DNA of 34,741 bases from Chlamydiia bacterium. GTDB taxonomy: Bacteria; Chlamydiota; Chlamydiia; Chlamydiales; SM23-39. This document shows, piece after piece, positions 1 through 34,741 of this stretch (its first letter is position 1; each line of letters starts with the position of its first letter). The notes below the pieces were generated by a model. That model made no database searches. It saw only the letters and a program-made list of their open reading frames with translations, and had not been told where the DNA came from. The stretch spans positions 1 through 34,741 of the forward strand of contig JACRBF010000019.1 in the NCBI GenBank assembly GCA_016213175.1. Direction: 5' to 3'. Both the position numbers and the translations under genes were made by a program.

Positions 1-111
1 CTCGGAGCCAACATCAGCCGGCATGCCGCCCCTAAAAAAAATCCTGGACAAAGCAAGACAGCTGTCCGTAATCTCCTGGCTCCCGCGGATGGGGCGCCTG
101 CGCTATCTTAG
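1..111 (+). CDS. Possible 3' end of an unidentified gene
   Basis: Frame 1 is open from the window edge to a TAG at 109-111, giving 36 residues with no methionine. The piece is basic and low in hydrophobics (KKNPGQSK, then LLAPADGAPALS), as in a disordered C-terminal tail. I do not recognise it. An overlapping frame starting at 23 is also open but runs into the inverted repeat at 136-306, so it is less likely to be real. With only a short open stretch the call rests on absence of stops and plausible composition. Confidence 0.3.
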   Translation, partial: LGANISRHAAPKKNPGQSKTAVRNLLAPADGAPALS

Positions 112-135
112 AGACCGTCCGCTATATGGTCATGT

Positions 136-306
136 TATATACCCATCCCACCTCAAAGGCACCCAAGAAAATCGCATTGAAATCTCTCTAAAATCGAACA
201 AAAAAGCGCGGTCAATATTGACTTAATATTAATCGCGCTGTTTTATTCGATTTGAGAGGATTTGAATCGATTTGCTTTGGTGCCTTTGAGGTGGAACGGG
301 TATATA
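136..306. repeat. 171-bp imperfect inverted-repeat element (MITE-like)
   Basis: Two arms of about 72 bases (136-210 and 234-306) are imperfect reverse complements, each carrying the block CCACCTCAAAGGCACC and ending in TATATACCC or its complement. The short centre contains TCAATATTGA. The element fills the gap between the probable gene end at 111 and epmB at 367. No open frame in it looks coding. The structure suits a non-autonomous miniature element or a very long RNA hairpin. The terminal TATATA on both sides could include a TA-type target duplication, but that is inference. Confidence 0.8.
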
Positions 307-366
307 GTGCTTCCACTTGACAATCTATTTGACGCTCTTCTTGTAATCTCTTAAAATCAGCGTCCT

Positions 367-1365
367 ATGGAATCCCTAGCAGCTCCTTTATGGAGAACCG
401 TTCAAAGAGAGAATTTTACTCGCATCACTCCTCTTGTAGAATTTTTGGAGCTATCCGCCCCTCTCGCAACAAAACTCCTCTCTACCCCCCGCTTTCCTCT
501 CAACCTACCCCGTAGACTTGCTCTCAAGATCGCCAAAAACACTCTGGATGACCCCATCTTGCGCCAATTCGTTCCCCTCGAGAAAGAGGCACTGTTCACC
601 GAAGGCTTTTCAGAGGAACCTCTCCAAGATCAAGCTTTTCGAAAAACAAAAAAAATCCTCAAAAAATACCACGGAAGGGCGCTCCTTGTAACAACAGGTG
701 CATGCGCCATGAATTGCCGTTTTTGCTTCCGGCAAAACTTCCCTTATGAAACTGAACAACAAGGATTTGAAGAAGAAATTGCCTATCTTTCCAGCGATAC
801 ATCGATCTCGGAGGTCATCCTCAGCGGAGGCGACCCCCTTTCTTTAAGCGACCGCGTCCTCGCCACTCTCTTTTCTGCTCTGGACCTGCTCCCTCACATC
901 CGGAGAATCCGCTTTCATACTCGGTTTCCCGTGGGAGTCCCCGAACGGATCGATAACCCGTTTCTGATGCTACTTGCCTCTTCCAAAAAACAAATCTTTT
1001 TTACGATCCACTGCAATCACCCTATTGAGCTCGACGAAGACGTTCTTGGGGCATTGAAACAAGTCCAGCGACTCGGCATCCCCGTCTTAAACCAAAGCGT
1101 GCTCCTCAAAGGAGTCAACGACACGCCCGCAACGCTCCTTGCACTCTCTGAAAGACTCATCGATGCGGGGATCATCCCCTACTATCTCCACGAACACGAC
1201 CGTGTTCAACACACAGGCCACTTTGCCCTCCCCGCTTCCCACGGCAAAGAACTCATCGCGCATCTGCAGAAACACCTTTCGGGTTTTGGCGTACCTCGGC
1301 TCGTGAGAGAAGAGCCAGGACAGCTCAGCAAAACCTTTATTTCTACATCCGATCGACAGTCTTGA
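367..1365 (+). CDS. epmB: EF-P beta-lysylation protein EpmB (lysine 2,3-aminomutase family)
   Basis: This is a radical SAM enzyme of the KamA/YjeK family. The EpmB branch converts alpha-lysine to beta-lysine for attachment to elongation factor P. The iron-sulfur motif CxxxCxxC is seen at C113, C117 and C120 in TTGACAMNCRFCFRQNFPY, a context typical of EpmB. A SAM-contacting GGDP follows at about residues 155-158. The length of 332 residues matches EpmB rather than the longer catabolic KamA, whose extra C-terminal region is absent. The start ATG lies just past the inverted-repeat element. The last 23 bases overlap the 3' end of argS on the other strand. Neither EpmA nor EF-P is in the window, so the partners must lie elsewhere. 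A generic lysine 2,3-aminomutase is the alternative. Confidence 0.88.
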   Translation: MESLAAPLWRTVQRENFTRITPLVEFLELSAPLATKLLSTPRFPLNLPRRLALKIAKNTLDDPILRQFVPLEKEALFTEGFSEEPLQDQAFRKTKKILKKYHGRALLVTTGACAMNCRFCFRQNFPYETEQQGFEEEIAYLSSDTSISEVILSGGDPLSLSDRVLATLFSALDLLPHIRRIRFHTRFPVGVPERIDNPFLMLLASSKKQIFFTIHCNHPIELDEDVLGALKQVQRLGIPVLNQSVLLKGVNDTPATLLALSERLIDAGIIPYYLHEHDRVQHTGHFALPASHGKELIAHLQKHLSGFGVPRLVREEPGQLSKTFISTSDRQS

Positions 1366-3082
1366 GTCCTAGGATCTCGAGACCCTGCCGCAATACGCGC
1401 GCGGTGAGTTCACAGAGAAGAAGCCGGCTCATCTCTTCAGAGGAACCCTCCACTCTGCAATCGCGGAAAAAGGCGTTGAATTTTTCGGCAAGCTCGTAGA
1501 GATACTCTGTGAGATGGTTGGGCATGAGATCTTGGGTAATCATCTCAAGAATTTCGCCAAATCTACGGAGGTGCAAACCCAGCGTGATTTCGGTGGGATG
1601 CTGCAGGGCGATGCGATGCTGCTTTATAACCGCGGATAGATCGGCACGGACTTTGCGCTGAATTCCCTGAATCCTGACATAGGCATAGAGCAGAAATACC
1701 GCTGTATTCCCTTCAAACCGGAGCATCCGTTCGTAGCTGAACGTATAATCCTTTGTGCGGCATGCGGAAAGGTCGGAATACTTCACAGCACCCGTTCCAA
1801 GAACATGGGCCAAATGTGCAATTTCCTGAGGAGAAGCGTTCGGAAGCCTTTCAATAACGATCCTGCGCGCACGGTCTACCGCTTCAGTGAGAAGATCAAT
1901 GAGCCTTTCCGTCTCACCAGAACGGGTCTTAAATTTTTTTCCGTCAGCGCCAAGCACAAGACCGAAGCCCACATGATCAACGCGTATTTTTGCCGGATTA
2001 AGCCAACCGATTTTTTGAGCGGCGGCAAAGATCATTTGAAAATGGAGCGCTTGCCCAATATCCGTGATGACAATGATCCTGTCTGCCTTTTCTACGTAAA
2101 TACGATGATAGATGGCGGCAAGGTCAGTCGTATCATAATTATATCCACCATCTGATTTTTGAATCATCAAGGGCAAAAGTTCCCCTTCGCGGTTTTTAAA
2201 TCCTTCTAAAAAGACGCAGCGAGCCCCATCAGAAATTGTCACAAGTCCTTTTTTTTCAAATTCCTCCACGACTTGTTTGAGCATCGAGTTATAGAACGAC
2301 TCTCCCCGCTCGATAATCGACACACCGAGCAGGTCATAGATTGCTGAAAAGCCTCTCCGAGAGACATCGCAGATCAGCTTCCACGCTTGGAGAGACCCTT
2401 TTTCCCCTGCCTGAAGGCGCACGACTTCCTGTTGGGCTTTTTTCTTAAACTGAGGATCGTCATCAAATTGCCTTTTCGCAGCTCTGTACCATCCCATCAA
2501 CGCGTCCAGGGTCGTAGGCTCCTCGCCACTCAATACTTGGGGCGCGTGGGAGTACATATAGGTGATGAGCATGCCAAACTGCGTTCCCCAATCGCCGATA
2601 TGATTAAGACGCAAGACATCTTGCCCCAAAAATTCGAAGAGACGGGCAATGCAATCGCCTATAATTGTAGACCTGATATGTCCGACATGTAGCTCTTTTG
2701 CCACATTGGGGGAGGAAAATTCTACGATCACCCGGCTCCGTTGTGCCGGCAGAGGAGCGCCAAGATGGGGATCGGATAACATCTCCTGCAATTGATACGA
2801 CAGGAACTCTGGAGAGATCGTGAAATTGATAAATCCCGGACCTGCAATCTCAACCTTCGAGCATAGGGAGCTATCAAAGGCATCCACTATTTTATGGGCA
2901 ATGTCTCTCGGTTTTTGTTTGGTAATCCCCGCAAGTCTCAGCGCACTATTGCACTGATAATGACCGAATGCTTCTTGCGCGCAAGGAGCGACGTCGGCAG
3001 TTGCCTCATCTGCAGTGAGCGCAAGAGATTTTTGAATAGCCTCTGAGACCTTCCTTCGGAAGAGCGAAAAGAGCGTCTCCAT
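1343..3082 (-). CDS. argS: Arginyl-tRNA synthetase
   Basis: This cytoplasmic class I aminoacyl-tRNA synthetase charges tRNA-Arg. An N-terminal additional domain (about 1-110) precedes the catalytic core. The HIGH-type signature is HVGH at residues 132-135 within SSPNVAKELHVGHIRSTIIGD. The KMSKS region has the relaxed ArgRS form GADGKKFKTRSGET. A DALR-type anticodon-binding domain forms the C-terminus, ending in LEILGLKTVDRM, a normal ArgRS ending. At 579 residues it is full length for the family. It is convergent with epmB (23-base overlap), and the leucine-dehydrogenase-like gene stops six bases upstream of its start on the same strand, so the two are probably co-transcribed. Confidence 0.96.
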   Translation of the reverse strand: METLFSLFRRKVSEAIQKSLALTADEATADVAPCAQEAFGHYQCNSALRLAGITKQKPRDIAHKIVDAFDSSLCSKVEIAGPGFINFTISPEFLSYQLQEMLSDPHLGAPLPAQRSRVIVEFSSPNVAKELHVGHIRSTIIGDCIARLFEFLGQDVLRLNHIGDWGTQFGMLITYMYSHAPQVLSGEEPTTLDALMGWYRAAKRQFDDDPQFKKKAQQEVVRLQAGEKGSLQAWKLICDVSRRGFSAIYDLLGVSIIERGESFYNSMLKQVVEEFEKKGLVTISDGARCVFLEGFKNREGELLPLMIQKSDGGYNYDTTDLAAIYHRIYVEKADRIIVITDIGQALHFQMIFAAAQKIGWLNPAKIRVDHVGFGLVLGADGKKFKTRSGETERLIDLLTEAVDRARRIVIERLPNASPQEIAHLAHVLGTGAVKYSDLSACRTKDYTFSYERMLRFEGNTAVFLLYAYVRIQGIQRKVRADLSAVIKQHRIALQHPTEITLGLHLRRFGEILEMITQDLMPNHLTEYLYELAEKFNAFFRDCRVEGSSEEMSRLLLCELTARVLRQGLEILGLKTVDRM

Positions 3083-3087
3083 GGAAG

Positions 3088-4233
3088 TTAAGTCGCTGTA
3101 TGGTGAAAAACGGGGAGGACTGTACGTTTTCCAATACCGTACCGAATCCGATAATCGGCCAAAGCAAGAGAGGATGCATGGGTCGACTCTCGATTTTTCT
3201 CCGCAATTTCATAAATTGCCAAGAGCGTGTCATAAATATGATGTACTTTATAGCGAGGAAGAGCCACCTGATAGCCCGCCTCCTCTAATTCTGCAGAAAC
3301 GTTGAGAAGCCCTCCCGCATTAATTACAAAATCGGGAGCATAGAGAATCCCGCGAGCGCTGAGCTTGTCTGCATGAAAGTCTCTCAAAAGTTGGTTGTTT
3401 GCAGAACCTGCAATCCCCCGACAGCGGAATGAAGGAATCGTATCGTCATTGATAATACCCCCGAACGCGCAAGGGGCAAGAATATCGCACGGAACACCTA
3501 AAATCTGATCGACAGGCACCACCTTGGCACCGTATTTATGTGCAGCTTCTGCTGTTTTCACCGGATCTAAATCGGCAACAATCAACTCAGCCCCTGCCCA
3601 GAAGAGATACTCGATTAAATGGCTGCCGACATTGCCGAGTCCTTGAACCGCTACAACTTTTCCCTCTATCGAATCGGTACCGAACAGTCTCTTGATCGTC
3701 GCTTGCATGCCACGGAATGTCCCCCAAGCGGTAAAGGGGCCTGGATCGCCGCTGCTCTTTGCGTTGGGAAGTCCAACAACGTACTTCGTAGCTCTCCGAA
3801 TCACACGAACATCTTCCATCGTGCAGCCAGAATCCTCAGCGCAGATATAATTGCCACCCAACTGCTCAACACCTCTCCCAAAAGCTGACAGGAGCTCTGG
3901 CGTCTTCTGAACTTTCGGATCGGCAATAATGACGCTTTTTCCTCCGCCAAAACCTACGGATGCCACAGCAGATTTATACGTCATCCCCTTAGCGAGTCGA
4001 AGAGCATCTTCCAATGCAGCTTCAAAAGAGGTATAGGGCTGAATGCGCACTCCGCCCAAAGCGGGACCAAGAGAGGTATTGTGGATGGCTACGATGGCCT
4101 TTAGCCCCGATTTCTTATCAGTGACTCGCAACACCTGTTCGTACCCTTGAACGGGAATCCCTTCGATCCGCAAGGAATCGCCCAAAAAAGACTCCTTGTT
4201 ACGAATCGGGGGGTCTAACAGCTGATGATTCAT
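3088..4233 (-). CDS. ldh: Leucine dehydrogenase (Glu/Leu/Phe/Val dehydrogenase family)
   Basis: This NAD-dependent amino-acid dehydrogenase reversibly deaminates branched-chain amino acids to 2-oxo acids. The substrate-domain signature GMTYKSAVASVGFGGGKSV carries the two key lysines K87 and K99, numbered from the chosen start. A Rossmann domain starts near residue 180 with VVAVQGLGNVGSHL. The frame extends 21 codons further upstream, but I start at the ATG at 4233, because GAGGA lies a good distance before it and family members begin at this point. That gives 381 residues. Chlamydia species carry a single-copy leucine dehydrogenase of this type. Substrate preference among Leu, Val and Phe cannot be read from the sequence. 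It lies five bases upstream of argS on the same strand. Confidence 0.87.
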   Translation of the reverse strand: MNHQLLDPPIRNKESFLGDSLRIEGIPVQGYEQVLRVTDKKSGLKAIVAIHNTSLGPALGGVRIQPYTSFEAALEDALRLAKGMTYKSAVASVGFGGGKSVIIADPKVQKTPELLSAFGRGVEQLGGNYICAEDSGCTMEDVRVIRRATKYVVGLPNAKSSGDPGPFTAWGTFRGMQATIKRLFGTDSIEGKVVAVQGLGNVGSHLIEYLFWAGAELIVADLDPVKTAEAAHKYGAKVVPVDQILGVPCDILAPCAFGGIINDDTIPSFRCRGIAGSANNQLLRDFHADKLSARGILYAPDFVINAGGLLNVSAELEEAGYQVALPRYKVHHIYDTLLAIYEIAEKNRESTHASSLALADYRIRYGIGKRTVLPVFHHTAT

Positions 4234-4267
4234 CGTATCCTCGCCATGTGAGAATTTTTTGATGGAG

Positions 4268-4296
4268 AGTGTAACATCCCCATCCCCAAAAATCAA
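4268..4296 (-). promoter_or_regulatory. Candidate sigma-70 promoter for the leucine dehydrogenase gene
   Basis: On the minus strand TTGATT and TACACT are separated by 17 bases and sit about 35 bases upstream of the ATG at 4233. Each hexamer matches the consensus at four of six positions. The placement in a short divergent intergenic region supports it. Confidence 0.4.
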
Positions 4297-4302
4297 GACC
4301 CC

Positions 4303-4330
4303 TTGAAAGTTATTTTCCTATTCGTCTATT
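4303..4330 (+). promoter_or_regulatory. Candidate promoter for the unknown protein, tsaE, dnaQ-like run
   Basis: TTGAAA at 4303-4308 and TCTATT at 4325-4330 are spaced by 16 bases, ahead of the ATG at 4357. The matches are moderate. The TTG at 4303, which opens the longest reading frame of the downstream gene, is better explained as part of this -35 box than as a start codon. Confidence 0.35.
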
Positions 4331-4356
4331 CTTTCCCTCTAAAACTTGAGGCACGC

Positions 4357-5082
4357 ATGACTACCGCGCTCAGCATCACCGCTGAACAAAAAACCGAACT
4401 ACTAAAATTTTTGAAAAAAAACCGCTCCGCGGACCTAGTCACCGCATACCTCACCTTTATCGAAGAAAAATATCACTTGAATCCTGTTCTATTCCCTAGA
4501 GAGAAAACCATTTACCAAAGCATCGAAGATCTCACTCAGCGCCTCACCGCTCACGGAAAGCTGTGGCGCGAGACAGAAATCGTCATTCAATTCGGCCAGC
4601 AAAGCGTCAATGAAGAAACAAAGAAAATTTATATTTGTCCTTTCACCGGCAAGGTCTTCGCGGACAACACCCACCCGAATCCTCAGGACGCCATCTACGA
4701 TTGGGTCGCCAAATGTCCAGAAAACAAGGAGCGCGTCGGAGGGCTGCCTGTCAAACGATTTTTTGTCTCCGAAGATCCCGAAGTGATCAAAAATTATATC
4801 AGCGAACGGAAAGCCTCAATCAAAAAAGTCGTCTATTCCTCTGCCATTACGGGAAAATTATTCAACAGCAAGGCAGCCGTCATCGATGATTTCAAAAAAA
4901 ATCACATCAAACCCTTAACATTTCATGAAGTGCAAAATCAAAACCGATTCCAAATTGAAGAACACTTCCTCGCCTTCATCCAAAACCATCTAACGGAAGA
5001 CAAAATCGCCAAATTCGTCGAAGCTCTTTCCCAATATCCTGAATTTGAACCCTACTTAGAGAAATGGGTCGACACCGAATAA
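4357..5082 (+). CDS. Conserved chlamydial protein of unknown function (CT538-like, probably DUF2709)
   Basis: A soluble 241-residue protein with no signal peptide or membrane segment. I recognise it by position: in Chlamydia trachomatis the order unknown gene (CT538), yjeE/tsaE, dnaQ-like is the same, and this family is, from memory, Pfam DUF2709. The function is unknown. Visible features are a helical N-terminus rich in Lys and Glu, a central stretch YICPFTGKVFADNTHPNP with one Cys and one His, and a second similar turn, YSSAITGKLFNSK, some 65 residues later. The two ITGK/FTGK segments hint at an internal duplication of a small beta unit. The ATG at 4357 is chosen because TGAGG precedes it. 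The 3' end overlaps tsaE by 19 bases. Confidence 0.75.
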   Translation: MTTALSITAEQKTELLKFLKKNRSADLVTAYLTFIEEKYHLNPVLFPREKTIYQSIEDLTQRLTAHGKLWRETEIVIQFGQQSVNEETKKIYICPFTGKVFADNTHPNPQDAIYDWVAKCPENKERVGGLPVKRFFVSEDPEVIKNYISERKASIKKVVYSSAITGKLFNSKAAVIDDFKKNHIKPLTFHEVQNQNRFQIEEHFLAFIQNHLTEDKIAKFVEALSQYPEFEPYLEKWVDTE

Positions 5083-5486
5083 TCACACCGGCATCGCTCG
5101 AAGAGACTATAGAGCTCGGAACCTCTTATGGCAAAAACCTCCCTCCCAACTCTATCCTCGCCCTGAAAGGACCTTTAGGAGCAGGGAAAACTTCTTTTGT
5201 CCAGGGACTGGCCTTGGGACTTGGCATCCAGGATCTAGTGCAAAGCCCCACGTTTACTTATCTCACCCTCTATGAAGGAAGACTCCCTCTATATCACTTC
5301 GATCTGTATCGTATGCGAACAGAGTCCGATTTTTTCTCCATGGGATTCGAAGAATACTTCTGCGCAAAAGGGATTGTCGCTATTGAATGGCCGGAGCGGC
5401 TCGGATCCAATCTCCCTCTCCAAGCACTGGTTATCGAATTTTCGTATGCGCCCGAAGGCTCGGGCAGGGTTCTTACTTTCTTTTAA
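5064..5486 (+). CDS. tsaE: tRNA threonylcarbamoyladenosine biosynthesis ATPase TsaE
   Basis: TsaE is the small P-loop ATPase that works with TsaB and TsaD to place t6A at position 37 of ANN-reading tRNAs. The Walker A motif GPLGAGKT is at residues 36-43. The family blocks SPTFTYLTLYEG, YHFDLYRM, GFEEYF and IEWPERLG follow in the normal order. The length of 140 residues is normal. The start lies inside the 3' end of the upstream unknown gene (19-base overlap), which implies translational coupling. TsaB and TsaD are not in the window. Confidence 0.94.
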   Translation: MGRHRIITPASLEETIELGTSYGKNLPPNSILALKGPLGAGKTSFVQGLALGLGIQDLVQSPTFTYLTLYEGRLPLYHFDLYRMRTESDFFSMGFEEYFCAKGIVAIEWPERLGSNLPLQALVIEFSYAPEGSGRVLTFF

Positions 5487-5518
5487 GAAAGAGAACTTGC
5501 TAGACTGTGGGAGACGTT

Positions 5519-6268
5519 ATGGGACTTATTCGCAAAGATCGTTTTGTTTGCCTCGATTGCGAATCGACGGGGTTAGAGCCGTCTACCGATCGTATTGTGG
5601 AGATCGCGGTGGCCGCGTTCACATTCGATGAAATCTTGCGCCGTTTTGAAACACTCATCGATCCTGAGTGCAGTATTCCACAAACTTCGCAGGAGATCCA
5701 TAAAATCACACAGGAGATGGTCGTGGGAAAACCCAAGATCGAAATGATTCTCCCCGACCTCCTCTCCATGATCCACGGACATGTCCTCGTAGGCCACGGG
5801 ATCGGGTTTGATATGGCGCTTATAGCAGCGGAAGCAAAACGACATTCAATTCCTTGCCGTATTGAACAGATGACTTACCTAGATACCTTACGGATGGCGC
5901 GTCTTTACGGCGAAAGTCCTGTTAATTCCCTGCAGCACTTACGCCAGCATTTCAATATAGAACCCGAAGGAGCGCACAGGGCTATGAGCGATGTGATCGT
6001 CAATATCGAAGTCTTTAAATACCTAGCTAGATCCTATCAAACAACGGAAGAGCTGCTGCAAATTCTTCAAAAACCCATCCGCCTCAAGGCCATGCCTCTT
6101 GGCAAACACAAAGGACGCCGCTTCGATGAAATCCCCCTCGAATACCTCCTCTGGGCTGAAAGAAAGGATTTCGATCAAGATCTCCTCTATTCTATCCGCT
6201 ACGAGTTAAAAAATCGGAAGAGAGGCGGCGGTTTTGAACAGGCAGGAAATCCATTCGCAACCCTCTAA
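5519..6268 (+). CDS. DnaQ-like DEDDh 3'-5' exonuclease with C-terminal DUF3820-type domain
   Basis: The N-terminal 175 residues form an exonuclease of the epsilon-subunit superfamily: the DxE of motif I in CLDCESTGLEP, motif II in VGHGIGFDMALI, and motif III HRAMSDV with the DEDDh histidine. Residues from about 190 onward (MPLGKHKGRRFDEIP, then LEYLLWA) resemble the small DUF3820 domain often attached to such exonucleases. The substrate is probably DNA ends or short DNA; a role as polymerase III proofreader is possible but not shown, and chlamydiae have more than one dnaQ-like gene. The ATG at 5519 is preferred over the one at 5507 because GGGAGA lies six to eight bases upstream. It follows tsaE by 32 bases, the chlamydial order. 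Confidence 0.85.
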   Translation: MGLIRKDRFVCLDCESTGLEPSTDRIVEIAVAAFTFDEILRRFETLIDPECSIPQTSQEIHKITQEMVVGKPKIEMILPDLLSMIHGHVLVGHGIGFDMALIAAEAKRHSIPCRIEQMTYLDTLRMARLYGESPVNSLQHLRQHFNIEPEGAHRAMSDVIVNIEVFKYLARSYQTTEELLQILQKPIRLKAMPLGKHKGRRFDEIPLEYLLWAERKDFDQDLLYSIRYELKNRKRGGGFEQAGNPFATL

Positions 6269-6286
6269 ATAAAACGGCATAACATC

Positions 6287-7477
6287 GTGAAAAAACTCAA
6301 CTTACAAGACCTCTCTCTCAAAGGGAAACGGGTGCTCATGCGAGTCGATTTCAATGTCCCACTTTCCAAAGAGAGCCAGATTACCGATGATTCGCGCATT
6401 GTCGCTGCCCTCCCCTCGATTGAATATGTCCTCTCTCAAGGAGCCTCTCTTATTCTCATGAGCCATCTAGGGAGACCCAAAGCTACGCCCGATCCACGCC
6501 TCTCCCTTGCCCCAGTCGCCAAACGACTGGAAGAACTGCTCCACAAACCTATCCAGTTCGTCTCCAATTGCGTCGGCAAAGACGCCGTTGAAGCGGCAGA
6601 TGCCCTACGTCCGGGGCAAATCCTCATGCTTGAAAATGTCCGCTTTTACCCGGGAGAAGAGGAACCGGAAACAGATCCCTCTTTCACCGAAAAATTAGCC
6701 GCCTTGGGAGATCTCTACGTCAATGACGCTTTCGGCACTGCTCATCGTCCTCATGCCTCGACTGCCTTGATCGCCAAATATTTTCCCGGTAAAGCTGCTG
6801 CCGGATTTTTAATGCAAAAAGAGATCGCCTTTCTCTCCCCTTTACTACAAGGGCCGAAGCGCCCCTTCTACGCCATCATCGGAGGCGCCAAAGTATCCAC
6901 CAAAGCAGGCGTCGTCAACAATCTCTTGAAAAGAGTCGATTCTCTGTTTCTGGGAGGAGGGATGACCTTTACCTTTCTCAAAGCGCAGGGGATCGAGATC
7001 GGCAATTCCCTCTTTGAAGAATCTGAGATAGGAACTGCCAGAGAAATTCTGTCCCGCGCAAAATCGCTCCATCTCCCCTCTGATCTCGTCATCGCAGACG
7101 CCTTTTCCAATGAAGCGGAACGTAAAATCATACGTGCGCAGGAGGGAATCCCCCTAGGCTGGCAAGGGATGGACATTGGCCCTAAGACCATTCAAGAGTG
7201 GAGCTCCCTTCTTCAAAAAGGAGCCACCGTCTTCTGGAATGGCCCCCTCGGCGTCTTTGAAATGCCCCACTTTGCCGAAGGCACGAAAGAGATCGCGTTG
7301 GCGCTTGCCCAATCACATGCTGAAGTGATCATCGGCGGCGGTGATTCCATCGCAGCGATCCAGCAAATGGGCCTCAGCGGCAAATTCGCCCACCTTTCGA
7401 CGGGCGGCGGAGCCTCCCTGGAATTTCTTGAATTTGGTCATCTCCCCGGCATCGATGCCCTTTCCCCCGCCCACTAG
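6287..7477 (+). CDS. pgk: Phosphoglycerate kinase
   Basis: This glycolytic enzyme transfers phosphate from 1,3-bisphosphoglycerate to ADP. All blocks are present: RVDFNVPL near residue 20, MSHLGRPKA, MLENVRFYPGEE, GGAKVSTKAGVVNNLL and the nucleotide-binding GGGDSIAAI near the C-terminus. The length of 396 residues is typical. The start is GTG at 6287, fixed by alignment to the usual N-terminus (KKLNLQDLSLKGKRVLMRVD); no strong ribosome binding site is visible. It follows the dnaQ-like gene by 18 bases and could be read from the same transcript. Confidence 0.97.
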   Translation: MKKLNLQDLSLKGKRVLMRVDFNVPLSKESQITDDSRIVAALPSIEYVLSQGASLILMSHLGRPKATPDPRLSLAPVAKRLEELLHKPIQFVSNCVGKDAVEAADALRPGQILMLENVRFYPGEEEPETDPSFTEKLAALGDLYVNDAFGTAHRPHASTALIAKYFPGKAAAGFLMQKEIAFLSPLLQGPKRPFYAIIGGAKVSTKAGVVNNLLKRVDSLFLGGGMTFTFLKAQGIEIGNSLFEESEIGTAREILSRAKSLHLPSDLVIADAFSNEAERKIIRAQEGIPLGWQGMDIGPKTIQEWSSLLQKGATVFWNGPLGVFEMPHFAEGTKEIALALAQSHAEVIIGGGDSIAAIQQMGLSGKFAHLSTGGGASLEFLEFGHLPGIDALSPAH

Positions 7478-7529
7478 GTCCACCTCACTCCATAGCATTT
7501 AGCTGGAAAGAGCATATCAGATGATCAGC

Positions 7530-7675
7530 AAATTTTTAAATCACTACATATCTCAGTAGGACGGTATGCTCTGGAGCGTGTCGCTTTTTTTCTAAGCGGA
7601 ATAGGCAGTGATTCGACAGCAATTCCCGCCGAGTCACAACTATCTAAATTATAAATTTTTAAATGACTATATAAC
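7530..7675. repeat. AT-rich direct repeat in the 266-bp gap upstream of npt1
   Basis: The gap 7478-7743 has no convincing gene. It contains two similar AT-rich blocks, AAATTTTTAAATCACTACAT at 7530-7549 and AAATTTTTAAATGACTATAT at 7653-7672, about 123 bases apart. Such blocks could be regulator or nucleoid-protein binding sites or UP elements for npt1. I see no clear promoter hexamer pair and no terminator for pgk. Confidence 0.5.
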
Positions 7676-7743
7676 ATTTCCGCATTTCTTAAAAATCCCC
7701 GAATGTGCGATGCTTGGGGTACCTTAAAGACACCCCATGAGAC

Positions 7744-9309
7744 ATGCAGTCGAATAATACGGCGGAATTCGGGAAATGGCGCTCTTTTTTCTGGCCCATT
7801 CATCGGTGGGAATTGAGAAAATTTCTACCGCTCTTCCTCATGTTCGCGCTCATTGCATTCAACTATAACCTGCTGCGCGCCTATAAAGACTCCATGATCA
7901 TGACGGCTAACCACTCTGGCGCCGAAACAATCCCTTTCATTAAGGTATGGGCGATTCTCCCTAGCGCCATTTTGTTAACTTTTATTTTTACAAGATTGAC
8001 CAATCGCTTTTCCCGAGAAAAAGTCTTCTATATCATGATGCTCATCTTTTTAGCATTTTTCTTTATTTTCGCCTTTGTCCTCTTCCCCTCTCAAGACCTA
8101 TTGCACCCCAACCATTTAAGCGATCGATTGCAAGCGATGCTCCCCAGCGGCTTCAAGGGGCTGATCGCCCTATTCCGCAACTGGACGTTCACCCTTTTTT
8201 ATGTGATGTCGGAGCTGTGGAGCACTGCGATCCTCTCTGTCTTGTTCTGGGGGTTTGCCAATGAGGTGACCTCCGTGGGCGAAGCGAAACGCTATTACGG
8301 CCTCTTGATGATCGGAGCCAACCTCGCAGGGATCGCTTCAGGTCAAGTAGCCATTTTATTTTCAGGTGATATTTTTCTCTCCTGGATTCCCTATGGAAAA
8401 AATGCCTGGGACCAGTCGGTACTCTTCCTCAGTTGCGCGATCATTTTCTCAGGAATTTTGACCATTGCGATCTTTCGCTGGCTGAACATCCAAGTCCTCA
8501 GACATTCTGATACTGCCCAGTCAATACAACAGCCCGAAAAAGTGAAGATGTCGATGCGGAAGAATTTTGCCTATCTCGCAAAATCAAAATACTTAATTTG
8601 CATCGCTGCGATTGTCGTCTCCTATAACCTCGCTATGAATCTCATTGAAGTTGTCTGGAAAAATCAGATCAAAAATCTCTACCCGAATCCGAGCGAATAT
8701 AACGCATACATGGGCGAAGTCATGACTTGGATGGGAGTGGTGGCAACGGTGGTGGCTATTTTCGTCACAAATAATGTGATCAGACGTTCCTGGACGATTA
8801 CGGCTCTGATCCCTGCCTTCATTACTTTGATCACGGGACTTGCCTTCTTTCTTTTTACTCTCTTCGGGCATACCGAGAGCAGCCTTTGGATCAGCTCCCT
8901 TCTCAACACAACGCCGCTCATGCTGGGTCTTGCATTCGGCTCCATTCAAAACTCGATGAGCAGAGCGTGCAAATATACCCTTTTCGACGCGACAAAAGAG
9001 ATGGCTTTTATCCCCTTAAGCGCCGAATCAAAACTCAAGGGCAAAGCCGCAATTGATGGGGTCGGGTCCCGCATAGGCAAATCGGGGGGCGCCGTGGTAC
9101 ACCAAGGGCTTCTCCTCGTCTTTTCTACCGTAGCCGCCAGCACCCCCTACATTGGCGGCATCTTCCTTATCGTCATCCTCATCTGGATTCTCTCTGCCGT
9201 CTCGCTCGGCAAACAATTCGATGCGCTAGTGACCGGAAAATCGAAGCTGGTCATCCCCTCAGACCCCGTGCCCAAGCCATCGTCAGTCCTCATGAGCGAG
9301 GGGGCTTGA
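7744..9309 (+). CDS. npt1: ATP/ADP translocase (TLC family nucleotide transporter)
   Basis: An inner-membrane antiporter of the plastid and obligate-intracellular-bacterium type, expected to import host ATP in exchange for ADP. The N-terminus has the family pattern FGKWRSFFWPIHRWELRKFLP followed by NYNLLRAYKDSMIMTA. About eleven to twelve hydrophobic segments run through the protein. The C-terminal block KGKAAIDGVGSRIGKSGGAV is the most conserved TLC signature. The length of 521 residues is normal. Environmental chlamydiae have several paralogs with different substrates; the neighbourhood npt1, pgsA, sppA, polA is that of the chlamydial ATP/ADP exchanger, so I favour that role, but substrate choice is inference. 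The stop lies five bases before pgsA. Confidence 0.94.
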   Translation: MQSNNTAEFGKWRSFFWPIHRWELRKFLPLFLMFALIAFNYNLLRAYKDSMIMTANHSGAETIPFIKVWAILPSAILLTFIFTRLTNRFSREKVFYIMMLIFLAFFFIFAFVLFPSQDLLHPNHLSDRLQAMLPSGFKGLIALFRNWTFTLFYVMSELWSTAILSVLFWGFANEVTSVGEAKRYYGLLMIGANLAGIASGQVAILFSGDIFLSWIPYGKNAWDQSVLFLSCAIIFSGILTIAIFRWLNIQVLRHSDTAQSIQQPEKVKMSMRKNFAYLAKSKYLICIAAIVVSYNLAMNLIEVVWKNQIKNLYPNPSEYNAYMGEVMTWMGVVATVVAIFVTNNVIRRSWTITALIPAFITLITGLAFFLFTLFGHTESSLWISSLLNTTPLMLGLAFGSIQNSMSRACKYTLFDATKEMAFIPLSAESKLKGKAAIDGVGSRIGKSGGAVVHQGLLLVFSTVAASTPYIGGIFLIVILIWILSAVSLGKQFDALVTGKSKLVIPSDPVPKPSSVLMSEGA

Positions 9310-9313
9310 TTGA

Positions 9314-9829
9314 ATGATCACATTATCCAACGGTCTTTCTTTTTTTCGAGCTCCTTTAGCCCTATTGTTTCTGCAAGAAAATTCTTCCCTACGTCTTCTT
9401 GCCGTCATTCTTGCAGCAATCACCGATTCTATTGATGGATACTTAGCGCGCAGATATCTCTCCACAAGCCGTTTTGGAGCCATCCTCGACCCTGCGATGG
9501 ATAAGTTTTTCGTCTATTTCGCCCTAACTGTTTTCTACACCGAAGGAAGGGTTGCTTCCTGGGAAGCCGCAGCAATGCTTTCGCGCGATTTCTTCCTCAT
9601 CCTCTATGGCCTGCTCATGTGTGTCACGCGGCGCTGGAAATCGATTGTTTTCCGTTCTGTTCGTTGGGGAAAAGTGACCACTGCCCTCCAATTTATTGTC
9701 CTCATTGGCCTTCTTTATAATACGTCTTTTCCCTGGATCGCCTTCGCAGCATTTGTCGCTATGGGATGGCTCGCCTTTCTCGAGCTCTTCCAATTAACAG
9801 CCCCCGCGCCTGCAAACCTATCCGAGTGA
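9314..9829 (+). CDS. pgsA: CDP-alcohol phosphatidyltransferase, probably phosphatidylglycerophosphate synthase
   Basis: A membrane enzyme joining CDP-diacylglycerol to an alcohol, here most likely glycerol-3-phosphate in the phosphatidylglycerol pathway. The complete family signature is visible: D38, D41-G42, A45-R46, G55, D59 and D63, in the spacing DG-x2-AR-x8-G-x3-D-x3-D. Several hydrophobic segments flank it. At 171 residues it is slightly short but intact. It starts four bases after npt1 stops, so the two are co-transcribed; chlamydiae place pgsA next to npt1. The alcohol substrate cannot be read from sequence, and phosphatidylserine synthase or a related activity is the alternative. Confidence 0.85.
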   Translation: MITLSNGLSFFRAPLALLFLQENSSLRLLAVILAAITDSIDGYLARRYLSTSRFGAILDPAMDKFFVYFALTVFYTEGRVASWEAAAMLSRDFFLILYGLLMCVTRRWKSIVFRSVRWGKVTTALQFIVLIGLLYNTSFPWIAFAAFVAMGWLAFLELFQLTAPAPANLSE

Positions 9830-9853
9830 ATTTTGTCGAAGGGAATGCCGAAA

Positions 9854-9993
9854 CTCGACTTTGCAACTTTTTGAGCCTGCTGGCCTCGGCATATTTGCTC
9901 TCTGAGGCGTTTAAATCGACTAGTTTGGCCTATGGCCAAACGTCCGAGAGCAAATAGGATAGGCCAGCAGGCTAAAAAAGTTGCAAAGTCGAT
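9854..9993. repeat. 140-bp near-perfect inverted repeat after pgsA
   Basis: Arms of 33 bases at 9854-9886 and 9961-9993 match at about 30 positions (core GACTTTGCAACTTTTT and GCCTGCTGGCCT). The interior holds further partial pairing (TTTGCTCTC with GAGAGCAAA) and a central palindrome TTTGGCCTATGGCCAAA at 9924-9940. It occupies most of the 208-base gap between pgsA and sppA, which has no gene. GACTTTGCAAC-like ends are common among insertion sequences, so a miniature derivative of an IS is plausible. It could also act as a strong RNA hairpin separating the two operons. Confidence 0.85.
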
Positions 9994-10037
9994 CTAAACT
10001 CAGGTATTTTGGAAGCAGCATCTACTGAAGGTTCATC

Positions 10038-11072
10038 ATGGAAATTGTGCGCGAATCAATTTTTATCTCTGCTCTACGAAGCTTTTGCAAGGCGTTTTTC
10101 GCCCTCTGCGGCCTTGGGCTTGCCCTTGCCCTGCTCCTGATCGTCTATTCTTTTTTCTCCGGCAACCCTGAGGAAAAGACAAACCTCGCGATTCTTCCTG
10201 ACGCCTCGGGAAGCCGAGAAATGGTGTCCTTGACAGCACCTGCCATTTTACAATTGAATGTCCACGGAGTAATCGGCGAGCCGCAAAACATTGATTCCGA
10301 TAGCGTTGAAAACATTCTCCTCGACTCCAGATCGGGACTCTTGAAACACGACAGAGTCAAAGGGATCTTAGTCCACTTCAATACTCCCGGCGGAACAGTA
10401 CTCGACGCTGATAACATCTACCGGATGCTCAAGGAGTATAAAGAAAAGTACAAAGTGCCTATCTTCTCCTACGTAGATGGTCTCTGCGCCTCCGGAGGTA
10501 TGTATATTGCCTGCGCCACCGATCAAATTTACGCAGGTCCTACGAGCATCATCGGGTCGGTAGGCGTTATCCTTGGCCCCTTTTTCAATATTTCAGATAC
10601 TTTAGGCAAAGTCGGCGTACAAGCGCGCACGATCACGGAAGGTCTCGATAAAGACATGATGAGTCCTTTCAGGCCCTGGAAAGAAAATGAGGATGCCTCT
10701 TTCAAATCCGTCACTTCCTATTTTTACAACCGTTTCGTCCAAATCGTAACGGACGCTCGCCCTCGGTTGGATAAGAGGAAGCTGATCCAGGAATATGGAG
10801 CTCAGGTCTTCGATGGCGTAAAAGCGCAGGAACTCGGGTATGTCGATACGGCGATGTCTAGCCGCAATGAAGCGCTCCTTGCTCTTCTCAACGCAGCTGG
10901 CATTAATCCCAAAAAAGAATACCAAGTCGTAGAACTCACGCCCAGCAAAGGATTACTCTCTCAGCTTGTGAAGGGGCAAAATGCTCTGTTCAATGGCAAA
11001 GTAGAGCATAGGCTCGACATCGGACAGCCGAAAATCCGCGATCAGGTTGCTTATTTGTATACCCATGAGTAG
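10038..11072 (+). CDS. sppA: Signal peptide peptidase SppA/SohB-type membrane serine protease
   Basis: A member of the S49 family that cleaves signal peptides and other peptides in the membrane plane. One N-terminal membrane anchor spans about residues 20-41. The nucleophile is S152 in GLCASGGMYIACA, and the general base is K205 in TEGLDKDMMSPFRP. The single-domain length of 344 residues corresponds to the SohB or short SppA form, not the double-length E. coli SppA. AAGG precedes the ATG. The gene ends five bases before polA, matching the chlamydial sohB-polA arrangement. Confidence 0.9.
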   Translation: MEIVRESIFISALRSFCKAFFALCGLGLALALLLIVYSFFSGNPEEKTNLAILPDASGSREMVSLTAPAILQLNVHGVIGEPQNIDSDSVENILLDSRSGLLKHDRVKGILVHFNTPGGTVLDADNIYRMLKEYKEKYKVPIFSYVDGLCASGGMYIACATDQIYAGPTSIIGSVGVILGPFFNISDTLGKVGVQARTITEGLDKDMMSPFRPWKENEDASFKSVTSYFYNRFVQIVTDARPRLDKRKLIQEYGAQVFDGVKAQELGYVDTAMSSRNEALLALLNAAGINPKKEYQVVELTPSKGLLSQLVKGQNALFNGKVEHRLDIGQPKIRDQVAYLYTHE

Positions 11073-11077
11073 GCTCT

Positions 11078-13759
11078 TTGAATAAAATTTATATCGTAGA
11101 CGCGGTCAATTACCTGTTTCGGGCCTATTATGCCATCGGTCCAATGACGAATGATCACGGCCAATCTACGAGCGCCTTGTACGGATTTATCCGTTCCATA
11201 CAAAAACTGATCAAAGAATTTTCTCCCGCCTATCTCGTTTGCGTTTTCGATGGCCCCGATAATAAGAAATCGAGACAAGCAGTGTACTCTGAGTATAAGG
11301 CGCATCGCAAAGGGGCGCCAGAAGATCTATTTCCTCAGTTTGAGCTCGCTGAACAATGGTGCGCGATGGCGGGAATTCCGACTCTTTGCGTCGAAGGGGT
11401 TGAGGCAGACGATACGATGGCCACCATTGCCCATTGGGCAAGAGAGCACAAAGCAAAAAGCTACCTCTGTTCAAGCGATAAGGATTTACTGCAGCTTGTA
11501 GACAACCACATCTTCGTACTCTATGCCCATAAAGAGAACCTGCTCGTCGATGCGGCTAAAGTCAAGGAGCTATTCGGAGTCCACCCCAAGCAAATGCTCG
11601 ACTATTTGGCGATCGTAGGCGATGCGTCGGATAATATCCCGGGTCTTGAAGGGTTTGGGCCCAAAACAACAGCTGCCCTCCTTGAGGAATTCGGCACGCT
11701 AGACAATCTCTTAGCGCATCCCGAAAAAGTAAAAGGCGAGAAAAAGCAAGAGATGTTGCGCACCAAGCAAGATCTTGCTCTCATGAGCAGAGAGCTGGCT
11801 ACTCTTAATACAAAAGTTCCCATCCCTCACGAAAGCGCTTTCTACCGCGTGAAAGAGCAAGACACGGGAAAATTGTCTCAGTTTTTTCACGAGATGAAAT
11901 TCCTCTCTCTCTTACGAGAGCTAGCGCCCTCTTCCCCCCCCACTGCAGAGAAAAAAAAAGGAAAACGCCATACGGAAAAGCGATGTTATCATTTCGTCAA
12001 TGACGAATGGACTCTCACGGAACTATTGAAACGATTGAGTCTTGCATCTCAGGTCTGCATCGATACGGAAACCACAGGACTGGATCCAATGACTGCCGAG
12101 TGGGTAGGAATAGGGTTTTGCATAGAACCGGGAGAGGCTTGGTATGTTCCTCGCAATGGCAACCTCCCTGAAAAAGAGACGCTTACCGCATTGAAACATT
12201 TCTTTGCTTCTGCCCAATGCGCCTTTTATGGCCATAACATCAAATACGATCTCCATATTCTAGAAAATCTCGGCATCGTCTTACACAATATTTGCTTTGA
12301 CACATTGATTGCCTCCTATTTACTGAACCCGCAAATACGGCGCCATAACCTGGACGACTTATCCCTGGAACACTTTCAAAAGGTGAAAATCCCGATTGAA
12401 AGTCTGATCGGCAAGGGGAAAAATCAAATCTCCATGCTCGAGGTACCGCCGGAACAGGTAGCAAAGTATTGCTGCGAGGATGTCGATTACACAGCGCGCT
12501 TGAAAGAGCTCTTTGAGGAGCTGCTCAAGGAAAGGAGGCTAGAGAGCCTTTTTACGGAGATCGAAATCCCCCTTATTGCAGTTCTTGAGAACATGGAACG
12601 AACAGGCATCTATCTCGATGTGCAAAAAATCGAAAATCTGGGGCGCCATACCAACAAAGAATTAGACTCTCTAAAGCGCAAAATTTATAAAGAGGCACAA
12701 GAAGAATTCAATCTCAACTCCCCCAAACAACTCAGCCATATCCTGTTTTCGCAATTACACCTCCAGCCGCCTGCCCGAAAAAAGACCGAATTCGCCACAG
12801 GCGCCGACGTCTTGGAATCTCTCATGGACGCACACCCCATCATCCCACTCATCCTACAATATCGCCTCTTAGAAAAACTCCGCTCCACGTATATTGAAGC
12901 GCTTCCCGAGGCTGTGAATCCAAAAACACACCGCATCCATTGTACATTCAATCAATCGGTCGCAGCAACAGGGCGCCTCTCTTCGCAAGATCCAAACCTG
13001 CAAAATATTCCGATCAGAACCCAAGAGGGTCTCGCCATCCGCGCTTGCTTTGAACCAAAAAGCGCGGAGTGGAGCTTTCTCGGAGGCGACTACTCTCAGA
13101 TCGAACTGCGTCTCCTCGCTCACTTCAGCCAAGACCCAGAGCTCCTGCGCGCGTTTCGCTCGAGTCAAGATATCCACGTCCATACAGCCTCCCTCATCTA
13201 TGACATCCCCGCTGCTATGATTACCCCCGAAATGCGCAATTTAGCTAAAACAGTCAATTTCGCCATTCTGTATGGACAAGGTCCCTTCGGCCTGTCCAAG
13301 CAACTGCATATTTCGACAAGGGAAGCCTCCACGTTTATCGACACCTATTTTAAACGCTATCCCAAGATCCGTGATTATCTCGACTCGTGCAAAGAGGCAG
13401 CTCAAAAGACAGGAGTTGCTACCACCCTGACGGGCAGGCAACGACCGATCCCTGAAATCAACAATAAAAATCCGGCTGTTAGAGCTGCCGCAGAGCGTCT
13501 CGCCATCAACACCCCCCTACAAGGCACCGCCGCCGATCTGATTAAAAAAGCGATGATCGAAATCGATAGGGAGATCAAAAACCGCCGTTTGGAGGGCAAA
13601 ATGATCCTCCAGATCCATGACGAATTAATTTTTGAAATCCCGGATGCGGAGATCGCAACGTTTAAAAAGCTGGTAAAACATCATATGGAACAAGTTTTTC
13701 CTCTGAATGTCCCCATTGAAGTCCATATCTCTGTTGGAAAAAATTGGGCCGAATGTTAA
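11078..13759 (+). CDS. polA: DNA polymerase I
   Basis: Repair and Okazaki-fragment-processing polymerase. The 5'-3' exonuclease domain covers about residues 1-290. A 3'-5' exonuclease domain follows with an intact DTE at 328-330 (CIDTETTGLDP), so proofreading is likely retained. The polymerase domain carries motif A GGDYSQIELRL near 670, motif B RNLAKTVNFAILYGQG near 720-735 and motif C IHDELIFE near 846-853. The length of 893 residues is full. The start is TTG at 11078, set by the conserved N-terminus (YIVDAVNYLFRAYYA) and by a GAGTAGG Shine-Dalgarno overlapping the sppA stop. The last seven bases overlap coaE as ATGTTAA. Confidence 0.97.
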   Translation: MNKIYIVDAVNYLFRAYYAIGPMTNDHGQSTSALYGFIRSIQKLIKEFSPAYLVCVFDGPDNKKSRQAVYSEYKAHRKGAPEDLFPQFELAEQWCAMAGIPTLCVEGVEADDTMATIAHWAREHKAKSYLCSSDKDLLQLVDNHIFVLYAHKENLLVDAAKVKELFGVHPKQMLDYLAIVGDASDNIPGLEGFGPKTTAALLEEFGTLDNLLAHPEKVKGEKKQEMLRTKQDLALMSRELATLNTKVPIPHESAFYRVKEQDTGKLSQFFHEMKFLSLLRELAPSSPPTAEKKKGKRHTEKRCYHFVNDEWTLTELLKRLSLASQVCIDTETTGLDPMTAEWVGIGFCIEPGEAWYVPRNGNLPEKETLTALKHFFASAQCAFYGHNIKYDLHILENLGIVLHNICFDTLIASYLLNPQIRRHNLDDLSLEHFQKVKIPIESLIGKGKNQISMLEVPPEQVAKYCCEDVDYTARLKELFEELLKERRLESLFTEIEIPLIAVLENMERTGIYLDVQKIENLGRHTNKELDSLKRKIYKEAQEEFNLNSPKQLSHILFSQLHLQPPARKKTEFATGADVLESLMDAHPIIPLILQYRLLEKLRSTYIEALPEAVNPKTHRIHCTFNQSVAATGRLSSQDPNLQNIPIRTQEGLAIRACFEPKSAEWSFLGGDYSQIELRLLAHFSQDPELLRAFRSSQDIHVHTASLIYDIPAAMITPEMRNLAKTVNFAILYGQGPFGLSKQLHISTREASTFIDTYFKRYPKIRDYLDSCKEAAQKTGVATTLTGRQRPIPEINNKNPAVRAAAERLAINTPLQGTAADLIKKAMIEIDREIKNRRLEGKMILQIHDELIFEIPDAEIATFKKLVKHHMEQVFPLNVPIEVHISVGKNWAEC

Positions 13760-14352
13760 AATTGCGCAAGATTGCCATCACAGGTGGGGTCGCAAGCGGT
13801 AAGACGACTGTATGTAGGATCTTTCGCAACCTCGGTGCTTTCGTCGTTAATGCAGACGCAATCGTACATGAACTCTTAGTACCCGATACGAATCTTGGAC
13901 AACAGATCGTACGGCTTTTCGGAAAAGAAATTGTTGCAGATGGGATTCTCAATCGAGGGATGATTGCCGAAAAGGCTTTTACACATCCGCAAACCTTACA
14001 GGAATTAGAGTCCCTTTTGCATCCGGCAGTGAAGCAGAGAATCGAAGCCCTTTATGAAACAGCATGCCGTGCTAAGACGTATACCTCTTTCCTCGTGGAG
14101 ATCCCTCTTTTATTTGAAATTCAATGGGAATCGTTTTACGATTGCGTGATCGCAGTAGTCTCCGATGAGGGGGTAGCGCGCGAACGATTTGCGCAAGAGG
14201 GCTTCCCACCCGAAGAATACGACCGAAGAATGAAACGACAATTAGACCCGAATCAAAAAGCTAAGCGCGCTGATTACGTGATCCTAAACAAAGGTTCTCT
14301 CGAAGATCTGAAAAGACAAGTCATCGCATTAAACCGGTCTTTGTCTATTTGA
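13753..14352 (+). CDS. coaE: Dephospho-CoA kinase
   Basis: The last step of coenzyme A synthesis, phosphorylating the 3'-hydroxyl of dephospho-CoA. The P-loop ITGGVASGKTT lies at residues 9-19. The characteristic NADAIVHELL follows (usually DAD or NAD in CoaE), as does the HP motif in LLHPAVKQRIE and the lid region ERFAQEGFPPEEYDRRMKRQ. The length of about 199 residues is normal. I choose the ATG at 13753, which overlaps the polA stop (ATGTTAA), over a TTG nine bases upstream. The junction implies translational coupling to polA, as in Chlamydia. Confidence 0.94.
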   Translation: MLKLRKIAITGGVASGKTTVCRIFRNLGAFVVNADAIVHELLVPDTNLGQQIVRLFGKEIVADGILNRGMIAEKAFTHPQTLQELESLLHPAVKQRIEALYETACRAKTYTSFLVEIPLLFEIQWESFYDCVIAVVSDEGVARERFAQEGFPPEEYDRRMKRQLDPNQKAKRADYVILNKGSLEDLKRQVIALNRSLSI

Positions 14353-14370
14353 GGAAGCGGATTTGGGCTG

Positions 14371-14430
14371 AGAGGGTGTCTACAAAATAATCTCAAACAT
14401 CGACGAACCTTTACTTTGTAGACATCCTCT
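14371..14430. repeat. 60-bp inverted repeat between coaE and rho
   Basis: Arms at 14371-14390 and 14411-14430 (AGAGGGTGTCTACAAAATAA against the reverse complement of TTACTTTGTAGACATCCTCT) match at 18 of 20 positions around a 20-base loop. No T-run follows, so it is not a textbook terminator. GGTGTCTACAAA-like ends occur in insertion sequences, so a short MITE is possible. The rest of 14353-14524 shows no gene; the rho promoter probably lies in 14440-14510, but I cannot place it. Confidence 0.75.
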
Positions 14431-14524
14431 GATGTGAAAGACGCCTCAAGAGATAGACAAAGTCGAGGACAAGTCCAGTTAACTAAATTCATTATGCAAC
14501 AACTAAAAAGGTGAGTCTATCTCC

Positions 14525-15847
14525 ATGAATCAAGATCAAAATACTGAACCGCAAAACTCCGCTCCCGCTCCTACGCCCCCCCAGTTCGAAGCAGTCACGA
14601 AAATCTCCGATTTGCAGCGAATGAATATCGACCAGCTCCAGGCCTATGCTCGCAGTATCGGTCTCAGACATACAGCACCCCTGCCTAAATCGGGAGTCGT
14701 CTTCGAGATCGTTAAAACGATCTCTGAACGTCCCAATGAGGTGCTCTACGGCGAAGGAGTGCTTGAAGTACTTCCTGACGGTTTTGGCTTTCTTCGCTCT
14801 CCTAACTACAACTACCTCCCCTCAGCCGAAGATATCTATGTCTCCCCTGCCCAAATCCGCAGATTCGATCTCCGCAAAGGCGATACGATTTTTGGATCGA
14901 TCCGTTCTCCTAAAGATAAAGAAAAATATTTCGCCATGCTCAAAGTGGAGCGGATCAACGGAAAAACATTTGAGGAGACGAGAGACCGCGTGTTGTTTGA
15001 AAACTTAACGCCCCTCTATCCCGATAAACGTCTCGTCATGGAGACATCGCGGGATCGCTTTTCTACTCGGGTTCTCGATTTAGCAGCCCCTATTGGCAAA
15101 GGACAGCGTGCACTGATCGTAGCCCCTCCCAAATCAGGGAAAACGATCCTTATGCAGCACATTGCCAACGCGATTGAAGTCAATAATCCCGACGTGATCC
15201 TCCTTGTTCTGCTCATTGACGAACGCCCTGAGGAAGTCACCGATATGATCCGTACAGTCAAAGGTGAAGTGATCGCCTCTACTTTTGATGAACCGCCAGA
15301 GCGGCACGTTCAAATCGCTGAAATGGTCATTGAAAAAGCAAGACGCCTGGTTGAGTGCGGCTACGATGTTGTTATTCTCCTCGACAACATTACAAGGCTT
15401 GCAAGAGCCTACAATACAGTGCAGCCCCATTCAGGGAAAATCCTGACAGGCGGCGTCGACGCGAACGCTCTCCACAAGCCGAAACGCTTCTTCGGGGCCG
15501 CTCGTAATATCGAACAAGGAGGGTCGCTCACGATCATTGCGACTGCCCTCATCGATACAGGATCTCGTATGGACGAGGTCATTTTTGAAGAATTTAAAGG
15601 AACTGGCAACATGGAACTCGTGCTCGATCGACGCTTGGCTGACAGACGCATTTTCCCTGCCATCGACCTCATCAAAAGCGGAACACGTAAAGAAGAGCTC
15701 CTCTTTCATCCTGCCGAATTAGAAAAAATCTATCTGCTGCGACAAGGAATTGCTGATCTGACCCCTGTCGATGCAATGAATCTCCTCGTTGCCAGACTAA
15801 AAAAAACCGCTACCAATGCAGAATTTTTACTTTCTATGAAAGAGTAG
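14525..15847 (+). CDS. rho: Transcription termination factor Rho
   Basis: Hexameric RNA-dependent ATPase that ends transcription. After a short, proline-rich, probably disordered leader (residues 1-25), a Rho_N helical domain (about 28-70) and the cold-shock-like RNA-binding domain (about 72-145, with [14 protein letters not shown]) follow. The ATPase core has Walker A APPKSGKT near 200-207 and Walker [17 protein letters not shown] near 282. The Q- and R-loop regions are intact ([20 protein letters not shown]). At 440 residues it lacks the large insert of high-GC Rho proteins. AGGTGAG lies somewhat far (about 12 bases) before the ATG. Confidence 0.97.
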
Positions 15848-15894
15848 TGTAAAAAAAGATTTTGCGATAAAAGGAGTGGAGGAGATCTCCCACT

Positions 15895-16734
15895 ATGCGC
15901 CCCCTTACCCTTTTTATCGTCTTGCTCACTGTATGTTTAGGTATGTTTTGGGCTTGGACCTATCTTCCTGGTTTCCGCTCAAAACTAGAAGATCTCCTAA
16001 GTCCCAATACATTTCAAACGCTCGAGGTTCGCTATTCAGCCGAAAGCATTATGGAAGCCCATCGCAAAGAGCTTCTCGCCGATAATGCCCACGTCTTTTT
16101 GGAACCCACGCTCAAATTCGTCCCCTATCTCCTCATGGACGTGAAATATATGCGCTCCCAAGAAAAAACGGGAGAAGGCGTCATTCTCTGGGGGCTTGTC
16201 GATGGAGAAATGGTCGTGAATACAAGTACCTGGGAAAGAACCCATGGCTTTACTGATTGCATTGCTGCAAACGCAGGAAGGCAAGAATTTAAAATCATCA
16301 ATGCCCTCGCCTCTCGCGGCGGTTCTTGGGATCGAGATGGTCTCTCTAAGTTTCTCAATATCGAAAATAATATTTTAGATAACTGGGTGGACAATTGCCG
16401 GAAAAAAAGTTTGATCGTACAAACGGGGAATACCTATCGTCTCCATTTACAAAACCCGCGGCTGATGGTGATCCCTGAAACGAAACTGGAACATTGGCTC
16501 GTCACAAAACCTGCCAAGAAGGCGATCCGAGTCAAAAAGCGTTACCGATCTGCCCAAATCGAAAATATCGCACAAGCCGCCTTTGGAGGGGACTTCGCCA
16601 TTCGAAAAACAACAGAAATTTTCCTTCCAGTCTATAGCATCGTCGTCCAAAATCCCGACGGCACGCAAATGTCTAGCTACTGGAACGCTCTCAATGGGAA
16701 ACGGCTTGCTGCACCTCCCTATGAGATTGAGTGA
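15895..16734 (+). CDS. Unknown protein with N-terminal membrane anchor, downstream of rho
   Basis: I do not recognise a family for this 279-residue protein. Residues 4-23 (hydrophobic, LTLFIVLLTVCLGMFWAW) form one membrane segment or uncleaved signal. The rest is soluble and carries a net positive C-terminal third. Residues about 140-185 (INALASRGGSWDRDGLSKFL, then DNWVDNCRKKSLIVQTGNTY) have the rhythm of a winged-helix fold: helix, helix, hairpin. That is a guess from pattern only. GGAGGAG precedes the ATG at 15895. The stop overlaps the start of the flavin-reductase-like gene by 14 bases, so translation of the two is linked. A similarly placed unknown gene exists near rho in Chlamydia (CT490), but I cannot say they are orthologs. 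Confidence 0.7.
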   Translation: MRPLTLFIVLLTVCLGMFWAWTYLPGFRSKLEDLLSPNTFQTLEVRYSAESIMEAHRKELLADNAHVFLEPTLKFVPYLLMDVKYMRSQEKTGEGVILWGLVDGEMVVNTSTWERTHGFTDCIAANAGRQEFKIINALASRGGSWDRDGLSKFLNIENNILDNWVDNCRKKSLIVQTGNTYRLHLQNPRLMVIPETKLEHWLVTKPAKKAIRVKKRYRSAQIENIAQAAFGGDFAIRKTTEIFLPVYSIVVQNPDGTQMSSYWNALNGKRLAAPPYEIE

Positions 16735-17356
16735 TTCGCCCGCTGCCTACGAAAAAGAGCAATTCACCCTGCGAGGTGGCAGCGATATCCTGCCCGAGTT
16801 ATTGAATTCAGTCGTCATCCCACGACCCATTGCACTCATTACCACAATCAGCGCTCAAGAGGTCGTTAATGCAGCCCCCTTCTCTTACTTCAATATCGTA
16901 GCAGTTGAGCCTTGTATAGTAGCGATTTCCATTCAAAGAAGAGACATGAAAAGAAAAGATACACCGACTAATATTCTCCGCTCCAAAGAATTTGTCATAA
17001 ATATTTGTAGCGCAGATCTTGCCCATATCGTCAGTATCGCAGGCGGCGACTATCCGCCCGATTTAAGTGAAACGCAATTGCTCCGCCTCTCCCTGCTGCC
17101 CTCCTCCATTGTTCGCCCCCCGCGTATCGCGAATACCCCAGTGCAAATGGAATGCACATTGGAACGAGTGATCGAAATCGGCACCAACCATGATGACCTA
17201 ATCTTAGGAGAAGTAGTGGCGCTACACCTATGTAAACATCTACTCACCGCCGAGGACACCGTCTCTTCTTCAGCGCTCAATCCATTACTCCGCCTTGGGA
17301 ATACAAGCTACGGCACTCTTGGCTCTTGTTTTGATATCCCAAGAGGCTTGCCATGA
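16721..17356 (+). CDS. Flavin reductase-like (FMN-binding split-barrel) protein
   Basis: The protein matches the flavin reductase-like family (DIM6/NTAB type): PELLNSVVIPRPIALITT near the N-terminus, NAAPFSYFNIVAVEPCIVAI for the FMN phosphate and ring contacts, KDTPTNILRSKEFVINI, and a C-terminal HDDLILGEVVAL block. These bind FMN and reduce flavin or an unknown substrate with NAD(P)H. The open frame extends to 16583, but that part overlaps the upstream gene in another frame; the ATG at 16721 gives 211 residues, the usual size. The stop overlaps the next start as ATGA at 17353-17356. Linkage to NAD(P)HX repair suggests a redox cofactor context, which is inference. Confidence 0.82.
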   Translation: MRLSDSPAAYEKEQFTLRGGSDILPELLNSVVIPRPIALITTISAQEVVNAAPFSYFNIVAVEPCIVAISIQRRDMKRKDTPTNILRSKEFVINICSADLAHIVSIAGGDYPPDLSETQLLRLSLLPSSIVRPPRIANTPVQMECTLERVIEIGTNHDDLILGEVVALHLCKHLLTAEDTVSSSALNPLLRLGNTSYGTLGSCFDIPRGLP

Positions 17357-18822
17357 CTCCCCGCTTCTTTGGCTCTAAGGTGATCACTGTCCAGGAAATG
17401 TCCCGTATCGAGCAGCTCGCTAAACAAGAGGGTTGCAGAGAAGATCTGTTCATCGAGGAAGCGGGAAAAAAGATCGCTAGAGCCGCCCTAGAATTAATGG
17501 AGACGAAAAAGCGTCCAAAAACTGCGTTTTTACTCATTGGCAAGGGAAATAAAGGAGCGGATGCCTACGCCGCTGGATTGTGTCTTCTTGAAAAGGACTT
17601 GAAGGTACATGCATTAGCCCTGTTTCCACTGCAACAATGCTCGGAATGGAATCGAAAATTTATGCAACGTTTTGTCCAAGGACGGGGCACTGTGGCAAGC
17701 GTTTGGGAAAAAAAGAGATCCTGTAGCGGAGAAGGGCTTCTTATCGACGGTCTCTTTGGTACTGGATTTCAGGGTCAAGTCGATGGGCTTGCAGCAGAAA
17801 TAATCCGCTGGGTCAATGATTCCGGCATTCCGATTCTATCCATCGACATTCCCTCAGGACTCGACGGAACAACAGGAGAGATCCGTGGCGTATGCGTCCA
17901 TGCACACACAACTGTCACTCTAGGAATGGCGAAAATAGGGCTCTTTTTACGGGAAGGCTGGAATGTCTGCGGACAGCTCCTGGTCGAGAATTTTGGCCTG
18001 TCAAACCGTTGGATTGAAGCGGCGCAAGCTACCGCCTATCTACCGGATGAAACGAGACTCCCCCTACCACAAATAGTGCGTAATCGGCACAAATACCAGG
18101 CGGGCTATGTTCTAGGGCTTTCGGGATCAGCAGTCCTACGCGGAGCGCCCAAGCTTGCGGGACTTGCTGCCTTGAGAGCAGGGGCTGGAATCGTGCGCGT
18201 ATTTCACAGGGGACAGATCGGCGAGGCGCCGATCGAATTGATTTGCCAGAAGTGGAATGCGGGAGATTGGAAAAGAGAATTGGCACGGGCTCAGGCGCTA
18301 TTTGCAGGCCCTGGAATGGGGATGCGTTCAGAGCGCTGGCACAAAATTAAGGTCCCCATGGTTCTGGACGCGGATGCTTTACAGAAGGAGATGACGTTTG
18401 GACTCCAGACAATCGCGACGCCCCACCGAGGAGAGATGCTCCGCTTATTAGGGATAGAGGCAGTAGGACTAGAGGAGGCATTCCTAATACTGTGTCAAAA
18501 ATTTGCAGAGAAAAAAAAGTTAACTCTCCTTTTGAAAGGAGCGCCTACTTTTATCTTTTCACCCCTCTCTTTGCCACTCATTATTCCAAGAGGCGATCCC
18601 GGCATGGCGACAGCCGGAACAGGCGACGTACTCACTGGGCTTGTGACAGGATTACTTGCCCAAGGACTTTCTTGCCATGAGGCGGCAGCAACAGGCGCCT
18701 ATCTCCACGCACTCGCAGGTGAAAGAGCAGCTCGCCTTCATACTTCTTACAGCATGATCGCAAGCGATCTGATCACTCACCTACCTGAGGCGTTTGAAAC
18801 TTTACTCAACGCTTCAGAATAG
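17353..18822 (+). CDS. nnr: Bifunctional NAD(P)HX epimerase / ADP-dependent dehydratase
   Basis: This enzyme repairs hydrated NADH and NADPH. The N-terminal YjeF-type epimerase domain (about 1-215) has LLIGKGNKGADAYAAGLCL and LIDGLFGTGFQG plus SIDIPSGLDGTTGEI. The C-terminal ribokinase-like dehydratase domain (about 225-489) has KYQAGYVLGLSGS, LRAGAGIVRVF, VLDADAL, ATPHRGEMLRLLG and GMATAGTGDVLTGL, whose aspartate is the usual catalytic residue. The epimerase P-loop-like region reads GKGNKGADAY where most members have GxGNNGGDG, a conservative drift. The 489 residues fit a fused enzyme. The start overlaps the previous stop by four bases, and the 3' end overlaps the converging epimerase gene by 46 bases. 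Confidence 0.93.
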   Translation: MTPRFFGSKVITVQEMSRIEQLAKQEGCREDLFIEEAGKKIARAALELMETKKRPKTAFLLIGKGNKGADAYAAGLCLLEKDLKVHALALFPLQQCSEWNRKFMQRFVQGRGTVASVWEKKRSCSGEGLLIDGLFGTGFQGQVDGLAAEIIRWVNDSGIPILSIDIPSGLDGTTGEIRGVCVHAHTTVTLGMAKIGLFLREGWNVCGQLLVENFGLSNRWIEAAQATAYLPDETRLPLPQIVRNRHKYQAGYVLGLSGSAVLRGAPKLAGLAALRAGAGIVRVFHRGQIGEAPIELICQKWNAGDWKRELARAQALFAGPGMGMRSERWHKIKVPMVLDADALQKEMTFGLQTIATPHRGEMLRLLGIEAVGLEEAFLILCQKFAEKKKLTLLLKGAPTFIFSPLSLPLIIPRGDPGMATAGTGDVLTGLVTGLLAQGLSCHEAAATGAYLHALAGERAARLHTSYSMIASDLITHLPEAFETLLNASE

Positions 18823-19778
18823 GCGCCCGCATGATAGCCCTTATACCACGCGATAAACCGATCAATTCCCTGTTCGAGAGGCACTGAGGGACAAAAACCT
18901 AGAAACTTTTCACTCTTTTCGATATCTGCACAGGTTCCCACCACCTCGCCAGGCTGCATGGGCAATAGCTCCTTGATCGCCTTTTTCCCTAAACTCTTTT
19001 CAAGCAGCTCAATGAGATACAACAGCTCCACAGGACGGTGATTGCCTAGGTTGAAAATCTCGCAAGAGGCTCCCAAATCGATCGCGGCTATCGTACCATT
19101 GACAATGTCATCGATATAGGTAAAATCGCGTCGCATCCGTCCTGCGTTGAAGACCTGAATCGGCATGTTATTGGAGATCAAATGAGCAAACCGATAATAG
19201 GCCATGTCAGGGCGCCCCCAGGGACCGTAGACAGTAAAATAGCGCAGTCCCGTTACAGAAAGACCGTAGAGATGATGATATGCGTGGGCAATCACTTCGT
19301 TGGCTTTTTTCGTGGCCCCATAGAGATTGGCTGGCTGATCAGTGCTGTCCTCGACAGAGAAGGGGATCTTTTCGTTGAGCCCATAGACAGAGGAAGAGGA
19401 GGCGTAGGTGATTTTGAGGCTGGGAAATCTACGACACGCTTCGAAAACAGATACAAACCCTTGAAGATTGGAAGCCACATAGTCATCTGGCTCCGATAGC
19501 GAATGGCGCACCCCTGCCTGCGCCGCTAAGTGTACGACGTGAGTAATCCCATGGCGCAATAACGCGAGCTGCAAGAGATCTCGATCGCGAATATCCGCAT
19601 GGAGGATCTCGATCCCCTGTTCCTGAAGCTGCACGGCGCGTCCCTTTTTTAGCTGCACATCGTAATAGGCATTGAAATGATCGAGCCCGATGACGAAATC
19701 GCCCCGTTTGTGGAGAGCCAAGGATAGATGGTAGCCGATGAACCCGGCTGCCCCTGTAACGAGAATTCGTTTTCTCAT
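18777..19778 (-). CDS. UDP-glucuronate 4-epimerase-type NAD-dependent epimerase
   Basis: A short-chain dehydrogenase/reductase that most likely interconverts UDP-glucuronate and UDP-galacturonate. The NAD site GAAGFIG is at residues 9-15. The catalytic pair Y153 and K157 sits in NLYGATKKANE, with SSSSVYG upstream. The block VYGPWGRPDMAYYRFAHLI and the following RRDFTYIDDIV are diagnostic of the glucuronate 4-epimerase branch. A UDP-GlcNAc/GalNAc epimerase is less likely. It is divergent from the Wza-like gene across a 55-base gap (19779-19833) and shares UDP-glucuronate with the UDP-xylose synthase at 23884. It overlaps nnr by 46 bases, tail to tail. No good ribosome binding site is seen before its ATG. 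Confidence 0.88.
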   Translation of the reverse strand: MRKRILVTGAAGFIGYHLSLALHKRGDFVIGLDHFNAYYDVQLKKGRAVQLQEQGIEILHADIRDRDLLQLALLRHGITHVVHLAAQAGVRHSLSEPDDYVASNLQGFVSVFEACRRFPSLKITYASSSSVYGLNEKIPFSVEDSTDQPANLYGATKKANEVIAHAYHHLYGLSVTGLRYFTVYGPWGRPDMAYYRFAHLISNNMPIQVFNAGRMRRDFTYIDDIVNGTIAAIDLGASCEIFNLGNHRPVELLYLIELLEKSLGKKAIKELLPMQPGEVVGTCADIEKSEKFLGFCPSVPLEQGIDRFIAWYKGYHAGAYSEALSKVSNASGR

Positions 19779-19833
19779 AAAAAAAGTTATGGTATATAGA
19801 GACTCGCTCTCATTCTAGGAAGTATCTAAGAAA
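19779..19833. promoter_or_regulatory. Divergent promoter region between the epimerase and Wza-like genes
   Basis: Only 55 bases separate two start codons facing outward. A TATATA block at 19793-19798 reads as a possible -10 on either strand. I cannot identify convincing -35 boxes; part of the promoter for each gene would have to lie in the other gene's 5' end. AGGAAG at about 19818 serves the Wza-like start. Shared or mutually exclusive control is an inference from the spacing. Confidence 0.35.
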
Positions 19834-20886
19834 ATGGCAACTATTCAAAAAAAAAGGTTCCTCATGCTGTGCTTCTGCCTTCTTTCCGGATGCAGTAGCT
19901 CCTATCTGGGGAAAGAGCTCTTCGGAGCGGATGAATTCGTCCTCGATTCCTACAGGATCCGGGAAGGAAAATTTTCCATCCTCGAGATGGAAGGACAATG
20001 CAGTCAAGACTTCGATGAAAGCCTGCTCGACGAATATCAAGATACCATTCACGAAGACGATGTATTGCAGATTCAGCTCTATGCCCCAAAACGGAGCGAT
20101 GTGGCAGACGCTGTAGGAGCGATCGGTCAGACCATTGGATATCGAGTCGTAGGCGGCACAGTGATCTTGCCCGATTTGCCCCCCATTGAGGTCTCAGGAC
20201 TCAGCCTCGAGGAAGCAAGGCTTAAGATCCAATCCCACTACCAGAGAAATATTTATGATACAGAAGTATTCGTCTCCTATAAAAATCGAATTGCACGCAA
20301 AGTGGAATTGGCAGGTTTAGTCGGCTTGTCCAGCGTACCCGTTGACGGTAAAATCCGCCTATTCGATGTCTTATCCAAAGCGCAGATCCCTCCTGAGGCA
20401 AATCTATTCAAGAGCTACCTGGTGCGTAACGGGACTTTGATGACAGTTGACATGCATAAGCTCATGAAAGAGGGCGACATGTCGCAAAACGTGGTCATGC
20501 AAGGGGGCGACAAAATCTATATCGCGGAAAGCTCCGCTGCGACATTGATGGTGATGGGAGAAGTATCGCGCGAACGGGTCGTCAATCTTCCCTCAGGCAA
20601 AATGTCCTTGCGCCAGGCGCTCGCTGAAGCAGGAGGCATCCCTTATACGGGAGATAAATCCTACATCCAAGTGATCCGCGGCAGCATTCTCAAACCCAAA
20701 ATCTATACTCTGAATTGGGAACACGTAATCCATCTACCCAACGATAGTTTGCTTCTCATGCCAGGAGACATTGTATATGTTGCTGCAAAACCGATCACGG
20801 AGTGGAATCGATTCATCTCCCAACTCCTCCCTAGCTTTGCTGGATTTGATGTCGTAGGCAAACAGGTACAGGTATTAATCCCGTGA
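19834..20886 (+). CDS. Wza-like polysaccharide export lipoprotein (Poly_export and SLBB domains)
   Basis: Predicted outer-membrane or periplasmic component of a polysaccharide export channel. The N-terminus has a lipobox, LLSGC with C20 as the lipidation site. A Poly_export domain runs from about 65 to 150 (HEDDVLQIQLYAP; GGTVILPDLPPIEVSGLSLEEAR). SLBB-type beta-grasp segments follow at about 155-235 and 243-320 (VMGEVSRERVVNLPSGKMSLRQ; LLMPGDIVYVA). The C-terminus ITEWNRFISQLLPS matches the amphipathic helix by which Wza forms its outer-membrane pore. At 350 residues it is near normal Wza length. The Wzc-like partner follows after a 118-base gap containing an inverted repeat. A secretin-like SLBB protein is the alternative, but the C-terminal helix argues for Wza. 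Confidence 0.87.
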   Translation: MATIQKKRFLMLCFCLLSGCSSSYLGKELFGADEFVLDSYRIREGKFSILEMEGQCSQDFDESLLDEYQDTIHEDDVLQIQLYAPKRSDVADAVGAIGQTIGYRVVGGTVILPDLPPIEVSGLSLEEARLKIQSHYQRNIYDTEVFVSYKNRIARKVELAGLVGLSSVPVDGKIRLFDVLSKAQIPPEANLFKSYLVRNGTLMTVDMHKLMKEGDMSQNVVMQGGDKIYIAESSAATLMVMGEVSRERVVNLPSGKMSLRQALAEAGGIPYTGDKSYIQVIRGSILKPKIYTLNWEHVIHLPNDSLLLMPGDIVYVAAKPITEWNRFISQLLPSFAGFDVVGKQVQVLIP

Positions 20887-20943
20887 AGCCTGGTCTAGCC
20901 CGTATTTCTCACACAGACCGGAGAAAAGGTGGACGAGATGTTA

Positions 20944-21017
20944 TGCCGGATTTCGAACATCGCGAGGAGGTCAATATTGCCGCAATATTGACGACGAGCG
21001 ATTTATGAAATCCGGCG
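20944..21017. repeat. Inverted repeat spanning the start of the Wzc-like gene
   Basis: Arms of about 36 bases (GCCGGATTTC, then ATCGCGAGGAGGTCAATATTG, against their approximate reverse complement) flank the perfect 21-base palindrome TCAATATTGC-C-GCAATATTGA centred at 20981. The right arm contains the ATG of the 960-residue protein at 21005 and its first four codons. GAGGAGG at 20964-20970 in the left arm is a strong Shine-Dalgarno-like sequence, but 34 bases from the ATG. The GGTCAATATTG centre also occurs in the element at 136-306, which hints at a related family. Confidence 0.8.
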
Positions 21018-23887
21018 TGACAGATCGTTCAGATTTTCCCGGAATGTGTGAGAAATGCGGGTTAGAAAGCGATGAAAGGGTGTTTACCTTATCTGACCTC
21101 TATCTGCTTGTACTCCGCTGCCAAAAACGGATTCTCTATGCAGCGCTATGGGGAGGCCTTGGCTTCTTTGCAATCTCAAGCACCTTCGCCCTTAAACACC
21201 GTATTGAATCTACATTCAAAGAAGGCGCTGAGAGTACGAATTCCGAGCTCAGCTCTTTAAAACAATTATTTGGAATGAGCTCAACTGGCGGCGCAGAACC
21301 TCAAGTCGTCGTCTTAATGAAATCCTACCCAGTTCTAAAGCCTCTGATCGAACGTCTCGGCTTGCAGGCAACCGTCTCTCAGCACACCCGTATGACCAAA
21401 TTAGCTCTGCGTATCCGCGACAATTTCTTAGCAGAGTTCGGTACGCAGATCGCCGATACGGACGATTTCGTGTTTCACGATCTCTTCTATAAAGGCGAAC
21501 GAGCCGTAAACTATAGTCTGCAGTTTTCCGATCCAGAACACTTTTCCCTTCTTTCTGGAGCCACAATCCTGGAAGAAGGTGTCCTCGGCACTCCTCTGCG
21601 CCTTCCCGAATTAACCTTTACCCTCTCAAAGGCGCCCCAAGGACTGCGCCTTCATCACCCCTACCCCCTCTGTATAGAATCCTGGATTCAGACAGCTAAC
21701 CATTTGCGCCAGGGCATTCGGATCTCCGCCAATAAGTTCAGTCAATCTGTGTATGATTTACAATTGGAGCATCGCAATCGCCACACCGGCACTATGATCT
21801 TGAATGAACTAATGCAATCCTACTGCAATTACTTGAAGCTTGATTATGACCGCGTCTCCACAGAACAGCTCAATTATTTGGAATACAGACAAGGCGAAAT
21901 CTATGGTAAACTCTCTGGTATTTTCGATGAACATGCCGCCTATTTACAGGAAAACCTGAATCAGAAGGGATTTTTGGGAGTCAAGCAAGAGGCCGAAGGA
22001 ATCTCCAATTCCTATCAGCAGATGCTGGAAAAACTCTTAGCTGTACAGATGGAATTAGACCATATTTCCCTCATGGACAAAGAGAAAAAATCTCTCATCC
22101 CCTCGGGGAATGGATCGTTTTTTACAAGCATCCAGAACCTTGTTCAAGAAATGCAAAATCTCAGGCAGCAGAAGGACCTCTTCGAATTATCGCTTCAAGG
22201 AAAAGACCCTCAATTGACTACGGAGCAGCAATTTCTCTCGCGCCAAGAAGAATTAAAGAGCATTCGGTGCAAAGAAGAAGCCGTACAGAATCTGCTTATC
22301 CTCATAGAAACCGAATCGCCAATACCCTGCGATCCTTCCCTATTCGATCCAGTCCTCTCCCTCTCGCAGTGGGGACTTGCCCTTGATAAAGCCTCCCATG
22401 AGGAGAAAGGGGCTCTTGCCACGTACTTGAAGGAACATTTACGCCTTCTATCAATGCAAGAAAAAATGGTTCAGGAACGGATGTTTTATGCAGAGAGTCC
22501 CTCTGATGAATCTGTAGGTCTGGATCTGCATACCTCTCATACTTTACTCCTCAAATACAATACGCAGATTGATGCGAACGAGATGCGCATATGCCATCTG
22601 AGACAGCTCTCTGAGCAAATCTCTGCCGCAGATTTTGAACTCAGCGCGCTCGGGGCGACGCTAACAGATCCCTTAAGCGTGCAATTACTGAACAAAGCAA
22701 GCTCCCTCTCATTGCAATTGAAAGATGCGAAATCCCACAGTGAAAAAGAGGGACTGAGATGGAATGAGGAACTCTTACTCAGTAAAAAAATTCTCGCAGA
22801 CCATGTCGCCCAGCTCATGAAACTCGAACAATTACACCTCGGGCTTGCCAAGGAAAAAATGTATGCTCTTCGGCGCGGTGTCCTTGAGTGCATCAATGGG
22901 CAGCTCTCGGTGCTGCAGAAACAACTGGACAATTCGTTCCACGAACGAGTCCGCGCGCTAGGACAGGAAGGAGACATCCTACAACAGGCCATGGCAGACA
23001 TGCGCGAGGGCTTTACCGATCTTCCCGAAAGATGGCGCAAAGAAAAATGGCTGGACCTCAGAATGCAGATGGGAGTTAAGATGATCCAAGCTCTGAGCGA
23101 AATCGTAGAATCAAAAACCATTGGCAGACACCTGCATCACGTCGAATCAAAACCGCTCGACCTCGCTACTCCCCCTCTTTCCCCCACTCCTCCGAGACTT
23201 TTTCTCAAAGCCTTTCTTGGGTCGTTTGGTTTGGGAGGGGGTGTTTTTTTTCTTGCCCTTATCCAATCGCTCATACACGGATTTCCAACATCCCCTCATA
23301 AGCTGCGCGCTATGCGCTACCCCTTTCTCGGAGAAATTGGCGCGCGTTGCCATGGAGTCAATCTAGACAAAACGGCTAAAACCGATCTGGCCCTACTACG
23401 CAGCATCGCTTTGTTCATCAATACCTTGCCCAAAAAGAAAATCGTCGGTCTCTTAACGACAGGAAAGCCTGACTATTCTGGATTGCTTGGAGAGCTCTTA
23501 GGCAAGATGGCTCTACGCATTCTGATTATACGATGCGATTTTGACAAAGAAGAGATGCATCCTGATCCCTCAGATGCTCTTTCCATCCAGAAAGGCAAAG
23601 AGTGCGATCACCTCACTTGGGGGAAATTGTCTGTGCATGGGGTCGAATTTATGCAATCGGCGTCTTGCAAGCATACGCTCGAACAATATGCGAACTCCTA
23701 TGATCATATTCTCCTGCTAACCCGAGCTCCTCTCGATGCCGCAGAACACTTAGCTGCACTCCGTTTGTGCGATGGGGCCATCGTCACGGTATCAGGAGAG
23801 TCTACAGAGCTGTTGACACCGTTCATCAAATGGGCTTACCATGGAGAGGTCTGCCGTCTGGCGTTCATTGCGTTAGGTCAGGGATGA
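21005..23887 (+). CDS. Wzc/GumC-like polysaccharide co-polymerase with degenerate BY-kinase domain
   Basis: Inner-membrane protein expected to control polysaccharide chain length and couple synthesis to the Wza-like channel. A short cytoplasmic N-terminus with CEKC (15-18) leads to membrane helix 1 (about 43-64). A long periplasmic part, largely coiled coil, spans about 65-720. The proline-rich [13 protein letters not shown] near 722-734 and helix 2 (about 733-756) are the Wzz/Wzc hallmark. The C-terminal 170 residues resemble a bacterial tyrosine kinase: [20 protein letters not shown] (Walker A' position) and [29 protein letters not shown] (Walker B position). The P-loop itself is [11 protein letters not shown] at about 818-828, without GxGK[ST], and no C-terminal tyrosine cluster exists, so it is probably a pseudokinase. 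The end overlaps the next gene as ATGA. Confidence 0.82.
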
Positions 23888-24825
23888 AAGGGCGTAAACG
23901 AATTTTAGTAGCTGGCGGTGCGGGATTTCTCGGATCGCACCTTTGTGAAAGACTTCTCAAAGAGGGCTCGGAAGTTCTCTGCGTGGACAATTTCTTCACT
24001 GGCAACAGATCGAACTTACTTCAGCTCATGGAGTCGCCCTACTTCGAAGTCATCCGCCATGATATCTGTCTTCCTCTCAATATTGAAGTCGATGAGATCT
24101 ATAACTTTGCCTGCCCTGCATCCCCTCTCCATTACCAAAAAGACCCTATCCAAACTCTGAAAACAAGCGTTCTCGGTTCCCTCAATCTTCTCGGCCTCGC
24201 AGAGCGCCTAAGCTGCAAAATCTTCCAAGCCTCCACCAGTGAAGTATATGGAGATCCTCATCTACATCCGCAGACCGAAGAATACTGGGGAAACGTCAAC
24301 CCAATCGGCCAGAGATCCTGTTATGATGAAGGCAAACGCTGTGCAGAGACCCTCTTTTTCGACCATCATCGCCAGAAAGGAGTACGCATTAAAGTGGGTA
24401 GAATTTTCAATACCTACGGCCCTCGTATGCATCCCAATGATGGCAGGGTCGTCTCCAACTTCATCGTGCAAGCCCTGAAAAATGAACCGCTTACTGTCTA
24501 CGGAACTGGCAACCAAACGCGCGCTTTTTGCTATGTGCATGATCTGATCGAAGTGATCATACGTCTGATGAGCTCTTCCGATACGATCACAGGTCCCATC
24601 AATATAGGCAATCCTTCCGAGTTTCGCGTCCTCGATCTGGCGCAAGAAGTCTTACAACTCACTGGATCTTCTTCCCAAATAGAATTCCGTCCCCTCCCAT
24701 CCGACGACCCCAAACAGCGAAGGCCCTCCATCCACCAGGCGCAGCAAGTGCTCGGATGGGAACCAAAGACCTCCCTCACAGAGGGGTTAAAACAGACGAT
24801 CACCTATTTTCAGTCCGTTCTATGA
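23884..24825 (+). CDS. uxs: UDP-glucuronate decarboxylase (UDP-xylose synthase)
   Basis: Converts UDP-glucuronate to UDP-xylose with NAD as bound cofactor. [10 protein letters not shown] marks the NAD site near residue 11. The UXS signatures [28 protein letters not shown] and [20 protein letters not shown] are all present, with catalytic Y147 and K151 in [28 protein letters not shown] completes the family pattern. The frame is open further upstream, but the ATG at 23884 overlaps the Wzc-like stop (ATGA), gives the standard start just before the NAD motif, and yields 313 residues, normal for bacterial UXS. It is translationally coupled to the co-polymerase. The last 16 bases overlap pbp2 on the opposite strand. 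Confidence 0.93.
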
Positions 24826-27800
24826 TTCTTCTGGATTTCGCGCCATTTTTGAATCATTTGAGCAGCAAGCGGCGCCGCCTCTTTCCCTGACTCTCCGTAG
24901 CGAAGCAAAATCACCACAACAAGTTCAGGATAGTCATAGCGCATACGAACCGGATAATGAGGAGAAAATGAAACAGCTCCAAACCAAGCATGCTTGTACA
25001 TTTGCGGCACACTCAGAGGCAGCGCATCCGGATTCCAAAGCACCTCTGCCGTACCCGTTTTTCCAATCATCTGATGTTGCAAGGCAAGATAGTCCGGCAG
25101 AAGAGAAGGGTTCTTCCGGAACAGCTGGATATTTTGGTAATGCGCGCTCCCCTTACTTCCCCAGACCACCCGATCCATCCCTTCGATCAATTGCATCCGA
25201 TGCGCAGGAGAAAGGGGGACGGATCTACGGATCTGCACAGGACGCTTCCAAGCAGCAGGATGGGGAGATTTCCCTTGAACTCCTGTAAAAAGAGAAAAAG
25301 GAACACCAAGCGCCGTGAGTTCCTGAGAGGCGAATCCCGTCTCGAGAGAAAACGCTGATAGCGCCTTTCGATCGGGAGATAATCCGACCGATTCCAGCAC
25401 GATTTTTGGTTTGAATAGAGTTCCCCCATTCGCGATGACTCCCAACATGCCAGCCGCTTGCAGAGGCGTTGCAAGCAGCGTATGCTGACCAATTGCAAAA
25501 GAGTAGAGTCCCGTTCGATTGGTCTTCAAATCGGTAGGAAGATTACCCGCCGTTTCACCGGGCAGTTCAATCCCACTCTTCGCACCATAACCTAAGACAG
25601 CGGCCCTATTTTTCAAATCGTCCGGATCTGCCAAATAATCCCCTGCGAGAATGGAAAAAAAAGGATTGCTCGTCTGTTCCAGCGCCCCCGCAAGATCGAT
25701 TTTCCCAATCTGCGAACGACTGCTGCGGGGCAACCTTCCCCCTTTATACATACGTGGATAGGGTGTCCCATTGGCAGCGTAAGCCACAATTTGACTCTGA
25801 TCTTGACGATCCGTAAGGATAAGCTGCGCCCCTTGTCTCAGCGACTCATAGGATGTGACAAGTTTAAAAAGAGACCCTTGAGGCGCTGCACTTTGAAACG
25901 CATAGGAACGCAAGTACCCGAAGCCCCCTTGCGGATAAAAAGCTGCCGCCAAATCTTTTTCCGTCTTCCGCTTCCGATAACTGCCCAAAAGAGGCAGATC
26001 CAGCTCTTTGAACGAACGGAATGTGCGCAAAAATTCTTCGAATAATGCCAAAGGCATCCCTTGCGCGATTGTAGAAAACTTAGGATCTTCCACAATCCGC
26101 GCCTTAAGCAGCTCCAGCCGCTTTTCGCCCCAGTACGCATGAAACAGCTCACTTTCTTTCCGATCCAAATAATCGATATAAGGGCGGACGTAGGTTTTCC
26201 TCTCTTTTTCCTCACGCCGCTTATCTGCCAAAAATGCTTTTTGATGATCCTTTCTCCAAAGCGAGAACGCCCCCTTGCGAAATTTCTCCCTCTCTTCGCT
26301 AACAATACTCTTCTCCAATCCTAGAAAATGCTGACATAGCTCCCGATAGAACCCAAGCTTCATCGTCCCCAATTTGGCAATCAACGCATCGCTAAAACGC
26401 GTACTATCGATCACCAAGCGACATAGATCGATGGCAAAAAGCCTTTCTCGAGCCGTTGGTACAGCACCTAAGAGCATCTTCAGCCTCTCCCTCGCAGCAC
26501 CCACCTGCGCCTCTGGCACAGAATTGGAAGCAGAGGAGAAAATCTCCTCCATGATCCTCAAAGGATCTTTGATTTCGGAAAAAAAGCGAACCGCCTCAAA
26601 ATCTTCTTGAAGAAAGATTGCCGTCTGAACGTCACCATGGTTCCTGAAAAAAAGACGCAACGCCCCCTCTTTGGGAAGAACGCGGTCTAGATAAAAATCC
26701 CATGTGATAAAGGACGCCTCTTCTACAAAATAGCGCTCAAAACGTTCCCGCACAAGAGGCTCTTCTCCATCCCAAAGCGCCGCGATATGCTTTTCATTTT
26801 CCAACCACCGAGAAAGACGCTTTTGCCTCTTATCATAACCCAATTTCTTCGTAGAAGGGATAAAATCGTTAGGGTTAAACCGCGGGAAACTGGCCATTGC
26901 GAGCACCTCTCCGCTATTCGGTTCCAGTGCAACAATCGCCCCTCCCCGAATCCAAGGCTCTTTTTGGACCTTCCTCTTACCGTCTTTCGGATCGATGCCA
27001 AAGCTCCTCCCTTCCCGTTCTTTTTCGCTTTTGCCAAGCAACTCCTCCGCATACTGTTGCAACTCTGCCGAGAGAGAGAGGACGATTTGACGTCCCGCGA
27101 TCGCCCCTCTCCCCCCAGGCAATTCCTTGACCAACCGCCCTGCAAGATCAATCTCAAATTTTTTTTTGCCATAAAAGCCGCGCAACTCCTCTTCACACTG
27201 CCCCTCAATTCCGCTTTGCCCCACCAGATCGTTCAATGTATAGGACTTCTCCCTAAGTTCTTGAAGACGAAGAGCTACCGCCTCGAAGGAGGCATACCCC
27301 GGAGGAAGCGCCGTCTCAATTCCTTGTTCGTAGCGCCATGCCGACTCCCCTAAAATAGCCAATTCTTCAACGATTTTTTGATACTTCCCAGAGCCAATCG
27401 CCCCCATTGTTCCAATGAGGTGAGAGGCCACCTTCTGTAAAGGATAAAACCGCTTTGTAGCGATTTCTGCCTGCAAACCAGGGAAATCCCGCTCCAACCC
27501 CTTCAAACAGTAATATTCCTCCTCAGAAAGATCCGACTTCAAGGGAAAAGGCACATGGGGGAAAAAGGATGCCTTAGAATAGATTAGATCCTCAAGCCGC
27601 TCTGCATCGAGATCCAACACAGAAGAGAGCTTGTGAGAGAATGTCCTGATATACTCTCTTCTCGGATAGCAGCGCGATCTGATCCCATCAGCATCTTCGC
27701 GAAAGCAAACAGAGGGGATCTGTGTCATCTGCCCATAATAGACAACAGCATTATAGCATATCTTATTTATAGCCAAAGGGATATGGAACCTATCACAGAT

Positions 27801-27965
27801 CCACCCCCGTTCTGCCTTTTGGATGAGGGTGCGCGCTTGCGGCTTTTGAGACTCGATCCACTGAGCCTCTCTCTGGATGACGCCGAGATGCCAAATGCGT
27901 AACACAATCATCAGGCAGGCGATGAAGATCACACCTAGAATGCGATTGATCTTGCTAGAAGGCAT
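24810..27965 (-). CDS. mrdA: Giant chlamydial penicillin-binding protein 2 (transpeptidase)
   Basis: Class B PBP that cross-links peptidoglycan; in chlamydiae it acts with MreB-directed division synthesis. One N-terminal membrane helix ([18 protein letters not shown]) is followed by the dimerisation region with CDRFHIPLA. The active-site serine is in GSLFK at about residue 698, and KTGT lies near 970 ([10 protein letters not shown]). The middle motif reads TSN in EQTSNPFF, where SxN is usual. About 320 residues rich in Lys, Arg and Glu are inserted between FNPNDF and the SxxK motif; this explains the length of about 1051 and agrees with the long PBP2 of Chlamydia. The start is uncertain: ATG at 27965, or TTG at 27971, which has better spacing from AGGGAG. 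Confidence 0.9.
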
Positions 27966-27995
27966 GTTCAAAATATACACTCCCTGCGGTTTCTC

Positions 27996-28031
27996 TTGGA
28001 AAAAAATCGAATTCTAGGGTAAAACTACTAT
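27996..28031 (+). promoter_or_regulatory. Possible promoter for tRNA-Gly and rpsB
   Basis: TTGGAA at 27996-28001 is followed by TAAAAC at 28020-28025 (18-base spacer) and by TACTAT at 28026-28031, the latter 13 bases before the tRNA. The matches are modest and two -10 choices compete. The gap between the pbp2 start and the tRNA is only about 80 bases, so a promoter must lie here. Confidence 0.3.
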
Positions 28032-28044
28032 TTCGTTTATCGAT

Positions 28045-28115
28045 GCGCCTGTAGTTCAATGGTAGAACAGTAGCCTTCCAAGCTACGAGTGTCAGTTCAA
28101 TTCTGTCCAGGCGCT
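28045..28115 (+). tRNA. tRNA-Gly (anticodon TCC)
   Basis: The cloverleaf is readable: acceptor GCGCCTG with CAGGCGC, D-stem GTTC with GAAC, anticodon stem GTAGC with GCTAC around the loop CTTCCAA, and a T-loop TTCAATT. The anticodon TCC reads GGA and, with wobble, other glycine codons. The T-stem GTCAG/CTGTC has one T-T mismatch at the second pair. CCA is not encoded. It lies directly upstream of rpsB. Confidence 0.93.
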
Positions 28116-28156
28116 AGTCCCCCCATTGGGGTTAACACTAATTTTTGAGGGAAATT

Positions 28157-28933
28157 TTGGCTACCGCACAACATAATACCGGAGTGACAATCAAGGAGTT
28201 GCTCGAATCAGGCGCCCACTTCGGGCACCAGACCCGGCGTTGGAACCCGAAGATGAAGCGTTTTATCTTCGAAGAACGCAATGGGATTTATATCATCGAT
28301 CTGGCAAAAACACTGCAACAGATCCGGTCTGCTGTTGAAGTAGTCCGCGATATGGTGGCCAGACGGAAATCGATCCTTTTTGTCGGCACAAAGAAACAAG
28401 CGAAAGCCGTGGTCAAAGAATGCGCTGAAGAATGCGGTGAATTCTATATTTGCGAGCGCTGGCTCGGAGGCACTCTCACCAATTTGATGACGATTCGGCA
28501 ATCTGTCAAAACGCTCGAACGCATTGAAAAACGGATTGCCTCAGAAGATGCAGGATTGACGAAGAAGGAGATCTCTGGCCTTGGGAAAGAAAGAATTAAA
28601 TTGGATCGCAACCTATCGGGCATCCGCTCTATGCGCAAACCACCGGGGCTGCTGATCGTCGTCGATCCAAGCAAAGAACATATTGCCGTAGCAGAGGCCA
28701 ATACCCTCGGCATTCCCGTCATGGCCCTCGTTGATACAAATTGCGATCCCGATCCAATCGATTACGTCATCGCATGCAACGACGATGCTCTAAAAAGCAT
28801 CAAGATCATTCTCACTGCCATCACTCAAACAGTGATCGATCAGAAAAATGATATGAATCTCCCCGTTTCCAAGGGAGACAGCGAAATGGCCTCGTCTGAC
28901 GATCACGATTCTGACGACAAAACTGACGAATAA
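28157..28933 (+). CDS. rpsB: 30S ribosomal protein S2
   Basis: Structural protein of the small ribosomal subunit. The N-terminus TIKELLESGAHFGHQTRRWNP and the segments ERNGIYIIDLAKT, FVGTKKQAK, ERWLGGTLTN and PVMALVDTNCDPD are unmistakable. The start is TTG at 28157, giving MATAQHNTG; the GAGGG at 28147-28151 is spaced correctly for it. A TTG 12 bases upstream would place that Shine-Dalgarno inside the gene. The tail is very acidic (SSDDHDSDDKTDE). Eleven bases separate it from tsf. Confidence 0.98.
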   Translation: MATAQHNTGVTIKELLESGAHFGHQTRRWNPKMKRFIFEERNGIYIIDLAKTLQQIRSAVEVVRDMVARRKSILFVGTKKQAKAVVKECAEECGEFYICERWLGGTLTNLMTIRQSVKTLERIEKRIASEDAGLTKKEISGLGKERIKLDRNLSGIRSMRKPPGLLIVVDPSKEHIAVAEANTLGIPVMALVDTNCDPDPIDYVIACNDDALKSIKIILTAITQTVIDQKNDMNLPVSKGDSEMASSDDHDSDDKTDE

Positions 28934-28944
28934 GGAGCTCTCTA

Positions 28945-29793
28945 ATGAAGGAAATCACTTCCGAGATGATCAGAGAATTGCGCGAACGGACGGGCGTCGG
29001 CATGGGAAAATGCAAAGAAGCTCTTGTGCTTGCTGAAGGCGATATGGAAAAAGCCATTGACATCCTCCGTAAGTCGGGAATGGCAGCCGGCGTTAAAAAA
29101 GAGGGGCGCGAGACCAAAGAGGGACTGATCCTCACGGGGGAAAATAAAGAAACCTTAGTGATTGCAGAAGCCAACGCTGAGACGGACTTTGTCGCCCAAA
29201 ACGATCGCTTTAAACACTTTTTGCATGACGTCGTCAAACAAGCGCTCGACACCAAGCCAAAGTCGCTGAATGATCTCGTTCAGCAGCCCTACTATAAGGA
29301 TCGCTCGGTCACCCTGGATCAATATCGCAATCTCGTCATCCAATCCCTCGGTGAAAACATCCAGTTGCGCCGTATTGAAGTGATCCACAAGCACCCCAAC
29401 CGCTCCTATGGAATTTATTCCCACATGGGCGGCAAACTCGTCGTCCTCGTGGAAATTGACGGGGCATCCGATCAAGAAGGGATTGCTAAAGAGATCGCCA
29501 TGCACGTTGCGGCTGAAAATCCTGAGTATCTCAAGCCAGAAGAGGTGCCTGCCCATGCTAAAGCCCGTGAAGAAGAGATTGCTCGGTCCCAAGTTCAAGG
29601 AAAGCCTGCCAACATCATCGATAAGATCGTAGACGGCAAGATCAAGGCGTTCTTCGATCAAGTCTGCCTTACCCATCAGAAGTATGTGAAGGATAATTCG
29701 GTCACAGTGCAGCAGTTCCTCGAAATTTGTGCGAAGAAAGTGGGAAAACCCCTTTCTATTCAATGTTTTTGGCGCTGGAAAGTAGGACAGTAA
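28945..29793 (+). CDS. tsf: Translation elongation factor Ts
   Basis: Guanine nucleotide exchange factor for EF-Tu. The N-terminal UBA-like helix block MIRELRERTGVGMGKCKEAL and the TDFVAQND motif, which contacts the EF-Tu nucleotide pocket, are present. The 282 residues match other chlamydial EF-Ts proteins. AAGGAG, part of it at the rpsB stop, provides the ribosome binding site. It is the second gene of the rpsB, tsf, pyrH, frr operon. The codons near the end (CFWRWKVGQ) are slightly unusual, but the length is correct. Confidence 0.97.
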   Translation: MKEITSEMIRELRERTGVGMGKCKEALVLAEGDMEKAIDILRKSGMAAGVKKEGRETKEGLILTGENKETLVIAEANAETDFVAQNDRFKHFLHDVVKQALDTKPKSLNDLVQQPYYKDRSVTLDQYRNLVIQSLGENIQLRRIEVIHKHPNRSYGIYSHMGGKLVVLVEIDGASDQEGIAKEIAMHVAAENPEYLKPEEVPAHAKAREEEIARSQVQGKPANIIDKIVDGKIKAFFDQVCLTHQKYVKDNSVTVQQFLEICAKKVGKPLSIQCFWRWKVGQ

Positions 29794-29798
29794 AATTC

Positions 29799-30521
29799 AT
29801 GACAGGGCGCGCTGCTTACAAGAGGGTTTTGCTCAAACTTTCGGGCGAATCCTTAATGGGGGATCAAAAATTCGGCGTTGATCCCCAGGCATGCAATAAA
29901 ATAGCCTCCCAAGTGCAAGACCTCTGTCGTTTAGGCGTCCAGGTTGGCGTTGTCATTGGGGGCGGCAATATTTTTCGCGGCATGAAAGCCGTTGAAAATG
30001 GAATGGCCCGCACACCTGCCGATCATATTGGAATGCTTGCAACCCTTATCAATGGCATTGCCCTGCAACAATCCTTTGAACGCATTCAGTGTGAAAGCCG
30101 CATCATGAGCGCCATCTCCTGCGACGTCATGGCTGAGCCCTACTCTTGGAAAAATGCCCTCAAATACTTAGACAAAGGGATCGTCCTCATTTTTGTCGGC
30201 GGAACAGGCAATCCCTACTTCACTACCGATTCTGCAGCCGCCCTCCGTGCATTGGAAATCCAGGCTGAAATTTTGATGAAAGCCACCAAAGTCGACGGCA
30301 TTTACGACAAAGATCCCCTAAAATACGCAGATGCGATAAAATTCGATCGAGTCAGCTATTCGGAAGTATTGGCGCACCAGCTCCAGGTCATGGATGCAAC
30401 AGCAATTGCTCTATGCCGAGAAAATCAGACCCCGATTCGCGTCTTTAACGTCTTTGCTGACCATGCCCTCAAAAGGGCAGTATGTAACGAACCTGTAGGA
30501 ACATTGGTGGAGGGAAGATGA
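29799..30521 (+). CDS. pyrH: UMP kinase
   Basis: Phosphorylates UMP to UDP in pyrimidine nucleotide synthesis; an amino-acid-kinase-fold hexamer regulated by GTP and UTP in many bacteria. Seen are KRVLLKLSGESLMG at the N-terminus, VVIGGGNIFRG, ADHIGMLATLINGIAL, FVGGTGNPYFTTDSAAALRA and KATKVDGIYDKDP. I start at the ATG at 29799, five bases after the tsf stop, giving 240 residues; the frame runs further upstream only inside tsf. The stop overlaps the frr start as ATGA. Confidence 0.97.
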   Translation: MTGRAAYKRVLLKLSGESLMGDQKFGVDPQACNKIASQVQDLCRLGVQVGVVIGGGNIFRGMKAVENGMARTPADHIGMLATLINGIALQQSFERIQCESRIMSAISCDVMAEPYSWKNALKYLDKGIVLIFVGGTGNPYFTTDSAAALRALEIQAEILMKATKVDGIYDKDPLKYADAIKFDRVSYSEVLAHQLQVMDATAIALCRENQTPIRVFNVFADHALKRAVCNEPVGTLVEGR

Positions 30522-31072
30522 CCGGCCTAGACAGTCAACTGAAAGCAGCCATGCAAGCGGCGCTAGAGCACCTCAAAGGAGAACTAAAAGGTCTGCGTAC
30601 CGGCAGAGCCAACGCATCCGTGCTCGACAAGGTCTCCGTTGAAGTATTCGGTTCTCATATGTCCATTAAATCTGTTGCCAGCATCCACGTGCCAGAGGCG
30701 CGCCAGATCCTCGTCACTCCCTTCGATGTCAGCAACCTCAATGCAATTGCCAAAAGTATTGAAGCTGCGAACCTTGGACTCAATCCCATTGTAGACGGAC
30801 GCGTCGTCCGCATCCCCGTTCCCCCTCCGGACGAATCGCTCCGCAAGCAGCTGGCTAAGCAATGCAAAGAATTGGGAGAAAAATCCAAAATCGTCCTCCG
30901 TGAAGTGCGTCGCAAATTCAACGACCTCGTCCGCAAACAAAAAGCCGACGGCACCATTGCCGAAGACCAGATGAAGAAGCACGAGAAACACATCCAAGAG
31001 ATGACAGACAAGTTCTGCAAGGATGTCGACACCGTATGCGCCGAGAAAGAGAAAGAGATCATGACAATTTAG
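30518..31072 (+). CDS. frr: Ribosome recycling factor
   Basis: Splits post-termination ribosomes together with EF-G. The signatures LKGLRTGRANASVLDKV, HVPEARQILVTPFDVSNL and RIPVPPPDESLRKQLAKQ, and the helical tail with VRRKFNDLVRKQK, are all present. The length of 184 residues is standard. The ATG at 30518 overlaps the pyrH stop, and the operon ends here with no visible classical terminator before the next promoter. Confidence 0.97.
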   Translation: MTGLDSQLKAAMQAALEHLKGELKGLRTGRANASVLDKVSVEVFGSHMSIKSVASIHVPEARQILVTPFDVSNLNAIAKSIEAANLGLNPIVDGRVVRIPVPPPDESLRKQLAKQCKELGEKSKIVLREVRRKFNDLVRKQKADGTIAEDQMKKHEKHIQEMTDKFCKDVDTVCAEKEKEIMTI

Positions 31073-31073
31073 T

Positions 31074-31103
31074 TTGTACAAAATGAGCGTGATAGGCTAA
31101 AAT
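31074..31103 (+). promoter_or_regulatory. Candidate sigma-70 promoter for tRNA-Glu and tRNA-Lys
   Basis: TTGTAC at 31074-31079 and TAAAAT at 31098-31103 are separated by 18 bases, with the first tRNA beginning 21 bases after the -10 box. It starts two bases after the frr stop codon. Both boxes match the consensus at four or five of six positions. Confidence 0.5.
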
Positions 31104-31124
31104 CGACGAAGTTATTTTGTATCC

Positions 31125-31199
31125 GGCCCCATCGTCTAGCCCGGTCTAGGACACCGGATTTTCATTCCGATAACAGGGGTTCGAATCCCCTTGGGGTCA
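31125..31199 (+). tRNA. tRNA-Glu (anticodon TTC)
   Basis: Acceptor GGCCCCA pairs with TGGGGTC, followed by discriminator A. The D-stem is GTCT with GGAC, the T-stem AGGGG with CCCCT around TTCGAAT. The anticodon loop TTTTCAT gives TTC. The first anticodon-stem pair appears as C-A (CCGGA against TCCGA), a mismatch. CCA is not encoded. tRNA-Lys starts four bases later. Confidence 0.95.
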
Positions 31200-31202
31200 T
31201 TT

Positions 31203-31274
31203 GAGACTTTAGCTCAGTGGTAGAGCATCTCACTTTTAATGAGAGGGTCGATGGTTCGAACCCATCAAGTCTCA
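31203..31274 (+). tRNA. tRNA-Lys (anticodon TTT)
   Basis: All stems pair perfectly: GAGACTT with AAGTCTC, GCTC with GAGC, TCTCA with TGAGA, GATGG with CCATC. The loop CTTTTAA gives anticodon TTT. CCA is not encoded. It is the last core gene before the integrase and so the best candidate for an attachment site. Confidence 0.97.
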
Positions 31275-31316
31275 AATCTTTATCTAGCACAATTCCACGT
31301 ACATAAGCTTTAATCG

Positions 31317-31344
31317 GTAGACTCAAAATAAAGTTTGAGTCTAC
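31317..31344 (+). terminator. Perfect 11-bp hairpin after the tRNA pair
   Basis: GTAGACTCAAA and TTTGAGTCTAC flank a six-base loop ATAAAG, followed by AATTTTA. It could end the tRNA transcript, although the T-run is short. Its place between tRNA-Lys and the integrase gene would also fit a recombinase or excision-related site. The remainder of 31275-31426 holds only the integrase leader. Confidence 0.45.
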
Positions 31345-31426
31345 AATTTTAGCCAAATGGTGCAACGAAGAAAACATTTAACCAGCACACACGCCAATCG
31401 CTCAAACCTCAACTAAAAGGAAGAGC

Positions 31427-32488
31427 ATGGCATCTGTGCATAAGCGAAAAGAAGGCGGTTGGCGCGCTGTCATCCGAATGAATGGCTCTCCAACTGTTTG
31501 CGAAACATTCGACCGCAAACAAGAAGCCGACGATTGGGCCAAAGAAACTGAACGCCGCATCAAACTCGGTGGTTTTAATTTCTCTGCCCATAATAAACAT
31601 CATACCTACGCCGACCTACTGCATCGCATGGAAGGAGATGGTGTTTTCGATCATCAACATTCTTTCAAAAACTGCCGCTCGCAGTTTGACTACTGGAAAC
31701 AGCGGCTCGGCGCCTATTCCCTCATCCATATCACCCCCGAACTCATTGTCGAAGAACGCAAAATCCTCGTCGGTTCACCGCTTCCTGACGGCTCCAAACG
31801 CAGTCCTTCTACCATCAACCGCTATACTGCTGTCCTTTCTGCCACTTTCGGCTATGCTGTCAAAAAGCTTCGCTGGATTGTTGAAAATCCCTGTCGTACG
31901 CTGTCAAAGTTGAAAGAAAGTTCAGGGCGTGATCGCATCCGCAAGAACGAAGAAATCACCCGTCTTCTCGATGCTTGTAAGCAAAGCAAATCGTCCCTTC
32001 TCTATCCCATTGTTCTCTTCGCCATCACTACAGGCGCCCGTCGTGGAGAAAGTCTCAAGCTTGAATGGCGTCATGTAGATCTCGAAAAAGGCCTTGCGTT
32101 CCTCACAGAAACAAAAAACGGCCGCCCACGTAGTGTTGCCTTGTCCGATTCTGTCATCGCCGAATTCAAAGCCCTTTACAGTCTTCGCAATCCAACCAAG
32201 CTCCTTGTGTTCGCTAGCAAAACAGCCTTCGGGCAAATCGATATTACGAAAGGCTGGATGCAAGCTGTTCAAAGAGCCGGTCTCATCGATTACCATTTCC
32301 ATGACCTTCGGCACCAATTTGCTACTTTAGCAGCTGGACAGGGAGCTTCCAACGTCGAGTTGGCCACAGCTATGGGTCATCGCACTCTTTCTCAATTGCT
32401 TCGCTACTCAAATCTCTACGCCAAGAACAGTAAAAAATTTAGTGGTCATATCTCAGAGAGCATTCTCAAAGGAAGTACCCATGAATAA
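31427..32488 (+). CDS. Tyrosine recombinase (phage-type integrase)
   Basis: Site-specific recombinase of the integrase family. An N-terminal arm-type or SAM-like DNA-binding region covers about 1-165, and the catalytic domain about 170-345. The catalytic residues can be placed: R205 in TGARRGES, K230 in TKNGRPR, H292 and R295 in HDLRHQFA, H318 in MGHRT and the nucleophile Y327 in LLRYSNLY. All are present, so it should be active. AGGAAG precedes the ATG. Its position 152 bases after tRNA-Lys fits insertion of a mobile island at a tRNA gene. The stop overlaps the next start by eight bases (ATGAATAA), which ties its translation to the nuclease gene, an unusual pairing. Confidence 0.93.
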   Translation: MASVHKRKEGGWRAVIRMNGSPTVCETFDRKQEADDWAKETERRIKLGGFNFSAHNKHHTYADLLHRMEGDGVFDHQHSFKNCRSQFDYWKQRLGAYSLIHITPELIVEERKILVGSPLPDGSKRSPSTINRYTAVLSATFGYAVKKLRWIVENPCRTLSKLKESSGRDRIRKNEEITRLLDACKQSKSSLLYPIVLFAITTGARRGESLKLEWRHVDLEKGLAFLTETKNGRPRSVALSDSVIAEFKALYSLRNPTKLLVFASKTAFGQIDITKGWMQAVQRAGLIDYHFHDLRHQFATLAAGQGASNVELATAMGHRTLSQLLRYSNLYAKNSKKFSGHISESILKGSTHE

Positions 32489-33548
32489 AGAACTTTCAAC
32501 ATTGTCGCATCGCGCTGCGACAATCTTGCCGCAAGGCCTGATCGACGAGCTTCGCTCGATGATCGATCAGACAAAACAGTCTATTGCAGTCTCTGTAAGT
32601 GCCCAGATGGCAATGCTTTACTGGCATATCGGCAATCGAGTGCGTAAAGAAATTTTGAGCGGTCAGCGAGCCGAGTACGGGCAAGAAATTGTCGCCACAG
32701 TGTCGCGACAATTGACCTCCATATATGGCAAGGGATTCTCTGACAAGAGTTTGCGTCGCATGATCCAGTTTGGAGAGGTTTTCCCTGACGAGAAGATTGT
32801 CGCATCGCTGCTGCGACAATTGAGTTGGACGCACTTTACATTCCTGATCCCTATCAAAGACCCTCTTAAGCGCGATTTTTACGCTGAAATGTGTCGTATT
32901 GAGAAGTGGAACGTACGCACTCTTGATAAGAAGATTAACTCCATGCTCTTTGAGCGTACGGCGCTCTCCAAAAAGCCGGAATCTCTAATTGACGCGGAAA
33001 TCGCGCTGCTTCGCAAAGAAGATCAGCTCTCCCCCGATCTGGTTTTCCGTGATCCCTACATCCTTGAATTTCTCAATCTCGATGATCGATACGTAGAAAA
33101 AGATCTTGAAGATGCCATCATGCGCGAGCTCGAGCAATTCCTCCTTGAATTCGGAGTCGGTTTTACTTTCATGGCTCGTCAAAAGCGTATCGTAGTAGAC
33201 AATATCGACTTCCATCTCGACCTTCTCTTCTTCCATCGTCGTCTTCGAAGGTTAGTGGCCATCGAGTTGAAAGCAGGCGATTTTCGGCCAGAATACAAAG
33301 GACAGATGGAACTCTATCTTCGCTGGCTTGATAAATACGAACGGCAGCCTAACGAGGAATCTCCTATCGGCCTCATCCTCTGCACAGGCAAAAATCATGA
33401 GTGCATCGAACTGCTCGAACTTGATAAAGCAGGCATCCATGTTGCTGAATATCTCACGGCATTACCTTCTAAAGAAGCGTTGCGTCAGCAGTTGCAGCAG
33501 GCAAGCAAACGTGCACGTCGTCGTCTAGAGGAGGAGGCGCATGAGTAG
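32481..33548 (+). CDS. DUF1016 (YhcG) family PD-(D/E)xK nuclease
   Basis: YhcG-type proteins combine an N-terminal DUF1016 helical domain with a restriction-like nuclease fold and are widespread in mobile and defence regions; their natural role is not settled. Here the N-domain spans about 17-165 (MAMLYWHIGNRV; YGQEIVATVSRQL; LSWTHFTFLIPIKDPLKRDF; FYAEMCRIEKWNVRTL). The nuclease domain covers about 190-340, with the metal-binding residues D247 and E262-L-K264 in IDFHLDLLFFH and LVAIELKAGDF intact. The length of 355 residues is complete. AGGAAG precedes the ATG at 32481. The start overlaps the integrase by eight bases, and the stop overlaps the next small gene by eight bases. Three palindromes lie inside the N-terminal coding part. 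Confidence 0.92.
   Translation: MNKELSTLSHRAATILPQGLIDELRSMIDQTKQSIAVSVSAQMAMLYWHIGNRVRKEILSGQRAEYGQEIVATVSRQLTSIYGKGFSDKSLRRMIQFGEVFPDEKIVASLLRQLSWTHFTFLIPIKDPLKRDFYAEMCRIEKWNVRTLDKKINSMLFERTALSKKPESLIDAEIALLRKEDQLSPDLVFRDPYILEFLNLDDRYVEKDLEDAIMRELEQFLLEFGVGFTFMARQKRIVVDNIDFHLDLLFFHRRLRRLVAIELKAGDFRPEYKGQMELYLRWLDKYERQPNEESPIGLILCTGKNHECIELLELDKAGIHVAEYLTALPSKEALRQQLQQASKRARRRLEEEAHE
32501..32820. repeat. Three copies of a palindrome ATTGTCGC-n-GCGACAAT inside the DUF1016 gene
   Basis: Copies lie at 32501-32524 (9-base arms, 6-base spacer), 32687-32713 (9-base arms, 9-base spacer) and 32796-32820 (9-base arms, 7-base spacer). Copies two and three are in the same frame and encode IVA followed by RQL, which is conserved in the family. 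Copy one is in another frame and falls in the variable N-terminus. That difference suggests nucleotide-level similarity, not only protein conservation. Confidence 0.6.
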
Positions 33549-33756
33549 TCCTCTTGACGAAGCCAGTGCAATGCTTGTGCAGGAGATGGAGGAACTGCAC
33601 CAGAAAAAAGCCCTCATCCAGGCAGCAGACTTGCAAAACTCCATGATAGGCTCAATTCCTCCCGAGGAAAATACAGAAAAAGCCCTGAAATATGAACGCT
33701 CCATTCAAAAGTCCATTTTTCAGAATCTTTTCCTGCTACTGTCTCTGTCCAGGTAG
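33541..33756 (+). pseudogene. Small third gene of the int-yhcG cassette, 3' end replaced by IS66 sequence
   Basis: The frame begins with an ATG overlapping the yhcG stop (ATGAGTAG) and encodes 71 residues. The first 65 or so are charged and helical (LDEASAMLVQEMEELHQKKA; KALKYERSIQKSIFQNLFLL), resembling small helical proteins that carry a KYERSIQKSIFQNL-like motif next to mobile genes; I cannot name the family. From about 33733 the DNA is the antisense of the IS66 transposase, so LSLSR and the stop codon come from foreign sequence. The native protein was probably longer. It may still be made as a truncated product. Confidence 0.6.
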
Positions 33757-34245
33757 GGCATCGTAGGGTTCCCAGCGATCTGTGACGAGGATTCGATCTC
33801 GTTTATCCCCTAGCAGTTCACGGGCTGCCTGAGCACCCCGACTCGCAGAAATCATAAACCCAACGGCTTTTGCGGTAGCACACTGCCAAATCCAACGTTT
33901 TTTGCTTCGTTTATACCAACCGGTTTCGTCAACATAGCAGAGGTCCGCTGTCTTAATCTCACTCATAAGGCTCTTATAGTGCGCATCCACAGCATCGGAA
34001 AAATGATTGGCAACATTGACGCTGGTTCCCAGAGTGGTCTTGGTGCATAAAAGCTCCTGCAGAATAGCTATTGCCTTTCTGATCGTCACATTCCCTTTAG
34101 TCGCCAACACGACTATCCAAGAGCGGATATTTGGTCCGTATGTTTTACGACTAAGAGCCTTCGGGAATTGGCCTAAGTTGTCACAGCCGCAGCCTTTACA
34201 ACGACAGCTCCATCTCCTGTGCTCTTCTACAATAGGCTTAACGGG
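33736..34245 (-). mobile_element. Fragment of an IS66-family transposase gene
   Basis: An uninterrupted frame of 169 codons encodes the IS66 zinc-finger segment (EEHRRWSCRCKGCGCDNLG with FPKALSRKTYGPN) and the front of the DDE domain: VDETGWYKRSKKRWIW carries the first catalytic Asp, and RGAQAARELLGDKRDRIL then VTDRWEPYDALPGQRQ the second. The last third, with the catalytic Glu, is missing; the frame stops at 33736, where the DNA changes to the small gene at 33541. Upstream, a TAG at 34246-34248 breaks the frame, and 34249-34331 shows only short open pieces in other frames. The gene is cut at both ends and cannot encode an active enzyme. Confidence 0.88.
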
Positions 34246-34331
34246 CTATTTAAAATCCCTAAGTTGGCGGAGGTAATCTTCAGTCGTTCGGCAAGGGGCA
34301 GTCCACCAGTTCCTAATGCCCATAAGATGAT

Positions 34332-34362
34332 GGTAAAGGGACCCCGCTTCGGGGATTTTACC
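34332..34362 (-). terminator. Hairpin after the nuclease-like remnant
   Basis: GGTAAA with TTTACC and CCCCG with CGGGG form a two-part stem with a short loop. On the minus strand it begins at the stop codon of the remnant at 34358-34531, the expected place for a terminator, though no T-run follows. Confidence 0.4.
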
Positions 34363-34627
34363 TCAACTTTATGAGCACTTGCATTTTCACGAGTCCCTCC
34401 ATGCAGGGGTTCTTGAGAATATAAACGATATCTTCATCTTTTTCTTGGAGTTGTTGATTAGTGTTTTCGATATGCCCCTTCACAGCCTGCCAATAGGCGC
34501 AGAATTCACACCCTTCTGTAGACTTTGGCATGTCGTCTTGTTCTAAGGCACGTCTTGATCTTCATCAAGGTCTCTTCTACCCACCTGTCATCGCCATCGT
34601 AGGAGATATAACCGAAAGTTGTGTTTG
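34358..34627 (-). pseudogene. Remnant of a gene C-terminus, possibly a PD-(D/E)xK nuclease-superfamily protein
   Basis: On the minus strand an ATG at 34531 opens 57 codons (MPKSTEGCEFCAYWQAVKGH, then IENTNQQLQEKDEDIVYILK). In a neighbouring frame directly upstream lies SNTTFGYISYDGDDRWVEET followed by LMKIKTCL. Joining the two by one frameshift near 34540 gives a coherent C-terminus in which KTCL is followed by QDDMPKSTEGCEFCAYW. This resembles the end of RecB/Cas4-like nuclease-superfamily proteins, where a cysteine cluster sits near the terminus. That match is pattern memory only. The 5' part is lost at about 34627, where the next element begins. Confidence 0.45.
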
Positions 34628-34639
34628 AAAGGCTAAGAA

Positions 34640-34698
34640 GAGCGTATCCTCAATGATTTTTCCGGACAGGAAAAAATCAAACAAAGAGGAGTACGCTC
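34640..34698 (+). promoter_or_regulatory. Two-part leader hairpin covering the ribosome binding site of the last gene
   Basis: GAGCGTATCCTC (34640-34651) pairs with GAGGAGTACGCTC (34686-34698), and inside it TGATTTTTCC (34654-34663) pairs with GGAAAAAATCA (34669-34679). The right outer arm includes the Shine-Dalgarno GAGGAG and ends one base before the ATG at 34699. Folding would hide the site. Insertion sequences often protect their transposase this way against transcripts entering from outside. Confidence 0.65.
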
Positions 34699-34741
34699 AT
34701 GAAAAAATTTGCCCTTCCAGAAGATAAAAATCTATCAGCGA
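34699..34741 (+). CDS. Start of a gene cut by the window edge
   Basis: The ATG is preceded by GAGGAG at good spacing and begins MKKFALPEDKNLSA before the sequence ends. Fourteen residues do not allow a family call. The leader hairpin and the surrounding insertion debris make a transposase plausible, but that is inference. Confidence 0.5.
   Translation, partial: MKKFALPEDKNLSA

Follow-up and report, generated by a model that had tools for sequence, protein, structure and literature searches.

A conserved Wza–Wzc-like locus with uronate-sugar enzymes in Chlamydiota: a predicted polysaccharide export module with a probable pseudokinase co-polymerase

In the group 1 and colanic acid systems of E. 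coli, a Wza lipoprotein adjoins Wzc, a co-polymerase whose phosphorylation cycle is essential for export. Wza represents a family of outer-membrane channels that, to our knowledge, is not used for lipopolysaccharide (LPS), and we know of no capsule described in Chlamydiota, the textbook obligate intracellular bacteria. Wza was already listed among chlamydial outer-membrane protein clusters in 2009 (PMC2811131, in excerpt), and among the literature matches listed chlamydial Wza appears, in the excerpts concerned, only in surveys of outer-membrane proteins. Separately, a chlamydial epimerase has been linked to the plant enzyme GAE, with a chlamydial homologue proposed as the plant source (PMC2376095 and PMC3220709, both in excerpt).

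Here we describe a locus in a 34,741-nucleotide contig (contig C3; "the window" denotes this whole stretch) whose source genome, judging by kinship of its sequences, probably belongs to an uncultured Chlamydiota family and not to the Chlamydiaceae. We consider it likely that the locus supplies the final, export stage of a capsule- or exopolysaccharide-like pathway of the Wzy-dependent kind, which most sampled Chlamydiota outside the Chlamydiaceae have retained; this reading is built on directly observed gene content, gene order, conservation, homology, fold and motif loss. As in the E. coli systems, a Wza-like lipoprotein adjoins a co-polymerase of Wzc fold, and a Bac_transf-type transferase, a Wzy-type protein and a UDP-glucose dehydrogenase (UGD) are encoded in the genome. 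Unlike in E. coli, the synthesis genes lie apart on several contigs, neither Wzx nor Wzb was found in this genome, the Wzc-like protein has neither a Walker A motif nor a tyrosine-rich tail, and the export pair is flanked by GAE and often by UXS.

Table 1. Features of the export locus, in window positions
Feature	Position	Strand	Basis
GAE-like SDR (UDP-glucuronate 4-epimerase-like)	18777-19778	-	intact ORF; predicted product UDP-galacturonate
Divergent intergenic region GAE/wza, 55 bp	19779-19833	.	sequence read
Wza-like outer-membrane polysaccharide export lipoprotein	19834-20886	+	intact ORF; lipobox Cys20; Pfam domains and E. coli Wza match
Wzc-like co-polymerase, degenerate (putative pseudokinase) C-terminal domain	21005-23887	+	intact ORF; profile and fold
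UXS (UDP-glucuronate decarboxylase / UDP-xylose synthase-like)	23884-24825	+	intact ORF; likeness to 4gll

All four genes that the first-pass annotation placed at 18777-24825 are present there as intact open reading frames (Table 1). The mechanical reading frame of UXS begins at 23767; its likely start is the ATG given in the table, which overlaps the stop codon of the Wzc-like gene as ATGA. When compared with three relatives, codon positions 1 and 2 are less variable than position 3 in every one of the four genes, a pattern that indicates purifying selection on them all. Since the same gene order is found again in tens of loci, and given this codon-position conservation, we conclude that the arrangement is not due to chance. 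Promoter-like matches show no excess between 18500 and 25100 (8 were counted, where shuffled sequence gave 6.8 on average, sd 2.8), and terminator-like matches (9, shuffle mean 6.5) show none worth building on.

The identity of the lipoprotein proved to be as first annotated. Its Poly_export match scores 29.5 bits (cut-off 28), SLBB_2, SLBB and Wza_C also exceed their Pfam cut-offs, and in a PDB sequence search E. coli Wza (2j58) comes up at 1.4e-23. The lipobox was judged by eye, and its Cys20 is invariant across 19 aligned Wza sequences, the 18 others being 45-72% identical to the window protein. By domains, lipobox and the E. coli match, the protein is a predicted polysaccharide exporter (OPX).

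Searched alone, the Wzc-like protein finds no match in Pfam, NCBIfam or the sequences of the PDB. A profile made from 26 sequences of its family, by contrast with the single protein, matches Wzc at 3.2e-33 in two stretches that take in both halves, and every one of the best fold matches of its AlphaFold model is a Wzc (Foldseek 9.4e-23; VIA Z 19.6, with 547 residues aligned at an rmsd of 14.2), with KpsE (Z 12.2) and Wzz (Z 9.2) lower in the list. The model places membrane helices at residues 40-60 and 732-758, helical stretches at 259-714 in a predicted periplasmic part with coiled coil, and a cytoplasmic domain at the C-terminus, whose fold matches the Wzc kinase domain 3la6 (Z 18.5); by a hydrophobicity scan, most of the 65 homologues have both the N-terminal and the late helix. 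Among the 26 family members, Pfam at E<=0.01 recognises Wzz in 10 and GNVR in 4, and nothing in the window protein. The profile, Foldseek and fold matches rule out an unrelated coiled-coil protein, and we assign the window protein, on alignment profile and predicted fold, to the Wzc-type (PCP-2a) co-polymerases. At 960 residues it exceeds the solved Wzc chains, of about 720-740. Like the kinase-less co-polymerases Wzz and KpsE, it combines a two-helix membrane anchor and a periplasmic part with no predicted working kinase, but it differs from them in retaining a BY-kinase-like C-terminal fold and in being encoded beside Wza.

The earlier description of this protein as a Wzc/GumC-like co-polymerase therefore holds for profile and fold, but the kinase motifs are gone. 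The Walker A motif GK[ST] occurs in none of the 65 complete homologues (out of 77 Wzc ORFs, the ones whose stop codon falls within the locus), and when the profile is aligned to Wzc the loop proves to be shortened; alignment A2 excluded truncated sequences and those with internal stops. A tyrosine-rich tail is likewise absent, the last 25 residues of the 65 homologues holding between 0 and 3 tyrosines and those of the window protein one. It appears, from sequence and model, that the cytoplasmic domain has kept the BY-kinase fold and lost its ATP-binding loop and tyrosine-rich tail, and that the protein is probably a pseudokinase co-polymerase. With both elements lost, the phosphorylation cycle needed in E. 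coli should play no part in export. A low-molecular-weight phosphatase of the Wzb type was not found in the source genome (assembly 86% complete); LMWPc (PF01451) is present in 71 of 232 Chlamydiota genomes, and its occurrence in 58 of the 136 that carry both Wza and Wzc weakens any link between a dead kinase and an absent Wzb.

Turning to the sugar-nucleotide enzymes, the GAE-like protein matches Pfam Epimerase at 2.2e-52. Its best PDB match, 5u4q (8.8e-96), is deposited as a dTDP-glucose 4,6-dehydratase; the GAE-like protein resembles UDP-glucuronate 4-epimerases such as plant GAE, its catalytic SSSVYG and YxxxK regions aligning with those of 6zl6 (3e-58), which we take to be a bacterial UDP-glucuronate 4-epimerase. 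UXS matches 4gll, UDP-glucuronic acid decarboxylase 1 and presumably human UXS1, at 3e-120, with the active-site motifs TSEVYGD, YDEGK and QTRAF in common; unlike 4gll it is bacterial, and its gene is coupled by the ATGA overlap to that of a co-polymerase. None of the four proteins of the locus scores above the cut-off of an NCBIfam model, so the substrates of GAE and UXS rest on likeness and not on a curated family. Thus the proposal of two UDP-glucuronate enzymes is strengthened by 6zl6 and 4gll, and tempered by the missing NCBIfam models and the name given to 5u4q. By likeness, GAE would make UDP-galacturonate and UXS UDP-xylose, and galacturonate and xylose may be present in the exported glycan. 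The window GAE is tied to a Wza–Wzc pair that goes unmentioned in the excerpts of the plant-GAE papers (PMC2376095, PMC3220709), which concern a Protochlamydia protein; the window GAE is its putative orthologue.

The first-pass annotation had noted that the window lacks a glycosyltransferase, Wzx or Wzy and UGD, and we indeed find no match there for UGD, Bac_transf, PF13440, Wzy_C, GT1, GT2 or PF01943. Its suggestion that the module is completed elsewhere is partly borne out. On contig C41, UGD adjoins a Bac_transf priming sugar transferase (2.7e-64, L060:317-958), with a polyprenyl synthase gene nearby; for the UGD–transferase cluster in L105 and L106, the middle gene was read by eye. Contig C29 encodes a Wzy-type protein (Wzy_C 3.7e-11, 43.5 bits against a cut-off of 31.7, L094:14029-16158), the membrane half of which is 30% identical to a protein directly beside wzc in a Simkaniaceae-type genome (G226). 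We regard it as a candidate polymerase from its family, in which Pfam unites polymerase and ligase and which carries the name O-Antigen ligase. GT2 and GT1 glycosyltransferase proteins are also encoded. Partner synthesis genes are thus present, the lipoprotein and co-polymerase fall in the polysaccharide export families Wza and Wzc, and one step stays open, that of a dedicated Wzx. No PF01943 protein scores above cut-off in the 86% complete assembly, and the one PF13440 match, below cut-off, is MurJ. Candidates on the contigs that were read were rejected: the protein with 12 TM helices next to the priming transferase in L101 belongs to the MFS, and the one in G000:C43 is MurJ. Searches for PF13440, PF04932, PF00534 and PF00535 covered the source genome, and those for PF01943, PF01451, PF02397, PF02563 and PF03721 the phylum.

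In the pathway that we infer from these parts, UGD would oxidise UDP-glucose to UDP-glucuronate, part of which GAE and UXS would convert to UDP-galacturonate and UDP-xylose. The Bac_transf-type phosphoglycosyltransferase would begin a repeat unit on polyprenyl phosphate, the unlinked GT2 and GT1 enzymes would lengthen it, and some carrier, either MurJ or a divergent flippase, would flip it across. The Wzy-type protein would then polymerise the units, and the Wzc-like co-polymerase would hand the polymer to the Wza channel and so to the cell surface; the phosphorylation cycle on which E. coli depends probably has no part in setting assembly and chain length.

The module is by no means limited to one lineage, the Wzc-like gene being found in 149 of the 232 Chlamydiota genomes and Wza and Wzc together in 136. 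Neither gene occurs in any of G001-G028, which include compact, probably Chlamydiaceae, genomes; outside that set, 153 of 204 genomes have one or the other. What had been taken for an incomplete oddity is, by this spread, a conserved trait, and apparently most environmental relatives of Chlamydia carry the set while the Chlamydia family itself does not. Bac_transf is found in 159 of 232 genomes, 137 of the 153 with Wza or Wzc as against 22 of the 79 without; 16 genomes have Wza or Wzc but no Bac_transf, and 22 show the reverse. GAE reaches E<=1e-60 in 169 of 232, and PF01943 is present in 46.

Gene neighbourhoods were compared for 80 of 120 Wza relatives, the best by likeness to an alignment headed by the window protein, a choice that leans to close relatives; loci with a contig end too near were dropped, leaving 79, 75 and 57 for the three comparisons that follow. 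Wzc lies directly 3' of Wza in 77 of 79 loci, a divergent GAE adjoins Wza in 58 of 75 (not in 17), and in 28 of 57 the gene that directly follows Wzc is UXS (not in 29). A homologue of the Wzy, sought with one Simkaniaceae-type query, is present in 7 of the 80. Pairwise distances (81 Wza, 57 GAE, 63 Wzc, 32 UXS, 32 PBP2 and 37 NNR sequences above set lengths) follow those of the core protein PBP2 for Wza (r 0.83, n=32), GAE (r 0.87, n=30) and Wzc (r 0.89, n=29), and more weakly for UXS (r 0.66, n=20). Agreement with the neighbour NNR is poor: r lies at 0.28-0.48 for Wza, GAE, Wzc and PBP2, and at -0.09 (n=19) for UXS. Given the agreement of Wza, GAE and Wzc with PBP2, and the same flanking neighbours in relatives, we reject contamination or recent transfer, though the weak NNR figures and the lower UXS value speak the other way.

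There are three other explanations to weigh. The first is that the Wza–Wzc pair and the uronate enzymes decorate LPS or protein, as an O-antigen-like or glycoprotein glycan, with Wza a general exporter of glycans or glycoconjugates. Such a role would suit the O-antigen ligase name of the polymerase's family, the lack of a Wzx match in most module genomes and the presence of GAE in genomes without Wza matches (G033-G038, for example), but the Wzc-like protein is closer to the Wza-partnered co-polymerase than to Wzz, and the Wza family is not known to serve LPS; we think this explanation improbable. The second is that the module is a relic which, having lost kinase site and flippase, no longer runs. 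The P-loop is missing from 65 of 65 closed homologues, the source genome has no Wzx match, and a crude scan puts the C-terminal domain below 150 residues in 10 of the 65. A loss common to all closed homologues, however, looks old and not like recent decay, and the intact reading frames under purifying selection, the identity retained by Wza and the linkage kept across families leave us highly sceptical of a relic. We give least credence of all to an ordinary group 1-type capsule in which a divergent ATP site keeps the kinase active and a Wzx has been missed in the 86% complete assembly, for although AAA_31 is recognised in 2 and CbiA in 1 of 26 relatives, and 34 and 58 of the 136 module genomes have Wzx and the phosphatase respectively, the Walker A region is shortened against Wzc with GK[ST] in no closed homologue, the tyrosine-rich tail is absent, and PF01943 is missing from 102 of the 136.

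Returning to the Wzy-dependent export pathway that we favour, we offer more speculatively the idea that the common ancestor of today's environmental Chlamydiota wore a galacturonate- and xylose-containing polysaccharide exported by a kinase-free Wza–Wzc pair, that the Chlamydiaceae gave it up when they turned to parasitising animals, and that the GAE of the module belongs to the lineage proposed as source of the plant pectin enzyme; this is possible, though we would not call it likely. The module would place the chlamydial relative of that enzyme in a functional context, and a dead-kinase co-polymerase found across a phylum would serve as a natural test of whether Wza-linked export needs kinase cycling. 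If most Chlamydiota outside the Chlamydiaceae do export a uronic-acid polymer, this would give a new picture of their extracellular stage, bearing on survival outside hosts and on uptake by amoebae, and would offer a concrete explanation for the difference between environmental chlamydiae and those of animals.

The first-pass annotation described a four-gene module joining capsule-like export to UDP-uronate sugar chemistry, and this module is borne out, with all four genes intact in the window. The epimerase gene is divergent from wza, from which it is separated by 55 bp, the Wzc-like gene follows wza, and the start codon of UXS and the stop codon of the Wzc gene share an ATGA. By Pfam, the module is flanked by a YjeF_N/Carb_kinase (NnrE/NnrD-type, NNR) gene and a PBP2-type gene, one per side. 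In Chlamydiaceae, ompA sits between the PBP2 and rpsB genes; here the corresponding gap is only ~165 bp, so it contains no major outer membrane protein gene. Near the contig end, past the frr-like gene, lies a probable mobile element. The genome (1.19 Mb in 61 contigs, 86% complete, the window being contig C3) would, from its relatives, belong to an uncultured Chlamydiota family.

Positions of the module genes and of other features, in the window unless a locus is named
Feature	Position	Strand	Description
GAE	18777-19778	-	UDP-glucuronate 4-epimerase-like
wza	19834-20886	+	Wza exporter
wzc-like	21005-23887	+	Wzc-like co-polymerase
UXS	23884-24825	+	UDP-xylose synthase-like
rpsB, tsf, pyrH, frr			beyond the flanking genes; names read by eye, without family search
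Gap	27980-28145		~165 bp, PBP2 to rpsB-like gene
Integrase and nuclease pair	31427-33548		phage-type integrase (PF00589) and YhcG/DUF1016 PDDEXK nuclease protein
BNR/Asp-box gene	L067:5360-6439		sialidase-like protein
Wzy_C ORF	L094:14029-16158 (C29)		709 aa; Wzy_C membrane protein (match 264-412) and complete UbiE/MenG-type methyltransferase (485-708)
Tandem GT2 genes	L095:7376-8314 and 8311-9072 (C9)		GT2-domain proteins, each with an N-terminal hydrophobic signal-like segment (by eye)

The Wza protein matches Poly_export, SLBB_2, SLBB and Wza_C, all above Pfam cut-offs, and E. coli Wza at 1.4e-23; its lipobox cysteine is invariant in all 19 aligned sequences. The nearest solved structures to the epimerase are 5u4q (8.8e-96; deposited under the name dTDP-glucose 4,6-dehydratase) and 6zl6 (3e-58), which we take to be a UDP-glucuronate 4-epimerase; the alignments take in the SSSVYG and YxxxK regions. 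UXS matches UDP-glucuronic acid decarboxylase 1 at 3e-120. Neither enzyme reached the cut-off of any NCBIfam model, and thus their substrates are putative.

As a single query, the Wzc-like protein found no match in Pfam, NCBIfam or PDB sequences. A 26-sequence profile of its family matched E. coli Wzc at 3.2e-33, aligning both the periplasmic and the cytoplasmic halves. The 31 best Foldseek matches of its AlphaFold model (mean pLDDT 79.8, pTM 0.45) were Wzc chains, the top one at 9.4e-23. VIA comparison of the whole model with Wzc gave Z 19.6 (rmsd 14.2 over 547 residues), and the C-terminal domain alone, compared with the E. coli Wzc kinase domain, gave Z 18.5 (rmsd 3.5 over 195 residues).

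On the chlamydial side of the profile alignment, the Wzc ATP loop (around K540, which is M in the solved construct used) is shortened, and the window protein reads GKPDYS at this place. The motif [AG]x4GK[ST] occurs nowhere in the 65 closed ORFs among the 77 Wzc-like ORFs in named loci, and the last 25 residues of these 65 hold 0-3 tyrosines. In E. coli, Wzc autophosphorylates its tyrosine-rich tail and Wzb takes the phosphate off again, and both steps are essential (PMC8285477). No LMW phosphatase was found in our genome (86% complete), which is weak support because 58 of the 136 genomes carrying both Wza and Wzc have one. Judged by its motifs, the protein is probably a pseudokinase co-polymerase; the likely consequence would be an export machine either constitutively assembled or under some other regulation. 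In a crude scan, the Wzc homologues of five loci (L146, L153, L157, L161 and L167) have a shortened C-terminal domain, ~115-145 aa past the last helix, which suggests that some lineages have been losing this pseudokinase domain step by step.

Partners for the module lie elsewhere in the genome. On contig C41, genes for a Bac_transf priming transferase, a UDP-glucose dehydrogenase (UGD) and a polyprenyl synthase are adjacent, with a second epimerase-family gene next; likewise, one gene separates UGD from the priming transferase in loci L105 and L106. Contig C29 encodes a Wzy_C protein with 30% identity to the product of a gene that G226, a genome of the family containing the Simkaniaceae record CP073762, carries between PBP2 and wzc. 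The C29 ORF is either a true fusion with a methyltransferase or an assembly artefact. GT2 proteins are encoded on C29, C20, C9 (two) and, weakly, C44, and GT1 matches fall on C5 and C23; the signal-like segments of the C9 pair are unusual for cytoplasmic glycosyltransferases. No Wzx flippase match exceeded the cut-off in this genome (86% complete); PF01943 occurs in 46 of 232 Chlamydiota genomes; of the 136 that carry Wza together with Wzc, 34 have it. We consider a capsule- or exopolysaccharide-like, Wzy-dependent export module the probable main explanation. That the module is a relic of a pathway no longer running seems very improbable; in all four genes, codon positions 1 and 2 change less than position 3 in comparison with three relatives.

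Gene order was compared in the best 80 of the 120 named relatives of Wza: Wzc is directly downstream of Wza in 77 of 79, a divergent GAE is upstream in 58 of 75, and UXS directly follows Wzc in 28 of 57. Several loci lacking an adjacent GAE carry a Parachlamydiaceae label, and, as G096 shows, a non-adjacent GAE may sit at another place in the same genome. Pairwise distances track those of PBP2 (r 0.83 for Wza, 0.87 for GAE, 0.89 for Wzc; 0.66 for UXS, n=20); comparisons with NNR distances were weak. The simplest reading is that the module is old and vertically kept, with losses. In one genome, the BNR/Asp-box gene lies near the export module, two genes off the epimerase.

The first-pass annotation had the kind of system right and its scope too narrow: the module is conserved across environmental Chlamydiota. 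Across the 232 genomes, Wzc-like genes occur in 149, Poly_export in 140, both Wza and Wzc in 136 and at least one of the two in 153; Bac_transf occurs in 159, UGD family matches in 194 (183 above cut-off) and GAE-like proteins (E<=1e-60) in 169. Within our genome's own family (32 genomes) the counts are 26 for Wzc, 23 for Wza, 27 for Bac_transf and 29 for GAE. Wzc, Wza, Bac_transf and GAE were all absent from G001-G028 (families f2, f3 and f4); f4, whose genomes are 1.0-1.2 Mb and mostly near-complete where shown, is probably Chlamydiaceae. Wza is present in records labelled Simkaniaceae, Parachlamydiaceae, Rhabdochlamydiaceae and Waddliaceae. Two loci labelled Chlamydia trachomatis (L130 and L143) show the order NNR, GAE, Wza, Wzc, PBP2; these are almost certainly environmental MAGs under a wrong name, and their labels could misdirect searches for C. 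trachomatis capsule genes. Chlamydial gene order also appears in L141, L150 and several Verrucomicrobia-labelled records (e.g. L117, L118, L145); such records, labelled Aerophobetes, Acidobacteria or Verrucomicrobia, look like mislabelled Chlamydiota.

Wza is a predicted chlamydial outer-membrane protein cluster in a 2009 table (PMC2811131), and Chlamydiae appear among the holders of the Wza exporter family in a survey of 2016 (PMC4827864). One list of plant genes with a chlamydial source includes GAE4 (PMC2376095), plant GAE groups with a Protochlamydia and a Monosiga protein at 100% support (PMC3220709), and a capsule survey states that very few obligate pathogens encode capsules (PMC5542703). 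Among the passages and listed titles of the open-licence literature that were covered, we recognised no description of a Wza-Wzc-GAE-UXS module, or of a kinase-dead Wzc, in Chlamydiota. The real puzzles are the flippase step and the probable pseudokinase co-polymerase, in what is a known kind of export system, here in a variant form conserved across environmental Chlamydiota.

Follow-up and report, generated by a model that had tools for sequence, protein, structure and literature searches.

Three genes that overlap end to end beside a tRNA gene raise the question of whether they form one unit, and of what the nuclease gene in their middle carries besides its protein. In the window (the whole 34,741-nt stretch analysed, held by a 1.19-Mb assembly of 61 contigs that is ~86% complete), ARAGORN places a tRNA-Lys (TTT) at 31202..31275 (+), which is a probable attachment site of an integrating element. 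On the same strand lie an intact tyrosine integrase of 353 aa (31427..32488, +; PF00589, E=2.7e-24), a DUF1016/YhcG gene of 355 aa with both Pfam domains (32481..33548, +) and an ORF of 71 aa without a Pfam family (33541..33756, +). From the sequence, the integrase stop and the DUF1016 start share eight bases, ATGAATAA (32481..32488, +), and the DUF1016 stop and the third-gene start share another eight, ATGAGTAG (33541..33548, +). An earlier sequence-only reading had described the arrangement as a self-contained unit of integrase, YhcG-type nuclease and small helical protein, with its third gene cut by IS66. The three reading frames, both overlaps, the adjacent tRNA-Lys and the identities of the first two genes are borne out; an output of the three proteins in fixed proportion, which it also proposed, is a conjecture.

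The third gene looks different once it is compared with the nearest public locus found (L067), from a Chlamydiae metagenome assembly, whose DUF1016 protein is 99% identical. There, the third gene encodes 217 aa and its start overlaps via ATGAGTAG as in the window. Homology between the two loci stops at 33575, ~11 codons into this gene; by this comparison only its 5' end (33541..33575, +) survives, and the 71-aa ORF is a remnant rather than a small helical protein. The truncation is real, but IS66 does not lie directly at the break, since ~160 nt of unrelated sequence stand between it and the IS66-type transposase remnant (33736..34110, −; PF03050, E=1e-11). The L067 copy of the element is also found at a tRNA-Lys, but its left flank differs, and no second tRNA-Lys att copy was found in the window or the assembly.

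In other genomes, the order of the first two genes recurs widely. Among 23 close homologues from Chlamydiae, ~15 have an integrase gene immediately before DUF1016, in nearly every case overlapping it, and these integrases are 50-90% identical; at ~23 proteobacterial, plasmid and phage loci the upstream integrase belongs to a different, unrelated (more distant) subfamily. The overlap between the two is mostly 4 nt, and the 8-nt form is present in four loci (the window, L067, L041 and L049). Intact homologues of the third gene do exist, in L067 (217 aa), L053 (372 aa), L054 (282 aa) and L058 (374 aa), but these are a few Chlamydiae, and otherwise the gene is replaced, in L044, L049 and L055 by one of a different family; neither third-gene type has a Pfam match. 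DUF1016 genes are also found between hsdM and hsdS or next to hsdS, adjoining type III mod/res or GmrSD, in conjugation operons, or alone, and they are carried by plasmids, phages and integrase elements. Integrase and DUF1016 together form a recurrent module, but the trio hardly looks like a fixed system, because other DUF1016 genes occur in type I or III restriction-modification (RM) or conjugation operons or stand alone. We consider it unlikely that integrase, nuclease and small helical protein constitute a fixed defence or maintenance cassette: the recurring integrase-DUF1016 overlap, the overlapping third gene and the PADLOC label PDC-S02 (phage-defence candidate; E=1.2e-127 for the window nuclease) agree with such a cassette, but the third gene is a remnant here, its families differ and most homologues have no trio. 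It is this label, together with the neighbouring genes, that suggests a defence role for DUF1016.

Judged by its domains, the window protein is a full member of the DUF1016/YhcG family (PF17761 and PF06250, COG4804; PDC-S02), with hits to DUF1016_N (E=5e-44, 150.3 bits for a cut-off of 32.8) and YhcG_C (E=4e-47, 160.5 bits for a cut-off of 32.5), and it also shares the PD-(D/E)XK residues and the mobile and RM-linked contexts of that family. Its predicted C-terminal PD-(D/E)XK nuclease has D247, E262 and K264 in place (E262-L-K264), with D247 and K264 invariant in an alignment of 109 sequences. The domain resembles RecB/MGME1-type and Holliday-junction nucleases, including 1ob9, and a nuclease domain akin to Holliday-junction enzymes was predicted in 2005 (PMC1189080). 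In the open-access DUF1016/YhcG papers found, the N-terminal domain figures as an unknown helical domain and no DNA site is mentioned.

The window DUF1016 gene contains three copies of a palindrome, ATTGTCGC...GCGACAAT. P1 (ATTGTCGCATCGCGCTGCGACAAT, 32501..32524, strand '.') is near the start codon and in another frame (TLSHRAATI) than the other two. P2 (AATTGTCGCCACAGTGTCGCGACAATT, 32687..32713, strand '.') is located at codon ~74, 108 nt upstream of P3 (ATTGTCGCATCGCTGCTGCGACAAT, 32796..32820, strand '.'), which is centred on codon 110 and is the site found throughout the family (see below). Symmetry at least equal to that observed arose in 1/2000, 2/2000 and 0/2000 synonymous shuffles for P1, P2 and P3, respectively. 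An interspersed genomic repeat (REP-like) is ruled out, as TTGTCGC-N4-12-GCGACAA matches only these three places in the 1.19-Mb assembly, a relaxed pattern likewise, and all of them are in the DUF1016 gene. The sequence-only reading had missed the palindromes inside the nuclease gene.

The analysis was extended to a set of 205 different DUF1016 genes, drawn from viral contigs, plasmids, genomes of Chlamydiae and a scan across GTDB; the null was given by synonymous shuffles in which the protein and the codon use of every gene stay unchanged. Scanning the viral contigs with a single protein returned no relatives, and scanning them with an alignment did. Across the 205 genes, a palindrome of ~25 bp is found at codon 109-110, with 10.35 of 12 dyad pairs versus 6.38 in the shuffles (t ~42), and the only other comparable symmetry peak is at codon 73-74 (t ~7.6). 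The palindrome score is at least 9/12 in 182 of the genes, which among them have at least 60 half-sites, and the centre is at codon 110 in 201 (180 odd and 21 even palindromes). Eleven of 12 further plasmid genes, from Actinobacteria, Cyanobacteria, Bacteroidota and Proteobacteria, have a palindrome in the same place; the Ilyobacter gene among these 12 and a few Chlamydiae genes are without a good one. In the close family, 28 of 95 genes have their own half-site repeated as a palindrome within 3 kb, almost always at codon ~74, whereas a control with the half-sites of other genes gave 3%, and in L043, L239 and L182, where P3 is lost or weak, P2 is strong.

The palindrome is kept by selection at the DNA level, beyond the needs of the protein and its codons. 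The peptide that it encodes shows moderate conservation and recurs at codons 74 and 110, as would be expected if codon bias and a conserved I-V-x-x-L-x-R-Q-L helix had produced the palindrome as a by-product; however, shuffles that keep peptide and codon use give 6.4 pairs and not 10.4, symmetry is kept across very different peptides (IVVSLIRQL, IASALRTQL, ICYTLCSKL) and P1 is in another frame, so that a peptide or codon by-product was rejected and has next to no probability. Selection could also have acted on a hairpin formed by the mRNA, working as an attenuator, as a ribosome stall or in translational control, given that a palindromic transcript can fold and that the position in the ORF is fixed. 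In the close clade, though, mismatches of the G-T type, compatible with G-U pairing, are avoided as strongly as those of the A-C type (32 observed versus 108 expected for G-T, 23 of them at the innermost pair, and 9 versus 134 for A-C), CAG never stands across from the ATT at pair 11, where it would create G-U, and dyad symmetry reaches the pairs flanking the single base at the centre, which in RNA would fall in the loop and be unable to pair. As G-T mismatches are avoided like the others, the selected signal is in DNA. The hairpin, which moreover does not predict co-variation with DNA-contact residues (see below), was rejected and is highly improbable.

We then asked where such sites occur. 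Two degenerate patterns run against 234 Chlamydiae genomes gave 14 distinct sites, 13 of them in DUF1016 genes or recognisable remnants; the exception, L282, is outside a recognisable DUF1016 gene and could be a very short DUF1016 remnant. One exact site had two matches in 2.9 million viral contigs, both in DUF1016 genes, and another exact site searched in viral contigs had none. A promoter or phage target elsewhere was rejected, since the exact-site viral search gave DUF1016 genes only. In E. coli K-12, yhcG has three in-frame palindromes, at nt 315, 354 and 393, that come from an in-frame peptide insertion and lie 39 nt apart; of the other E. coli alleles sampled, one from O157 has a single perfect copy and that of another strain two. 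These copies differ at bp7-9 (the outer positions), which argues for a looser code in E. coli. At least part of yhcG is present in 4434 of 5426 complete E. coli genomes. Alleles of parE, dnaN and dnaB have been reported to be synthetic-lethal with its deletion, and YhcG to associate with HsdMRS, McrABC and integrases (PMC2672614).

The half-sites vary together with residues that lie outside the stretch encoded by the palindrome. In a predicted recognition helix, 88-100 (coded by 32742..32780, +), residues 88, 89, 92, 93 and 96 co-vary with half-site bp 5-8, and in a predicted helix 116-122 (coded by 32826..32846, +) residues 117 and 120 co-vary with bp 3-5. Found in two clades are bp7-residue 89, bp6-residue 93, bp5-residue 93, bp8-residue 92, bp3-residue 117 and bp4-residue 120, with residue 117 assigned overall to bp3/4 and the putative contacts at 120 and 124 coming mainly from the close clade. 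The predicted pairings are chemically sensible: G.C at bp7 goes with Arg89 in 53/53 cells; at bp6, the close clade pairs Arg93 with G.C (62) and His93 with T.A (25); and at bp5, the remaining clades combine Arg93 with C.G (42) and Tyr, Asn, Ile, Thr or Phe93 with A.T (34). With 79 non-overlapping sister pairs as a phylogenetic control, bp7-89 (p=1e-9), bp6-93 (p=2e-7) and bp8-92 (p=2e-6) each involve the best residue of the whole protein. In the same test bp3 is associated also with a few nuclease-domain residues, and thus its contact is less certain than those of 89, 92 and 93.

Two observations exclude simple linkage of neighbouring codons as the source of this signal: columns that adjoin the palindrome but are not among the contacts have scores similar to those of distant columns (0.6-0.8, versus 3.9-4.9 for contacts), and P2 sites, 108 nt from P3, follow the same code (bp6-residue 93, p=1.6e-7). 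The code is incomplete, as P2 and P3 differ within some genes, and bp7-9 are not constant among the E. coli copies. Co-variation of specific bases with helix residues would also be unexpected if shape alone were read, as in a cruciform or Holliday-junction target for which symmetry is all that matters and the nuclease domain is akin to junction resolvases; such a target, although in keeping with the likeness of that domain to Holliday-junction enzymes (PMC1189080; 1ob9) and with the wide variation of the half-sites, is very unlikely.

AlphaFold2 predicts helices 88-100, 104-111 and 116-122 with confidence (pLDDT > 90 for 88-100 and 116-122), and the co-varying residues sit on the N-terminal faces of helices 88-100 and 116-122. 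In Foldseek, the matches of the N-domain model with a probability of at least 0.8 are all Noc/ParB (0.8-0.98), but every one has E>0.1. The second-ranked Pfam family by members matched is HTH_ParB (PF17762), with 25 of 111 members matching at E<=1 (best 1.4e-4), the window protein not among them, and hhalign aligned W-x-H...W-x-x-R-x-L with M-G-H...V-R of ParB at E=0.006 and a probability of 6%. The modelled N-terminal domain resembles the ParB/Noc DNA-binding domain in fold and, weakly, in sequence. A search by sequence returned no solved DUF1016 structure. Residues 173 and 201 of ParB/Noc read outer and inner bases of the parS half-site (PMC7383237), and residues 89 and 117 of DUF1016 share with them the spacing of 28 and the outer/inner order. 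Both families have a palindromic site, a recognition helix and a second helix, assigned in DUF1016 by co-variation alone. Unlike ParB/Noc, DUF1016 has a predicted nuclease domain at the other end, no ParB-type CTPase domain was found (the window protein has no ParB/Srx Pfam domain), and its site is ~25 bp long, variable within the family and placed at a fixed codon of its own gene.

Taken at the level of the family, DUF1016/YhcG proteins are very likely ParB-like site-specific nucleases that recognise a site in their own coding sequence. The part of this reading that we hold with most confidence is physical binding of the palindrome by the DUF1016 protein, probably as a dimer. The predicted ParB/Noc-like helix-turn-helix of the N-domain would bind the ~25-bp palindrome in this form at codon ~110, and in the window gene also at codon ~74 and near the start codon, with the outer part of the half-site read by helix 88-100 and the inner part by helix 116-122. 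As the most likely effect, protein sitting inside its own ORF would block transcription of itself and of downstream operon genes, holding back the third gene here and hsdS/hsdR or others elsewhere, and the mobile nuclease gene would thus carry a built-in operator along. We give autoregulation via the intragenic palindrome an even chance. Controller (C) proteins of type II RM systems have a palindromic operator on their own operon, often with RM genes. DUF1016 would likewise be a DNA-binding protein with a palindromic site on its own operon, but the site is in coding sequence and not in a promoter, and the protein is itself a predicted nuclease. Isolated cases are known of a site inside the gene for a DNA-binding protein, e.g., in B. 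subtilis, where Spo0J has parS inside its own gene, spo0J.

The main rival to autoregulation takes the palindrome as a parS-like loading or cleavage site through which the nuclease would act on its own or competing DUF1016 genes, for uses such as element competition, gene conversion or copy control. We regard it as possible but doubtful. The invariance of D247 and K264 in the 109 sequences, a fold like that of ParB, which loads at parS, the near-confinement of sites to DUF1016 genes or remnants and the carriage of these genes on plasmids, phages and integrase elements are all in its favour; however, an unrestrained nuclease that cut the chromosomal copy of its own gene would impose a cost, and paralogues in one genome avoid common half-sites no more than by chance. 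No present result separates this rival from autoregulation. Homing endonucleases are mobile and have a long, rare recognition sequence tied to their own gene, which interrupts the site. DUF1016 is similar in being a mobile nuclease with a long, rare site tied to its own gene, but its palindromes are intact within the ORF and not interrupted by the gene.

A family-wide, self-cognate site at a fixed codon in a nuclease family is, to our knowledge, undescribed, and the open-access papers searched make no mention of such an intragenic palindrome or recognition code. The DUF1016/YhcG family is spread over many phyla of bacteria and is carried by chromosomes as well as by plasmids and phages, with one member in E. 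coli K-12, and the function of YhcG, a puzzle since the nuclease prediction of 2005 (PMC1189080), is now directly testable, because a DNA address that the protein appears to read can serve at once as substrate in assays of binding and cleavage with a laboratory strain of E. coli. The half-sites, at least 60 in number, offer a natural protein-DNA recognition code, and the family a case in which protein sequence is shaped by the DNA site that its own gene must carry. Tentatively, each gene may combine a nuclease with its exact address at a fixed codon, by which it would find, regulate or attack its own copies and rivals on other mobile elements; such a self-addressed system would have no known parallel, and in it protein and site would evolve as one unit.

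The element at tRNA-Lys was also found in a second Chlamydiae genome, in which L067:4700-6990 is the counterpart of window 31197-33575 and likewise lies at tRNA-Lys, with a left flank that differs from that of the window. The L067 integrase is missing ~730 bp internally and the third gene, which overlaps the DUF1016 stop codon, is whole, a pattern of damage opposite to the one in the window. There, the broken third gene is separated from the IS66 remnant by ~160 nt of unrelated sequence (33576-33735), sharing the reading frame with the third-gene start (ELHQKKALIQAADLQNSMIGS...). Several Chlamydiae integrase elements carry, 3' of DUF1016, another third gene (~229-250 aa; L073:4178-4864, L078, L084), for which no Pfam match was obtained.

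An Aeromonas plasmid (L275:3983-10558) has a methyltransferase-DUF1016 unit twice in tandem within a type I RM operon, and the protein accessions of both copies are identical. In an E. coli O104:H4 genome (L293:1501-2302), yhcG, the DUF1016 gene of this species, is cut off at ~405 bp with a transposase adjoining, and in E. coli BL21(DE3) the yhcG match is limited to the first 406 bp.

The DUF1016-type palindrome, usually centred on codon ~110, was also observed elsewhere. A few Chlamydiae DUF1016 genes have extra copies of their own palindrome near the 3' end, at gene nt ~1052 (L153 and L150) or ~1095 (L127). At L282:1759-1779, a perfect palindrome (TGGCCAACAAGTTGTTGGCCA) stands in surroundings without a recognisable DUF1016 gene; its short reading FGQQVVGQL suggests a DUF1016 remnant or a free-standing site.
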